Assembly: GCA_022772475.1 (NCBI GenBank)
Contig: JALEZQ010000069.1
Coordinates: forward strand, 1 to 41,919
Reading direction: 5' to 3'
DNA from: Bacteroidales bacterium
GTDB lineage: Bacteria > Bacteroidota > Bacteroidia > Bacteroidales > Bacteroidaceae
Length of the DNA stretch: 41,919 nt
Below the pieces are notes generated by a model. That model made no database searches and was not told the DNA's origin. It was given only the letters and a program-made list of their open reading frames with translations. Position 1 is the stretch's first letter. Each line of letters begins with the position of its first letter. Positions 1 to 41,919 of this stretch are shown here, one piece after another. Made by a program: the position numbers and the translations under genes.

Positions 1-132
1 GCCCGGCATGGTGGATATTTCCCAGCTTTCACCGATGTGTGGGCCGGCAGGTGGCAACTGCTTGAAGGCGGCGATTTTTTGACCGCCCCACATGGTGGTC
101 TTGAGGATTGGAGAGAACTTGAGCGGGTACAA
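1..132 (-). CDS. manA: Mannose-6-phosphate isomerase, class I, N-terminal part (runs off the window)
   Basis: Only the first 44 codons are present, reading leftward out of the window. The peptide begins LYPLKFSPILKTTMWGG and continues through GPHIGESWEIS, the typical opening of type I phosphomannose isomerases, zinc enzymes that interconvert mannose-6-P and fructose-6-P. No ATG lies in frame between the upstream stop (181-183) and the conserved block, so I chose the TTG at 132-130, which aligns with the usual initiator in front of LYPLKF. It lies 108 bp downstream of the ROK kinase on the same strand and is probably cotranscribed with it. The family assignment is firm; the TTG start is inferred. 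Confidence 0.85.
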   Translation of the reverse strand, partial: MYPLKFSPILKTTMWGGQKIAAFKQLPPAGPHIGESWEISTMPG

Positions 133-240
133 TGGACTAAAATAAAAGTTGAGGGAAAGATTTAGGGAGACGGGGCAAAACTATTGATTGTCTGACCGTC
201 ATGCTGGACGCATTAAATAGTTGGTACACGTCTCTGCGAC

Positions 241-1350
241 CTAACTTTGCCGGTCCAGTTGCGTCAGGGCATAGGTGTAGGCGCCGACGGCCGTGGCTTT
301 GGATGCTCCCATGCGCGAGATGGCAATGCCGATACGCTTTTCGGGGTCGTACTCCACCTCCTCGTCGGTGCCATATATATTTATGCGGCGTACGTTGCCT
401 TTGGCGAATCGGGCGAAGTCGTCCTCGTCGTCGAGGTTATAAACCTTCATCTGCAGGCGGTTCAGTGTTTCGCCCGCCATGGTATGTATCTGTCCGCGGA
501 GCGTCTCGAGCAGGGTGGGCATGAAGTAGCGTGCTGCCGCCGTCATGCCGCCGCCGATGACGATGAGGCCGTCAATGAGGGTGGCCGCGGTGAGGATGGC
601 TTCGCCCGCAATCTCGCCCATGGTGGCAAACGCTTTGCGGGCCGCATCGACGTCACCCGGACGTAGGCCCTCGGCCACTTCAAAGATGTCTTTCGGCTCC
701 AGACCGTGGGCCGGATTGCCCGACACCTCGCCATATACGCGCTTGACGGCACGGATGGCCACGCCGTCTTCGACGATGACGTCGCTGCGGCGTTTGTGGG
801 GCAGACAGAACGTCTCGACGCACGAGTTGTCGCCGCGGTTTAACCGCCCGCCGATGACCGTGCCGATTCCGAAGCCCGTGCCCAGCGTGTAGCCGATGAG
901 GTTGTGGTAGCGCTTGCTGCTTCCCGCCGCGCTGAGCCGCTCATTGATTTCCGGCAGTACGCCCCCTAACGCTTCGCCGTAGGCAAAGAGGTCGCCGTCG
1001 TTGTTGATGAATACGGGAATATGGAAGTGGCGCTCCAGATAGGGGCCGAGGGCCACGCCATCGCGGAAGGAGGGGAAGTTGGGCAGGTAGCCGCCGATGA
1101 TGCCGTGAGGATAGTCGGCAGGGCCGGGGAAGGCGAAACTGATGGCCGCTGGCGTGGCCTTTATTTGGTTCACGACCATCTCGAAACCCAGAACGATGGT
1201 GCGCAAGCACAGGTCCAGGTTGTCGGCATTGGCGGGCAGCGTGATGGGCGTGCCCAGATAGTCCTCGCCCAGCATGGCGCCAAACACCATGTTGGTGCCG
1301 CCGGCGTCAAGGGTGAGCACGATGCGCGAGTCGTTGCGATATTTGTTCAT
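241..1350 (-). CDS. ROK-family sugar kinase (glucokinase-like)
   Basis: A 369-aa ROK kinase that would phosphorylate a hexose or amino-hexose with ATP in the cytoplasm. The phosphate-binding motif DAGGTN is at residues 15-20, a second glycine-rich loop GTGFGIGTVIGG lies mid-protein, and VIGGGM lies in the C-terminal half. The usual ROK zinc motif (GH followed by CxCGxxGCxE) is not visible; the equivalent stretch reads GDNSCVETFCLPHKR, so this is an atypical branch and the substrate cannot be read from sequence. I chose the ATG at 1350 because the kinase fold starts just after it; the open frame continues to 1662 with no family-like sequence. manA follows downstream, which suggests entry of glucose or mannose-type sugars into glycolysis. 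Confidence 0.85.
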   Translation of the reverse strand: MNKYRNDSRIVLTLDAGGTNMVFGAMLGEDYLGTPITLPANADNLDLCLRTIVLGFEMVVNQIKATPAAISFAFPGPADYPHGIIGGYLPNFPSFRDGVALGPYLERHFHIPVFINNDGDLFAYGEALGGVLPEINERLSAAGSSKRYHNLIGYTLGTGFGIGTVIGGRLNRGDNSCVETFCLPHKRRSDVIVEDGVAIRAVKRVYGEVSGNPAHGLEPKDIFEVAEGLRPGDVDAARKAFATMGEIAGEAILTAATLIDGLIVIGGGMTAAARYFMPTLLETLRGQIHTMAGETLNRLQMKVYNLDDEDDFARFAKGNVRRINIYGTDEEVEYDPEKRIGIAISRMGASKATAVGAYTYALTQLDRQS

Positions 1351-1455
1351 AGCGGGAAAAGGTGAGAGTGTGGGGGAGCATCTGTCAATCTGCCCAAACT
1401 GACGATTAATGGCGATCGGGCGTGGCAGGACAGGTTTGCATGCGTATGTTGTCTG

Positions 1456-1463
1456 CAAAGGTA
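1456..1463 (-). promoter_or_regulatory. Bacteroidetes -7 box upstream of the ROK kinase
   Basis: On the minus strand this reads TACCTTTG, a full match to the Bacteroidetes -7 consensus TAnnTTTG, about 105 bp upstream of the ROK start codon. No convincing TTG -33 element sits at the usual spacing, so the promoter may be weak or factor-dependent. Confidence 0.55.
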
Positions 1464-1780
1464 ATGCAAGCGCAAGAAATACGGGGCATGATTTGATGCT
1501 TTTTCTCAGTCTGCCTCGGGGTGTGCTTCTCATTGAGGGGGGGGGCGCATGATGGTGTGGTACGCAGTGTGCAATCACGCCTTTCACAATCGTTAACCTC
1601 GAGAGTGGCCGCGAAACTAACCTCCTGCCTGCACGGTCGAAAATAACGCAAGCATGGCGCACTTAGTTTGGGTTGGTTTCTGTCAAAATCAGAGCCGACG
1701 CCTGCACTTTAGTTAATTCTCTTGAAATTATGGTGCTCCGAGCCCCAAAACGGCCCCTTTCGGTTGGTCAAAGGGCAGGC

Positions 1781-1848
1781 GTTTGGGCGGTCACTGTTTG
1801 GGCGAGAGAAATTTCTGTCGCCCAAACAGGATTTTCTGTCGCCCAAAC
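1781..1848. repeat. Four GTTTGGGCG boxes, two in each orientation, around a 36-bp near-perfect palindrome
   Basis: Boxes read GTTTGGGCG at 1781-1789 and 1796-1804 and, inverted, CGCCCAAAC at 1819-1827 and 1840-1848. The inner pair forms the palindrome 1794-1829: arms CTGTTTGGGCGA and TCGCCCAAACAG flank AGAAATTTCT, itself a perfect palindrome, and 34 of 36 positions are symmetric. Boxes 3 and 4 lie in a 16-bp direct repeat TTTCTGTCGCCCAAAC (1812-1827, 1833-1848) spaced exactly 21 bp. There is no T-run after it, so a terminator is unlikely. An operator for a dimeric protein, or a structured RNA, is more likely. Confidence 0.7.
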
Positions 1849-1917
1849 CGTGCGGGTCAAATGCGATTTCCGCTCGTTGCAACGCTTTTCCGCTTCTATT
1901 TGCTCGGCAGGCACTGT

Positions 1918-1949
1918 TCACGTTTTTGGCCATAAAACTCACGTTTTTG
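1918..1949 (+). repeat. Direct repeat TCACGTTTTTG, two copies 21 bp apart
   Basis: The 11-mer TCACGTTTTTG occurs at 1918-1928 and 1939-1949. The 21-bp spacing equals the spacing of the CGCCCAAAC boxes about 80 bp upstream, which would place the copies on one face of the helix. Function is unknown. Confidence 0.5.
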
Positions 1950-2043
1950 ACATGGTGTGCAATAATTTGGCCACGTCCTCCGCGCCCGCCTTTTTTCATG
2001 TTGACGGGGTGACGCCGGGTAATACGTAGAATGTGGAAAAGAA

Positions 2044-2070
2044 TTTGATAAACGTTATACGTAAATCAAA
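2044..2070. promoter_or_regulatory. Operator-like inverted repeat in the umuD promoter
   Basis: TTTGATAAACGT and ACGTAAATCAAA flank the triplet TAT, giving arms that match at 10 of 12 positions. The repeat ends 9 bp before the umuD -7 box and covers the -33 position, where no good TTG is found. A repressor bound here would block transcription. The obvious candidate is the UmuD-like protein itself, which carries a DNA-binding-type N-terminus; that link is inference. Confidence 0.55.
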
Positions 2071-2079
2071 AATTCGCAT

Positions 2080-2087
2080 TACCTTTG
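2080..2087 (+). promoter_or_regulatory. Bacteroidetes -7 box of the umuDC operon
   Basis: TACCTTTG matches TAnnTTTG exactly and lies 54 bp before the umuD ATG. The inverted repeat at 2044-2070 occupies the space where RNA polymerase would contact the -33 region. Confidence 0.6.
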
Positions 2088-2141
2088 TCCTTGCAAAGCA
2101 TACCCCTTCCTTCGATGTTTTACTCGTAAAGCCTGACCAAC

Positions 2142-2798
2142 ATGCAGGACCAAACCCCTTCTTCCCCTCTTCTCCCTACGCGCGGCGGGCGCCGTCAGGG
2201 TGCAGGCCGCCCCAAGGGCGACAGCCAATTGTTCGCCTTTCGTGCCGGTGGCGAACTGGCGCAGTATATTAATATGCACGACAACAAGAGCCAGTTTGTG
2301 GTCAACTGTATTGAAACGGTGCGGCGTCAGGAGGCATCGGGCGATGATGCCGCGGCTCTGCGCAGCGTGGGGCGCGCTATTCCCGCCACGCGGCTCAGCA
2401 GCGTGCACCTGCCGTTGTTTGACGTGCGTGTGGTGGCCGGTTTCCCCATCCCCTTAGACAGCGATGAGGCGGCGCAGCGCATAGACCTGCTCAAGATGCT
2501 GTGCCCCAATCCTGAAGCCACCTATCTCATTCGCGTGGAGGGAGAGTCGATGCGCGATGCCGACATCCATACGGGCGACATCCTTGTGGTGGACAAGAGC
2601 AACCGCCAGCCCACGCCGCGTCAGGTGGCCATGTGCGAACTGGACGGCGAATATACGGTGAAGTATGTGGAAAAAACCTCAGAGGGCTTTCGTCTCATCC
2701 CCGCCAATACCGACTATCCCGCCATCGAAGTGGGGCCGGGTAACCGTTTTTCCGTATGGGGCGTCGTGACGTACGTCATCCACAGTCCGCGCCACTGA
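2142..2798 (+). CDS. umuD: UmuD/LexA-like S24 self-cleaving protein with an N-terminal ribbon-helix-helix-like region
   Basis: This is a 218-aa protein, well above the roughly 140 aa of enterobacterial UmuD. The C-terminal S24 peptidase half has the UmuD-type cleavage site VVAGFPIP (scissile bond A99-G100), nucleophile Ser136 in GESM and general base Lys174 in TVKYVEK; the Ser-Lys spacing fits the family. Residues 15-65 contain GGRRQGAGRPKG followed by a strand and two helices, like ribbon-helix-helix DNA-binding proteins. That makes it look like a repressor and polymerase subunit in one. RecA-stimulated cleavage would remove the DNA-binding part, relieving repression at 2044-2070 and yielding the mature subunit for UmuC. 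The S24 assignment is firm; the repressor role is inference. umuC follows after 34 bp. Confidence 0.88.
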   Translation: MQDQTPSSPLLPTRGGRRQGAGRPKGDSQLFAFRAGGELAQYINMHDNKSQFVVNCIETVRRQEASGDDAAALRSVGRAIPATRLSSVHLPLFDVRVVAGFPIPLDSDEAAQRIDLLKMLCPNPEATYLIRVEGESMRDADIHTGDILVVDKSNRQPTPRQVAMCELDGEYTVKYVEKTSEGFRLIPANTDYPAIEVGPGNRFSVWGVVTYVIHSPRH

Positions 2799-2832
2799 CC
2801 CTCACCCTTCACCTTGGTATAATACGTCCCCC

Positions 2833-4101
2833 ATGTATGCCCTTGTAGATTGCAACAGTTTCTTCTGCTCGGTCGAGAAAGTGTTTCATCCCGGCCTGGA
2901 AGGTGTGCCCGTATGCGTGCTCTCGTCGGGCGACGGGTGTATTGTGGCCCTCACGCCCGAGGCCAAGGCGTTGGGACTGCGCCGCGGCGACCCCTTGTTT
3001 CGCGTGCAGCACATCGTGCGTGCCGGTGGCGTGCGGGTCTTCTCGGGCAACATGGTGCTCTATGCCGCCATGTCCCGACGGGTGATGCAGGTGCTGCGCC
3101 GCCATATCGGCGCTGTCGAGACCTACAGCATCGACGAGAGTTTCTGCGACCTGCGCGGCCTTGGCAGCGGCGAGGCACTGGTGCACTTCATGCACCGGGT
3201 GGTGGATGACGTGAAGCGCTGTACCGACATTCCTGTCAGCGCCGGCATTGCCCCCACCAAGACGTTGGCCAAGATGGCCAGCAAATTTGCCAAGCAGTAT
3301 AAGGGCTACCGCTCGGTGTGCCTCATCGACAGCGAGGAGAAGCGGCTGCGAGCGCTGTCGCTCTTTCCCCTTGACGACGTGTGGGGCATCGGGCCGCGCA
3401 CCTATGCGGCGCTCCGTGCCGGCGGGATGGACACCGCCCTCGACTTTGCCCGGCAGAGCGGGCGCTGGGTGCGCAGCCGTTTCGCCCTGCCTGTCTATCG
3501 CACTTGGCTCGAACTGCAGGGCCATCCCTGCATCGACACCTCCGAGGTGGCGCGGCGCGGCCAGATATGCCGCAGCCGCTCGTTTGGGCAGATGGTCAAC
3601 GATGTGGAGCACCTGAGCGAGGCGGTGGCCCGTTTTGCCACGGGCTGTGCCTGTTCGTTGCGGTCCGAGGGCAGCGTGGCCGGCAGCGTCACGGTGTTTG
3701 TGTCGAGCAACGTCTATCGCACAGACCTCGCGCAGCACCAGCAGGCCGACACAGCCACCTTCCAGGTGCCCACGGCCGACACACTCGAGATTGTCCGCGC
3801 GGCGCTGTCCGTGCTGCGCCGAATGTACAGGCCGGGCGTGTGGTACAAGAAAGCCGGCGTCATCCTTTCTCAGGTTCAGGCTGCCAACCCCTGCCAACTG
3901 AACCTCTTCGATCCCATCTCCCGCCGGCCCCAGCGTATGGCGTTGATGCGCACCATCGATGCCCTGAACGGTCGCTTCGGTCTGGCCAGCGTCCATACGG
4001 CCATCGACATGGGCAAGGACAGTCCGTGGCATGCGCGGTGCGACTACCGCAGTCCCAACTACCTGACCGACCTGAATGACATCCTCAGAGTGAGGATATA
4101 G
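2833..4101 (+). CDS. umuC: Y-family translesion DNA polymerase (Pol V catalytic subunit UmuC)
   Basis: This 422-aa protein has the Y-family palm motif YALVDCNSFF (metal ligand Asp6) and SIDESF (Asp101, Glu102), a helix-hairpin-helix region around DDVWGIGPRTYAAL, a little-finger domain, and the UmuC-specific C-terminal tail ending in RSPNYLTDLNDI. It copies damaged DNA with low fidelity when activated by processed UmuD. It follows umuD by 34 bp in one operon and ends at a strong hairpin terminator. The length is normal for UmuC and no catalytic residue is missing. Confidence 0.95.
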   Translation: MYALVDCNSFFCSVEKVFHPGLEGVPVCVLSSGDGCIVALTPEAKALGLRRGDPLFRVQHIVRAGGVRVFSGNMVLYAAMSRRVMQVLRRHIGAVETYSIDESFCDLRGLGSGEALVHFMHRVVDDVKRCTDIPVSAGIAPTKTLAKMASKFAKQYKGYRSVCLIDSEEKRLRALSLFPLDDVWGIGPRTYAALRAGGMDTALDFARQSGRWVRSRFALPVYRTWLELQGHPCIDTSEVARRGQICRSRSFGQMVNDVEHLSEAVARFATGCACSLRSEGSVAGSVTVFVSSNVYRTDLAQHQQADTATFQVPTADTLEIVRAALSVLRRMYRPGVWYKKAGVILSQVQAANPCQLNLFDPISRRPQRMALMRTIDALNGRFGLASVHTAIDMGKDSPWHARCDYRSPNYLTDLNDILRVRI

Positions 4102-4103
4102 AG

Positions 4104-4146
4104 AAAGTCCTGTGGCGCCCTTGCTCTTGGGCGCCACAGGACTTTT
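4104..4146 (+). terminator. Intrinsic terminator of umuDC
   Basis: A perfect 17-bp inverted repeat, AAAGTCCTGTGGCGCCC at 4104-4120 and its complement at 4129-4145, encloses an 8-nt loop and ends in TTTT. It starts 2 bp after the umuC stop. The matching A-run on the left makes it potentially bidirectional between converging genes. Confidence 0.9.
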
Positions 4147-4153
4147 GAATAAG

Positions 4154-4185
4154 ACCCATGGGGAAGCGGCGGCCTCCCCATGGGT
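4154..4185 (-). terminator. Terminator-like hairpin after the DXS-like gene
   Basis: ACCCATGGGGA (4154-4164) pairs perfectly with TCCCCATGGGT (4175-4185) around a 10-nt loop, 4 bp beyond the stop codon of the leftward gene. The U-tract on the minus strand is weak (CTTATTC), so it may act together with the neighbouring bidirectional hairpin. Confidence 0.65.
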
Positions 4186-4189
4186 GTGC

Positions 4190-5953
4190 TTAATGTGATG
4201 CGGACAAGGACTGCACGATGTCCTCGGCAATCATGGTGTCCACAAGCCTGTGGGCGGCCAGAAACTCGGCGGGCGCGTAGCGGTCAACAAACTGCTTGCG
4301 GGCGCCGTAGCAGAGCGTCCTCACTGCCGTCGGGCCGTAGTGGCGGGCTATCTTCTCGCCGAAGCCGCCGTCGAGCACGCCGTCTTCCAGCGTCACTACC
4401 AGTCGGTGATCCGTGGCGAGGCTATCCAGCAGGGCGGCGTCCGTGCCCGAGATGAAGCGCGGGTTGACGAGCGTGGCATGAATGCCTCGGCCTTCAAGCA
4501 GACGGCATACCTGCTGACCGAGGGCGAAGAAGTTTCCGAGGGCCAGGATGGCGACGTCCTTGCCGCGGCAGACTACCTCGTAGGTGTTGAGCGCGGAGAA
4601 GTCGGTCGGCACGGGGCGGTCGGCGGCTGCCACCGGACCGAAGGGCACGCGGATGGCTACGGGATGTTCGCGGTAGTCGATGCTCCAGTCGAGCATGGCC
4701 AGATACTCCTCGCGGTTCGTCGGCGCAAGATAGACCAGATTGGGGATGTTGGCCAGCAGGGGGATGTCGAAGTGGCAGAGGTGCGTCACGTCGGTCATTG
4801 AGGTGAGCGAGCCCCACAGCACGAGCAGCGTGGCGGGGTTGTCGTTGATGCAGAGGTCCTGCGAGACTTGGTCGTAGGCGCGCTGGATGAACGAACTGCA
4901 CACGCCAAATACGGGTTTGCCGCCGGCCTTGGCAATGCCCGACGCCAGGGCCACGGCATGCTCTTCGGCGATGCCGACATCGACAAACTGTCTGCCCGCA
5001 GCCTGTCGGCGCTCCGGCGTCCAGTTCCAAATGCCGGGCGTTCCTGCCGTGATGGTGCAGATGGCAGGGTCTTGCTTCATCCGCTGCAGCAGATGCGCGG
5101 CCGTCAGTTCGTCGTAGGTTTCGGCGGGCGCGGGGTGGAGCAGTTCGCCCGTGGCGCTGTCGAAGGGTGCGCTCCAGTGCCAGCGCTCCTTGTCCTGCTC
5201 GGCCGGCGCATAGCCCTTGCCCTTCAGCGTATTGATGTGTACCACGATGGGGTGGTCGGTGTCCTTTACTTTCTTGAAGGCGTCGATGAGCGCCCCGATG
5301 TCGTTGCCCTTGTCAACATAGAGGTAGTCCAGGCCCATGGCGCGGAACAGGTTGTTGCTGCACTGTCCGTTCGAGAGCCTGAGTTCCGCAAGGTTTTGGT
5401 AGAGTCCGCCGTGGTTCTCGGCGATAGACATCTGGTTGTCGTTCACGACGATGATGAAGTTCGTGCCGAGTTCGGCCGCCCAGTCCAGGCCCTCCAGCGC
5501 CTCGCCGCCGCTGAGCGAGCCGTCGCCGACAATGGCAATGACGTTGCCGTGCTCTCCCTTCAAGTCGCGCCCCTTGGCCAGACCGCCTGCCAGACTCACC
5601 GCCGTCGAGGTGTGACCGATGATGAAGTGGTCGTGCGCGCTCTCGGAAGGCTCACTGTAGCCCGACACGTCGTCGTAGTGGTCGGCGTTGATAAATGCTC
5701 CGGCGCGGCCAGTCAGCATCTTGTGCGGATAGCTCTGGTGCGACACGTCAAAGACTATCTTGTCCTCGGGCGAAGAGAACACATAGTGCATGGCGATGGT
5801 GGCCTCGACCATGCCCAGGTTGGGACCGCAGTGGCCGCCATGGTGGCTTACTTTCTCGATGAGGAGCGTGCGTATCTCGGCGGCGAGCGCAGCCATTTCC
5901 TCTAAGGACAGACGCTTGACGTCGGCCGGCGATTGTATGTTTTCTATAATCAT
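4190..5953 (-). CDS. DXS-like thiamine-diphosphate enzyme (1-deoxy-D-xylulose-5-phosphate synthase family)
   Basis: This 587-aa protein has the full DXS architecture: a TPP-binding module with GDGSLSGGEALEG (GDG at 143-145) and NDNQMSIAEN, a pyrimidine domain with the catalytic Glu330 in VGIAEEHA and SSFIQRAYDQ, and a transketolase C-terminal domain. DXS joins pyruvate and glyceraldehyde-3-P at the start of non-mevalonate isoprenoid and thiamine synthesis. It is about 35-50 aa shorter than typical DXS because the linker after NDNQMSIAEN is reduced. The usual DRAGLVGADGPTHQG block is also rewritten as LWGSLTSMTDVTHLCHFD, keeping an Asp, Thr and His but not the arginine. It may be a second DXS-type paralogue with altered donor or acceptor use. 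The ATG at 5953 fits the family. Confidence 0.8.
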   Translation of the reverse strand: MIIENIQSPADVKRLSLEEMAALAAEIRTLLIEKVSHHGGHCGPNLGMVEATIAMHYVFSSPEDKIVFDVSHQSYPHKMLTGRAGAFINADHYDDVSGYSEPSESAHDHFIIGHTSTAVSLAGGLAKGRDLKGEHGNVIAIVGDGSLSGGEALEGLDWAAELGTNFIIVVNDNQMSIAENHGGLYQNLAELRLSNGQCSNNLFRAMGLDYLYVDKGNDIGALIDAFKKVKDTDHPIVVHINTLKGKGYAPAEQDKERWHWSAPFDSATGELLHPAPAETYDELTAAHLLQRMKQDPAICTITAGTPGIWNWTPERRQAAGRQFVDVGIAEEHAVALASGIAKAGGKPVFGVCSSFIQRAYDQVSQDLCINDNPATLLVLWGSLTSMTDVTHLCHFDIPLLANIPNLVYLAPTNREEYLAMLDWSIDYREHPVAIRVPFGPVAAADRPVPTDFSALNTYEVVCRGKDVAILALGNFFALGQQVCRLLEGRGIHATLVNPRFISGTDAALLDSLATDHRLVVTLEDGVLDGGFGEKIARHYGPTAVRTLCYGARKQFVDRYAPAEFLAAHRLVDTMIAEDIVQSLSASH

Positions 5954-5979
5954 AGGTACGTTAAGTTTTTAATGCGAGG

Positions 5980-5987
5980 CAAAGGTA
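5980..5987 (-). promoter_or_regulatory. -7 box of the DXS-like gene
   Basis: On the minus strand this reads TACCTTTG, an exact TAnnTTTG match, 27 bp before the ATG. A TTG lies about 20 bp upstream on the same strand. Confidence 0.6.
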
Positions 5988-6128
5988 CGGCAACAATGCC
6001 AAAGCCGCAATACCTCAGCTTAGGAAAGACTAACCAATTTGTTTACCCTCCCCCCTTCCCCATGCATTTCCTGCTACCAAGCCCGGCTGATTTTGGGGAG
6101 GTGGTGCAGAATCAATCACAAAATCTTC

Positions 6129-6157
6129 TTGCCATTCAAAACAAGTAGTTACCTTTG
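6129..6157 (+). promoter_or_regulatory. Bacteroidetes promoter of the membrane AraC-type regulator
   Basis: TTG (6129-6131), an 18-bp spacer, then TACCTTTG (6150-6157) form a complete -33/-7 promoter. The predicted leader is about 100 nt. Confidence 0.65.
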
Positions 6158-6262
6158 CTGTAAGTAAAGGAAGATATACGGATATTATTTCATTTACTTG
6201 CAAGATTTGCCTTCTTCGCCTTCGGAGAATAACGGTTATACTTTATATTGAGACATGGCATA

Positions 6263-7405
6263 ATGACTTCATTATTCACATTACAACTGGTTTGCTGTAC
6301 GGTGTCGGCCTTGCTGGCCTTTCAACTTGCTTTCTCAAGCCTGCAGGTGAGATGGAAAATGCGTCGCTACGAGGTGTCGCGATGGTTGCTGTTTACCTCT
6401 ATGGTTCTGATCTCAGTCCACTATCTCTTGCAGATGACCCAAGGGCTGCGAGCTCAGGGCTCCGACGTGGGGGCCGTAATCAACATTCTGTTCTATACTC
6501 CTGTTTCTTTTGCAATCACGCTTTCGATTGTCAACGTCGAAAGCACGGCCAACAACTTGCGCCGCTATTGCCTGCGCAGCGCCGTGGCATACGTGCTCAT
6601 CATCGCTCTCTTCGTCATTGGCGTGCTGTACAACCGCAGTCTGCACATCGGCAACCTGCTGTATGCCATGCTTGGACTTTTCGTCGTCAGCATGGTCTAT
6701 TTCATTGTCGTCATACGCCACGAGACGGCCCAGCGAACAAAAAAGCTCCAGCAGACTTACGGCAGCGACCTCATTCCCTTCTTGCGATATTCTCGGGTCA
6801 GCCTTACGCTGCTGTATTTCACGGCTGTCCTTCTCCCTATAATTATTCTCTACGACACCTTATTATTATATATAGGGCCATTGATGCTGCTCACCATCGT
6901 ATTCTTCATCCAATCGTTCATTTCCTTGGGCTACTATATTATCCCGAAAGAAAATACCGAGGAGACGAACGAGGAAAAGGCGAGCGCGGCCAATGGTGCC
7001 GGCGGCAGCACAGACGGTAATGCAGCGGCCGGCATTCCGGTATGTGAGGCGGCCACCGGACTTTCTGATGAAAGAAGACGACAGATAGAGCAGCGGCTCA
7101 GCCAATGGTGCGCTGAAAAGCACTACCAGAACTGCAACGCCACTATCTTCTCCTTGGCTACAGACATTGGCTGTAATAAGAATGAGCTGACAGAATACTT
7201 CAACCAGTCGGTACACCCCAACTTCCGCACATGGCTCAGCGACATCCGATTCAACGAGGCCATGCGCATGATGAAGGCTTTCCCGGCCTACAGCAACGAT
7301 GCCATCTCGGCCGAGTGCGGATTCTCTTCACACACGCAGATCTACCGTCTCTTCAAACAGAAAACCGGCCTTTCGCCCAGCCAATGGCGCGACAAGTTCG
7401 CCTAA
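6263..7405 (+). CDS. Membrane-anchored AraC-family transcriptional regulator
   Basis: This is a protein of about 380 aa. The N-terminal two-thirds contain about seven hydrophobic helices, for example FTLQLVCCTVSALLAFQLAF, LLYAMLGLFVVSMVYFIVV and LLPIIILYDTLLLYI. A polar Ala/Gly-rich linker follows, and then a C-terminal AraC/XylS double helix-turn-helix ending in ISAECGFSSHTQIYRLFKQK and TGLSPSQWRDKF. It is likely to sense a signal in or across the inner membrane and bind DNA directly; this architecture is common in Prevotella-like genomes. I chose the ATG at 6263 over an in-frame TTG at 6248. It is followed by its own terminator, then by three genes on the same strand (7635-10912) that are plausible targets, though no binding site is proven. 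Confidence 0.85.
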   Translation: MTSLFTLQLVCCTVSALLAFQLAFSSLQVRWKMRRYEVSRWLLFTSMVLISVHYLLQMTQGLRAQGSDVGAVINILFYTPVSFAITLSIVNVESTANNLRRYCLRSAVAYVLIIALFVIGVLYNRSLHIGNLLYAMLGLFVVSMVYFIVVIRHETAQRTKKLQQTYGSDLIPFLRYSRVSLTLLYFTAVLLPIIILYDTLLLYIGPLMLLTIVFFIQSFISLGYYIIPKENTEETNEEKASAANGAGGSTDGNAAAGIPVCEAATGLSDERRRQIEQRLSQWCAEKHYQNCNATIFSLATDIGCNKNELTEYFNQSVHPNFRTWLSDIRFNEAMRMMKAFPAYSNDAISAECGFSSHTQIYRLFKQKTGLSPSQWRDKFA

Positions 7406-7459
7406 AAGCCGCTCCCCAACCTGCATAAACATTGGTGTGGAGATAAGGTCTGTTCAGTC

Positions 7460-7501
7460 CTCCCGGAGCCTCCCTTACCCTGATGGGAGGAAATCCGGGA
7501 G
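7460..7501 (+). other. Two-tier hairpin between the regulator gene and its terminator
   Basis: CTCCCGGA (7460-7467) pairs with TCCGGGAG (7494-7501), and inside it CCTCCC (7469-7474) pairs with GGGAGG (7485-7490). It lies 55 bp after the AraC stop codon and just before the terminator. It could stabilise the 3' end of the mRNA or be a small structured RNA. Confidence 0.5.
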
Positions 7502-7516
7502 TCGCTTTAGTCTTTT

Positions 7517-7552
7517 AAGGTGTTGCATTCGTTGGAATGCAACACCTTTTTT
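7517..7552 (+). terminator. Intrinsic terminator of the AraC-type regulator
   Basis: AAGGTGTTGCATTC (7517-7530) and GAATGCAACACCTT (7535-7548) form a perfect stem with a 4-nt GTTG loop, running into TTTTTT. Confidence 0.92.
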
Positions 7553-7634
7553 GATACAAAAGCAACAACCATCTTACCAATGCAACGGCCTTCATCGCCC
7601 AAAACGCCACAACTTTGTCAAAAAATAAAAGAAT

Positions 7635-7898
7635 ATGAAAGAGACTGCCACAGATATATCCGCCTTCATCCTTGAAGAAAATGCCATGATAATCATCAGC
7701 ATCGTCACGATACTGTTTACAGCATTCTTCATCTTTATGATGGTGCGCGACTATCGCCTCTATCTTGAAGGTAACTCGAAGCGGAAATTCAGATTCTCTA
7801 ATTTCGTCAAGCAGGAACAGTTCTATCTTTACCTGATTCTGTTCTTCTGCTTCTTAATCGCCACAGATTTGAGTGTTCTATATATCTTAATCAAATAA
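7635..7898 (+). CDS. Small two-helix membrane protein of unknown function
   Basis: This 87-aa protein has two hydrophobic segments, about residues 18-37 (MIIISIVTILFTAFFIFMMV) and 64-86 (FYLYLILFFCFLIATDLSVL). They are separated by a basic stretch (YRLYLEGNSKRKFRFSNFVK) that should face the cytoplasm. I do not recognise a family. It starts 82 bp after the regulator's terminator; a near-consensus -7 box CAACTTTG at 7610-7617 could drive it. The following lipoprotein gene begins 14 bp after its stop, so the two are very likely cotranscribed. Confidence 0.65.
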   Translation: MKETATDISAFILEENAMIIISIVTILFTAFFIFMMVRDYRLYLEGNSKRKFRFSNFVKQEQFYLYLILFFCFLIATDLSVLYILIK

Positions 7899-7912
7899 TA
7901 AACCAATGAACT

Positions 7913-9544
7913 ATGAGCAAACTTCTTAAGCACACATTCTGTTTCGGTCTTGCCGCTCTTTGTATGGCCGGATGTTCAGACGATGACGCCAACGTTACTG
8001 ACTCCATGGGCAGTCACGATGTTGACAAGATGGAAAAACCGGCCAGAAATCCTTATCTTGCCCAAGAGACATACAGTATTACGCACTTCAATTCGGCACA
8101 GACCGATGCCTTTGCCTATGCTGTCAAAGACGGTATCTACGACGTGGACCTGGCGCAATGCCAATCGACCTGGAGCGGGCCTGTCAACCTGATGACCCTC
8201 GCCTCCACATCGCCCGACTATATGTGGGGCATGAGCAGCGACCGCGTTTCTTATTTGCGCGTATCAGACGGCAAGTTTGAGCGACTGGCTGAATGTGCTC
8301 TGCCGGATGTCAAACTGCGTACGCAAGAGGAGTTGAAAACGCTCAGCGCTACCTACGCATCGTATGGCGAACTGGAAAAAAATGTGACGTCCATTCTCGG
8401 GGCGCAGCCTCAAATGTCAATAGCGAATGGAAACTACGTTCTATGTGACAAAGACAACATGGTCTATTCCAATGCCGGTCGCAAACTGGGCCGTTATAGA
8501 CTGAAAAATGAAGCCAAGCCGGAGGAGGGCATCGAACAGGTCAACCATATTGACCTCACCCCCTACATTCCCGGTTCGTTTACTCTTGTCGGCGTATCCA
8601 TGACATACGATGGCTACTTGGTTGTAGCGGCACAAAAACAGTTGCTGACGCTGACCAGGCAACTCACTGTCGTGGATACCTACAATCTGCCCGAAGGACA
8701 AATCCTCACCAACTCCATCGCAGTTGACGAAAATTCGATTTATGTAGCAAGCAACAGCACGATGCCTGATGGTAAGGGCCTTATGCAGAGAATCGTATGC
8801 AAGAACGGCAAATTCTCCACTGCCAATGCTGATGGAGCATGGTCGGCAGAATATGACGGCGGACCAATGGCGCCATGCATCAAGCTTGGCTATGGCACAG
8901 GCTCGACACCCACACTTATGGGATTTGGCAGCGAGGAGGACAAGCTGGTTGTCATTACCGACGGTGCAAAGCGGATGAAGCTTACCGCATTCTGGCGTGA
9001 GGGCATACCGGCTGATGCCAAAACTGTAGATGCCAACAATCCAAGAATCGCCGGTATCTTCAATGTCACATGCGGACTTCCGGCCTCTACAGAATGGATT
9101 CAGTCGGAGCAGTCGGTTGTGGTAGGTGGCTACGATGCCTTCGTCGTAAACAATATCAATGATAGCGAACAGAAGGTCAATGACAAAATCGTTGGCGTAT
9201 TGGCCATCGGCCCCATTCTCACCGGCCCGAAGGGTGTGGAGTGTGTGCGATGGAATACGGCGTCCAATGAGTGGGAAGCCCGTTGGACCCGCGCAGACAT
9301 CAGTTCAGTGAGCATGATACCTGCTCTCAGCACGACTTCAAACATGGTGTTTGTCAATGGCTGGTACGACGCCACCGGATGGGAGGTTACCGGTCTCGAT
9401 TGGACCACGGGCGCGACACGCCATCAGGTAAAACTGGGCAAGGACAACCGAGGCAATGGCGCTTACGCCATCATCCAGTATTTCCCGAACGGCGACTTGT
9501 TGTTCAATTCCGTGTCCGGTCCAATCCGTATTGCCCTGAATTAA
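7913..9544 (+). CDS. Large surface lipoprotein, probable beta-propeller, function unknown
   Basis: This is a 543-aa protein with a lipoprotein signal peptide and lipobox LCMAGC (lipid-modified Cys near residue 21), followed by an acidic SDDD stretch, which in Bacteroidetes often favours surface export. The mature part has repeated short strands with patterns like GYLVVAAQKQLLTLTRQL, NSIYVASNSTMPDGKGLMQ and KLVVITDGAKRM, spaced like propeller blades with ligand- or sugar-binding potential. No enzyme motif is visible. It is embedded in an operon-like run after the small membrane protein and 54 bp before the next lipoprotein. The two lipoproteins probably work together on one outer-membrane task that I cannot name. 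Confidence 0.7.
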   Translation: MSKLLKHTFCFGLAALCMAGCSDDDANVTDSMGSHDVDKMEKPARNPYLAQETYSITHFNSAQTDAFAYAVKDGIYDVDLAQCQSTWSGPVNLMTLASTSPDYMWGMSSDRVSYLRVSDGKFERLAECALPDVKLRTQEELKTLSATYASYGELEKNVTSILGAQPQMSIANGNYVLCDKDNMVYSNAGRKLGRYRLKNEAKPEEGIEQVNHIDLTPYIPGSFTLVGVSMTYDGYLVVAAQKQLLTLTRQLTVVDTYNLPEGQILTNSIAVDENSIYVASNSTMPDGKGLMQRIVCKNGKFSTANADGAWSAEYDGGPMAPCIKLGYGTGSTPTLMGFGSEEDKLVVITDGAKRMKLTAFWREGIPADAKTVDANNPRIAGIFNVTCGLPASTEWIQSEQSVVVGGYDAFVVNNINDSEQKVNDKIVGVLAIGPILTGPKGVECVRWNTASNEWEARWTRADISSVSMIPALSTTSNMVFVNGWYDATGWEVTGLDWTTGATRHQVKLGKDNRGNGAYAIIQYFPNGDLLFNSVSGPIRIALN

Positions 9545-9598
9545 GCATCATACGAAGGTCACTACACTACAGAGTTAATCCTCAAAAAAGCACTTGAT

Positions 9599-10912
9599 AT
9601 GAAGAACAAAATTCTATCGCTCTGTTCATTTGCGACAATCGCAGCAGGGCTCGTATTCACAGCTCTGACCATGTCCTGTTCCAATGATGACAGCGACATC
9701 GACCCTATACCTGCTCCTGTCCCCAAGCAACAATGGAGCAAGACGTTGAAAGGTAACGGCGAAGAGTTGGGAGCCTATCCCGACCTCTATGTCAACTACT
9801 GGGAATATACCTACAACCTCAAAGACCACAAGGATAAGGTGATTATCTTCAAGGGTGAGTTTCCACATTGCCGCTATTTCAGCTTCTCTCTGTACGACGA
9901 TAACACCGGCGACGTCATAGGCGGCATCGATGACAGGAACATCACCCCCGATGCAGGCTGTGAGAATCCTTTCCACAAGACGGTGACGGGAGAGCATACA
10001 TTTACCGTCTGCGTGGTTCCGTCAACGATAGACGAGCAGACCATAAGCCGATTGGGATTGCGCAACGTATGCCGGGTAGATGCTGATGTCGAGCGCGTGG
10101 CTGTTGTCGTGAGGGAGTATCTCGGTACGAACGCGGCTGGCACAGCGGCTGATGAGTACGGAGGAGTAGATCTGCCGGCCATCACTGCCATCAATGTCTA
10201 TACCGGAGCACAAACGGCCATCCCCGAGCATGTGGCAACGAATGTGAACACGATTACATCGAAGGTGTTCTCGCAGAAGTCTGACGAGAATAACACGATG
10301 CCCTTCTTCCTGGCGCCTGTGAGTCGTTACTATCCCAACAACTCTACAGCCTATCTGTATGCGCGTACTCATCTTCGTACCGACTCCGTACTGGTGTTCC
10401 GATTCATTCCCGCCCCTTATCCCACCAAGCCGGAGGAATATGCCACATCCGTCACGCGCTATTGGTCCATTTGTCTTGGGTCATGCGCTGACACACGCTC
10501 CTACTATTCGATATGCGACAAGGACGCCAATTTTGTCTCGGGCGAAAAAGCCACTTTCGTGGTCTGCCTGAAGAACAATCCACGACTTTCCGAGATTCGC
10601 GCAAAGGTAGAAGAAATGAATGGCAGGGGAGAGCATGTAAACCTCTTTGTATGGGACAGCGAAAAACTCAATGTTGATGGCAAACCCATCGGCGAGGTCT
10701 TCGCCGTCATGTACCGCAACATCCTGCCGGACCGCACATGGCCTTATTCTATCGCCAACATGCTGCCTACGGCTTATAAGGATGCAGATGGAGAGCCCAT
10801 CGATCACGTCACACAGCCCGACAAACAACTTGCCCACCTTGCCCTCGGCAACTATGGACCATTGGGGGTGAAGTATTCCACAACAGATTTTCTTGAAGGC
10901 AAGACCGAATAA
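9599..10912 (+). CDS. Second lipoprotein, DUF1254/DUF1214-like beta fold suspected, function unknown
   Basis: This 437-aa protein has a signal peptide and a lipobox-like end at LTMSCS, then SNDDSDID. A core around GEFPHCRYFSFSLYDD, DRNITPDAGCENPF and VVREYLGTN..GGVDLPAI resembles a group of uncharacterised bacterial proteins sharing the DUF1214-type pattern of YFSF-x-Y followed by PD-x-G-x-NPF. This is pattern memory, not a search result. Cysteines are unusually frequent for a surface lipoprotein, for example CLGSCADTRSYYSICDKD. It follows the first lipoprotein by 54 bp and ends at a strong hairpin terminator, closing the accessory block. Confidence 0.65.
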   Translation: MKNKILSLCSFATIAAGLVFTALTMSCSNDDSDIDPIPAPVPKQQWSKTLKGNGEELGAYPDLYVNYWEYTYNLKDHKDKVIIFKGEFPHCRYFSFSLYDDNTGDVIGGIDDRNITPDAGCENPFHKTVTGEHTFTVCVVPSTIDEQTISRLGLRNVCRVDADVERVAVVVREYLGTNAAGTAADEYGGVDLPAITAINVYTGAQTAIPEHVATNVNTITSKVFSQKSDENNTMPFFLAPVSRYYPNNSTAYLYARTHLRTDSVLVFRFIPAPYPTKPEEYATSVTRYWSICLGSCADTRSYYSICDKDANFVSGEKATFVVCLKNNPRLSEIRAKVEEMNGRGEHVNLFVWDSEKLNVDGKPIGEVFAVMYRNILPDRTWPYSIANMLPTAYKDADGEPIDHVTQPDKQLAHLALGNYGPLGVKYSTTDFLEGKTE

Positions 10913-10935
10913 TCTACGCATCCATTACTGAACGA

Positions 10936-10980
10936 GTAGGAGGTAAACGCTGACCGTAGGCGTTTATCTCCTACTTTCTT
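10936..10980 (+). terminator. Intrinsic terminator of the lipoprotein operon
   Basis: Fifteen-bp arms GTAGGAGGTAAACGC (10936-10950) and GCGTTTATCTCCTAC (10960-10974), with one G-U pair, enclose a 9-nt loop and lead into TTTCTT. It ends 9 bp before repeat array 1. Confidence 0.88.
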
Positions 10981-10989
10981 ATTGAGTAG

Positions 10990-11414
10990 TGAAATTGCCA
11001 CAGCCCTTGGCAATCGCATTGCCAGCCGCGGGCAATCGCATTGCCGGCCGCGGGCAATCGCATTGCCAGCCGCGGGCAATCGCATTGCCAGCCGCGGGCA
11101 ATCGAAGTGCCAGCCGCGGGCAATCGAAGTGCCAGCCGCGGGTACATCGAGTGCCAGCCGCGGGTACATCGAGTGCCAGCCGCGGGCACATCGAGTGCCA
11201 GCCGCGGGTACATCGAGTGCCAGCCGCGGGGAATCGTGTTCCCAGCCGCGGGGAATCGTGTTCCCAGCCCTTGGGAATCGTGTTCCCAGCCCTTGGGAAT
11301 CGTGTTCCCAGCCCTTGGAAATCGTGTTCCCAGCCTTTGGGAATCGTGTTCCCAGCCGCTGGGAATCGTGTTCCCAGCCGCTGGGAATTCAATTCCCAAC
11401 CGCCGTGGGATTTT
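10990..11414 (+). repeat. Repeat array 1: 18 tandem 22-bp units with covarying inverted repeats
   Basis: Complete units run from 11009 to 11404, preceded by a half unit (TGAAATTGCC then a linker ending CAGCCCTT) and closed by GTGGGATTTT. Each unit is a 15-bp dyad plus a 7-bp linker (AGCCGCG or AGCCCTT). Classes in order: A, GGCAATCGCATTGCC (4 units, 11009-11096); B, GGCAATCGAAGTGCC (2, 11097-11140); C, GGYACATCGAGTGCC (4, 11141-11228); D, GGGAATCGTGTTCCC (8 including the last, 11229-11404). Arms vary together, so pairing is mostly kept. The right arm of one unit can also pair with the left arm of the next across the linker. There are no unique spacers, so it is not CRISPR. It lies between convergent genes. 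Confidence 0.95.
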
Positions 11415-11514
11415 TATCATTGCTGTCCGGCAGACGGTATCAATGTGTTGTGCCGTAAGTTGTCTCCATAGGAAAATCTGCACTATGGCGTTGAACCTGC
11501 TGCGGCAAGCACAA

Positions 11515-11559
11515 ATCGCCGCCCCTGCATGGTCGGTCGGACGATGCGGGGGCGGCGAT
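11515..11559 (-). terminator. GC-rich hairpin after the GH84 gene
   Basis: ATCGCCGCCCCTGCA (11515-11529) and TGCGGGGGCGGCGAT (11545-11559) pair at 14 of 15 positions, 30 bp beyond the GH84 stop codon. The downstream minus-strand sequence TTTGTGCTTG is only moderately T-rich. Confidence 0.6.
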
Positions 11560-11588
11560 ATGTGGTGAATGTGTTGTATGAAGGTCTG

Positions 11589-14500
11589 TTATTTGACGAT
11601 GACCTTGGACGTTACGGTGCGGCCGTCGGCCATGGTGGCGCTGAGGATGAGGGCGGTCTGGCCGCTGCTCATCATGGGCAGGCTGACTGCCGTGCCCGAG
11701 AGACCCTGAGCTTCGATGACGGGACGGCCGTCGAGGGTGAAGAGGGTGACGGACTTCAGAGCGGTGCCGGCCGTGAGGTGGAGCGTGGCACCCTCCCGGC
11801 GTATGGCCAGTCCTGTGGCGGCGTCAACGGGTGTGGTGATGCCGACCACTTCGGGCGACGGATTGGGGTCGGCCTCCTCGCGCATCTCGTAGATGAGCGG
11901 CGCCTTGCCGTTCCACGACAGACGAAGGGCACGGGCATAGGGGTGGTCGGTCAGGGAGAAGGTGTGGAGGGCCTGAGTGACGGTGCCGAGCGACTGCCAT
12001 TCGTGGTCGGCGCAGAGCACTTCGGCCGATACCTCGCTGCCCGGGGTGATATCGGAGAACACCTGAAGGGCGCCCAGCGGTTCGGGGTTGTAGAAGTGGT
12101 AGGTCAGGCTGCCCTTGGTCGAGGCTGCATAGGCCGTGTGGCCGGCAGCGTCGGAGAGGGCGGCGACACCCTTGCCCGAAGCATCGGTGACGGTCTCGGC
12201 GAACTTGGCCGCATAGCTCTGCTTGTTCACCTCAATCTCGTAGAGGCGCAGCCACTTGCTGGTGTTGGGCGTGGAGAGGTAGAGGCGCACATACTGGATG
12301 TCGGTGTCGGCCGTGCCGGTGAAGTCGCAGTAGGACATCTCGTCGGAGTATTTCACGACTTGCGGCAGACTCATGCGGTAGTCGATATTGCTGGTGCCCT
12401 TCACCTTGAGACTGGTCCATTTCTTGCCATCGGCCGATACCTGTACGCGGCCGGCGTTCATGTAGTCGCCGTTGACGGTGCCCATGCAGATGCGGACGTC
12501 CTCGACGCGCATGGCCGTCTTGAGTTTGACCACATAGGCGTCGTTGGCCTGCTGGTTGCGGTTGAGGCAGGTGTAGGTGGTGTAGTCGCCGTCGGTGAGG
12601 TAGGTGGCGTTATGGCCGTCGTAGAAGCTGGTGCCGGGCACGGTGGTGCTGGCCGGCACGAGCGTCGTGGCCACGGGGGCAGCGGTGGAGAGGACGGTGC
12701 GCTTGAGCGTCAGGCTGCGGGGCTCACCGCTGTTGTTGACCACCTTGACATAGCGGACGTAGTCGCTGTCGGCGTCGTAGTCGGCATAGTCTTTCCATGT
12801 CTTGCCGTCGTCAGAGAGGCGCAGGGCGAAGTGGTCGGTCAGGGTGTCGGCCACGGTCATGGACGACAGCAGCATGGGCTGGGGCAGGACGAGGCCCACG
12901 TATTGATTGGGCTGGAGCGTGTTGACACAGCTGACGAACGAACTGACGCCGTTCAGGGTGGAGACGCTGCCCTTGACGCCCTCGATATTGCTGATGAGGC
13001 GGGCCTTGGTGATGGTGCTCTCGGGCTTGAGCATGGTGCCGAGGGCATTCTCAAGCATATAACTCATGAAGGGATAGAGCACGCGGTGGGCAGGGTGCAC
13101 CTTGGTGGCGCCGATGGAGAGGTTGGCACCTACGCTGCCGGCCAGACGCGGGGCCTCATAGCGGCTGTCGGTGTCGAGCAGCGCATGGAGGCTGGGGATG
13201 GTGGCATAAGCCTCCCAAGCGGACTGGGGCGTTTTGGCTTCGGCGGCATCGAGAAGGGCAATGACCTGCTGCGCCATGTCGTCCAGACGGTTGAGCCAGG
13301 GCTTGAGGTCCGTGAAGAACAGGCGGTCGCTTTCGTTCTCGCTGGTCTCCATCTCGCGGATGACCTTTGCTGCCGTGATAATGTCCACCATCTTGGCTTT
13401 GAGGTCGGTGCTGTTGGGACGGCCGCCCTTGAGGGTGTTTTTGTAGTTGTTGACGAGGGTGGAGAGGGCCGTGTCGTCGAAGTAGCGGATGTAGGGTACG
13501 AGGGTGGCGAAGGCTTCGGCGCGTTCGTTGCCTACGACGGCCGGGATGGCGGCGGCATAGCTCTTGGCATTGCTGAAGCCGTCGTTATTCCACGCATAGT
13601 CGGCCACGCTGAAGAGGGCAATCTTGGAAATCTCACCCTGCTGCATGGGGTTGCTCAGTACGCCGAGGCAGTGGCTGAGTGCGGCATCGGGACGGTCATT
13701 GGCACCGATGTGGCTCTCGTCGCTGAAGTTGGTGTACATGTCGGCGGGGAAGAGCTTGTCGTTGTCGTTGTCGTTACAGGGGTAGTTCCACCACCATGCC
13801 ACGTCGCGGCCCAGATACTGGCGCACCTGGTTGACGTCGCTCGAGTTGGGGACGCTCCATACGCCCCAGCCCGTGGTGTAGATGGCCACGTTGGCAGGCG
13901 TGGCAGCCAGGGCGGTGAAGAAATCGCGGCGCTGCGTCTCACCGCTGGCGAAGGCGCTGCAGTAAATCTGCGGTACGAACTGCAGGGGCTTGACGGTGTC
14001 GGCAGGCGCTGCACCCTCGGTGTTCCACTTGGCCTCGATAGACCGCTGGATGTCGGTCACACGCTGGGCGTTGAGGGCAAACTGCTCGGCGGTGGAGGGG
14101 ATGGACACGTCATCCACAAAGACGGCAAACTGGCGCACGCCGAGCTGGTACATCATGGTGAACTTGTTCATCACGTCGCTCACGACCGTGGAGGAGCCCA
14201 GGAAACTGTTGCCCGGGTGGATGGCCCAAATGAAGTTGACCTTGGTCTCGGCCGACACCTCGGCAATCTCGCGTACCATGCTCTGCGAGAGGTAGCCCAG
14301 GTTCTTCTGCGTCTCGGTGATGGAGGTGGGATAGGCATCGCGCCAGTAGGACGAGTGGTAGGGGTCGCTCTTCGCACCGTACATGTAGGAGTTCATCTTG
14401 TAGCGCATCATGAAGCGCATCAGGTCCTTCTTGACATCGATGGGGTAGGGCACGCCATAGTAGCCCTCAACGATGCCGCGGTTTTGCTGGTCGGCATAGT

Positions 14501-15056
14501 CGGCAATGATGACGGCCGGCATGGCGCTGCCGGCGGGATAGGCGTCGAGCATCTGCTCGAGGCTGGCCAGACCGTAGAATACGGCGTTGGTGTTCTCGCC
14601 GAGGATGAGAATCTCGGCCGCGCCGTCGGCGGTGGTGCCCACATGGACAAGGTGACGGTCGTACTTGCTCTCGAGCGAGAAGACGTCGCGAGACAGGTTG
14701 AGCGCCGTGGCGCGTTGGTCGGCGGCATCGCCGCTGCCGGCTACGCCCAGAAGGATGCGCGGCCCGGCGGACGGGGCGTCACTGACAAAGGTGACGGCGG
14801 CAGCATCGGCCACGAGATGGTGTTCGGCCAGGATGCCGGCCAGACGGCGCTCCGTGGGGGCGTCAATCTGTGCGCCCCTGACGAGGGAGAGGCCGTCAGC
14901 GGCGAGCGTGACCGTGCCCTGACCGGCAGTCTGCTGCTGCGGGACGGGGTAGATGGTATAGACGCCGTCGGCCCATGCCGCTGTCCAGCAGAAAGTGATG
15001 GCACTGGCGCTGACGAGCAACGCCTTGCGCAGTGTGGAGAATGGGTGGTGCTTCAT
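11589..15056 (-). CDS. Secreted GH84 beta-N-acetylglucosaminidase with a type IX sorting-like tail
   Basis: This 1155-aa enzyme has a signal peptide (to about residue 29), a GH20b-type N-terminal domain (YTIYPVPQQ onward) and a GH84 catalytic domain starting near NRGIVEGYYGVPYP (192-205). The catalytic Asp pair Asp315-Asp316 lies in VFVDDVSIP, the arrangement used for substrate-assisted hydrolysis of terminal GlcNAc. Two discoidin-like (F5/8, CBM32-type) modules follow, the second around DGDYTTYTCLNRN. The last 75 residues (VTLFTLDGRPV ... TSKVIVK) resemble the type A sorting domain of type IX secretion cargo. It is several hundred residues longer than well-known GH84 enzymes. The ATG at 15056 begins the signal peptide; the upstream open frame is not used. 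It likely trims mucin or other host N-acetylglucosaminides. Confidence 0.9.
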   Translation of the reverse strand: MKHHPFSTLRKALLVSASAITFCWTAAWADGVYTIYPVPQQQTAGQGTVTLAADGLSLVRGAQIDAPTERRLAGILAEHHLVADAAAVTFVSDAPSAGPRILLGVAGSGDAADQRATALNLSRDVFSLESKYDRHLVHVGTTADGAAEILILGENTNAVFYGLASLEQMLDAYPAGSAMPAVIIADYADQQNRGIVEGYYGVPYPIDVKKDLMRFMMRYKMNSYMYGAKSDPYHSSYWRDAYPTSITETQKNLGYLSQSMVREIAEVSAETKVNFIWAIHPGNSFLGSSTVVSDVMNKFTMMYQLGVRQFAVFVDDVSIPSTAEQFALNAQRVTDIQRSIEAKWNTEGAAPADTVKPLQFVPQIYCSAFASGETQRRDFFTALAATPANVAIYTTGWGVWSVPNSSDVNQVRQYLGRDVAWWWNYPCNDNDNDKLFPADMYTNFSDESHIGANDRPDAALSHCLGVLSNPMQQGEISKIALFSVADYAWNNDGFSNAKSYAAAIPAVVGNERAEAFATLVPYIRYFDDTALSTLVNNYKNTLKGGRPNSTDLKAKMVDIITAAKVIREMETSENESDRLFFTDLKPWLNRLDDMAQQVIALLDAAEAKTPQSAWEAYATIPSLHALLDTDSRYEAPRLAGSVGANLSIGATKVHPAHRVLYPFMSYMLENALGTMLKPESTITKARLISNIEGVKGSVSTLNGVSSFVSCVNTLQPNQYVGLVLPQPMLLSSMTVADTLTDHFALRLSDDGKTWKDYADYDADSDYVRYVKVVNNSGEPRSLTLKRTVLSTAAPVATTLVPASTTVPGTSFYDGHNATYLTDGDYTTYTCLNRNQQANDAYVVKLKTAMRVEDVRICMGTVNGDYMNAGRVQVSADGKKWTSLKVKGTSNIDYRMSLPQVVKYSDEMSYCDFTGTADTDIQYVRLYLSTPNTSKWLRLYEIEVNKQSYAAKFAETVTDASGKGVAALSDAAGHTAYAASTKGSLTYHFYNPEPLGALQVFSDITPGSEVSAEVLCADHEWQSLGTVTQALHTFSLTDHPYARALRLSWNGKAPLIYEMREEADPNPSPEVVGITTPVDAATGLAIRREGATLHLTAGTALKSVTLFTLDGRPVIEAQGLSGTAVSLPMMSSGQTALILSATMADGRTVTSKVIVK

Positions 15057-15126
15057 GGTAAACGTATAAAAGGTAAATAATGAACAGATGTAGGCCCTAT
15101 GGTCCCGAAGTCTCCGGTTTGGCAAC

Positions 15127-15167
15127 GGGGCGGAGAGAATGGGGCGGTGAGAATGGGGCGAGGAGAC
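15127..15167. repeat. Three tandem 14-bp repeats upstream of the GH84 gene
   Basis: Units GGGGCGGAGAGAAT (15127-15140), GGGGCGGTGAGAAT (15141-15154) and a partial third copy (15155-15167) lie about 70-110 bp upstream of the GH84 start. They may be a protein-binding site or a slipped repeat. Confidence 0.6.
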
Positions 15168-15189
15168 TTTTCCCAAAATAGTAAACAGA

Positions 15190-15242
15190 AAGGGGATGAC
15201 ACCTTGTGTGTGGGCATAGTGCCCGCAAGGTGTCATCCCCTT
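15190..15242 (-). terminator. Intrinsic terminator after valS
   Basis: AAGGGGATGACACCTTG (15190-15206) pairs perfectly with its complement at 15226-15242. A smaller inner stem GGGC/GCCC (15212-15215, 15221-15224) lies in the loop. On the minus strand it is followed by TCTGTTTAC. It separates valS from the GH84 gene. Confidence 0.8.
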
Positions 15243-15252
15243 GGATAAAGGA

Positions 15253-17934
15253 TTAGCGGTTGGTCAGTTTGGCCACCGTCTCTTCAAGCAGCTGAATCTT
15301 GGTCGTGGCGTCGGCCTGCTTCTTGCGCTCCATGGCCACCACGGCCTCGGGAGCGTGGCTGACGAAGCGCTCGTTCGAGAGTTTCTTCTCGATGCCTTCG
15401 AGGAACTTCTTCAGGCGTTCAATCTCGGCCTGCGCCTTGGCCAGTTCGGCTTCGGTATCGACATGGCCTTCCAGGTTGACGCGGTACTCGGTCGTGCCCA
15501 CCATGAAGTGGCTGGTGGCGTCGGCTGCTTCGGCCGAGTTGGTGGCGATGGTGACGTTGGCCATCTTGCAGACGATGTCGGCAAAACGCTGTACGGGCAG
15601 TTCGCCGCCGACGGCGACGCTCAGCGGTTCGCGGGGCGAAATCTGCTTGGCGGCGCGGATGCCGCGGATGTTCTGTACAATTTGCTGGACGTCCGCAAAG
15701 CATTTGATAGTGGCCTCGTCGCCCTCTTCGGGTGCGGCGATGGTGCCGGCGCTGCACATGAGGCTCTCGCCCTCGGTGCGCTCTGCCAGATTCTGCCACA
15801 GTTCCTCGGTGATGAAGGGCATGAAGGGGTGCAGCAGATGGAGCAGGTGGTCGAAGAAGCGGAGCACGTCGCTGTAGGTGGCGGCATCGAGCGGCTGACC
15901 GGCGGCGGGCTTGATGGCCTCAAGATACCAACCCGAGAAGTCGTCGCGGAAGAGCAGGAAGATGTCCATCAGCGCCTCCGACAGGCGGAATTTGCTGAAG
16001 AGGTCGGCCTGGTTGGCGGCGGCGGTGCGCAGACGTGCGTCGAACCATGCCGAAGCCTGTGCGGCGGCAGCGGGACGTTCCACCTTATCGCTGGCCTCCC
16101 AGCCGTTGACCAGACGGAAGGCATTCCATATCTTGTTGCAGAAGTTGCGACCCTGCAGGCACAGCGCCTCGTCGAAGAGAATGTCGTTGCCGGCGGGGGC
16201 GGCCAGCATCATGCCCATGCGCACGCCGTCGGCGCTGTAGCGCGCGATGAGGTCGAGCGGGTCGGGCGAGTTGCCGAGCGACTTGGACATCTTGCGACCC
16301 AGTTTGTCGCGCACGATACCCGTGAAATAGACGTGCTTGAAGGGGCGCTTGCCCGTGTATTCGTAGCCGGCCATTATCATGCGGGCCACCCAGAAGAAGA
16401 TGATGTCCGGGCCGGTGACCAGCGTGTCGGTGGGGTAGTAGTAGGCAAACTCCTCGCCTTCGGGATGGCGGATGCCATCGAAGAGCGACATGGGCCAGAG
16501 CCACGAGGAGAACCATGTGTCGAGGGCGTCCTCGTCGCGGCGCAGGTCGGCGGCGGTGAGTTGCGGGTCGTTCTCGCGTGCCAAGGTGAGCGCCTCTTCC
16601 TCCGTTTCGGCCACGACGTAAGTGCCGTCGGGCAGGTAGTAGGCCGGGATGCGGTGGCCCCACCACAGCTGGCGCGAGATGCACCAGTCCTTGATATTCT
16701 CCAGCCAGTGGCGGTAGGTATTCTTATACTTGGCCGGGTGAAACTCAATCTCGTCGTTCATGACGGGAGCGAGGGCCAGGTCGGCGAAGTGCTGCATACG
16801 CAGGAACCACTGTGTGGAGAGTTTGGGCTCGATGGGCACACCCGTTCGCTCGGAGCAGCCAATCTTGTTGTCGTAGTCCTCAATCTTCTCCATGAGGCCG
16901 GCCTTGACCATGTCCTCGGCAATCTGCTTGCGCACGTCGAAGCGGTCCTGACCGACATACATGCCGGCGGCCTCGCTGATGGTGGCGTCGTCGTTGAAGA
17001 TGTCGATGCTGGGCAGGTGGTACTTCTCGCCCAGGGCGTAGTCGTTGACATCGTGGGCCGGCGTGACTTTGAGGCAGCCCGTACCAAACTCGATATCTAC
17101 ATACTCGTCCTCAATGACGGGCACCACGCGGCCCACGAGGGGCACGATGAGGCGCTTGCCGCGAAGCCAGTGGTTCTTGGGGTCGTTGGGGTTGATGCAG
17201 ACGGCGACGTCGCCCATGACGGTCTCGGGACGGGTGGTGGCCACGACGGCATAGCGGCCCTCGGCATCGCTGTGGATGACCTCGCCCTCTTCGCCGGTAG
17301 CCCCCGTGCCGTCGTCCTCGGCCACGCGGTACTTCATATAGTAGAGTTTGGTGTGCTCTTCCTTATATACAACCTCCTCGTCCGAGAGGGCGGTGAGCGC
17401 CTTGGGGTCCCAGTTGACCATGCGCACACCGCGGTAGATAAGGCCCTTGCGGTAGAGGTCCACGAAGACGTGGATGACGCTCTTGGAGCGCACATCGTCC
17501 ATGGTGAAGGCCGTGCGGTCCCAGTCGCACGAGGCGCCCAGGCTGCGCAGCTGGCTCAGGATGATGCCGCCGTGCTCGCGCGTCCATTCCCAGGCGTGCT
17601 CCAAAAACTGTTCGCGCGTCAGGTCGCTCTTCTTGATGCCGCGGTCGGCCAGACGAGCCACCACCTTGGCCTCGGTGGCGATGGAGGCGTGGTCGGTGCC
17701 CGGCACCCAGCAGGCGTTCTTGCCCTCCATACGGGCGCGGCGCACCAGGATGTCCTGGATGGTCTCGTTGAGCACATGCCCCATGTGGAGCACACCCGTC
17801 ACGTTGGGCGGCGGGATAACCACGGTATAGGGCTTACGACCGTCGGGGGTGGAGGAGAAGCACTTGTGCTCCGTCCAGTAAGCGTACCATTTCTTCTCTA
17901 CTTCTTCAGGATTATATTTGTCTGCAATTTCCAT
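15253..17934 (-). CDS. valS: Valyl-tRNA synthetase
   Basis: This 893-aa class I synthetase charges tRNA-Val in the cytoplasm. The HIGH-type motif is in [15 protein letters not shown], the KMSKS loop in [18 protein letters not shown], and a CP1 editing domain with [13 protein letters not shown] and TPAHDVNDY lies between them. The C-terminal 70 residues form the ValRS-specific coiled coil ([20 protein letters not shown]). Length and motifs are normal. The ATG at 17934 begins [17 protein letters not shown], as in orthologues. A -7 box lies 36 bp upstream and a perfect hairpin follows, so it is probably a single-gene transcript. Confidence 0.97.
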
Positions 17935-17969
17935 GTGAATGTGTACTGGCTTTTGGTTAAAATATGGTG

Positions 17970-17977
17970 CAAAGTTA
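17970..17977 (-). promoter_or_regulatory. -7 box of valS
   Basis: On the minus strand this reads TAACTTTG, an exact Bacteroidetes -7 match, 36 bp before the ATG. A clear TTG -33 is not seen. Confidence 0.6.
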
Positions 17978-18083
17978 GTGTAAATAAGCGAAGGGAAAAA
18001 TGAAAATACTGTGGTTTTTCATTCCGCACTTCGTATCTGAGTGTATTCTGCAACGCTAAAAGCGTCTCTCTTTTCATCATCAC

Positions 18084-18341
18084 TTAGTAGTCGCGAGGAT
18101 TGTCATCGAGCATATCGGACGTGAGGTTGAAACTGTCCCCGTTTTGAAGGCAACTGTGCTCGCAAAGGTTCTGCACAATCTGTTGTTCGCTCGCACCGGT
18201 TTCTATCAGTAAGTTGATTGAAGCAGTCTTTGCCATTAGAATATCAAAGAACAGACAATCTAACTCTCGTGGCAAGTCCGAATAATACTCTTTCTCATAC
18301 TGAGATTGAATATATTGACGACAGGTGTCAAATCGATGCAA
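18084..18341 (-). CDS. Small hypothetical protein in an AT-rich pocket
   Basis: This open frame of up to 85 aa can start only at TTG (18341), because a stop lies four codons upstream and no earlier ATG exists; the first internal Met is near residue 36. The peptide (YIQSQYEKEYYSDLPRELDC ... LTSDMLDDNPRDY) is acidic, soluble and helical-looking, with four cysteines. I do not recognise a family. It begins 20 bp after the TRIC gene stop and ends 107 bp before the valS -7 box. Its bases are clearly richer in A and T than both neighbours, which suggests a recent arrival or a remnant. Confidence 0.4.
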   Translation of the reverse strand: MHRFDTCRQYIQSQYEKEYYSDLPRELDCLFFDILMAKTASINLLIETGASEQQIVQNLCEHSCLQNGDSFNLTSDMLDDNPRDY

Positions 18342-18360
18342 GTTATTTATTTATCATCAC

Positions 18361-19002
18361 TTACTCTTCGCCTTTGATGATAGGGAGGCCCAGCTTGAAC
18401 TTGACGGCGAGCAGGCGGATGACCACCACGGAGATGCCGCAGATGATGGCGCACATCTCGGAGGGCAGGCTGAACAGCGTACAGATGTAATAGACGCCGC
18501 CGCCGAGTACGCAGGCCAAAGCATAGATTTCCTTGCGGAAGATGAGCGGCTCCTCATTGATGAAGACGTCGCGAAGCACACCGCCGCCGGCGCCCGTGAT
18601 GGCGCCCATGATGATGGCGGCCCAGAAGGGATAGGCGCCACCGTCGGCCGTAGTGCACATCAGCGTCTTCTCCAGACCGGTCACGGTGAAGAGCGCCAGA
18701 CCAATGGTGTCGAAGAGGAACCAGGTGTTGTTCTGCCGTACGAGGAGCTTGCGGAAGACGATAACCCACAACAAGGCGATGGCAGAGCAAGAAAGATAGA
18801 AGGGGTTGGTCATCCAGAAAGGCGTCTGGCCAAGCATGATGTCGCGCATGGTACCGCCACCGATGGCGGTGGTCACACCGACGACGTAGGCGCCGAAGAG
18901 GTCGAAGTGTTTGGCCGAGGCAAGGCGGATGCCCGAGATGGCGAAGGCCAGGGTGCCGACAAAGTCGAACACCTGAATGAGGTCGATATTGGGGATGGTC
19001 AT
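18361..19002 (-). CDS. TRIC/UPF0126 family membrane protein (YicG-like cation channel)
   Basis: This 213-aa integral membrane protein has the duplicated three-helix plan of the family. The two signature loops are GGGTMRDIMLG (from residue 48) and GAGGGVLRDVF in the second repeat, with a seventh helix before a short basic tail. Prokaryotic TRIC homologues form trimeric, potassium-permeable pores in the inner membrane; the physiological role in bacteria is uncertain. The length is normal. It lies 50 bp after the 2-hydroxyacid dehydrogenase on the same strand, with no visible terminator between. Confidence 0.9.
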   Translation of the reverse strand: MTIPNIDLIQVFDFVGTLAFAISGIRLASAKHFDLFGAYVVGVTTAIGGGTMRDIMLGQTPFWMTNPFYLSCSAIALLWVIVFRKLLVRQNNTWFLFDTIGLALFTVTGLEKTLMCTTADGGAYPFWAAIIMGAITGAGGGVLRDVFINEEPLIFRKEIYALACVLGGGVYYICTLFSLPSEMCAIICGISVVVIRLLAVKFKLGLPIIKGEE

Positions 19003-19052
19003 GGCTGAATGATGTATAGTTCGGGTTAGTTGTGGGGCAAGGGTCTATGGCG

Positions 19053-20036
19053 TCAGGGATTGACCACGCCGGTGGGGTGGCCTTGCTGAAAGTGGCGGAT
19101 ATGTTGACAGAGCATGTCCATGATGCGTTGGCGTGCCTGCTGCGAGGCCCAGGCCACATGCGGCGTGATGAAGGTGTTCGGACTGCTGAGCAAGGGACAG
19201 TCGGGCGAGGGCGGTTCGTCGGCCAGAACGTCCGTGCAGTAGGCGCCGATGCGTCCTTCATGCAGCGCCTGAGCCAGGTCGTACTCGTTGACCAGTCGGC
19301 CGCGGGCCGTATTGATGAGAATCAGTCCCGGCTTGGCTTTGGCCAGGAGGGCGGCGCAGACCATGTTTCTGTTACTCTCCGTGAGTGGCTGGTGCAGACT
19401 GACGACGTCGCAGGTGGCAAAGGCTTCTTCGAGGGTGAGCTTGCGGACGTCGGCGGGCAAGTCGCCGGCCGGGCGCGAGGTGACGGCAAACAGCTGCATA
19501 CCGAAGGTGCGGAGCAGAGCCAGTACCTGCAAACCGATGTGCCCGGCGCCGACGATGGCCAGGCGCTTGCCTTCCAGTTCGAAGAGGGGCTGGTCCCAGC
19601 AGCAGAAGTCGGGACTTTGGCACCAGAATCCCGCCTTGACCGCTTCGGCATAATGGCCCACCTTATTGCATACGTTGAGCAGGTGGGCCACCGTCATCTG
19701 TGCGACGGCCATCGTGCCGTAAGCGGCGCAGTTGCAGACCGGGATGCCCAGTTCGCGCGCCGCCTTGACATCCACCACGTCATACCCCGTGGCCGCCACC
19801 CCAATCAGGCGCAACTTGGGCAGTTGGCTGAGCGTTTGCCGACTGAGGGGTGTCTTGTTGAGCAGGATGATGTCGGCGTCGGCGGCGCGGGCGATGATAT
19901 CAGCCTCCTCCGTCTTGTCGTAGGCGACGAAGTGGCCCAGTTGTTCCAGCGGAGCCCACGAGAGGTCGCCGGGATTGAGTGGACGGCTGTCAAGGAAGAC
20001 GATGCGGCAGGAGGGTGTAGAAGGCATGGAAGGCAT
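19053..20036 (-). CDS. D-2-hydroxyacid dehydrogenase (glycerate dehydrogenase / hydroxypyruvate reductase-like)
   Basis: This 327-aa NAD-dependent enzyme has the Rossmann motif GAGHIGLQVL (GxGxxG), the catalytic Arg in NTARGRLVNEYDL, the Glu in TDVLADEPP and the His in FITPHVAWAS, all in family order. The first domain contains LIGVAATGYDVVDVKAARELG. It reduces a 2-keto acid such as hydroxypyruvate or glyoxylate to the D-hydroxy acid; the exact substrate cannot be read from sequence. The short Pro/Ser-rich N-terminus (MPSMPSTPS) leaves two candidate start codons nine bases apart. It is 63 bp downstream of the T9SS plug-like gene. Confidence 0.9.
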   Translation of the reverse strand: MPSMPSTPSCRIVFLDSRPLNPGDLSWAPLEQLGHFVAYDKTEEADIIARAADADIILLNKTPLSRQTLSQLPKLRLIGVAATGYDVVDVKAARELGIPVCNCAAYGTMAVAQMTVAHLLNVCNKVGHYAEAVKAGFWCQSPDFCCWDQPLFELEGKRLAIVGAGHIGLQVLALLRTFGMQLFAVTSRPAGDLPADVRKLTLEEAFATCDVVSLHQPLTESNRNMVCAALLAKAKPGLILINTARGRLVNEYDLAQALHEGRIGAYCTDVLADEPPSPDCPLLSSPNTFITPHVAWASQQARQRIMDMLCQHIRHFQQGHPTGVVNP

Positions 20037-20099
20037 GGCGGGATGCGGAAAGGATGGATAATTGAGAAGACGGTGATAGCAGCGGCGCAGACGGCGGCG

Positions 20100-21350
20100 T
20101 CATCGCGGCCGGTAGGAGGATGTCCGGCTGCCTATAAGTCGGTCATAGCGGGCGCCCCGTTCGCGGTAGTATAAGAAGAAGGTGTAGGTGTTCTCCGTTT
20201 GCCAGAAATTGTTCTCGATGGGGTTCGTCGCTTCGCTCTCGGTGGCGTAGCGGTAAGAATAATAGCCCCCCTTCAGCAGCAGGTGGGCCGTGAAGCAACC
20301 TGTGGCTGCGTCGTAGGTGAGGCGCCGTTCGTCAGGCGCAATCTGTGCCGCCCAACGGCCGTCCACCCATATTCGCGTGTCGTCACTGAGGTCGGGGGCA
20401 TAGAGCGAGAAGTGGAACCATACATAGTCGGCATCGGTATCGGCATTGCCGTTGCCGCTGATGGCCGGTTGGTACACGCCGTTCTGGTCCTCATCGTAGA
20501 GGTAGTTTTTGCGGCACTCGTCCGTGGACAGCGTGGCGTGATAGACGTCGTCGTTGAGCCGGACACTCTCTACGTGCATGCCGGGATAGCGCGTGCTCTG
20601 CAGTTCATACTTGCGGTACTCATTCCCGGCGTCGAAGATGAGGGCGTCCTGATGCTGCCACTGGGCACCACCCGGCGCCAGGGCATAGGGGCTAACCAAG
20701 GTTGCGGCATGAGCCATATCGCCATTCTTCACCACAGTGAGCATCAGTTCGTTGGCCGTCCTCGGTGAGAGCGAAGAACCAAAGACCGCACTGGCCTCAA
20801 TCTGCTGCTTGGTGGTGTTGCGCCCGCGGTCTGTGTCGGTGGTAGCCTTGGGAACGATGGTCGCCTTCTCCTCGGTGACGCAGAAATAGGTGGTGAAGGC
20901 CAGGGTGCGCTCGTCGCCGCTGTCGTCATAGACGTCGATGGCGTAGTTGCCCGAGATGATGGGCGCCATCTCGGCGTTCGGCAGTTGGAAACTGTAGTGC
21001 GTATAGAGGGTGGCTGTGGTCATGCTCAGTTCGCCCTCGTCAATGAGGCATTCGCCGTCAATGCTGCGCATGTAGTCGGTGGGCAGCAAGTTCTCCTTAT
21101 CCTCCCATGCCGCGTTGAGGTGCCTCAACGTATAGATATAGCGTTGCGCTTCATGCCCGAGGTGGTCGAAGGCCACGCTTATCCTCTCGTCACCGCCAAG
21201 GCGCACCACGGGCACAGCGTCTTGGGTGTGGACGCTGCCCGTGGTGGTGACGGTCTTGATGGTGGCTTGGTGGATGCGTGTGGTCTGGGCGCCGGCGGTG
21301 AGGGCCAGTCCGCCCCACAGGCTAATCCAAAAGATATTCTTGAGGCACAT
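20100..21350 (-). CDS. DUF5103 protein, type IX secretion plug-like
   Basis: This 416-aa exported protein has a signal peptide ending near GAQTT. The DUF5103 pattern is clear: RYIYTLRHLNAAWE, THYSFQLPNAEMAPIISGNY, DEDQNGVYQ, NPIENNFWQTENTYTFFLYY and RGARYDRLIG. In Flavobacterium a DUF5103 protein has been described as the plug that closes the periplasmic side of the SprA translocon pore of type IX secretion. That supports, but does not prove, the same role here. The gene lies among unrelated housekeeping genes, 43 bp after the fucosidase stop on the same strand. Confidence 0.8.
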   Translation of the reverse strand: MCLKNIFWISLWGGLALTAGAQTTRIHQATIKTVTTTGSVHTQDAVPVVRLGGDERISVAFDHLGHEAQRYIYTLRHLNAAWEDKENLLPTDYMRSIDGECLIDEGELSMTTATLYTHYSFQLPNAEMAPIISGNYAIDVYDDSGDERTLAFTTYFCVTEEKATIVPKATTDTDRGRNTTKQQIEASAVFGSSLSPRTANELMLTVVKNGDMAHAATLVSPYALAPGGAQWQHQDALIFDAGNEYRKYELQSTRYPGMHVESVRLNDDVYHATLSTDECRKNYLYDEDQNGVYQPAISGNGNADTDADYVWFHFSLYAPDLSDDTRIWVDGRWAAQIAPDERRLTYDAATGCFTAHLLLKGGYYSYRYATESEATNPIENNFWQTENTYTFFLYYRERGARYDRLIGSRTSSYRPR

Positions 21351-21393
21351 GTTAGCGCAGAAGGTTAAGAGATTGGAGGGATGGCGTTGGCAA

Positions 21394-22734
21394 TCAATCC
21401 TTGAGCACCACCTCTATCACATAGTCGGCGGCATTGGCCGGCATGTTGATGTCCGTAATCTCCAGTCCCTCCTTCTTGTTGTAGCGGAAGTTGACGCGCT
21501 GGCGGTCTGCCAGAGGACGCACATCTTTGGGCTTGGAGGCTACGGGGAGACCGCTGACGCTCTTTACGTTGGGCGAAAGAACATGGACATACAGGCGGCT
21601 GTCGGTACGGGTGCAGACAATGCTGTCGCCGCCGAGGGCATACTCCACGCCATCCGTGCCATAGATGGCGTCGCCATTGCGTCGCAGCCACTGGCCCATC
21701 TCGTGCAGACGGCTAAGGGCTGCTTCGGGGATGGAACCGTCGGGCTGGGGACCGACGTTGAGCAGCAGGTTGGCGCCCTTGGCAGAGGTACGTGCCAGCA
21801 GGCGGATGAGGGTGTTGACCGACTTATAGTTCTGGTCCTGTACCTTGTAGCCCCACATGCCGTTCATCGTCTGGCAGGTCTCAAGCGGCAGGCGGCTTAC
21901 CTCCTGACCGGACAGACCGGCCTTGTTCTCGCCGGGTACGTCGCGCTCAAACAACTGGATGTCTTCGCCGGCAAAGGGCGTCAGGTGGTGGTTGTTGCCG
22001 ATGAGGCAGGCGGGCTGAAGACGGTGGATCAGCGCATACTGCTCTTCCAACTGCCAGTTGAAGGGCACGGAGTCGCTGTCGTGGTCCCACAGACCGTCAA
22101 ACCAGATGCAGTCCACACGGCCATAGCGTGTGAGCAGTTCGGTGAGCTGGTCGTTCATGAACTTGTAGTAGCTCTTCCAGTTGGGCTTGAGCGTCTTGCG
22201 TGTGCCGTGGCCCGTGCGGCCCAGAGGATAGTCCTCGCGGGTCCAGTCGAGGTGCGAATAGTAGAGGTGGAAGCCCATGTCCTTGGCGTGGCAGGCTTCA
22301 GCCAGTTGGCCGACGATGTCCTTGCCGTAGGGCGTGTGCATGATGTTATAGTCTGAGCACGAGGTGTTCCACATGGAGAAGCCATCGTGGTGGCGCGTGG
22401 TGAAGCAGATGTAGCGTGCACCGGCATCCCGGAAGGCGTCAATCCATTTGTAGGCATTGAAGTTGTGCGGGAAGAAAGCTTGGGCTGCCTTGGCATACTC
22501 GTTACAGTCTATCTTGGCATTCTGCATGTACCATTCTCCCTGGGCAAACATGCTGTAGATGCCCCAGTGGATGAAGATGCCGAAGCGTCTTTCTGCGAAG
22601 GCTTTGCGGGCTTCGATGTTATCTGATGTAGGCTGGTAGGTGACAGCAGTTTGTGCCGTGGCACTCGTCAATGCGGCTGCGCCGAGAATCAGCGTCGCCG
22701 TGAAGCGACGTAACGTCTGAAGGATGGCATTCAT
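21394..22734 (-). CDS. GH29 alpha-L-fucosidase, exported
   Basis: This is a 446-aa enzyme with a signal peptide (cleavage near SATAQ, residue 28). The GH29 barrel opens with RRFGIFIHWGIYSMFAQGEWYMQN and FTTRHHDGFSMW. The probable nucleophile is Asp213 in CIWFDGLWDHD. It lacks a T9SS tail and a lipobox, so it is probably periplasmic. It removes terminal L-fucose from glycans and fits with the GH84 enzyme encoded further downstream for host-glycan use. The start codon begins the signal peptide. The spacing of 60 bp to the helicase gene upstream suggests cotranscription. Confidence 0.93.
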   Translation of the reverse strand: MNAILQTLRRFTATLILGAAALTSATAQTAVTYQPTSDNIEARKAFAERRFGIFIHWGIYSMFAQGEWYMQNAKIDCNEYAKAAQAFFPHNFNAYKWIDAFRDAGARYICFTTRHHDGFSMWNTSCSDYNIMHTPYGKDIVGQLAEACHAKDMGFHLYYSHLDWTREDYPLGRTGHGTRKTLKPNWKSYYKFMNDQLTELLTRYGRVDCIWFDGLWDHDSDSVPFNWQLEEQYALIHRLQPACLIGNNHHLTPFAGEDIQLFERDVPGENKAGLSGQEVSRLPLETCQTMNGMWGYKVQDQNYKSVNTLIRLLARTSAKGANLLLNVGPQPDGSIPEAALSRLHEMGQWLRRNGDAIYGTDGVEYALGGDSIVCTRTDSRLYVHVLSPNVKSVSGLPVASKPKDVRPLADRQRVNFRYNKKEGLEITDINMPANAADYVIEVVLKD

Positions 22735-22793
22735 GGTAAGGTGGTTAAGTTATTGTGTGATGGCTATTCGGTTATTATTCACATGGGGCGGGC

Positions 22794-24254
22794 TTATGCC
22801 TGAGTGGGCGTGGCTTCGCCGTTGCCCTTACCCCCTCGGCGGTGACGACGTCCGCCGCGGTGGGTTCTTTTCTTCTTTGCGCCTTCGCCCTGCGGCTGTT
22901 GGCTCTGTTCTTCTGTGCTCTGACTGTTGTTGGCAGCACTGTCGGAGGCATTGGGACTCTCCGACTTCTTCTCACGGCGCGGGCGGTCGTGGCGTCCATG
23001 CGAGCGGCCGGCGCGTCCTTTGTCGCCCTGCTTGTCCTTTTTGCCGCGGCCGTCCCTTCCTCGTCCGCGTCCTTCCTTACCCTTCTCGCCCTTGTCGCTG
23101 TGGCTGCGTCCGTGCTCGGGCGCCGTCATGCCTTCGGGGAGTTCGGCGCGGGGAACAGGCTCGCCCAGCAGACTCTCGATGGCGCGCAGGGCGGGCATAT
23201 CGCGCTCGCCAACCAACGTGATGGCGCGGCCTTCACGTCCGGCGCGTGCCGTGCGGCCGATGCGGTGGACATAGTCCTCGGCATCGCGCGGCGCGTCGAA
23301 GTTGATTACCATGGTGATGTCGTCAATGTCGATGCCGCGGGCCACGATGTCGGTGGCCACGAGCAGGTCTATCTGGCGCGCCTTGAAGCGGTTCATGACG
23401 TCGTCTCGCTCCACCTGCTGCAGGTCCGAGTGCATGGCGGCCACGTTGAAGCCCTTGCGGGAAAGGGTAGCGTAGAGTTCCTTGACCTTCTGCTTGGAGC
23501 CGGCGAAGAGGATGACGCGCTCGGGAGCCTTGTCGGCAAAGATGTGGTTGATGATGGCCGTCTTGTCGGTCTCGCGGCAGATATATACGCTCTGGCTAAT
23601 TTTCTCGGCGGGCTTCGACACGGCGATGCGTACCTCCACGGGGTCGTTCATGATGCGGCGGGCGAAGGTGTTGATCTTCTCGGGCATGGTGGCAGAGAAC
23701 AGGATGGTCTGGCGCTCCTTGGGCAGGCATTCCACAATCTTGAGGATGTCTTCGCTGAAGCCCATGTCCAGCATACGGTCGGCTTCGTCGAGGATAAGGT
23801 GGGTGGTGCGGCTCAGGTCCAGTTTTCCCAGACTGAGGTGCGAAATCAGACGCCCGGGGGTGGCTATGACGATGTCGGCGCCCTTGGTCAGACTCTTTAC
23901 CTCCTGGTCGTAACGGGCACCATCGTTGCCGCCATAGACAGCGACGCCTTGTATTCCGGTGTAGTAGGCGAAGCCCTGCAGGGCCTGGTCAATCTGCCGG
24001 GCCAGTTCGCGGGTAGGGGCCATGATGAGGCAGTTGACCGCATCGTCGGGGTGCGGCTTGGTCATGAGCAGGTTGATGATGGGCAGGAGATATGCGGCGG
24101 TCTTTCCGGTGCCGGTCTGCGCGATACCTATCAGGTCCTTCTCTTCGAGAATGTGGGGGATGCACTGCTCCTGCACGGGCGTGCATTCGTCGAAGTGCAT
24201 GTCGTAGAGGGCATCGAGAAGGTCGTCGCAGAGGGGGAGGTCTTCAAAGTACAT
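22794..24254 (-). CDS. DEAD-box ATP-dependent RNA helicase with a basic tail
   Basis: This 486-aa protein has the Q motif (TPVQEQCIP), Walker A AQTGTGKT, PTRELARQ, DEAD in ILDEADRMLDMGF, SAT, and the C-terminal helicase motifs ARGIDIDDI and HRIGRTARAG. The last 110 residues are low-complexity, rich in Arg, Gly, Lys and Ser (RGRGRDGRGKKDK), as in RhlE-type helicases that act on ribosomal precursors or mRNA. Gene order on the strand is tgt, LptF/LptG permease, helicase, fucosidase. Confidence 0.93.
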   Translation of the reverse strand: MYFEDLPLCDDLLDALYDMHFDECTPVQEQCIPHILEEKDLIGIAQTGTGKTAAYLLPIINLLMTKPHPDDAVNCLIMAPTRELARQIDQALQGFAYYTGIQGVAVYGGNDGARYDQEVKSLTKGADIVIATPGRLISHLSLGKLDLSRTTHLILDEADRMLDMGFSEDILKIVECLPKERQTILFSATMPEKINTFARRIMNDPVEVRIAVSKPAEKISQSVYICRETDKTAIINHIFADKAPERVILFAGSKQKVKELYATLSRKGFNVAAMHSDLQQVERDDVMNRFKARQIDLLVATDIVARGIDIDDITMVINFDAPRDAEDYVHRIGRTARAGREGRAITLVGERDMPALRAIESLLGEPVPRAELPEGMTAPEHGRSHSDKGEKGKEGRGRGRDGRGKKDKQGDKGRAGRSHGRHDRPRREKKSESPNASDSAANNSQSTEEQSQQPQGEGAKKKRTHRGGRRHRRGGKGNGEATPTQA

Positions 24255-24302
24255 AATATATATATGGTAGTGTGTTCAGCGTTTGGTATTTCTTTTCTTC
24301 TT

Positions 24303-25472
24303 CTATTGCGGCGTGCGCTTGTAGAGCACGAAGGCGATGATGGAGAACACGATGTTGGGAATCCATACGGCCAGGGCAGGCGGGAAGCCGGCATTCGTAG
24401 AGAAGGTGGCCGACACCGTCTGGAACATGATGTAGCCGAAACTGAGCGCCAGACCGGCACCCAGCGCCATGCCCATACCGCCTTTCCGCTTCTGCGAGGA
24501 CAGCGACACGCCTATAAGCGTGAGGATGAAGGCGGCGAAGGGGGTGGCGAAGCGTTTGTGGTATTCCACCTCGAAGGTATTGATGCCCTTCACGCCGCGC
24601 AGTTTCTGCTTGTCGATAAATTCGGCCAGTTCGGGCAGCGTCAGCGTCTCCTGCTGATTCTTGACATAGAAGAAGTCGGCGGGCTCCATCATGATGATGG
24701 TGTCGAGCGTGGTGTGTGTGCTGATTTCCTCGCGCATGCCTTTGAGGGTGCGGATGCGGACGTTCCGCAGCGTCCAACTGTAGCGGCGGTCAGCCAGCGT
24801 ATCGTACTGGATGCTCTGCGCCGTCAGGTGCGACACGAGTTTGCGGTCTTCAAATTTGTCGAGCGAGAAGCCGTAGCCGCTCTTGGTCTCGTTGTTGAAG
24901 CGGGTGATGTAGGCCACGACGCCCGTATCGGTCTGCATCTGGATGTTGTCGGCCTGCGTGATGGGCTTCTTCTTGATATAGGCGTTCTCAAAGTTGACAC
25001 GTGCCACGTTGCCGCGGGGGATGACGTAGGCGCCGAGGATGAAGGTCGTTACGGCGATGAGGGCTGCGGAAAACATATAAGGCCGCAGCAACCGCCGGAA
25101 ACTCATGCCGGCGGCTTTCATAGCGACAATCTCCGAGCCCGATGCCAGTTTGGTGGTGAAGAGAATGACGGATATGAAGACGAAGAGCGGACTGAACAGG
25201 TTGATAAAGTAGGGGATGAAGTTCAGGAAGTAGTCGAAAATGACCTTATCGGCCGAGACGTGGCTCTTGGTAAACTTGTCAATCTTCTCGTTATAGTCGA
25301 AGATGATGGCGATGAGTATGACGATGGCTATCAGGAAGACGTAGGTGGTAAGAAACTTCTTGATGATATACCAATCCAGTTTCTTGGGCACAACGTAGTC
25401 TTTCAGTTGTCCTATCAGTCGTGTCACGCGCTTAACGGGCGACGTGCCGCGGGGTGTGGAGTGTGCAGTCAT
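24303..25472 (-). CDS. LptF/LptG family permease (LPS export)
   Basis: This 389-aa inner-membrane protein has helices near residues 35-60 (FLTTYVFLIAIVILIAIIF) and 80-105, one more before the periplasmic region, and three at the C-terminus (FAAFILTLIGVSLSS, FGYIMFQTVSATF, IVFSIIAFVLYK). Between them is a soluble beta-jellyroll-sized domain. Such proteins pair with a second permease and the LptB ATPase to lift lipopolysaccharide toward the outer membrane. LptF and LptG cannot be told apart confidently here. I start at the ATG at 25472; an in-frame TTG at 25508 is less likely. The tgt stop is 78 bp upstream. Confidence 0.88.
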   Translation of the reverse strand: MTAHSTPRGTSPVKRVTRLIGQLKDYVVPKKLDWYIIKKFLTTYVFLIAIVILIAIIFDYNEKIDKFTKSHVSADKVIFDYFLNFIPYFINLFSPLFVFISVILFTTKLASGSEIVAMKAAGMSFRRLLRPYMFSAALIAVTTFILGAYVIPRGNVARVNFENAYIKKKPITQADNIQMQTDTGVVAYITRFNNETKSGYGFSLDKFEDRKLVSHLTAQSIQYDTLADRRYSWTLRNVRIRTLKGMREEISTHTTLDTIIMMEPADFFYVKNQQETLTLPELAEFIDKQKLRGVKGINTFEVEYHKRFATPFAAFILTLIGVSLSSQKRKGGMGMALGAGLALSFGYIMFQTVSATFSTNAGFPPALAVWIPNIVFSIIAFVLYKRTPQ

Positions 25473-25550
25473 GGTCACAAAGTACGTTTCTTCTGGTGGG
25501 GGATTCAAGCCATGGTGGTCACGGTACGGGGTTGGGGGACAGGCCCGAGA

Positions 25551-26681
25551 TTACAGGCGTCGGGTGACGCGGGGCAGCATTTCGGCCTTCCACTCCTTGA
25601 ACGAGCCGTCGAGGATGTGCTTGCGGGCTTCGCGCACCAGCCAGAGGTAAAAACTGAGGTTGTGGATGCTGGCCACCTGCATAGCCAGCAGTTCCTTGGC
25701 ATGGAACAGGTGGCGGATATAGGCTTTGGTATAGACTGTATCGACGAAGCAGGTGCCGTTGGGGTCGAGGGGCGAGAAATCGTCCGCCCATTTGGCGTTG
25801 CGCAGGTTGATGATGCCGTCGGCCGTGAATATCATGGCGTTGCGTCCGTTGCGGGTCGGCATTACGCAGTCGAACATATCCACACCGCGGTCGATGGCCT
25901 CCAGCAGGTTGGCCGGCGTGCCGACGCCCATGAGGTAGCGCGGGCGGTCGGTGGGCAGAATGGCGTTGACCACCTCAATCATCTCGTACATTTTCTCGGC
26001 GGGTTCGCCCACGGCCAGTCCGCCGATGGCATAGCCTTCCGCGTTGAGGGCTGCGGCATGGTGGGCACTTTCGCGGCGCAGGTCGGGATAGACGCAGCCC
26101 TGGACGATGGGAAACAGGGTCTGACTGTAGCCGTAAAGCGGCTCGGTGGAGGTGAAGCGTGCCACACAGCGCTCCAGCCATTCCTTCGTCAGGTCCAGAC
26201 TGCGGCGGGCATAGCCATATTCGGCCGTGCCCGGCGGGCATTCGTCGAAGGCCATCATGATGTCGGCGCCGATTTTCCGCTCGATGTCCATGACGCCCTC
26301 GGGCGTGAAGAAATGCTTGCTGCCGTCGATGTGCGAGCGAAACTCGCAGCCCTCGCGTGTTATCTTGCGGATGCCGGCCAGCGAGAACACCTGAAAGCCG
26401 CCGCTGTCCGTGAGGATGGGGCGCTCCCAGCCGTTGAAGCGGTGCAGGCCGCCGGCCTTCTGCAGGACCTCCATGCCGGGGCGGAGGTAAAGGTGGTAGG
26501 TGTTGCCAAGAATGATTTGCGCCTTGATGTCATCGCGCAGTTCTCGCATGTGGACGCCCTTGACCGAGCCCAGCGTGCCGACGGGCATGAAGATGGGGGT
26601 CTCGATGGCGCCATGGTCGGTCGTGATGGTGCCGGCGCGGGCGGCGCTGCGGGGGGCGGTGGTATGGAGGGTGAATTGCAT
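25551..26681 (-). CDS. tgt: tRNA-guanine transglycosylase (queuosine pathway)
   Basis: This 376-aa enzyme exchanges guanine 34 of target tRNAs for a queuosine precursor. It shows the barrel motifs TPIFMPVGTLGSVKG, ILGNTYHLYLRPG, Asp92 in TDSGGFQVFS, FDECPPG and MPTRNGRNA. The usual zinc ligands (CxCxxC plus His) are partly lost: the segment reads GTCFVDTVYTKAYIRHL, so only Cys311 of the three cysteines remains, with His340 kept in SIHNLSF. I recall similar changes in other Bacteroidetes, so it need not be inactive. lon ends 43 bp upstream. Confidence 0.94.
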   Translation of the reverse strand: MQFTLHTTAPRSAARAGTITTDHGAIETPIFMPVGTLGSVKGVHMRELRDDIKAQIILGNTYHLYLRPGMEVLQKAGGLHRFNGWERPILTDSGGFQVFSLAGIRKITREGCEFRSHIDGSKHFFTPEGVMDIERKIGADIMMAFDECPPGTAEYGYARRSLDLTKEWLERCVARFTSTEPLYGYSQTLFPIVQGCVYPDLRRESAHHAAALNAEGYAIGGLAVGEPAEKMYEMIEVVNAILPTDRPRYLMGVGTPANLLEAIDRGVDMFDCVMPTRNGRNAMIFTADGIINLRNAKWADDFSPLDPNGTCFVDTVYTKAYIRHLFHAKELLAMQVASIHNLSFYLWLVREARKHILDGSFKEWKAEMLPRVTRRL

Positions 26682-26724
26682 GTCGTAATGGGGAACGTAT
26701 GAAGATGGGGTAGGGAGGCCGGTC

Positions 26725-29124
26725 TCAGCAGAGGGCGTAGTTGAGCACCTCGGAGACGTTTTCTACATATTCAAAGTGCAGACCGTCGATATATTCGGGT
26801 TTGATGTCGTCGATATCGCGTTGGTTGTCCTTGCAGATGACGATGTCGGTGATGCCGGCGCGCTTGGCGGCGAGGATTTTTTCCTTGATGCCGCCTACGG
26901 GCAGCACCTTGCCGCGCAGGGTGATTTCGCCTGTCATGGCGGTGGCCCGGCGCACCTTACGCTGCGTCAGGGCCGAAGCGATGGAGGTGGCCATGGTGAT
27001 GCCGGCCGACGGTCCATCCTTGGGTGTGGCGCCTTCGGGGACATGCAGGTGGATGCTCCACTCTTCAAACAGGGCGGGGTCGATGGCCAGGTCGGCGGCG
27101 TGGGCCTTGACATACTCCAAGGCCAGCGTGGCGCTTTCCTTCATCACGTCGCCCAGGTTGCCCGTCAGCGTCAGCCGCGGCGTCTTGCTCTTGCTCAACG
27201 AGGTCTCGACGAAGAGAATTTCGCCGCCGACGGCCGTCCATGCCAGTCCGGTGACAACGCCTACCTGCCCTTCGCCTTCGTAGCGGTCGCGGTTGTACAG
27301 GGGCTTGCCGAGCAGGTCCTGGAGGGCGCCGGGGCGTATGGTGTAACTGCTCCTGACTGCGGTTTCTGATATGGTGGCCAGTTTGAGGGCCATCTTGCGG
27401 AACACCTTGTTGATCTGCTTCTCCAACGAGCGTACGCCGCTTTCGCGGGTATAGTCCTCGATGATTTTGTTGATTGTGGCGGGCTGGAACTGGATGTTAG
27501 CGGGCAGATGAAACTCGGCCTTGGCCTTGGGGATAAGGTAGTGTCGCGCTATCATGTATTTCTCTTCCTGCAGGTAGCCGTCCACCTCAATCATCTCCAT
27601 GCGGTCGCGCAGCGGTGCGGGGATGGTAGCGGGGTTGTTGGCCGTGGCGATGAACATCACGTGCGAGAGGTCGAAATCGACGTCGAGGAAGTTGTCGTGA
27701 AAGGCCACGTTCTGCTCGGGGTCGAGCACTTCGAGCAGGGCCGACTGCGGGTCGCCGCTGTGGTTGTTTTCCGACACCTTGTCTATCTCGTCGAGGATGA
27801 ATACGGGGTTGCTGGTTCCGGCCTTGGCCAGCCCCTTGATGATGCGGCCGGGCATGGCGCCGACGTAGGTGCGGCGGTGGCCGCGAATCTCGGCTTCGTC
27901 GTGGACGCCACCCAGCGAGATGCGCACATACTTGCGGCCCAAGGCTTCGGCAATGCTGCGGCCCAGCGAGGTCTTGCCCACGCCCGGAGGACCGTACAGG
28001 CAGAGGATGGGCGACTTCAAGTCGCCACGAAACTTGAGAACAGCCAAATGCTCCAGGATGCGCTCTTTCACCTTTTCCAGCCCATAGTGGTCGGCGTCCA
28101 AACGCTTGCTGGCTGCGGTGATGCTGGTATTGTCTTCAGACTGTTTATTCCACGGCAGCGACACGAAGGTCTCGAGATAGTTGACCTGAACGTTATAGTC
28201 GGGCGACTGGTTGCTGATGCGCCCAAGTTTCTCCAGTTCGCGGTCAAAAATTTCTCGTTCCTTTCCGACAATTCCTGCCGCGTTGGCTTTTTCGCGCAGG
28301 CGCTCTGTATCCGAACTTTCGTCTTCGCCCAGTTCCTCGCGGATGTTCTTCATCTCCTGCTGCAGGAAGAAGTCTTTCTGCTGCTTGTCCAGTTCGGTGC
28401 GTGTGCGGTGCTGGATATTGCGCTTGAGGGCGGCAAACTGTATTTCACGGTTGAGCAGTTCGAGCAGGAGGTAGGCTCTCTGCTTGACGTCGCCTTCCTT
28501 CATGAGCGACAGTTTCTCAGACATCTCGATGGGCAGGTGCGAGGCGATGAAATTGACCAGGAAAACGGGGTTGTTCATGTTGCGCACGGCAAAGAGCACG
28601 CTCTCCGAGGCATTCTCCGTCAGTTTGGCCAGTCGGCGCATGGCGTCTTTTATCTCGTCGGCTACGGCGGCAAACTCCTTGTCGTTCTTTTCGGGCAGTT
28701 TCTCCTCCATCTGAAGCACCTTGCCGCGCAAGTACGGTTGCTGGCGCGTCACGGCGGTGAGCATGATGCGGTCGAAGCACTGCAAGATGGCCGTACAGTT
28801 GCCGTCGGGCAGTTCGATACGGCGTATCACCTTGGCCAGCACGCCGATGTTGTAGAGGTCGGTAAACTGCGGCACATCGACGTTGGCATCCTTTTGGCAG
28901 AACACGCCGATATATTGGTCCGACTTCACCGCCTTGTCAATGAGCATACGCGATGAACTGCGGCCAATAGATACCGGCGCCACTACCGCGGGCAGCAACA
29001 TCATGTTGCGCAGGGGGAGCAAAGGCAGCGTGGTGATGTCTTTCAGTTCAAACAGGGAGGATATGTCGCCGCTGAAGTCGGCGACAAGAGAGATGGGGCT
29101 TTGTCCTTCTTCGTCAAATATCAT
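26725..29124 (-). CDS. lon: ATP-dependent protease Lon
   Basis: This 799-aa protein has an N-terminal substrate-binding domain ([19 protein letters not shown]), a coiled middle region, an AAA+ module with Walker [14 protein letters not shown] and [11 protein letters not shown], and a C-terminal serine protease domain with the catalytic Ser in [10 protein letters not shown] and the Lys further on in [15 protein letters not shown]. It degrades misfolded and regulatory proteins in the cytoplasm. I start at the ATG at 29124 ([10 protein letters not shown]); the open frame continues to 29256 but runs across the promoter, so it is not coding there. It heads a leftward run of genes (lon, tgt, permease, helicase). 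Confidence 0.96.
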
Positions 29125-29167
29125 ATTAAGTGGGCAAGTGTCCGTTAGTGGGCTATAGTTATCGTCT

Positions 29168-29212
29168 GAGCAGGACTTTCGGGCATCATCCTGCCGCGTT
29201 GCGGTCCTGCTC
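29168..29212 (-). promoter_or_regulatory. Inverted repeat in the lon mRNA leader
   Basis: GAGCAGGAC (29168-29176) and GTCCTGCTC (29204-29212) are perfect complements about 27 nt apart, inside the roughly 95-nt lon leader. Possible roles are a stem affecting mRNA stability or translation, or a binding site for a regulator. Confidence 0.5.
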
Positions 29213-29226
29213 GTGCTTTTAACCCG

Positions 29227-29258
29227 CAAAGTTAGTGTAAGATGGGGGATAAGCAAAA
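29227..29258 (-). promoter_or_regulatory. Promoter of lon
   Basis: On the minus strand TTTTG (29258-29254), then a 19-bp spacer, then TAACTTTG (29234-29227) form a full Bacteroidetes -33/-7 promoter. It lies 55 bp from the edge of repeat array 2. Confidence 0.75.
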
Positions 29259-29312
29259 TGAAAGAGGCTATTTCTGCGGCCGCCCCGGCCCACTATGCTC
29301 CATTTGGGACAA

Positions 29313-29716
29313 TGAAATTGCCCCAGCCCTTGGCAATCCCGTTGCCAGCCGCGGGCAATCGCATTGCCAGCCGCGGGCAATCGCATTGCCAGCCGCGGGC
29401 AATCGAAGTGCCAGCCGCAGGCAATCGAAGTGCCAGCCGCGGGCACATCGAGTGCCAGCCGCGGGCACATCGAGTGCCAGCCGCGGGTACATCGAGTGCC
29501 AGCCGCGGGTACATCGAGTGCCAGCCGCGGGTACATCGAGTGCCAGCCGCGGGGAATCGTGTTCCCAGCCCTTGGGAATCATGTTCCCAGCCCTTGGGAA
29601 TCGTGTTCCCAGCCCTTGGGAATTGAGTTCCCAGCCCTTGGGAATCGTGTTCCCAGCCCTTGGGAATCGTGTTCCCAGCCCTTGGTGAATCGTGTTCCCA
29701 AGCGCTGTGGTATTTT
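29313..29716 (+). repeat. Repeat array 2: 16 complete 22-bp units plus a degenerate one, same classes and order as array 1
   Basis: Units run from 29332 to 29683, preceded by TGAAATTGCC and a linker ending CAGCCCTT, and closed by a degenerate unit and GTGGTATTTT, matching the ends of array 1. Classes in order: A (3 units, 29332-29397), B (2, 29398-29441), C (5, 29442-29551), D (6, 29552-29683). Three single-unit variants (first A unit, second and fourth D units) change only the loop between the paired arms. It lies between the 3' end of the ZIP transporter gene and the lon promoter. It is oriented like array 1, although its neighbours read leftward. Confidence 0.95.
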
Positions 29717-29780
29717 GAAGGGTAAAAAAAGGGGACAGTCGAAAGGCTGGGTACGCGGTTGTTGCCACGACACGCGCCCT

Positions 29781-30536
29781 TTACAAGAATCGCTCCATCA
29801 GCATCAAGGACAGGAAGCCGGCCAGCAGGGCGTAGGTGGCGCTTTTCTGGTAGCCATGGGCATGGGTCTCGGGAATCATCTCGTCGCTGACGACATAGAG
29901 CATCGTGCCGCCGGCAAAGGCCAACATGACGGGCAGAAGCATCTCAGACACAGCACCCAGCGCATAGCCCAACCACACGCCGACTACCTCAAGAAGGGCG
30001 ATAACCAACGCGATGACAAAGGTGCGCAGCGGTTTGACGCCGCAGAGCAGCAGCGGCGTGATGACCACCATGCCTTCGGGGATGTTCTGAAGGGCAATGC
30101 CCCAGGTGACGGTCCAGGCATTATCGGCATCGGGCGCATTGAAGCCAACGCCGGCGGCGATGCCTTCGGGGAGTTTGTGGATGGCGATGGCCAGCACAAA
30201 CAGCAACACGCGGTTCAGCCGGGCGTTATGATGGTGCTGCTCGGGGTCGATGCCCGACAACTGGTGAAGATGGGGCAGGAAAAGGTCGATGACATTGAGG
30301 AACAGCGCACCGGCCAAAGCCCCGACGACGACCATCCAAAAGCCGCTGTCCGCCACCATCTCTGAGGCGGGCAATAGTAGGCCAAGTACCGAAACGGCAA
30401 GCATGATGCCGGCACAATAGCCCATGATGACGTCGTTCCAAGAATGCGGTACGCGGCGCACGACGAAGCCCAGCAGCGAACCGAGTACAGAGGCGGCTGT
30501 CAAACCGGCAGCCGAGAGCCATATCTGCATGTACAT
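29781..30536 (-). CDS. ZIP-family divalent metal transporter
   Basis: This 251-aa inner-membrane protein has about eight hydrophobic helices. The metal-binding motifs of ZIP transporters are present: HKLPEGIAAG in helix 4 and QNIPEGMVV in helix 5. A His-rich loop (DPEQHHHNAR) lies between helices 3 and 4, as is common. It probably imports zinc or related metals into the cytoplasm. I chose the ATG at 30536 (MYMQIW); a GTG at 30578 falls inside the upstream terminator hairpin and is unlikely. That strong terminator leaves only 24 bp before the ATG, so expression may depend on read-through. Confidence 0.9.
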   Translation of the reverse strand: MYMQIWLSAAGLTAASVLGSLLGFVVRRVPHSWNDVIMGYCAGIMLAVSVLGLLLPASEMVADSGFWMVVVGALAGALFLNVIDLFLPHLHQLSGIDPEQHHHNARLNRVLLFVLAIAIHKLPEGIAAGVGFNAPDADNAWTVTWGIALQNIPEGMVVITPLLLCGVKPLRTFVIALVIALLEVVGVWLGYALGAVSEMLLPVMLAFAGGTMLYVVSDEMIPETHAHGYQKSATYALLAGFLSLMLMERFL

Positions 30537-30560
30537 AAGCGTAGAAGGTTGAATGTTGAT

Positions 30561-30603
30561 AAAAAAAACGGCAGACACAAGAACGCTGACTTGGGTCTGC
30601 CGT
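30561..30603 (-). terminator. Strong intrinsic terminator between the TPR gene and the ZIP gene
   Basis: ACGGCAGAC (30568-30576) pairs with GTCTGCCGT (30595-30603), and an inner ACAAG/CTTGG stem extends the pairing. On the minus strand the stem is followed by eight T. It lies 17 bp past the TPR gene stop and 24 bp before the ZIP start codon. Confidence 0.92.
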
Positions 30604-30620
30604 GAAGGGGTATGTTAGAC

Positions 30621-32390
30621 TTATTTATAGCGCGAAATGTATTCTCCGGCGGTGCTGTCGCCCATCGTCACGGCTTGCTGAAGGGCCTGTACGGCCTCCT
30701 TCTTCTTACCCTGATTGCCGAGAGCCAGACCTAAGAGTTTGTAGCCTTCGGCAATGTCGGGGAAGGCCTGGACAAACTGTCGGGCCTTACTCTCGGCATC
30801 GGTCAGTTCGCCGGCACGGAGGTAAATGATGATGGCCTCGAGCTGGTAGAGCGGTTCCTGCGGCGCCTTGCTGATGGCGCTGTTGATGTCGTCGAGGGCC
30901 TGCTGGAAGGCGTGCACCTCGAGGTAGGCTTGTTCGCGGATGTAGTAGAAACGCGACGACAGGCGCGACGGACCGATGAGCGACTCATACGTGTTGTAGT
31001 CGGAAATGGCGGCGCGATACTGTCCGGCAGCAAAGAGGCGGCTGGCACGCTCGATGAAATACTGCTTGCCCTGCTCGTTGTAGGGGCGCGGCGATGCCTG
31101 AATGGCGCTGTCGATGAGGGCAATGACGCGCAGGCTGTCGTCAGCCAGCATCTCCTGTGAGCGAGCGGCAAAGAACCAACTCTCGGCACGCGCTACGGCC
31201 GACCATTCTCCGCCCACGCTGTCGGGCTGCGTGGCCAAGCGGATGAAGGTGTCGCAGGCCGGGGCAAACTGCCGCATACTGTAGTAGCAGCGGCCCTGCT
31301 GAAGGAGGTAGAACGGCATGGGCTTGATGGCGTAGGCTTGAGCAGCTTCTTGCTGCGCCCGCTGCAAATTCCACGCCCCATAGATGCTGTCGGAGACGGT
31401 CTGTGCCTTCTGAAATATGGCCTGACACCACTGGCTGTGCACCCAGTCGGGGCCAACGGGCGAGCCTTCTTGACGGCTGCGCTCCAAAGCCGTGGCAAAG
31501 TCGGCCTCGGCGTCGGCATAGCGCCCGGCGGGGACGTGCAGCGTGATGGCCCTATTGGTATAGCCGTCGGCGCGGTTGGGATAGGCCGTGATGAAATCGT
31601 GGATGGCGAGGGAGAGGGCAGCCGTGTCGGTGGTGCCCATCATCGTGATGTAGGTCAACGCATCGTCCGCACCGTCAGGGAGAGCCTTGGGCAGTTTCAG
31701 TGCGCGGAGGTCACTGCTTAGCGCACTGCGCGAGGTGATGGTCAGCGTGTTGACGAAGCGGGCATCCATGGCATAGGCGGTAGAATCGGTGCGGAGCGTG
31801 CCGCGCTGCAGGAAACCGACGATACGGCCTTCGCCATCCATCAGCGGACAACCTATCAATGTGCTGTCATTGGGCACAGAGGTGTGCAGATACTGAAACT
31901 GGTTGTACTCGTCTGCCTGGGTGATGACGTAAGTTGCGGGCACGTCCTTCTTTCCGCTTTGCGGACGCAGACAACTGACGCCGGTGCCGGGCACCGTAGC
32001 CTGCTCTTTCAGGCTGAACCACGCGCATTTCTTTACGCCTTCCACCGAAAACTTGGCCAAGTCGTAGAGCGCCGATGCGCCCAGTATGCGGTGTAGCGGA
32101 TAGACCTTGCCCTTCTCGTCAACCACTTCGGCGCGTGTGGCACCATCCAACAGACTATAGGCGCAGACCGCATGGCCCTCCTCGCTGATAAAAATGGCAG
32201 GACCTATGGCGATACATTGACCGCCGGCATCATAGCAGCGGATGGTAAGCATGGCGCGAGAAGCCTTCTTGACCTCTACGGGAGGTTCGGCTTGTCCTCG
32301 GGACAAACTGCGGGCAGGAGCGGCGTGGACGCCGAGGGACATAGCATATGCTGCGATGAGCAGGCCGCAGCATCTTTTCAGGATAGACAT
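30621..32390 (-). CDS. Exported TPR protein with a decayed trypsin-like domain
   Basis: This is a 589-aa protein with a signal peptide (to about residue 23). Residues 45-200 follow the HtrA/trypsin layout: AIGPAIFISEEGHAVCAYSLL sits where such proteases have GSGxxIS...NHV, ASALYDLAKFSV supplies the Asp region (Asp110), and STLIGCPLMDGEGRIVGF matches GNSGGPLxxxxGxVxG. The His is replaced (AYS) and the Ser position holds Ile179, so it should not be proteolytic. From about residue 260 to the end are tetratricopeptide-type helices (for example AISDYNTYESL, AFQQALDDINSAI, KKEAVQALQQAV). It is probably a periplasmic binding scaffold. It follows recN by 57 bp. Confidence 0.75.
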   Translation of the reverse strand: MSILKRCCGLLIAAYAMSLGVHAAPARSLSRGQAEPPVEVKKASRAMLTIRCYDAGGQCIAIGPAIFISEEGHAVCAYSLLDGATRAEVVDEKGKVYPLHRILGASALYDLAKFSVEGVKKCAWFSLKEQATVPGTGVSCLRPQSGKKDVPATYVITQADEYNQFQYLHTSVPNDSTLIGCPLMDGEGRIVGFLQRGTLRTDSTAYAMDARFVNTLTITSRSALSSDLRALKLPKALPDGADDALTYITMMGTTDTAALSLAIHDFITAYPNRADGYTNRAITLHVPAGRYADAEADFATALERSRQEGSPVGPDWVHSQWCQAIFQKAQTVSDSIYGAWNLQRAQQEAAQAYAIKPMPFYLLQQGRCYYSMRQFAPACDTFIRLATQPDSVGGEWSAVARAESWFFAARSQEMLADDSLRVIALIDSAIQASPRPYNEQGKQYFIERASRLFAAGQYRAAISDYNTYESLIGPSRLSSRFYYIREQAYLEVHAFQQALDDINSAISKAPQEPLYQLEAIIIYLRAGELTDAESKARQFVQAFPDIAEGYKLLGLALGNQGKKKEAVQALQQAVTMGDSTAGEYISRYK

Positions 32391-32447
32391 GATAGGAATG
32401 AACAATAGGTTATAAGGGTTGGTCACGATGATGTGGCCTGTGATTTC

Positions 32448-34118
32448 TTAGTTCGCGATACCGAGCAGGGCTTTGGCGTTGTCCAAAGCCGCATTGGTCA
32501 TGACTTCGCCGCTCAGCATATGGGCTATTTCGGTGATGCGCTCGTCGGCTGACAGGGGAACGATATGCGAGGCGACAATGCCATCTTCCTCGCTCTTATA
32601 CACCCTGAAGTGGTGCGCGGCAAGGGCGGCTATCTGCGGCAGATGCGTGATGGACAGCACTTGGCAATGGTCCGCCATCTGTTGCATGACGCGGGCCATC
32701 TTTTCGGCGGCCTTGCCCGAAACGCCCGTGTCGATCTCGTCGAAGATAATCGTGGGGAGCGTCTTGCGCTGCGCTACAAAAGCCTTCAGAGCGAGCATCA
32801 GGCGAGCCGTCTCGCCGCCCGAGGCGATCTGGCTGACGTCTTGCGGCGTGAGGTGGGCATTGCCGCTGAAGAGCAGGGTGGCCATGTCGGCTCCCATAGG
32901 GCCGGGCGTAGGCGTCTTTTCCAAAGCAAACGATACCCTGCCGTGGGGCATCCCCAAGAAGGCCAGCGTCTGCGTGAGGTGGTTGGCCATCTCTGTGGCG
33001 GCTTTTTGGCGGGCTTCGGAAAGGCGGCCGGCTTCTTTGTATAAGAGTTTCTCCGCCTGTTCCACGCGGGCTTCGGCTTCGGCCAAAGCCTCGTCGCCGC
33101 AGGCTAAGCGGTCTAAACGCTCCGCCATGTCGTTTCTAATATCAAGAATCTCGGCGATGGTCTCGACGTGGTGCTTCTTCTCGAGTTCGTAAATCATGCG
33201 CAGCCGGTCATCGACCACCATCTGGCGCTGGGGGTCGAAATCCACACGCGAGGCCAGGCGTTCCGTCTCATCGGCAATGTCTTCTATCTCAATGCGCGCA
33301 CTGTCGATACGGTCGCGGAGTTCGGCTGCCGGGGCGAAGACGCGAGCTATGCGTTCAAGCGCCGCCGTGGCCTGTCGGAGATGGCCCGCTACATCGGTGC
33401 CGTTCTCGTCAAAGGCGGACATGGCGCTGTACAGTCCCTCCTTGATGTCGCCCGCATGAGCCAGCATGTCGGCTTCTTCTTCCAGCGTCGCCTGTTCGTC
33501 CTCCTGAAGATGAGCGTCGTCAATCTCGCGGCAGCGCATGGTCAGGAAATCGGCCTGGTCGGCATCCTCTTGCTGCTGTTGGCGCAGGTCGTCGAGCCAG
33601 GCCTTGGCGTCGCGCCAGGTTTGATAGGCTTGGCGGTATGCCGGCATGATGGACGCGCCTTCGCCTACGGCATCCAGCGTGTCCAAAAGGAAGTGGGCCT
33701 GCCCCATGAGCAGATTCTGGTGCTGCGAGTGTATGTCGATAAGGTGAGCACAGAGCGTCTTCAGGTCCGTTAGCAGCACGGGCGTGTCGTTGACAAAAGC
33801 GCGGCTCTTTCCTGCGGCCGTCACTTCGCGGCGGATGATGCAGAGGTGTTCGTCGGGGTCGTAATCAATGTCGTGCTCAGTAAAGAAGGTTTCGATGCCC
33901 GGGGTCTCAATGTCGAAGACGCCCTCAACGACGCATTTCTTACACCCTTCCTTTACCATACGCTGCTCGGCCTTGGCTCCCGTCAGAAGTGACAGCGCCC
34001 CAAGAATGATACTCTTGCCGGCACCGGTTTCGCCTGTGATTACCGAAAAGCCGTGGTGGAGGTCAATGTCCAGTTGCTCGATGAGCACAAAATGAGCGAT
34101 ATGTAAGTGGGTAAGCAT
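32448..34118 (-). CDS. recN: DNA repair protein RecN
   Basis: This 556-aa SMC-like ATPase works in double-strand break repair. It has an N-terminal Walker A (GETGAGKSIILGALSLL, near residue 29), long coiled-coil arms in the middle (TLEEEADMLAHAGDI, EAEARVEQAEKLLYKEAGRL), a C-terminal ABC signature (ASGGETARLMLALK) and Walker B with DEIDTGVSG. Length and motifs are normal. It is preceded by the DUF4835 gene and coaBC, a gene order often kept in Bacteroidetes. Confidence 0.96.
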   Translation of the reverse strand: MLTHLHIAHFVLIEQLDIDLHHGFSVITGETGAGKSIILGALSLLTGAKAEQRMVKEGCKKCVVEGVFDIETPGIETFFTEHDIDYDPDEHLCIIRREVTAAGKSRAFVNDTPVLLTDLKTLCAHLIDIHSQHQNLLMGQAHFLLDTLDAVGEGASIMPAYRQAYQTWRDAKAWLDDLRQQQQEDADQADFLTMRCREIDDAHLQEDEQATLEEEADMLAHAGDIKEGLYSAMSAFDENGTDVAGHLRQATAALERIARVFAPAAELRDRIDSARIEIEDIADETERLASRVDFDPQRQMVVDDRLRMIYELEKKHHVETIAEILDIRNDMAERLDRLACGDEALAEAEARVEQAEKLLYKEAGRLSEARQKAATEMANHLTQTLAFLGMPHGRVSFALEKTPTPGPMGADMATLLFSGNAHLTPQDVSQIASGGETARLMLALKAFVAQRKTLPTIIFDEIDTGVSGKAAEKMARVMQQMADHCQVLSITHLPQIAALAAHHFRVYKSEEDGIVASHIVPLSADERITEIAHMLSGEVMTNAALDNAKALLGIAN

Positions 34119-34143
34119 AAGGAATGGAGTGGGGATAGTATTG

Positions 34144-34168
34144 GGTTTGGGATGAGTGTACCCAAACC
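34144..34168 (-). other. Hairpin between the DUF4835 gene and recN
   Basis: GGTTTGGG (34144-34151) and CCCAAACC (34161-34168) form an 8-bp stem with a 9-nt loop in the 111-bp gap. No T-run follows on the minus strand, so it is more likely an mRNA processing or stability element than a terminator. Confidence 0.45.
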
Positions 34169-34229
34169 ATTGGGCAAGAATGCCAAGAGGTCCTGCAGCA
34201 CCTTTTGTGCCTCGGCTTCAGGTGACCGA

Positions 34230-35144
34230 TCAGCGCTTCAGTTTGTTCCAATAGTTGCTTTGCGATGCGTTGATGGAGGACAGCACTTCACCGATGTGCT
34301 CCTTGTCTTTTGGCGAGCCTTTGCCCTGATAAATGCCAACCAGTTCGTCGCGTTTGTACTCGGTGAATATCTGTGGCAGCATACTCAGCGCTTTGGCCTG
34401 ATGGGCTTCTGCCAGCAAGTCGATGGCCTGCGTGATGGCGGCACGCCCGCGGTCGGGATTTTCAGCCATGACGTCCAGCCCTTCGCGATGATACTTATAC
34501 TGCATCTGCCTGTACGGCGCCATGGCGGCATCAAGGTAGTCGTTGATGATGGCGTAGCGGTTTTTGTTGCTGTCGAAGGGCTTCCATCCCTTGGCCGAGG
34601 TGGTCAGGTTCTGCGCGTTCTGGCAGACGTTGAGCGCGGTTTGCAGCACCTCCGTGCCGCCGAGGGGCGACATGGTGTCCAAGTCCATCCCGATGATAAG
34701 ATAGGCGTAAAAGCCTACCATCGCCGTGAGGTCGTCGGTGATGACGTCAGGCCGGAACTCCAGTTTGTCATACTCCTGAAAGGTGAAGTTGAAGTTCGGA
34801 TCGACAATGCTCCACACGGTCGTTGTGTAGTTGGTGTTGAACACGGGCCGCTGGCTCTGTACCGTCAGGCGGCACTCCATGCGGTTCTCGCTTTCGGTGT
34901 ACTTCGTGACGGAGATATTCATCTGGCAGCGTATGCGTTCGTGGCGTGCATACTGGTGCTCTGTCCAACGGCGCTCGTTGAGCAACGCCGTCAGGTTCTT
35001 CTCCAGGTTCTCAAAAATCTGCGTGGACGTGCCCTGCACTTGCTGGTGGTTGATGGTCACAGTGCAGTCGAGTTCCTGCGCCAAAGCGGCAGTCCGGGCC
35101 ACGATACTAAGTATCAGGAGTGCAACGCATCTAATTTTGCGCAT
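34230..35144 (-). CDS. DUF4835 family exported protein (PorD-like)
   Basis: This 304-aa protein has a signal peptide ending near AALAQE. It shows the DUF4835 pattern: ELDCTVTINHQQVQGT, IFENLEKNLTALLNERRWTEHQY, then SQRPVFNTNYTTTVWSIVDPNF and FYAYLIIGMDLDTMSPLGG. Current annotation links this family to type IX secretion (PorD), but it also occurs next to coaBC and recN in species without that system, so the function is uncertain. Its start overlaps the 3' end of coaBC by 31 bp, which implies translational coupling. Confidence 0.82.
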   Translation of the reverse strand: MRKIRCVALLILSIVARTAALAQELDCTVTINHQQVQGTSTQIFENLEKNLTALLNERRWTEHQYARHERIRCQMNISVTKYTESENRMECRLTVQSQRPVFNTNYTTTVWSIVDPNFNFTFQEYDKLEFRPDVITDDLTAMVGFYAYLIIGMDLDTMSPLGGTEVLQTALNVCQNAQNLTTSAKGWKPFDSNKNRYAIINDYLDAAMAPYRQMQYKYHREGLDVMAENPDRGRAAITQAIDLLAEAHQAKALSMLPQIFTEYKRDELVGIYQGKGSPKDKEHIGEVLSSINASQSNYWNKLKR

Positions 35145-36364
35145 AATTGTTCTACTATATGGTCTGCTACTTCTGTTTTAGCCATGAGGGGCAGTTCGAC
35201 GCAGTCGTCCGCGTCAATCAGCGTCACTTTATTGGTGTCGTAGCCGAAGCCGGCGCCCGGGTCGGCCAATGAGTTGAGCACGATGAAGTCCAGATTCTTC
35301 CTTCGGAGTTTATCCTTGGCATGCTCCACGGCATCATGCGTTTCCAAGGCAAAGCCCACCAGCACCTGGTCGGCTCGCTTCGTCCGTCCCAACGTGGCGG
35401 CAATGTCCTGCGTAGGCTTTAGGCGGATAATCATGTCGTCCGCGCCGCGTTTTATTTTGGTGTCAGAAGTGTTCTCGGGCGTGAAGTCGGCCACGGCGGC
35501 ACAGAGGATGGCGGCGTGACACTGCAGGAAGAGCGTCGTGGCGGCTTCATACATCGCTGCGGCGCTCTGTACGTCAATGCGCTCTATGCCCGGATGGACG
35601 GTCTGCAGAGCCGTCGGACCGCATACGAGTTTGACATTCGCGCCCCGCTCGGCCAATGCTTCGGCCAATGCGAAGCCCATTTTCCCTGTGGAGTCGTTGC
35701 TGATATAGCGCACAGGGTCGATGCGCTCTACAGTTGGTCCGGCAGTCACCATCACCGTTACGCCCTGGAGTTCGTCGCGCTGGCGCAGCATGGTGGCTAT
35801 TCGAACAAAGATATTCTCAGGCTCTTCCATTCGTCCTTTGCCCATCAAGTGACTGGCCAGTTCGCCCGTGGCGGGCTCAATGACGCTTACGCCCATGCGG
35901 CGCAGAGCCTGCAGGTTCTGCTGCGTAGTATGGTGGGCATACATGTCAAGGTCCATGGCAGGTGCCACCACCACGGGGGCTTTCATCGAAAGGTAGGTGG
36001 TGATGAGCATGTTGTCGGCCGTACCGTGCGCCATCTTGCTGATGCTGGAGGCGGTGGCCGGGGCCACGACCATTATGTCGGCCCAGCGCCCCAAATCGAC
36101 ATGGCTGTGCCAAGTGCCGTCCGTCTGGTTGAAGAACTCGCTCACCACGGGCTTGCCGGACAGCGCCGAGAGGGTAACGGGGGTGACGAACTCCTTGCCG
36201 GCCGGCGTGATGACCACCTGTACTTCGGCGCCGGCCCGTATGAGCAGGCGCAGCAGCGTGCACGACTTGTAGGCGGCGATGCTGCCCGATATGCCCAGTA
36301 CGATGTGGGCGGGACGGCCGCCGGCACCCGCCGTTTTCAGTGAGAGGTGTGAAGTGATGTCCAT
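35114..36364 (-). CDS. coaBC: Bifunctional phosphopantothenoylcysteine decarboxylase / phosphopantothenate-cysteine ligase
   Basis: This 416-aa protein carries out two steps of coenzyme A synthesis. The N-terminal flavoprotein CoaC domain has GISGSIAAYKS, the active His in SHVDLGRWAD, VVAPAT and PAMDLDMY. The C-terminal CoaB ligase domain has VTAGPTVERIDPVRYISNDSTGKMG, AAVADF and KIKR. In CoaC the usual ACG-x-x-G-x-GRMxEP Cys is Ser here (ELASHLMGKGRMEEP) and the PAMN Asn is Asp. I recall similar changes in other Bacteroidetes, so the enzyme is probably functional. It follows the exonuclease by 7 bp. Confidence 0.95.
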   Translation of the reverse strand: MDITSHLSLKTAGAGGRPAHIVLGISGSIAAYKSCTLLRLLIRAGAEVQVVITPAGKEFVTPVTLSALSGKPVVSEFFNQTDGTWHSHVDLGRWADIMVVAPATASSISKMAHGTADNMLITTYLSMKAPVVVAPAMDLDMYAHHTTQQNLQALRRMGVSVIEPATGELASHLMGKGRMEEPENIFVRIATMLRQRDELQGVTVMVTAGPTVERIDPVRYISNDSTGKMGFALAEALAERGANVKLVCGPTALQTVHPGIERIDVQSAAAMYEAATTLFLQCHAAILCAAVADFTPENTSDTKIKRGADDMIIRLKPTQDIAATLGRTKRADQVLVGFALETHDAVEHAKDKLRRKNLDFIVLNSLADPGAGFGYDTNKVTLIDADDCVELPLMAKTEVADHIVEQLCAKLDALHS

Positions 36365-36371
36365 GGCGTGG

Positions 36372-37142
36372 TCAGTTGTTCTTGGTCAGCAACTTGTATT
36401 TGGTAAACACCTGCTTGGTGTTCTGTGTGAAGTCGCCCTGCATGATCCAGTTGTAGTAGCCGGGGTCGCGGCGCAGGGTCTCCACCACAGGCTTGCCGCG
36501 GTACTTGCCGAAGTTGATGACGGCCGTGCCATTGTCGTCCAGCACAATGCGCCCGGCGAAATCAACGTTGCGGTTGCGGCGGGAGAAGTCGGCCAGGAAG
36601 GTGACGTCGTTCTGCAGTTCGGCGCCGTAGCGGTCCAACTGCCCCTTGAGCACTTCGTAGGTAGCACGGGTGTCGGCTTCGGCAGAGTGGGCGTCCTCAA
36701 GGGTCTTGCCGCAGTAGAACTGATAGGCCGCTTCGAGCGTGCGCTTCTCCATCTTGTGAAAGATATTCTGTACGTCTATCATGCGACAGTTGGACAGGTC
36801 GATGGCGACGCCGGCACGCACGAACTCTTCATAGAGCAGGGGGATGTCGAAGTTGTTGGAGTTGAAGCCGGCCAGGTCGGCGTGCTTAAAGTCGGCGGCA
36901 ATCTGTGCGGCTTTCTCTGCGAAGGTCGGGCATTGCGCCACGTCTTCGTCGTGTATGCCATGGACGGCTGTCGATTCGGCCGGAATAGGTATCTGTGGAT
37001 TGAAACGCTGTGTCACCGTTTTTTCGGTGCCGTCGGGCATGACTTTGATGTAGCACAGTTCGATGATGCGGTCTGTGCTTACTTGCAGTCCTGTACTTTC
37101 AATATCGAAGAAGATGAGCGGGCGCGTCAGATGCAGTTCCAT
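36372..37142 (-). CDS. DnaQ-like 3'-5' exonuclease
   Basis: This is a 256-aa DEDDh exonuclease. Exo I is FFDIESTGLQ (Asp13, Glu15), Exo II lies around DLAGFNSNNFDIPLL, and Exo III has His and Asp in EDAHSAEADTRATYEVL. A C-terminal FGKYRGKPVVETLRRDPGYY stretch matches the small domain found after exodeoxyribonuclease X-like enzymes. It may proofread for DNA polymerase III or act in repair; the position next to dnaN supports a replication role. coaBC starts 7 bp downstream. Confidence 0.9.
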   Translation of the reverse strand: MELHLTRPLIFFDIESTGLQVSTDRIIELCYIKVMPDGTEKTVTQRFNPQIPIPAESTAVHGIHDEDVAQCPTFAEKAAQIAADFKHADLAGFNSNNFDIPLLYEEFVRAGVAIDLSNCRMIDVQNIFHKMEKRTLEAAYQFYCGKTLEDAHSAEADTRATYEVLKGQLDRYGAELQNDVTFLADFSRRNRNVDFAGRIVLDDNGTAVINFGKYRGKPVVETLRRDPGYYNWIMQGDFTQNTKQVFTKYKLLTKNN

Positions 37143-37195
37143 GTATTACAAATGCATTGCAAAGAGTGAAACCTCTTCTATTTATTATAAAGGAG

Positions 37196-37236
37196 TGAGT
37201 AAGAACGCAGGCATGTTACGCCATGCGCCTTACTCA
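37196..37236 (-). terminator. Hairpin after dnaN
   Basis: TGAGTAAG (37196-37203) pairs with CTTACTCA (37229-37236), with a further CGCA/TGCG pairing inside. On the minus strand it is followed by CTCCTTTATAATAAA, a weak U-tract. It is a probable dnaN terminator or attenuator. Confidence 0.5.
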
Positions 37237-37263
37237 ATAAGAACAGTTGTCGAAGTCGGAAGG

Positions 37264-38394
37264 CTAATCGGCCAGCATCATGGGCATAATGAGCATCAGC
37301 ACCTTCTCGGTCTCATCCTCAGCCACGGGCAGGATAAGCGCAGCGCGGGAAGGGTCCGACAGTTTGATGTTGATTTCCTCCTGCGTGAGGTTGGCCAGAA
37401 GTTCTACAAGGAATACGCCCTTGAACCCGATGTTCATGGGCATGCCATCATATTCGCAGAGGACGTTCTCCTCTCCCGAGCGGGCGTAGTCAAGGTCCTG
37501 GCTTGTCACCTCTACGTTGCTGCGGCTGATGGACAGGCGGGCCAGCGAATTGGCATTGCCGGCCGACATGATAAGTACGCGGCGCAGGGCGCTGACCAAA
37601 GCGGGACGGTTGATGGTGAGTATGTTGTTATTTTCTTTAGGGATGACCAGCGAATACTTGGGGTACATTCCCTCCACCAACGAGCAGTTGATGGTATAGT
37701 TTACCGAATAGAGCGTCAAGCCGCGTTCGCCAATGTGAAGTTGAATGTCGCCCTCTTCGCGTGCCATGGCAGCCTTGATGATACCTGCGTGCTTTTTGGA
37801 AACGATAGCCACCTTGGCGCGCTCCGATTTAATCTCCGTCAGCGTAGTCATGGCCAGTTTGTGACCGTCACTGCCGACGACGACCATGTCGTCTTCGTGG
37901 ATGTCCAGCGCGATACTGTTCATCACCGGGCGTGCGGTATCATCGCTGGCAGCGAAGAGGGAGCGGCTTACGGCGCTGATGAACGAGCCACACGGCACGA
38001 CGACTTCAAGTATCTCGGGCTCTTCGGCGGGCGGCGTGGGGTAGTCGTCGGCCGGCGTGCCCACCAGTTGGAAATGACCGTTGGCATACTCAAGTTGTAT
38101 CTCCAGGGTCTCTTCGTTGATGATGAAGGTGATGGGCTGGTCGGGAATTTCCTTCACGACGTCCTGTAGGATGCGGGCATTGATGGCCATCTTTATTTGG
38201 CCTTCGTCGCAATAGTTTAGTTCCAGCGTGGAATAGATGCAGATTTCATTGTCTGAGGCCATGATGTCCATGACGCCGTCATGAATGTCTATGCAGAAGT
38301 TTTCCAAGATGGCCATTGGACTTTTCGGACTAATAACGCGCCCTAAGTTTTGCAGGCGCGCAGCAAGCAGTTCGCTGGAGATGGTAATTTTCAT
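37264..38394 (-). CDS. dnaN: DNA polymerase III sliding clamp (beta subunit)
   Basis: This 376-aa clamp has three repeated domains, beginning MKITISSELLAARLQNLGRVISPKSPMAILENFCIDI and ending in the conserved EDETEKVLMLIMPMML tail that contributes to the partner-binding pocket. It encircles DNA as a ring dimer and holds the replicative polymerase. I chose the ATG at 38394 because the family starts there; the longer frame to 38454 runs over the leader. A complete promoter with a symmetric repeat around its -33 lies 65-110 bp upstream. Confidence 0.96.
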   Translation of the reverse strand: MKITISSELLAARLQNLGRVISPKSPMAILENFCIDIHDGVMDIMASDNEICIYSTLELNYCDEGQIKMAINARILQDVVKEIPDQPITFIINEETLEIQLEYANGHFQLVGTPADDYPTPPAEEPEILEVVVPCGSFISAVSRSLFAASDDTARPVMNSIALDIHEDDMVVVGSDGHKLAMTTLTEIKSERAKVAIVSKKHAGIIKAAMAREEGDIQLHIGERGLTLYSVNYTINCSLVEGMYPKYSLVIPKENNNILTINRPALVSALRRVLIMSAGNANSLARLSISRSNVEVTSQDLDYARSGEENVLCEYDGMPMNIGFKGVFLVELLANLTQEEINIKLSDPSRAALILPVAEDETEKVLMLIMPMMLAD

Positions 38395-38458
38395 ATCTGA
38401 GGTATTATTTCTTACTTCGCTTTGGCACATCTGTTGCTCATAGCCTGTGCCCATTTTG

Positions 38459-38504
38459 CAAAGTTACGCTTTAGCAGGCAAAATGCCAAGGCTACATGCT
38501 AAAG
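38459..38504 (-). promoter_or_regulatory. dnaN promoter bracketed by an inverted repeat
   Basis: On the minus strand TTG (38489-38487) and TAACTTTG (38466-38459), 20 bp apart, form the promoter. CTTTAGC (38469-38475) and GCTAAAG (38498-38504), exact complements 22 bp apart, lie on either side of the -33 and next to a seven-T run (38505-38511). This looks like an operator or a cruciform-prone element controlling dnaN. Confidence 0.6.
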
Positions 38505-38592
38505 TTTTTTTCTCCCGCCGGCCCATCTGCCAGTCCTATGGATGGGGCAGCGTCAGCACAAGGCCGACGACTGCCCATCGAAACGAGAGAGA

Positions 38593-41151
38593 TTATAGTC
38601 GGTTGCGCTCGCTTTGTCCGGCGTGGCTACCCTTATATCTGCTCTTCGTGGCATTGAACCGCCAAGATACATTGAACCCGATTCGACGGGCATCGCGATA
38701 AAGACGAAAGATATTCCTGTACCCTATACCGCCATATGCCGTTCCTTCGTCGTATTTAGTGCGCAAGATGTCACTGGCGACGAGGGCTACATTGAGGCTT
38801 TTGTCCCGCAGGAATTGTTTGCTAAGGCGGAGGTCGAGACTTCCAGTTGTCTTGTTTATCCAATAGGCTGACTTCTGATAGGGCGTGATGCTTCCCGTTA
38901 CATTCAGCATCCATGCGTGAGGCAGGGTAAAAGTGTTGTCGAACGTGAAGTCAGTCATCAGTCCGTGCCAGTTGTGGGCGATTCCCAACTCCCCGTAATC
39001 ATGGTCTTGTACAGCGAACTCTACTGAATAGTTCATCTGCCAGATGCCGATTTTGGGTGTGGCGTTGAGGACTATCATGTAGTACTGTGTCTTTGGAACG
39101 GTGCGGAAGTCGGTTAGAATCGCACCAGGATGGTCGACATCGTCGTAGGTAGAACGTATAGAGTGATATACATTTTCCTGATACCCGTAAATGGCTTCGG
39201 CGTATATCCACTTCCACTGCGATTTCCACTCAACACGATGGTTGGTTTGGGGCTGAAGGAAAGGGTTGCCACTATTGTATTCATACTTACTGGTATAGGT
39301 GACTGCCGATGACAGGATGGAATATGGCGGGTTGTTTCGTGTACACTGGTAGGAGAGCGAATGGGTCCAAAGTGAGTGCTGATAACTGATGGACAACCGG
39401 GGTATCAACACGTGGTAGTTAGGACTCATCTCGTCGTTGCGCACACCGTCAAGTTCGTAACGGTTGTGCTCATTCTGCCAGCGCAGGCCTGCATTGACGG
39501 AGAGGCTCCCCACTTTTAGCGAGTAATTGGCAAAAACGCTCCAGATATCAGTTTGCTGTCGGATGTGGTTGTCGGCGGAGAAGCCGCTTTGGGTGAAGTC
39601 GCTGGTGCGGTCAACGGTGGATGCCTCCTCTCCAAAGGTTAGCTTGCCAATGGGAACAGGGGCTGTGATGACCAGTTTCTCGGCAATCAGTTGGTTCTTC
39701 GTGGCCGTACTGCTGCTAACGGGTGTCTCGCCCTCTGTGCCTCCGCTCATCTCGTTTTGGGAAGGGGCATTGTAATAGTCTGCACTGAAATCCACCTTCC
39801 ACTTCCCGATTCCTCCGATATAATAGGCATTGATACTATGCTTTAACTTAGGCTTAGTCAGCGTCTTTGTCGTACTATGCCCTTCGTCCACCATCATACC
39901 GTCCTGCATGGTTTGCATGTCATTGGCGCAGATATACTTTCGGTCGCTGATATAGTTGTTGGCCGTATAGGTAAAGCCAATGGAATGGTGGTCGTTGATT
40001 TCCCAGTTCCATCCGAGGTCGGCAAAATAGTATTTCATGTGATACTTGTATTCCTCTTCTTTTCGATGGTTCCAAATGGACGATGCCTGCAATTGTTCGT
40101 CTGTTGTTTTTACCGTCTGTGTGTTGTTGTCTGTCAGGTAACCTCGAACGAAGAAGTCCATACCGTTCCGTAGGCGATAGTTCAGGGCAGCATTGGCACT
40201 CTCATAATGTTCGTGCCCTTGTCGGTAAGCACCAGAGAAGTTGCCGCTCCAGCCTTCGCCTGTGCGACGGACAGTCTTGATGCGGATTACCGACGAGACA
40301 GCTGCGTCATATTCAGTTCCTGGCTGTGTGATAATCTCTACCGACTTGACCTCATCTGCTCGCAGACGCTCTAATTCGTCCTCTCCTCTCACTTTCTTGT
40401 TGTTGATGTAGATTTCGGGCTTTCCATGACCTGCTATCTCGCCGTTGCTCATCATCAAGGGCAGACGGGTGAGCATTTCGTTGGCAGAACCGAATTGCTC
40501 CAAAGGAGTGCCTTGAATCGAGACCTGCAGGCCCCTGTCTGTTGAAGTATATAGCAGCCTATGACCTTTAACGGTAACTCCTTTTAATGTATAGTTATCT
40601 GGCTGCATCCGAATTGTCCCCACCTCGGCCTTGTCGCAGAGTCTGTAGACGGTCTTGTAACCGACGTAGGAGATACGGGCGATCACGGTGGCCTGTTCGT
40701 AGGGAATAGCAAAGTAACCGCTTTCGTTGCTGACACCACCGCTAAGCAGCGTGGAGTCGGCAGGATTGAGGATGGCAATGTTGGCGTATGCCACAGGCTG
40801 TCCTTGTTCATCAATGACGGTTCCCGTCAAGTGGCGGTCGGTCTTGTGGGTACACTCCACATAGATTTCGTGGTCGTCGGGCTTCACAGTCATGCGGACG
40901 GGGTAGAAGCCTATCATCTGCTGGATGGCATCGGGCAGTTTCTTGTTCTTGATGGTGGCTGTGATGCGGAAGTCCTCCAGCTCGTTGTAGAGGAAGTTGA
41001 CGACGTATTGCGTCTGCTCATTGTTCAACTGGAGCAGGGCCTCGCTGAGCGACACATTATTATATGTATGCGTGACACGCTGGGCGAAGGTGCCAAGTGG
41101 CATGCAGAGGATGCAGGCCACGAGCGTCAGAGTATATAGCGTACGTCTCAT
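38593..41151 (-). CDS. TonB-dependent-receptor-like outer membrane protein with STN and carboxypeptidase-regulatory domains
   Basis: This 852-aa protein has a signal peptide (to about residue 23) and a short STN-type domain (TYNNVSLSEALLQLNNEQ ... DHEIYVEC, residues 28-100). Next comes a carboxypeptidase regulatory-like beta-sandwich (LTGTVIDEQGQPVAYANIAI, from about 107), a plug domain (EIYINNKKVRGEDELERLR) and a long beta-barrel ending in FNVSWRFNATKSR. It belongs to the Bacteroidetes outer-membrane beta-barrel family that pairs with FecR-like regulators; the ligand is unknown. It overlaps the anti-sigma-like gene by 4 bp (ATGA), so the two are translationally coupled. Confidence 0.9.
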   Translation of the reverse strand: MRRTLYTLTLVACILCMPLGTFAQRVTHTYNNVSLSEALLQLNNEQTQYVVNFLYNELEDFRITATIKNKKLPDAIQQMIGFYPVRMTVKPDDHEIYVECTHKTDRHLTGTVIDEQGQPVAYANIAILNPADSTLLSGGVSNESGYFAIPYEQATVIARISYVGYKTVYRLCDKAEVGTIRMQPDNYTLKGVTVKGHRLLYTSTDRGLQVSIQGTPLEQFGSANEMLTRLPLMMSNGEIAGHGKPEIYINNKKVRGEDELERLRADEVKSVEIITQPGTEYDAAVSSVIRIKTVRRTGEGWSGNFSGAYRQGHEHYESANAALNYRLRNGMDFFVRGYLTDNNTQTVKTTDEQLQASSIWNHRKEEEYKYHMKYYFADLGWNWEINDHHSIGFTYTANNYISDRKYICANDMQTMQDGMMVDEGHSTTKTLTKPKLKHSINAYYIGGIGKWKVDFSADYYNAPSQNEMSGGTEGETPVSSSTATKNQLIAEKLVITAPVPIGKLTFGEEASTVDRTSDFTQSGFSADNHIRQQTDIWSVFANYSLKVGSLSVNAGLRWQNEHNRYELDGVRNDEMSPNYHVLIPRLSISYQHSLWTHSLSYQCTRNNPPYSILSSAVTYTSKYEYNSGNPFLQPQTNHRVEWKSQWKWIYAEAIYGYQENVYHSIRSTYDDVDHPGAILTDFRTVPKTQYYMIVLNATPKIGIWQMNYSVEFAVQDHDYGELGIAHNWHGLMTDFTFDNTFTLPHAWMLNVTGSITPYQKSAYWINKTTGSLDLRLSKQFLRDKSLNVALVASDILRTKYDEGTAYGGIGYRNIFRLYRDARRIGFNVSWRFNATKSRYKGSHAGQSERNRL

Positions 41152-41909
41152 TTTACTACCAATGTTTTGTCTTCCATGCCGATGTTCACGGCCTCGAAGG
41201 TGTTCAACTTTTCTACAACACGCGAGAAACTGTCTTCACGCTTCCATACAAAGTGGAAACGAAGGTGCCGGGCCGCTTCATTCTCAAACTTCACGCCGAC
41301 GCCGTGGGCTGTAGCAATGGCTGTGAGCATGGAGTCGAGCGGCACATTGTCGAAAATGTATGGCTCAAAGGAAATTGAGTCGGCCTGAACCGTATTTGCT
41401 GGCAGGGAAGTGACTGGATCAATGTCTGTCGTTTGCTCTGTTGTGGGCTGTTGCGGTTTGTGCATGCTGATATTTCGCACAACTTGGATAGCAGCAAAGG
41501 CAATGCCCGAAGCCAGGAGTACACCGATGAAGGATGCTGCTATCTTGCGAGGTGCGAGGTAAGCGCGAAGACGGGGCTTATATTCTCCTTCGTCGAGGAT
41601 TTCCAACTCTTCTGAATGGCTGGCTGCAAACTTCTCCCATTCGCCCTCCACATCTGGGGTGTCGTTTTTAAGCGCGTCGTGCTTGAAGGCACGCTTGGCA
41701 AATCCAAGTTGCTGCACGAGGTGACGCATCTCGTCATCGGCGAGTATCTGCTGCAACTGTTCGTCAGTCAGTTGCTCAGGGTGGTCTTGCAATTCCAGAA
41801 GCCACTCTATACGCTGTTGCATTTCATGCGACTTTTTCCTTGCCTCGGCATAGTCCATACGAGCATGGCCTCTGCTCTCGTCTTCATGAAAACGTTCTTC
41901 GGTCATCAT
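41148..41909 (-). CDS. FecR-like anti-sigma factor without an obvious FecR domain
   Basis: This is a 253-aa inner-membrane protein with a charged cytoplasmic N-terminus rich in Glu and Gln (residues 1-120), one transmembrane helix (about 122-144), a short linker, and a C-terminal DUF4974-like domain (FDNVPLDSMLTAIATAHG ... GMEDKTLVVK, about 186-253). Typical FecR-type proteins have a separate periplasmic FecR domain between helix and DUF4974; here the linker is only about 40 residues. It probably relays ligand binding by the coupled receptor to an ECF sigma factor encoded just beyond the window. The initiator is the double ATG at 41909. Confidence 0.8.
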   Translation of the reverse strand: MMTEERFHEDESRGHARMDYAEARKKSHEMQQRIEWLLELQDHPEQLTDEQLQQILADDEMRHLVQQLGFAKRAFKHDALKNDTPDVEGEWEKFAASHSEELEILDEGEYKPRLRAYLAPRKIAASFIGVLLASGIAFAAIQVVRNISMHKPQQPTTEQTTDIDPVTSLPANTVQADSISFEPYIFDNVPLDSMLTAIATAHGVGVKFENEAARHLRFHFVWKREDSFSRVVEKLNTFEAVNIGMEDKTLVVK

Positions 41910-41919
41910 ATTGCTTTTG

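Follow-up and report, generated by a model that had tools for sequence, protein, structure and literature searches.

Dispersed 22-bp tandem arrays in Bacteroidaceae intergenic regions as probable half-site arrays for a putative DNA-binding protein

Arrays in the window and in its genome

The window, meaning the whole 41,919-nt stretch of DNA analysed here, carries two tandem arrays of 22-bp units, neither of which is assigned a strand. Array 1 (11009..11397) is preceded by a plus-strand ORF of 437 aa (9599..10912) with no Pfam family at E 0.001 and by a terminator-like hairpin found as an inverted repeat between that ORF and the array (10934..10976, plus strand), and it is followed by a convergent minus-strand gene of the beta-N-acetylglucosaminidase family (PF07555; 11589..15236); all three are context outside the array. 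TRF called a 22-bp array at 11012-11388, and the unit parse extended it to 11009-11397, giving 18 units that each consist of a 15-bp dyad, GG.A.......T.CC, plus a 7-bp linker. This bears out the unit count, step and unit layout of a preliminary description, whose wider extent, 10990-11414, also takes in both terminal half-sites. These half-sites belong to a left cap (10991..11008, plus strand), made up of GAAATTGCC and a 9-nt linker, and a right cap (11398..11415, minus strand), where a 9-nt linker, AACCGCCGT, is followed by GGGATTTTT in an imperfect inverted copy of the left cap; array and inverted caps together span ~10991-11415.

Along array 1 the arms run from GGCAA/TTGCC (n=4) through GGCAA/GTGCC hybrids (n=2) and GGYAC/GTGCC (n=4) to GGGAA/TTCCC (n=8, one of them GGAAA). 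A switch between arm classes with complementarity retained had been proposed, and it holds in part: three classes are present and complementarity exceeds that of within-array shuffles, but mismatched hybrids are also found among the arms. The DNA helix has 10.5 bp per turn, and because 22 bp is not exactly two turns, each unit adds a drift of ~34 degrees, so the 18 sites would wind gradually around the DNA and not share one face, as had been suggested.

The terminator-like palindrome beside array 1 (window 10933-10978) starts GTAGGAGG, has similar counterparts in the genomes G628 (contigs C69 and C179) and G243 (C120), and is possibly a REP-like repeat with a GTAG tag. Immediately beyond the right cap, the sequence at window 11417-11476 recurs in G243 contigs C134, C105 and C41 and in G628 contig C47, and a similar motif, GACAGCAAT, borders a few further arrays in the window genome.

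Array 2 (29314..29717; TRF, unit parse, Pfam) lies between lon and a ZIP-family gene, and its 17 parsed units, the last imperfect, follow the same block order as array 1. Across 20 contigs of the window genome we parsed 23 array stretches with 266 units, and of the 243 unit-to-unit steps 238 were 22 bp, three were 24 bp and two spanned gaps. The unit pattern had 211 matches in this genome and none when reversed, which argues that arrays of this type are not a product of chance. The array count is a lower bound of at least 22 or 23, as two stretches (L040a and L040b) look like a single array split by ~345 bp; a lone unit on contig C16 (L080) was left out, and several arrays lie within ~250 bp of contig ends. 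The apparent interruption at L040 (1879-2223), by ~345 bp of other sequence, means that arrays may be insertion targets. A second repeat of ~150 bp, GTGTCTAGTGAAATCAGGAAAAGACA-like, abuts or truncates arrays in the left flanks of L041 and L081 and the right flanks of L045 and L051.

Many array ends in the window genome carry an inward-facing cap like GAAATT(G/C)CCAC(A/G)GCCCTT, with a 9-nt linker in place of the 7-nt one, and many others have no cap. Such imperfect inward caps, which amount to the terminal inverted repeats characteristic of MITEs, occur at both ends of arrays 1 and 2 and in some other arrays. By crude longest-ORF models the arrays are intergenic in every gene arrangement, with six of the 23 in convergent, five in tandem, six in divergent and six in unknown context. 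Genes adjoining arrays encode, among other products, Lon and ClpX (window genome) and a Clp_N-type Clp ATPase and trigger factor (genome G599), and no clear functional theme emerged among array neighbours in the 45 gene models scanned, 43 of them from a list of 71.

Symmetry within the window species

The arrays can be re-read as a single half-site, GGNAN, whose orientation alternates every 11 bp, so that the dyad of the 15-mer and that of the 7-bp linker are equally good. Linker ends are mutually complementary in 116/238 cases in the window genome, so that a longer dyad is often centred on the linker. An alternative pairing of each right arm with the next left arm had been described for array 1; it is present and equals pairing within the unit, with position 3 complementary across the linker in 153 and within the unit in 156 of 238 cases, and position 5 in 209 and 215.

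Complementarity in the window genome exceeds that of within-array shuffles at pair 3-13 (176/266 vs 136.5 +/- 5.9) and at pair 5-11 (238/266 vs 161.2 +/- 6.6). The units occur, however, in blocks of few symmetric types. In the 100 pairs of neighbouring units that belong to different classes, the left unit stays paired in 45, the right unit in 42 and the arms flanking the linker in 40; breaks in symmetry are thus as frequent within units as between them. Tied in this way to blocks, and breaking in this way, the covariation is not proof of base pairing. Half-site positions 3 (mainly C/G/T) and 5 (mainly A/C) vary in this species, yet symmetrically within blocks, and this counts against reading the array as protein half-sites, as strict sequence recognition would not predict it. 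With units set in AGCC-linker orientation, and bearing in mind that units are not independent, pair 3-13 is T.G in 53 and C.A in 20; T.G occurs in 18/23 array stretches and C.A in 6/23, an excess that could hint at single-strand folding.

Pair 7-9, in the middle of the 15-mer, can pair in 29/266 units, below chance expectations of 47.2 +/- 4.4 (within-array) and 85.5 (global). Many spacers of the window genome contain TCG or CGA.

Symmetry of this kind might arise with no selection at all, through quasi-palindrome correction by template switching, and at position 5 half-site identity in the window species does decay smoothly with distance in either orientation: agreement is 0.89 with the inverted neighbour inside the unit, 0.88 with that across the linker and 0.87 with the next half-site of the same orientation. 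The corresponding values at position 3 are 0.66, 0.64 and 0.81, so that the inverted neighbour agrees less there (0.65) than the next same-orientation half-site. Template switching would also symmetrise the centre of the unit, where pairing is below chance, and other lineages lack such symmetry; we regard this mutational origin as highly improbable.

A second reading takes the arrays as a ladder of RNA or single-stranded DNA hairpins, REP/BIME-like, that acts in mRNA stability or termination, with the palindromes kept by pairing. It draws on the complementarity above shuffles and the T.G excess just described. When both strands were folded, as the preliminary description had proposed, folding was far better than for shuffles (z -8.45 and -7.81), but the predicted folds are largely long nested foldbacks and not ladders. 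Divergent gaps, moreover, carry arrays about as often as other gene contexts do, which speaks against a role of this kind.

Conserved anchors and free spacers in related arrays

Among 58 genus and 201 family genomes, only the window genome and G243 carry the exact window-type pattern in abundance: 4/58 genomes match in the genus scan, two with a single match, and 4/201 in the family scan, three with a single match. The pattern is also present in G628 (MAG SUG549; L106), a third close genome. A two-unit pattern, which sets the 22-bp spacing of two units by construction, gave 44 stretches over named genomes, 19 of them CAMGHE contigs of one MAG, apparently G243. Among the other 25, 21 have chains of at least three units and 19 show the architecture, a count that omits the off-register L113 and a Streptomyces stretch resembling chance. 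The 22-bp architecture with different half-sites is found in Prevotella multiformis, P. denticola and Bacteroides clarus, and we take the genus labelled g3 as probably Bacteroides because its locus in G635 matches a B. clarus locus (L100). Half-sites shift by lineage, from GGTAC/GGTAT in g3 and GGGAC/GGAAC in G008 to GGGAA in P. multiformis and GGCAA/GGCAC/GGGAA in the window genome.

A covariance model built partly from the two-unit-pattern stretches of named genomes matched 36/301 genomes family-wide and 19/295 order-wide, the window genome included in both counts. Of 27 family-wide loci inspected, eight have a 22-bp chain of at least three units, two a 23-bp chain, one a 21-bp chain and, by the chain criterion we applied, 16 none. 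Inspection of 23 order-wide loci in other genomes gave two 21-bp chains (G381), one 23-bp chain (G270) and 20 loci without a chain by that criterion; these arrays outside the family, at L128 and L147 (G381) and L129 (G270), are built of GGAAT..ATTCC and GGGAA..TTCCC palindromes. A sequence model from g3 and G008 arrays matched at least 89 times in G599, at least 64 in G637 and at least 32 in G008, with none in G150 or G553 among the matches listed. Gene context in 20 arrays of other genomes, some mutually orthologous, was convergent in seven, tandem in six, divergent in five and unknown in two.

Some g3 arrays share a head, roughly AATAAGATAC.TGTACC (L264, L268, L341, L347 and L348 in G599; L327, L337 and L338 in G637; L258 in G577), found by one loose pattern at 10/94 ends, at least one of them probably by chance. 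A role as a landmark of the replication origin or terminus was rejected as placement is inconsistent (P=0.03 in G599, a nominal ter bias; 0.78 in G637; 0.61 in G008), judged from at least 19, at least 15 and at least 11 array loci in the three genomes and the GC skew of twenty 15-kb stretches each; the loci were those among the matches listed, with one G008 locus taken from the family-wide model and two weak G637 matches without a 22-bp chain dropped. Class A units resemble the sigma-54 promoter motif, a reading dropped because other unit classes and genera lose the resemblance.

The preliminary description had suggested that the arms stay complementary because either base pairing or a symmetric protein site is selected, and the related arrays favour the second. 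Watson-Crick pairing shows no excess over within-array shuffles in g3 (18 arrays, some orthologous, 98 units; pair 5-11, 38/98 vs 40.7 +/- 3.3), in G008 (pair 3-13, 6/23 vs 8.3 +/- 1.9) or in P. multiformis/denticola (15 arrays, 60 units; pair 3-13, 41/60 vs 41.3 +/- 1.1; pair 5-11, 29/60 vs 30.9). Allowing G-U gave 61/98 vs 64.2 +/- 2.1 in g3, 17/23 vs 18.1 +/- 0.9 in G008 and 43/60 vs 43.2 +/- 1.1 in P. multiformis/denticola, and allowing C-A for the opposite strand left the null result unchanged in all three lineages. The arms of arrays with this 22-bp architecture thus vary independently in related genomes, an outcome that the preliminary description had itself named as refuting, and its base-pairing half fails on it.

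What is conserved is the bases. We compared 12 G599 loci for which one to three relatives have an orthologous array (82 ungapped units from 16/17 locus pairs, flank identity 79-90% where measured). The anchors GG.A/T.CC agree in 460/492 positions (93%) and the spacer in 225/410 (55%), figures to be read knowing that most loci were chosen for having an array in both genomes, that arrays were found with anchor-based patterns and that the aligner may favour anchors. Position 3/13 agrees in 146/164 (89%), position 5/11 in 98/164 (60%) and the linker in about 60%. Pair 5-11 is the same in 31 units and altered in 51/82, on one side in 36 and on both in 15. One-sided changes lose a Watson-Crick pair in 15 cases, gain one in 14 and do neither in seven; two-sided changes stay paired in one, gain in two, lose in one and do neither in 11, which leaves a single pair-keeping double change among the 51 changed units. 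In g3 orthologs, then, bases are conserved and pairing is not, which fits the protein-site half of the earlier proposal better.

Alignments that mix lineages do covary. One of many lineages (A1) covaries on both dyads, with 55 double-changed cells vs 22.2 +/- 3.2 shuffled, but since its lineages differ as wholes, a shift in protein specificity predicts the same. In a second (A2; 25 g3 rows and three G008 rows), the unit dyad scores 0.112 vs 0.065 +/- 0.011 shuffled, with a control slid by two columns at 0.113, and the linker dyad 0.119 vs 0.099 +/- 0.015, which is no clear excess, 44/500 shuffles reaching it. Once the three G008 rows are removed, the unit-dyad covariation of the 25 g3 rows is gone (0.049 vs 0.060 +/- 0.010 shuffled). 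Covariation that shows between lineages but, the window species excepted, inside none of them is what would be expected of a symmetric binder with drifting specificity. In g3, near-invariance is confined to a 4-bp stem and its 7-nt loop, which tells against hairpins. As there is no covariation within the three other lineages tested and a single compensated change among g3 orthologs, the RNA hairpin ladder was rejected as the main reading despite the T.G excess in the window species, and we give hairpins little credence overall.

Array loci are shared by the window species and its closest relatives. The number of units, which varies in whole 22-bp steps, differs in at least 7/9 orthologous pairs shown, with block order mostly kept; L098, opposite L051, lacks two of the L051 blocks. 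The right end of array 1 lies at a contig start in G243, and its left flank in that genome was not among the matches listed. One g3 locus carries an array in G577, G646, G599 and G635, but G637 has a 40-bp gap instead, from which it follows that an individual array copy is dispensable, a point against the half-site reading; several more distant genomes have a short gap or unrelated sequence at this locus, and the array-free G637 orthologue may reflect either deletion or absence. In a Lon search of the genus, made with array-free sites in mind, 51/58 genomes match; G243 comes first at 99%, and the next full-length Lon shares 65% identity.

This turnover is also what a non-autonomous mobile minisatellite would produce, MITE-like in that a transposase moves its capped ends while its interior slips, the array being useless to the host. 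The inward caps at many ends, the 23 dispersed stretches, the differing unit numbers and the array-free locus in G637 all suit it, and BrickBuilt is a precedent (PMC4596501). Yet no insertion sequence with array ends was found in the 87% complete assembly, where the pattern of the ends occurs in 10 places, namely nine arrays and one lone unit, and no target-site duplication was recognised by eye at the array ends of the window genome. A parasite would not be expected to hold its anchors at 93% while its spacers drop to 55%. Typical MITEs are AT-rich, unlike arrays 1 and 2, which are GC-rich (63.5% and 63.1% vs 57.7% for the window). We consider this reading unlikely, though it ranks next after protein half-sites, and it is compatible with binding by a protein, since a spreading array may also serve as a binding site.

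The half-site reading and known systems

The element is real, dispersed and selected, and hairpin pairing is not the selected target in the three other lineages tested. Our preferred explanation, to which we assign a probability of roughly 0.6, is that the arrays form a Bacteroidaceae intergenic family of protein half-site arrays with a putative binder. GGNAN half-sites in double-stranded DNA would be set alternately head to head and tail to tail at 11-bp intervals, a placement by which any two neighbouring half-sites form a dyad. A putative symmetric (dimeric) DNA-binding protein would most likely load cooperatively and build a regular nucleoprotein array in the intergenic gap, and the shifts of unit number in 22-bp steps probably come about through slippage or unequal recombination, whence the blocks of identical units. 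We infer that such a protein selects the anchors and binds them as an array, in a job that may be structural or regulatory.

In 300 kb of evenly spaced G599 stretches, GGTA-N7-TACC occurs 12 times, five of them in one array at 22-bp spacing, and the other seven are no more than ten control patterns can give (2-13, median 2.5); the sites thus seem to exist mainly as arrays. Isolated operators were accordingly set aside for G599, the one informative genome, as the G637 stretches miss all array loci found and GGTA is not the G008 half-site. More tentatively, we propose as a possibility a chromosomal DNA-binding system of Bacteroidaceae, not described before, whose specificity would shift by lineage (GGTA, GGRA, GGNA) and which might form filaments or clusters on ~20 intergenic arrays per genome as organising, insulating or regulatory anchor points. 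If the half-site reading is true, one of the major families of the gut carries a recurrent DNA landmark that is under selection and bound by a putative protein. The arrays also illustrate how block amplification can mimic compensatory covariation.

That the element belongs to no known repeat family, as first proposed, stands within the scope searched: Rfam gave 0 matches at the gathering score for the window and six loci, BLAST against phage and plasmid collections found no match to the array, nothing of this kind appeared in the literature listings, the parts seen of PMC3733652, PMC5771137 and PMC3049150 describe no matching repeat, and terms for such a repeat are absent from PMC2267715. Similar in layout is BrickBuilt of P. 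gingivalis, described as 19 intergenic arrays of a 23-nt unit with variable unit number, inverted ends and assembly trouble, with a leader and a tail that can reach about 300 nt and IS5-type ends, reported just from P. gingivalis and P. gulae; 22-nt repeats of P. gingivalis are mentioned there too (PMC4596501). Both are dispersed intergenic tandem arrays with inverted ends in a Bacteroidales genome, but the BrickBuilt consensus, AGAYCATARTATCCTCTCRTRTG, is 23 nt against the 22-bp unit here and, compared by eye, bears no resemblance to it (PMC4596501). In the BOX elements of pneumococcus, too, terminal modules enclose tandem internal ones that vary in number, but these elements are boxA-boxB-boxC composites, and an alternating 11-bp half-site goes unmentioned in the excerpt seen (PMC3049150).

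REP/BIME elements share intergenic palindromes that are sometimes clustered (PMC3733652), whereas array units here are contiguous at a fixed 22 bp and divergent gaps are freely used. Neither GTAG nor CGTC was seen beside the palindromes among the window-genome units and linkers listed. REP/BIME elements have such a tag, and a RAYT gene flanked by the repeat; the window genome has two Y1_Tnp genes, and a RAYT/REP origin was rejected, as no array lies beside either of these transposase genes within the 4.5-kb stretches around them. CRISPR arrays differ as well, since there are no unique spacers here and the window-genome units are contiguous with repeated linkers.

Iterons, ParR/parC and similar multimeric operators consist of short half-sites at one- or two-turn spacing that load a protein array at one replicon locus. 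The half-site spacing is alike, with binding putative here; unlike those systems, the present arrays have no adjacent dedicated gene that we recognised, and they lie dispersed at about 20 places in the genome.
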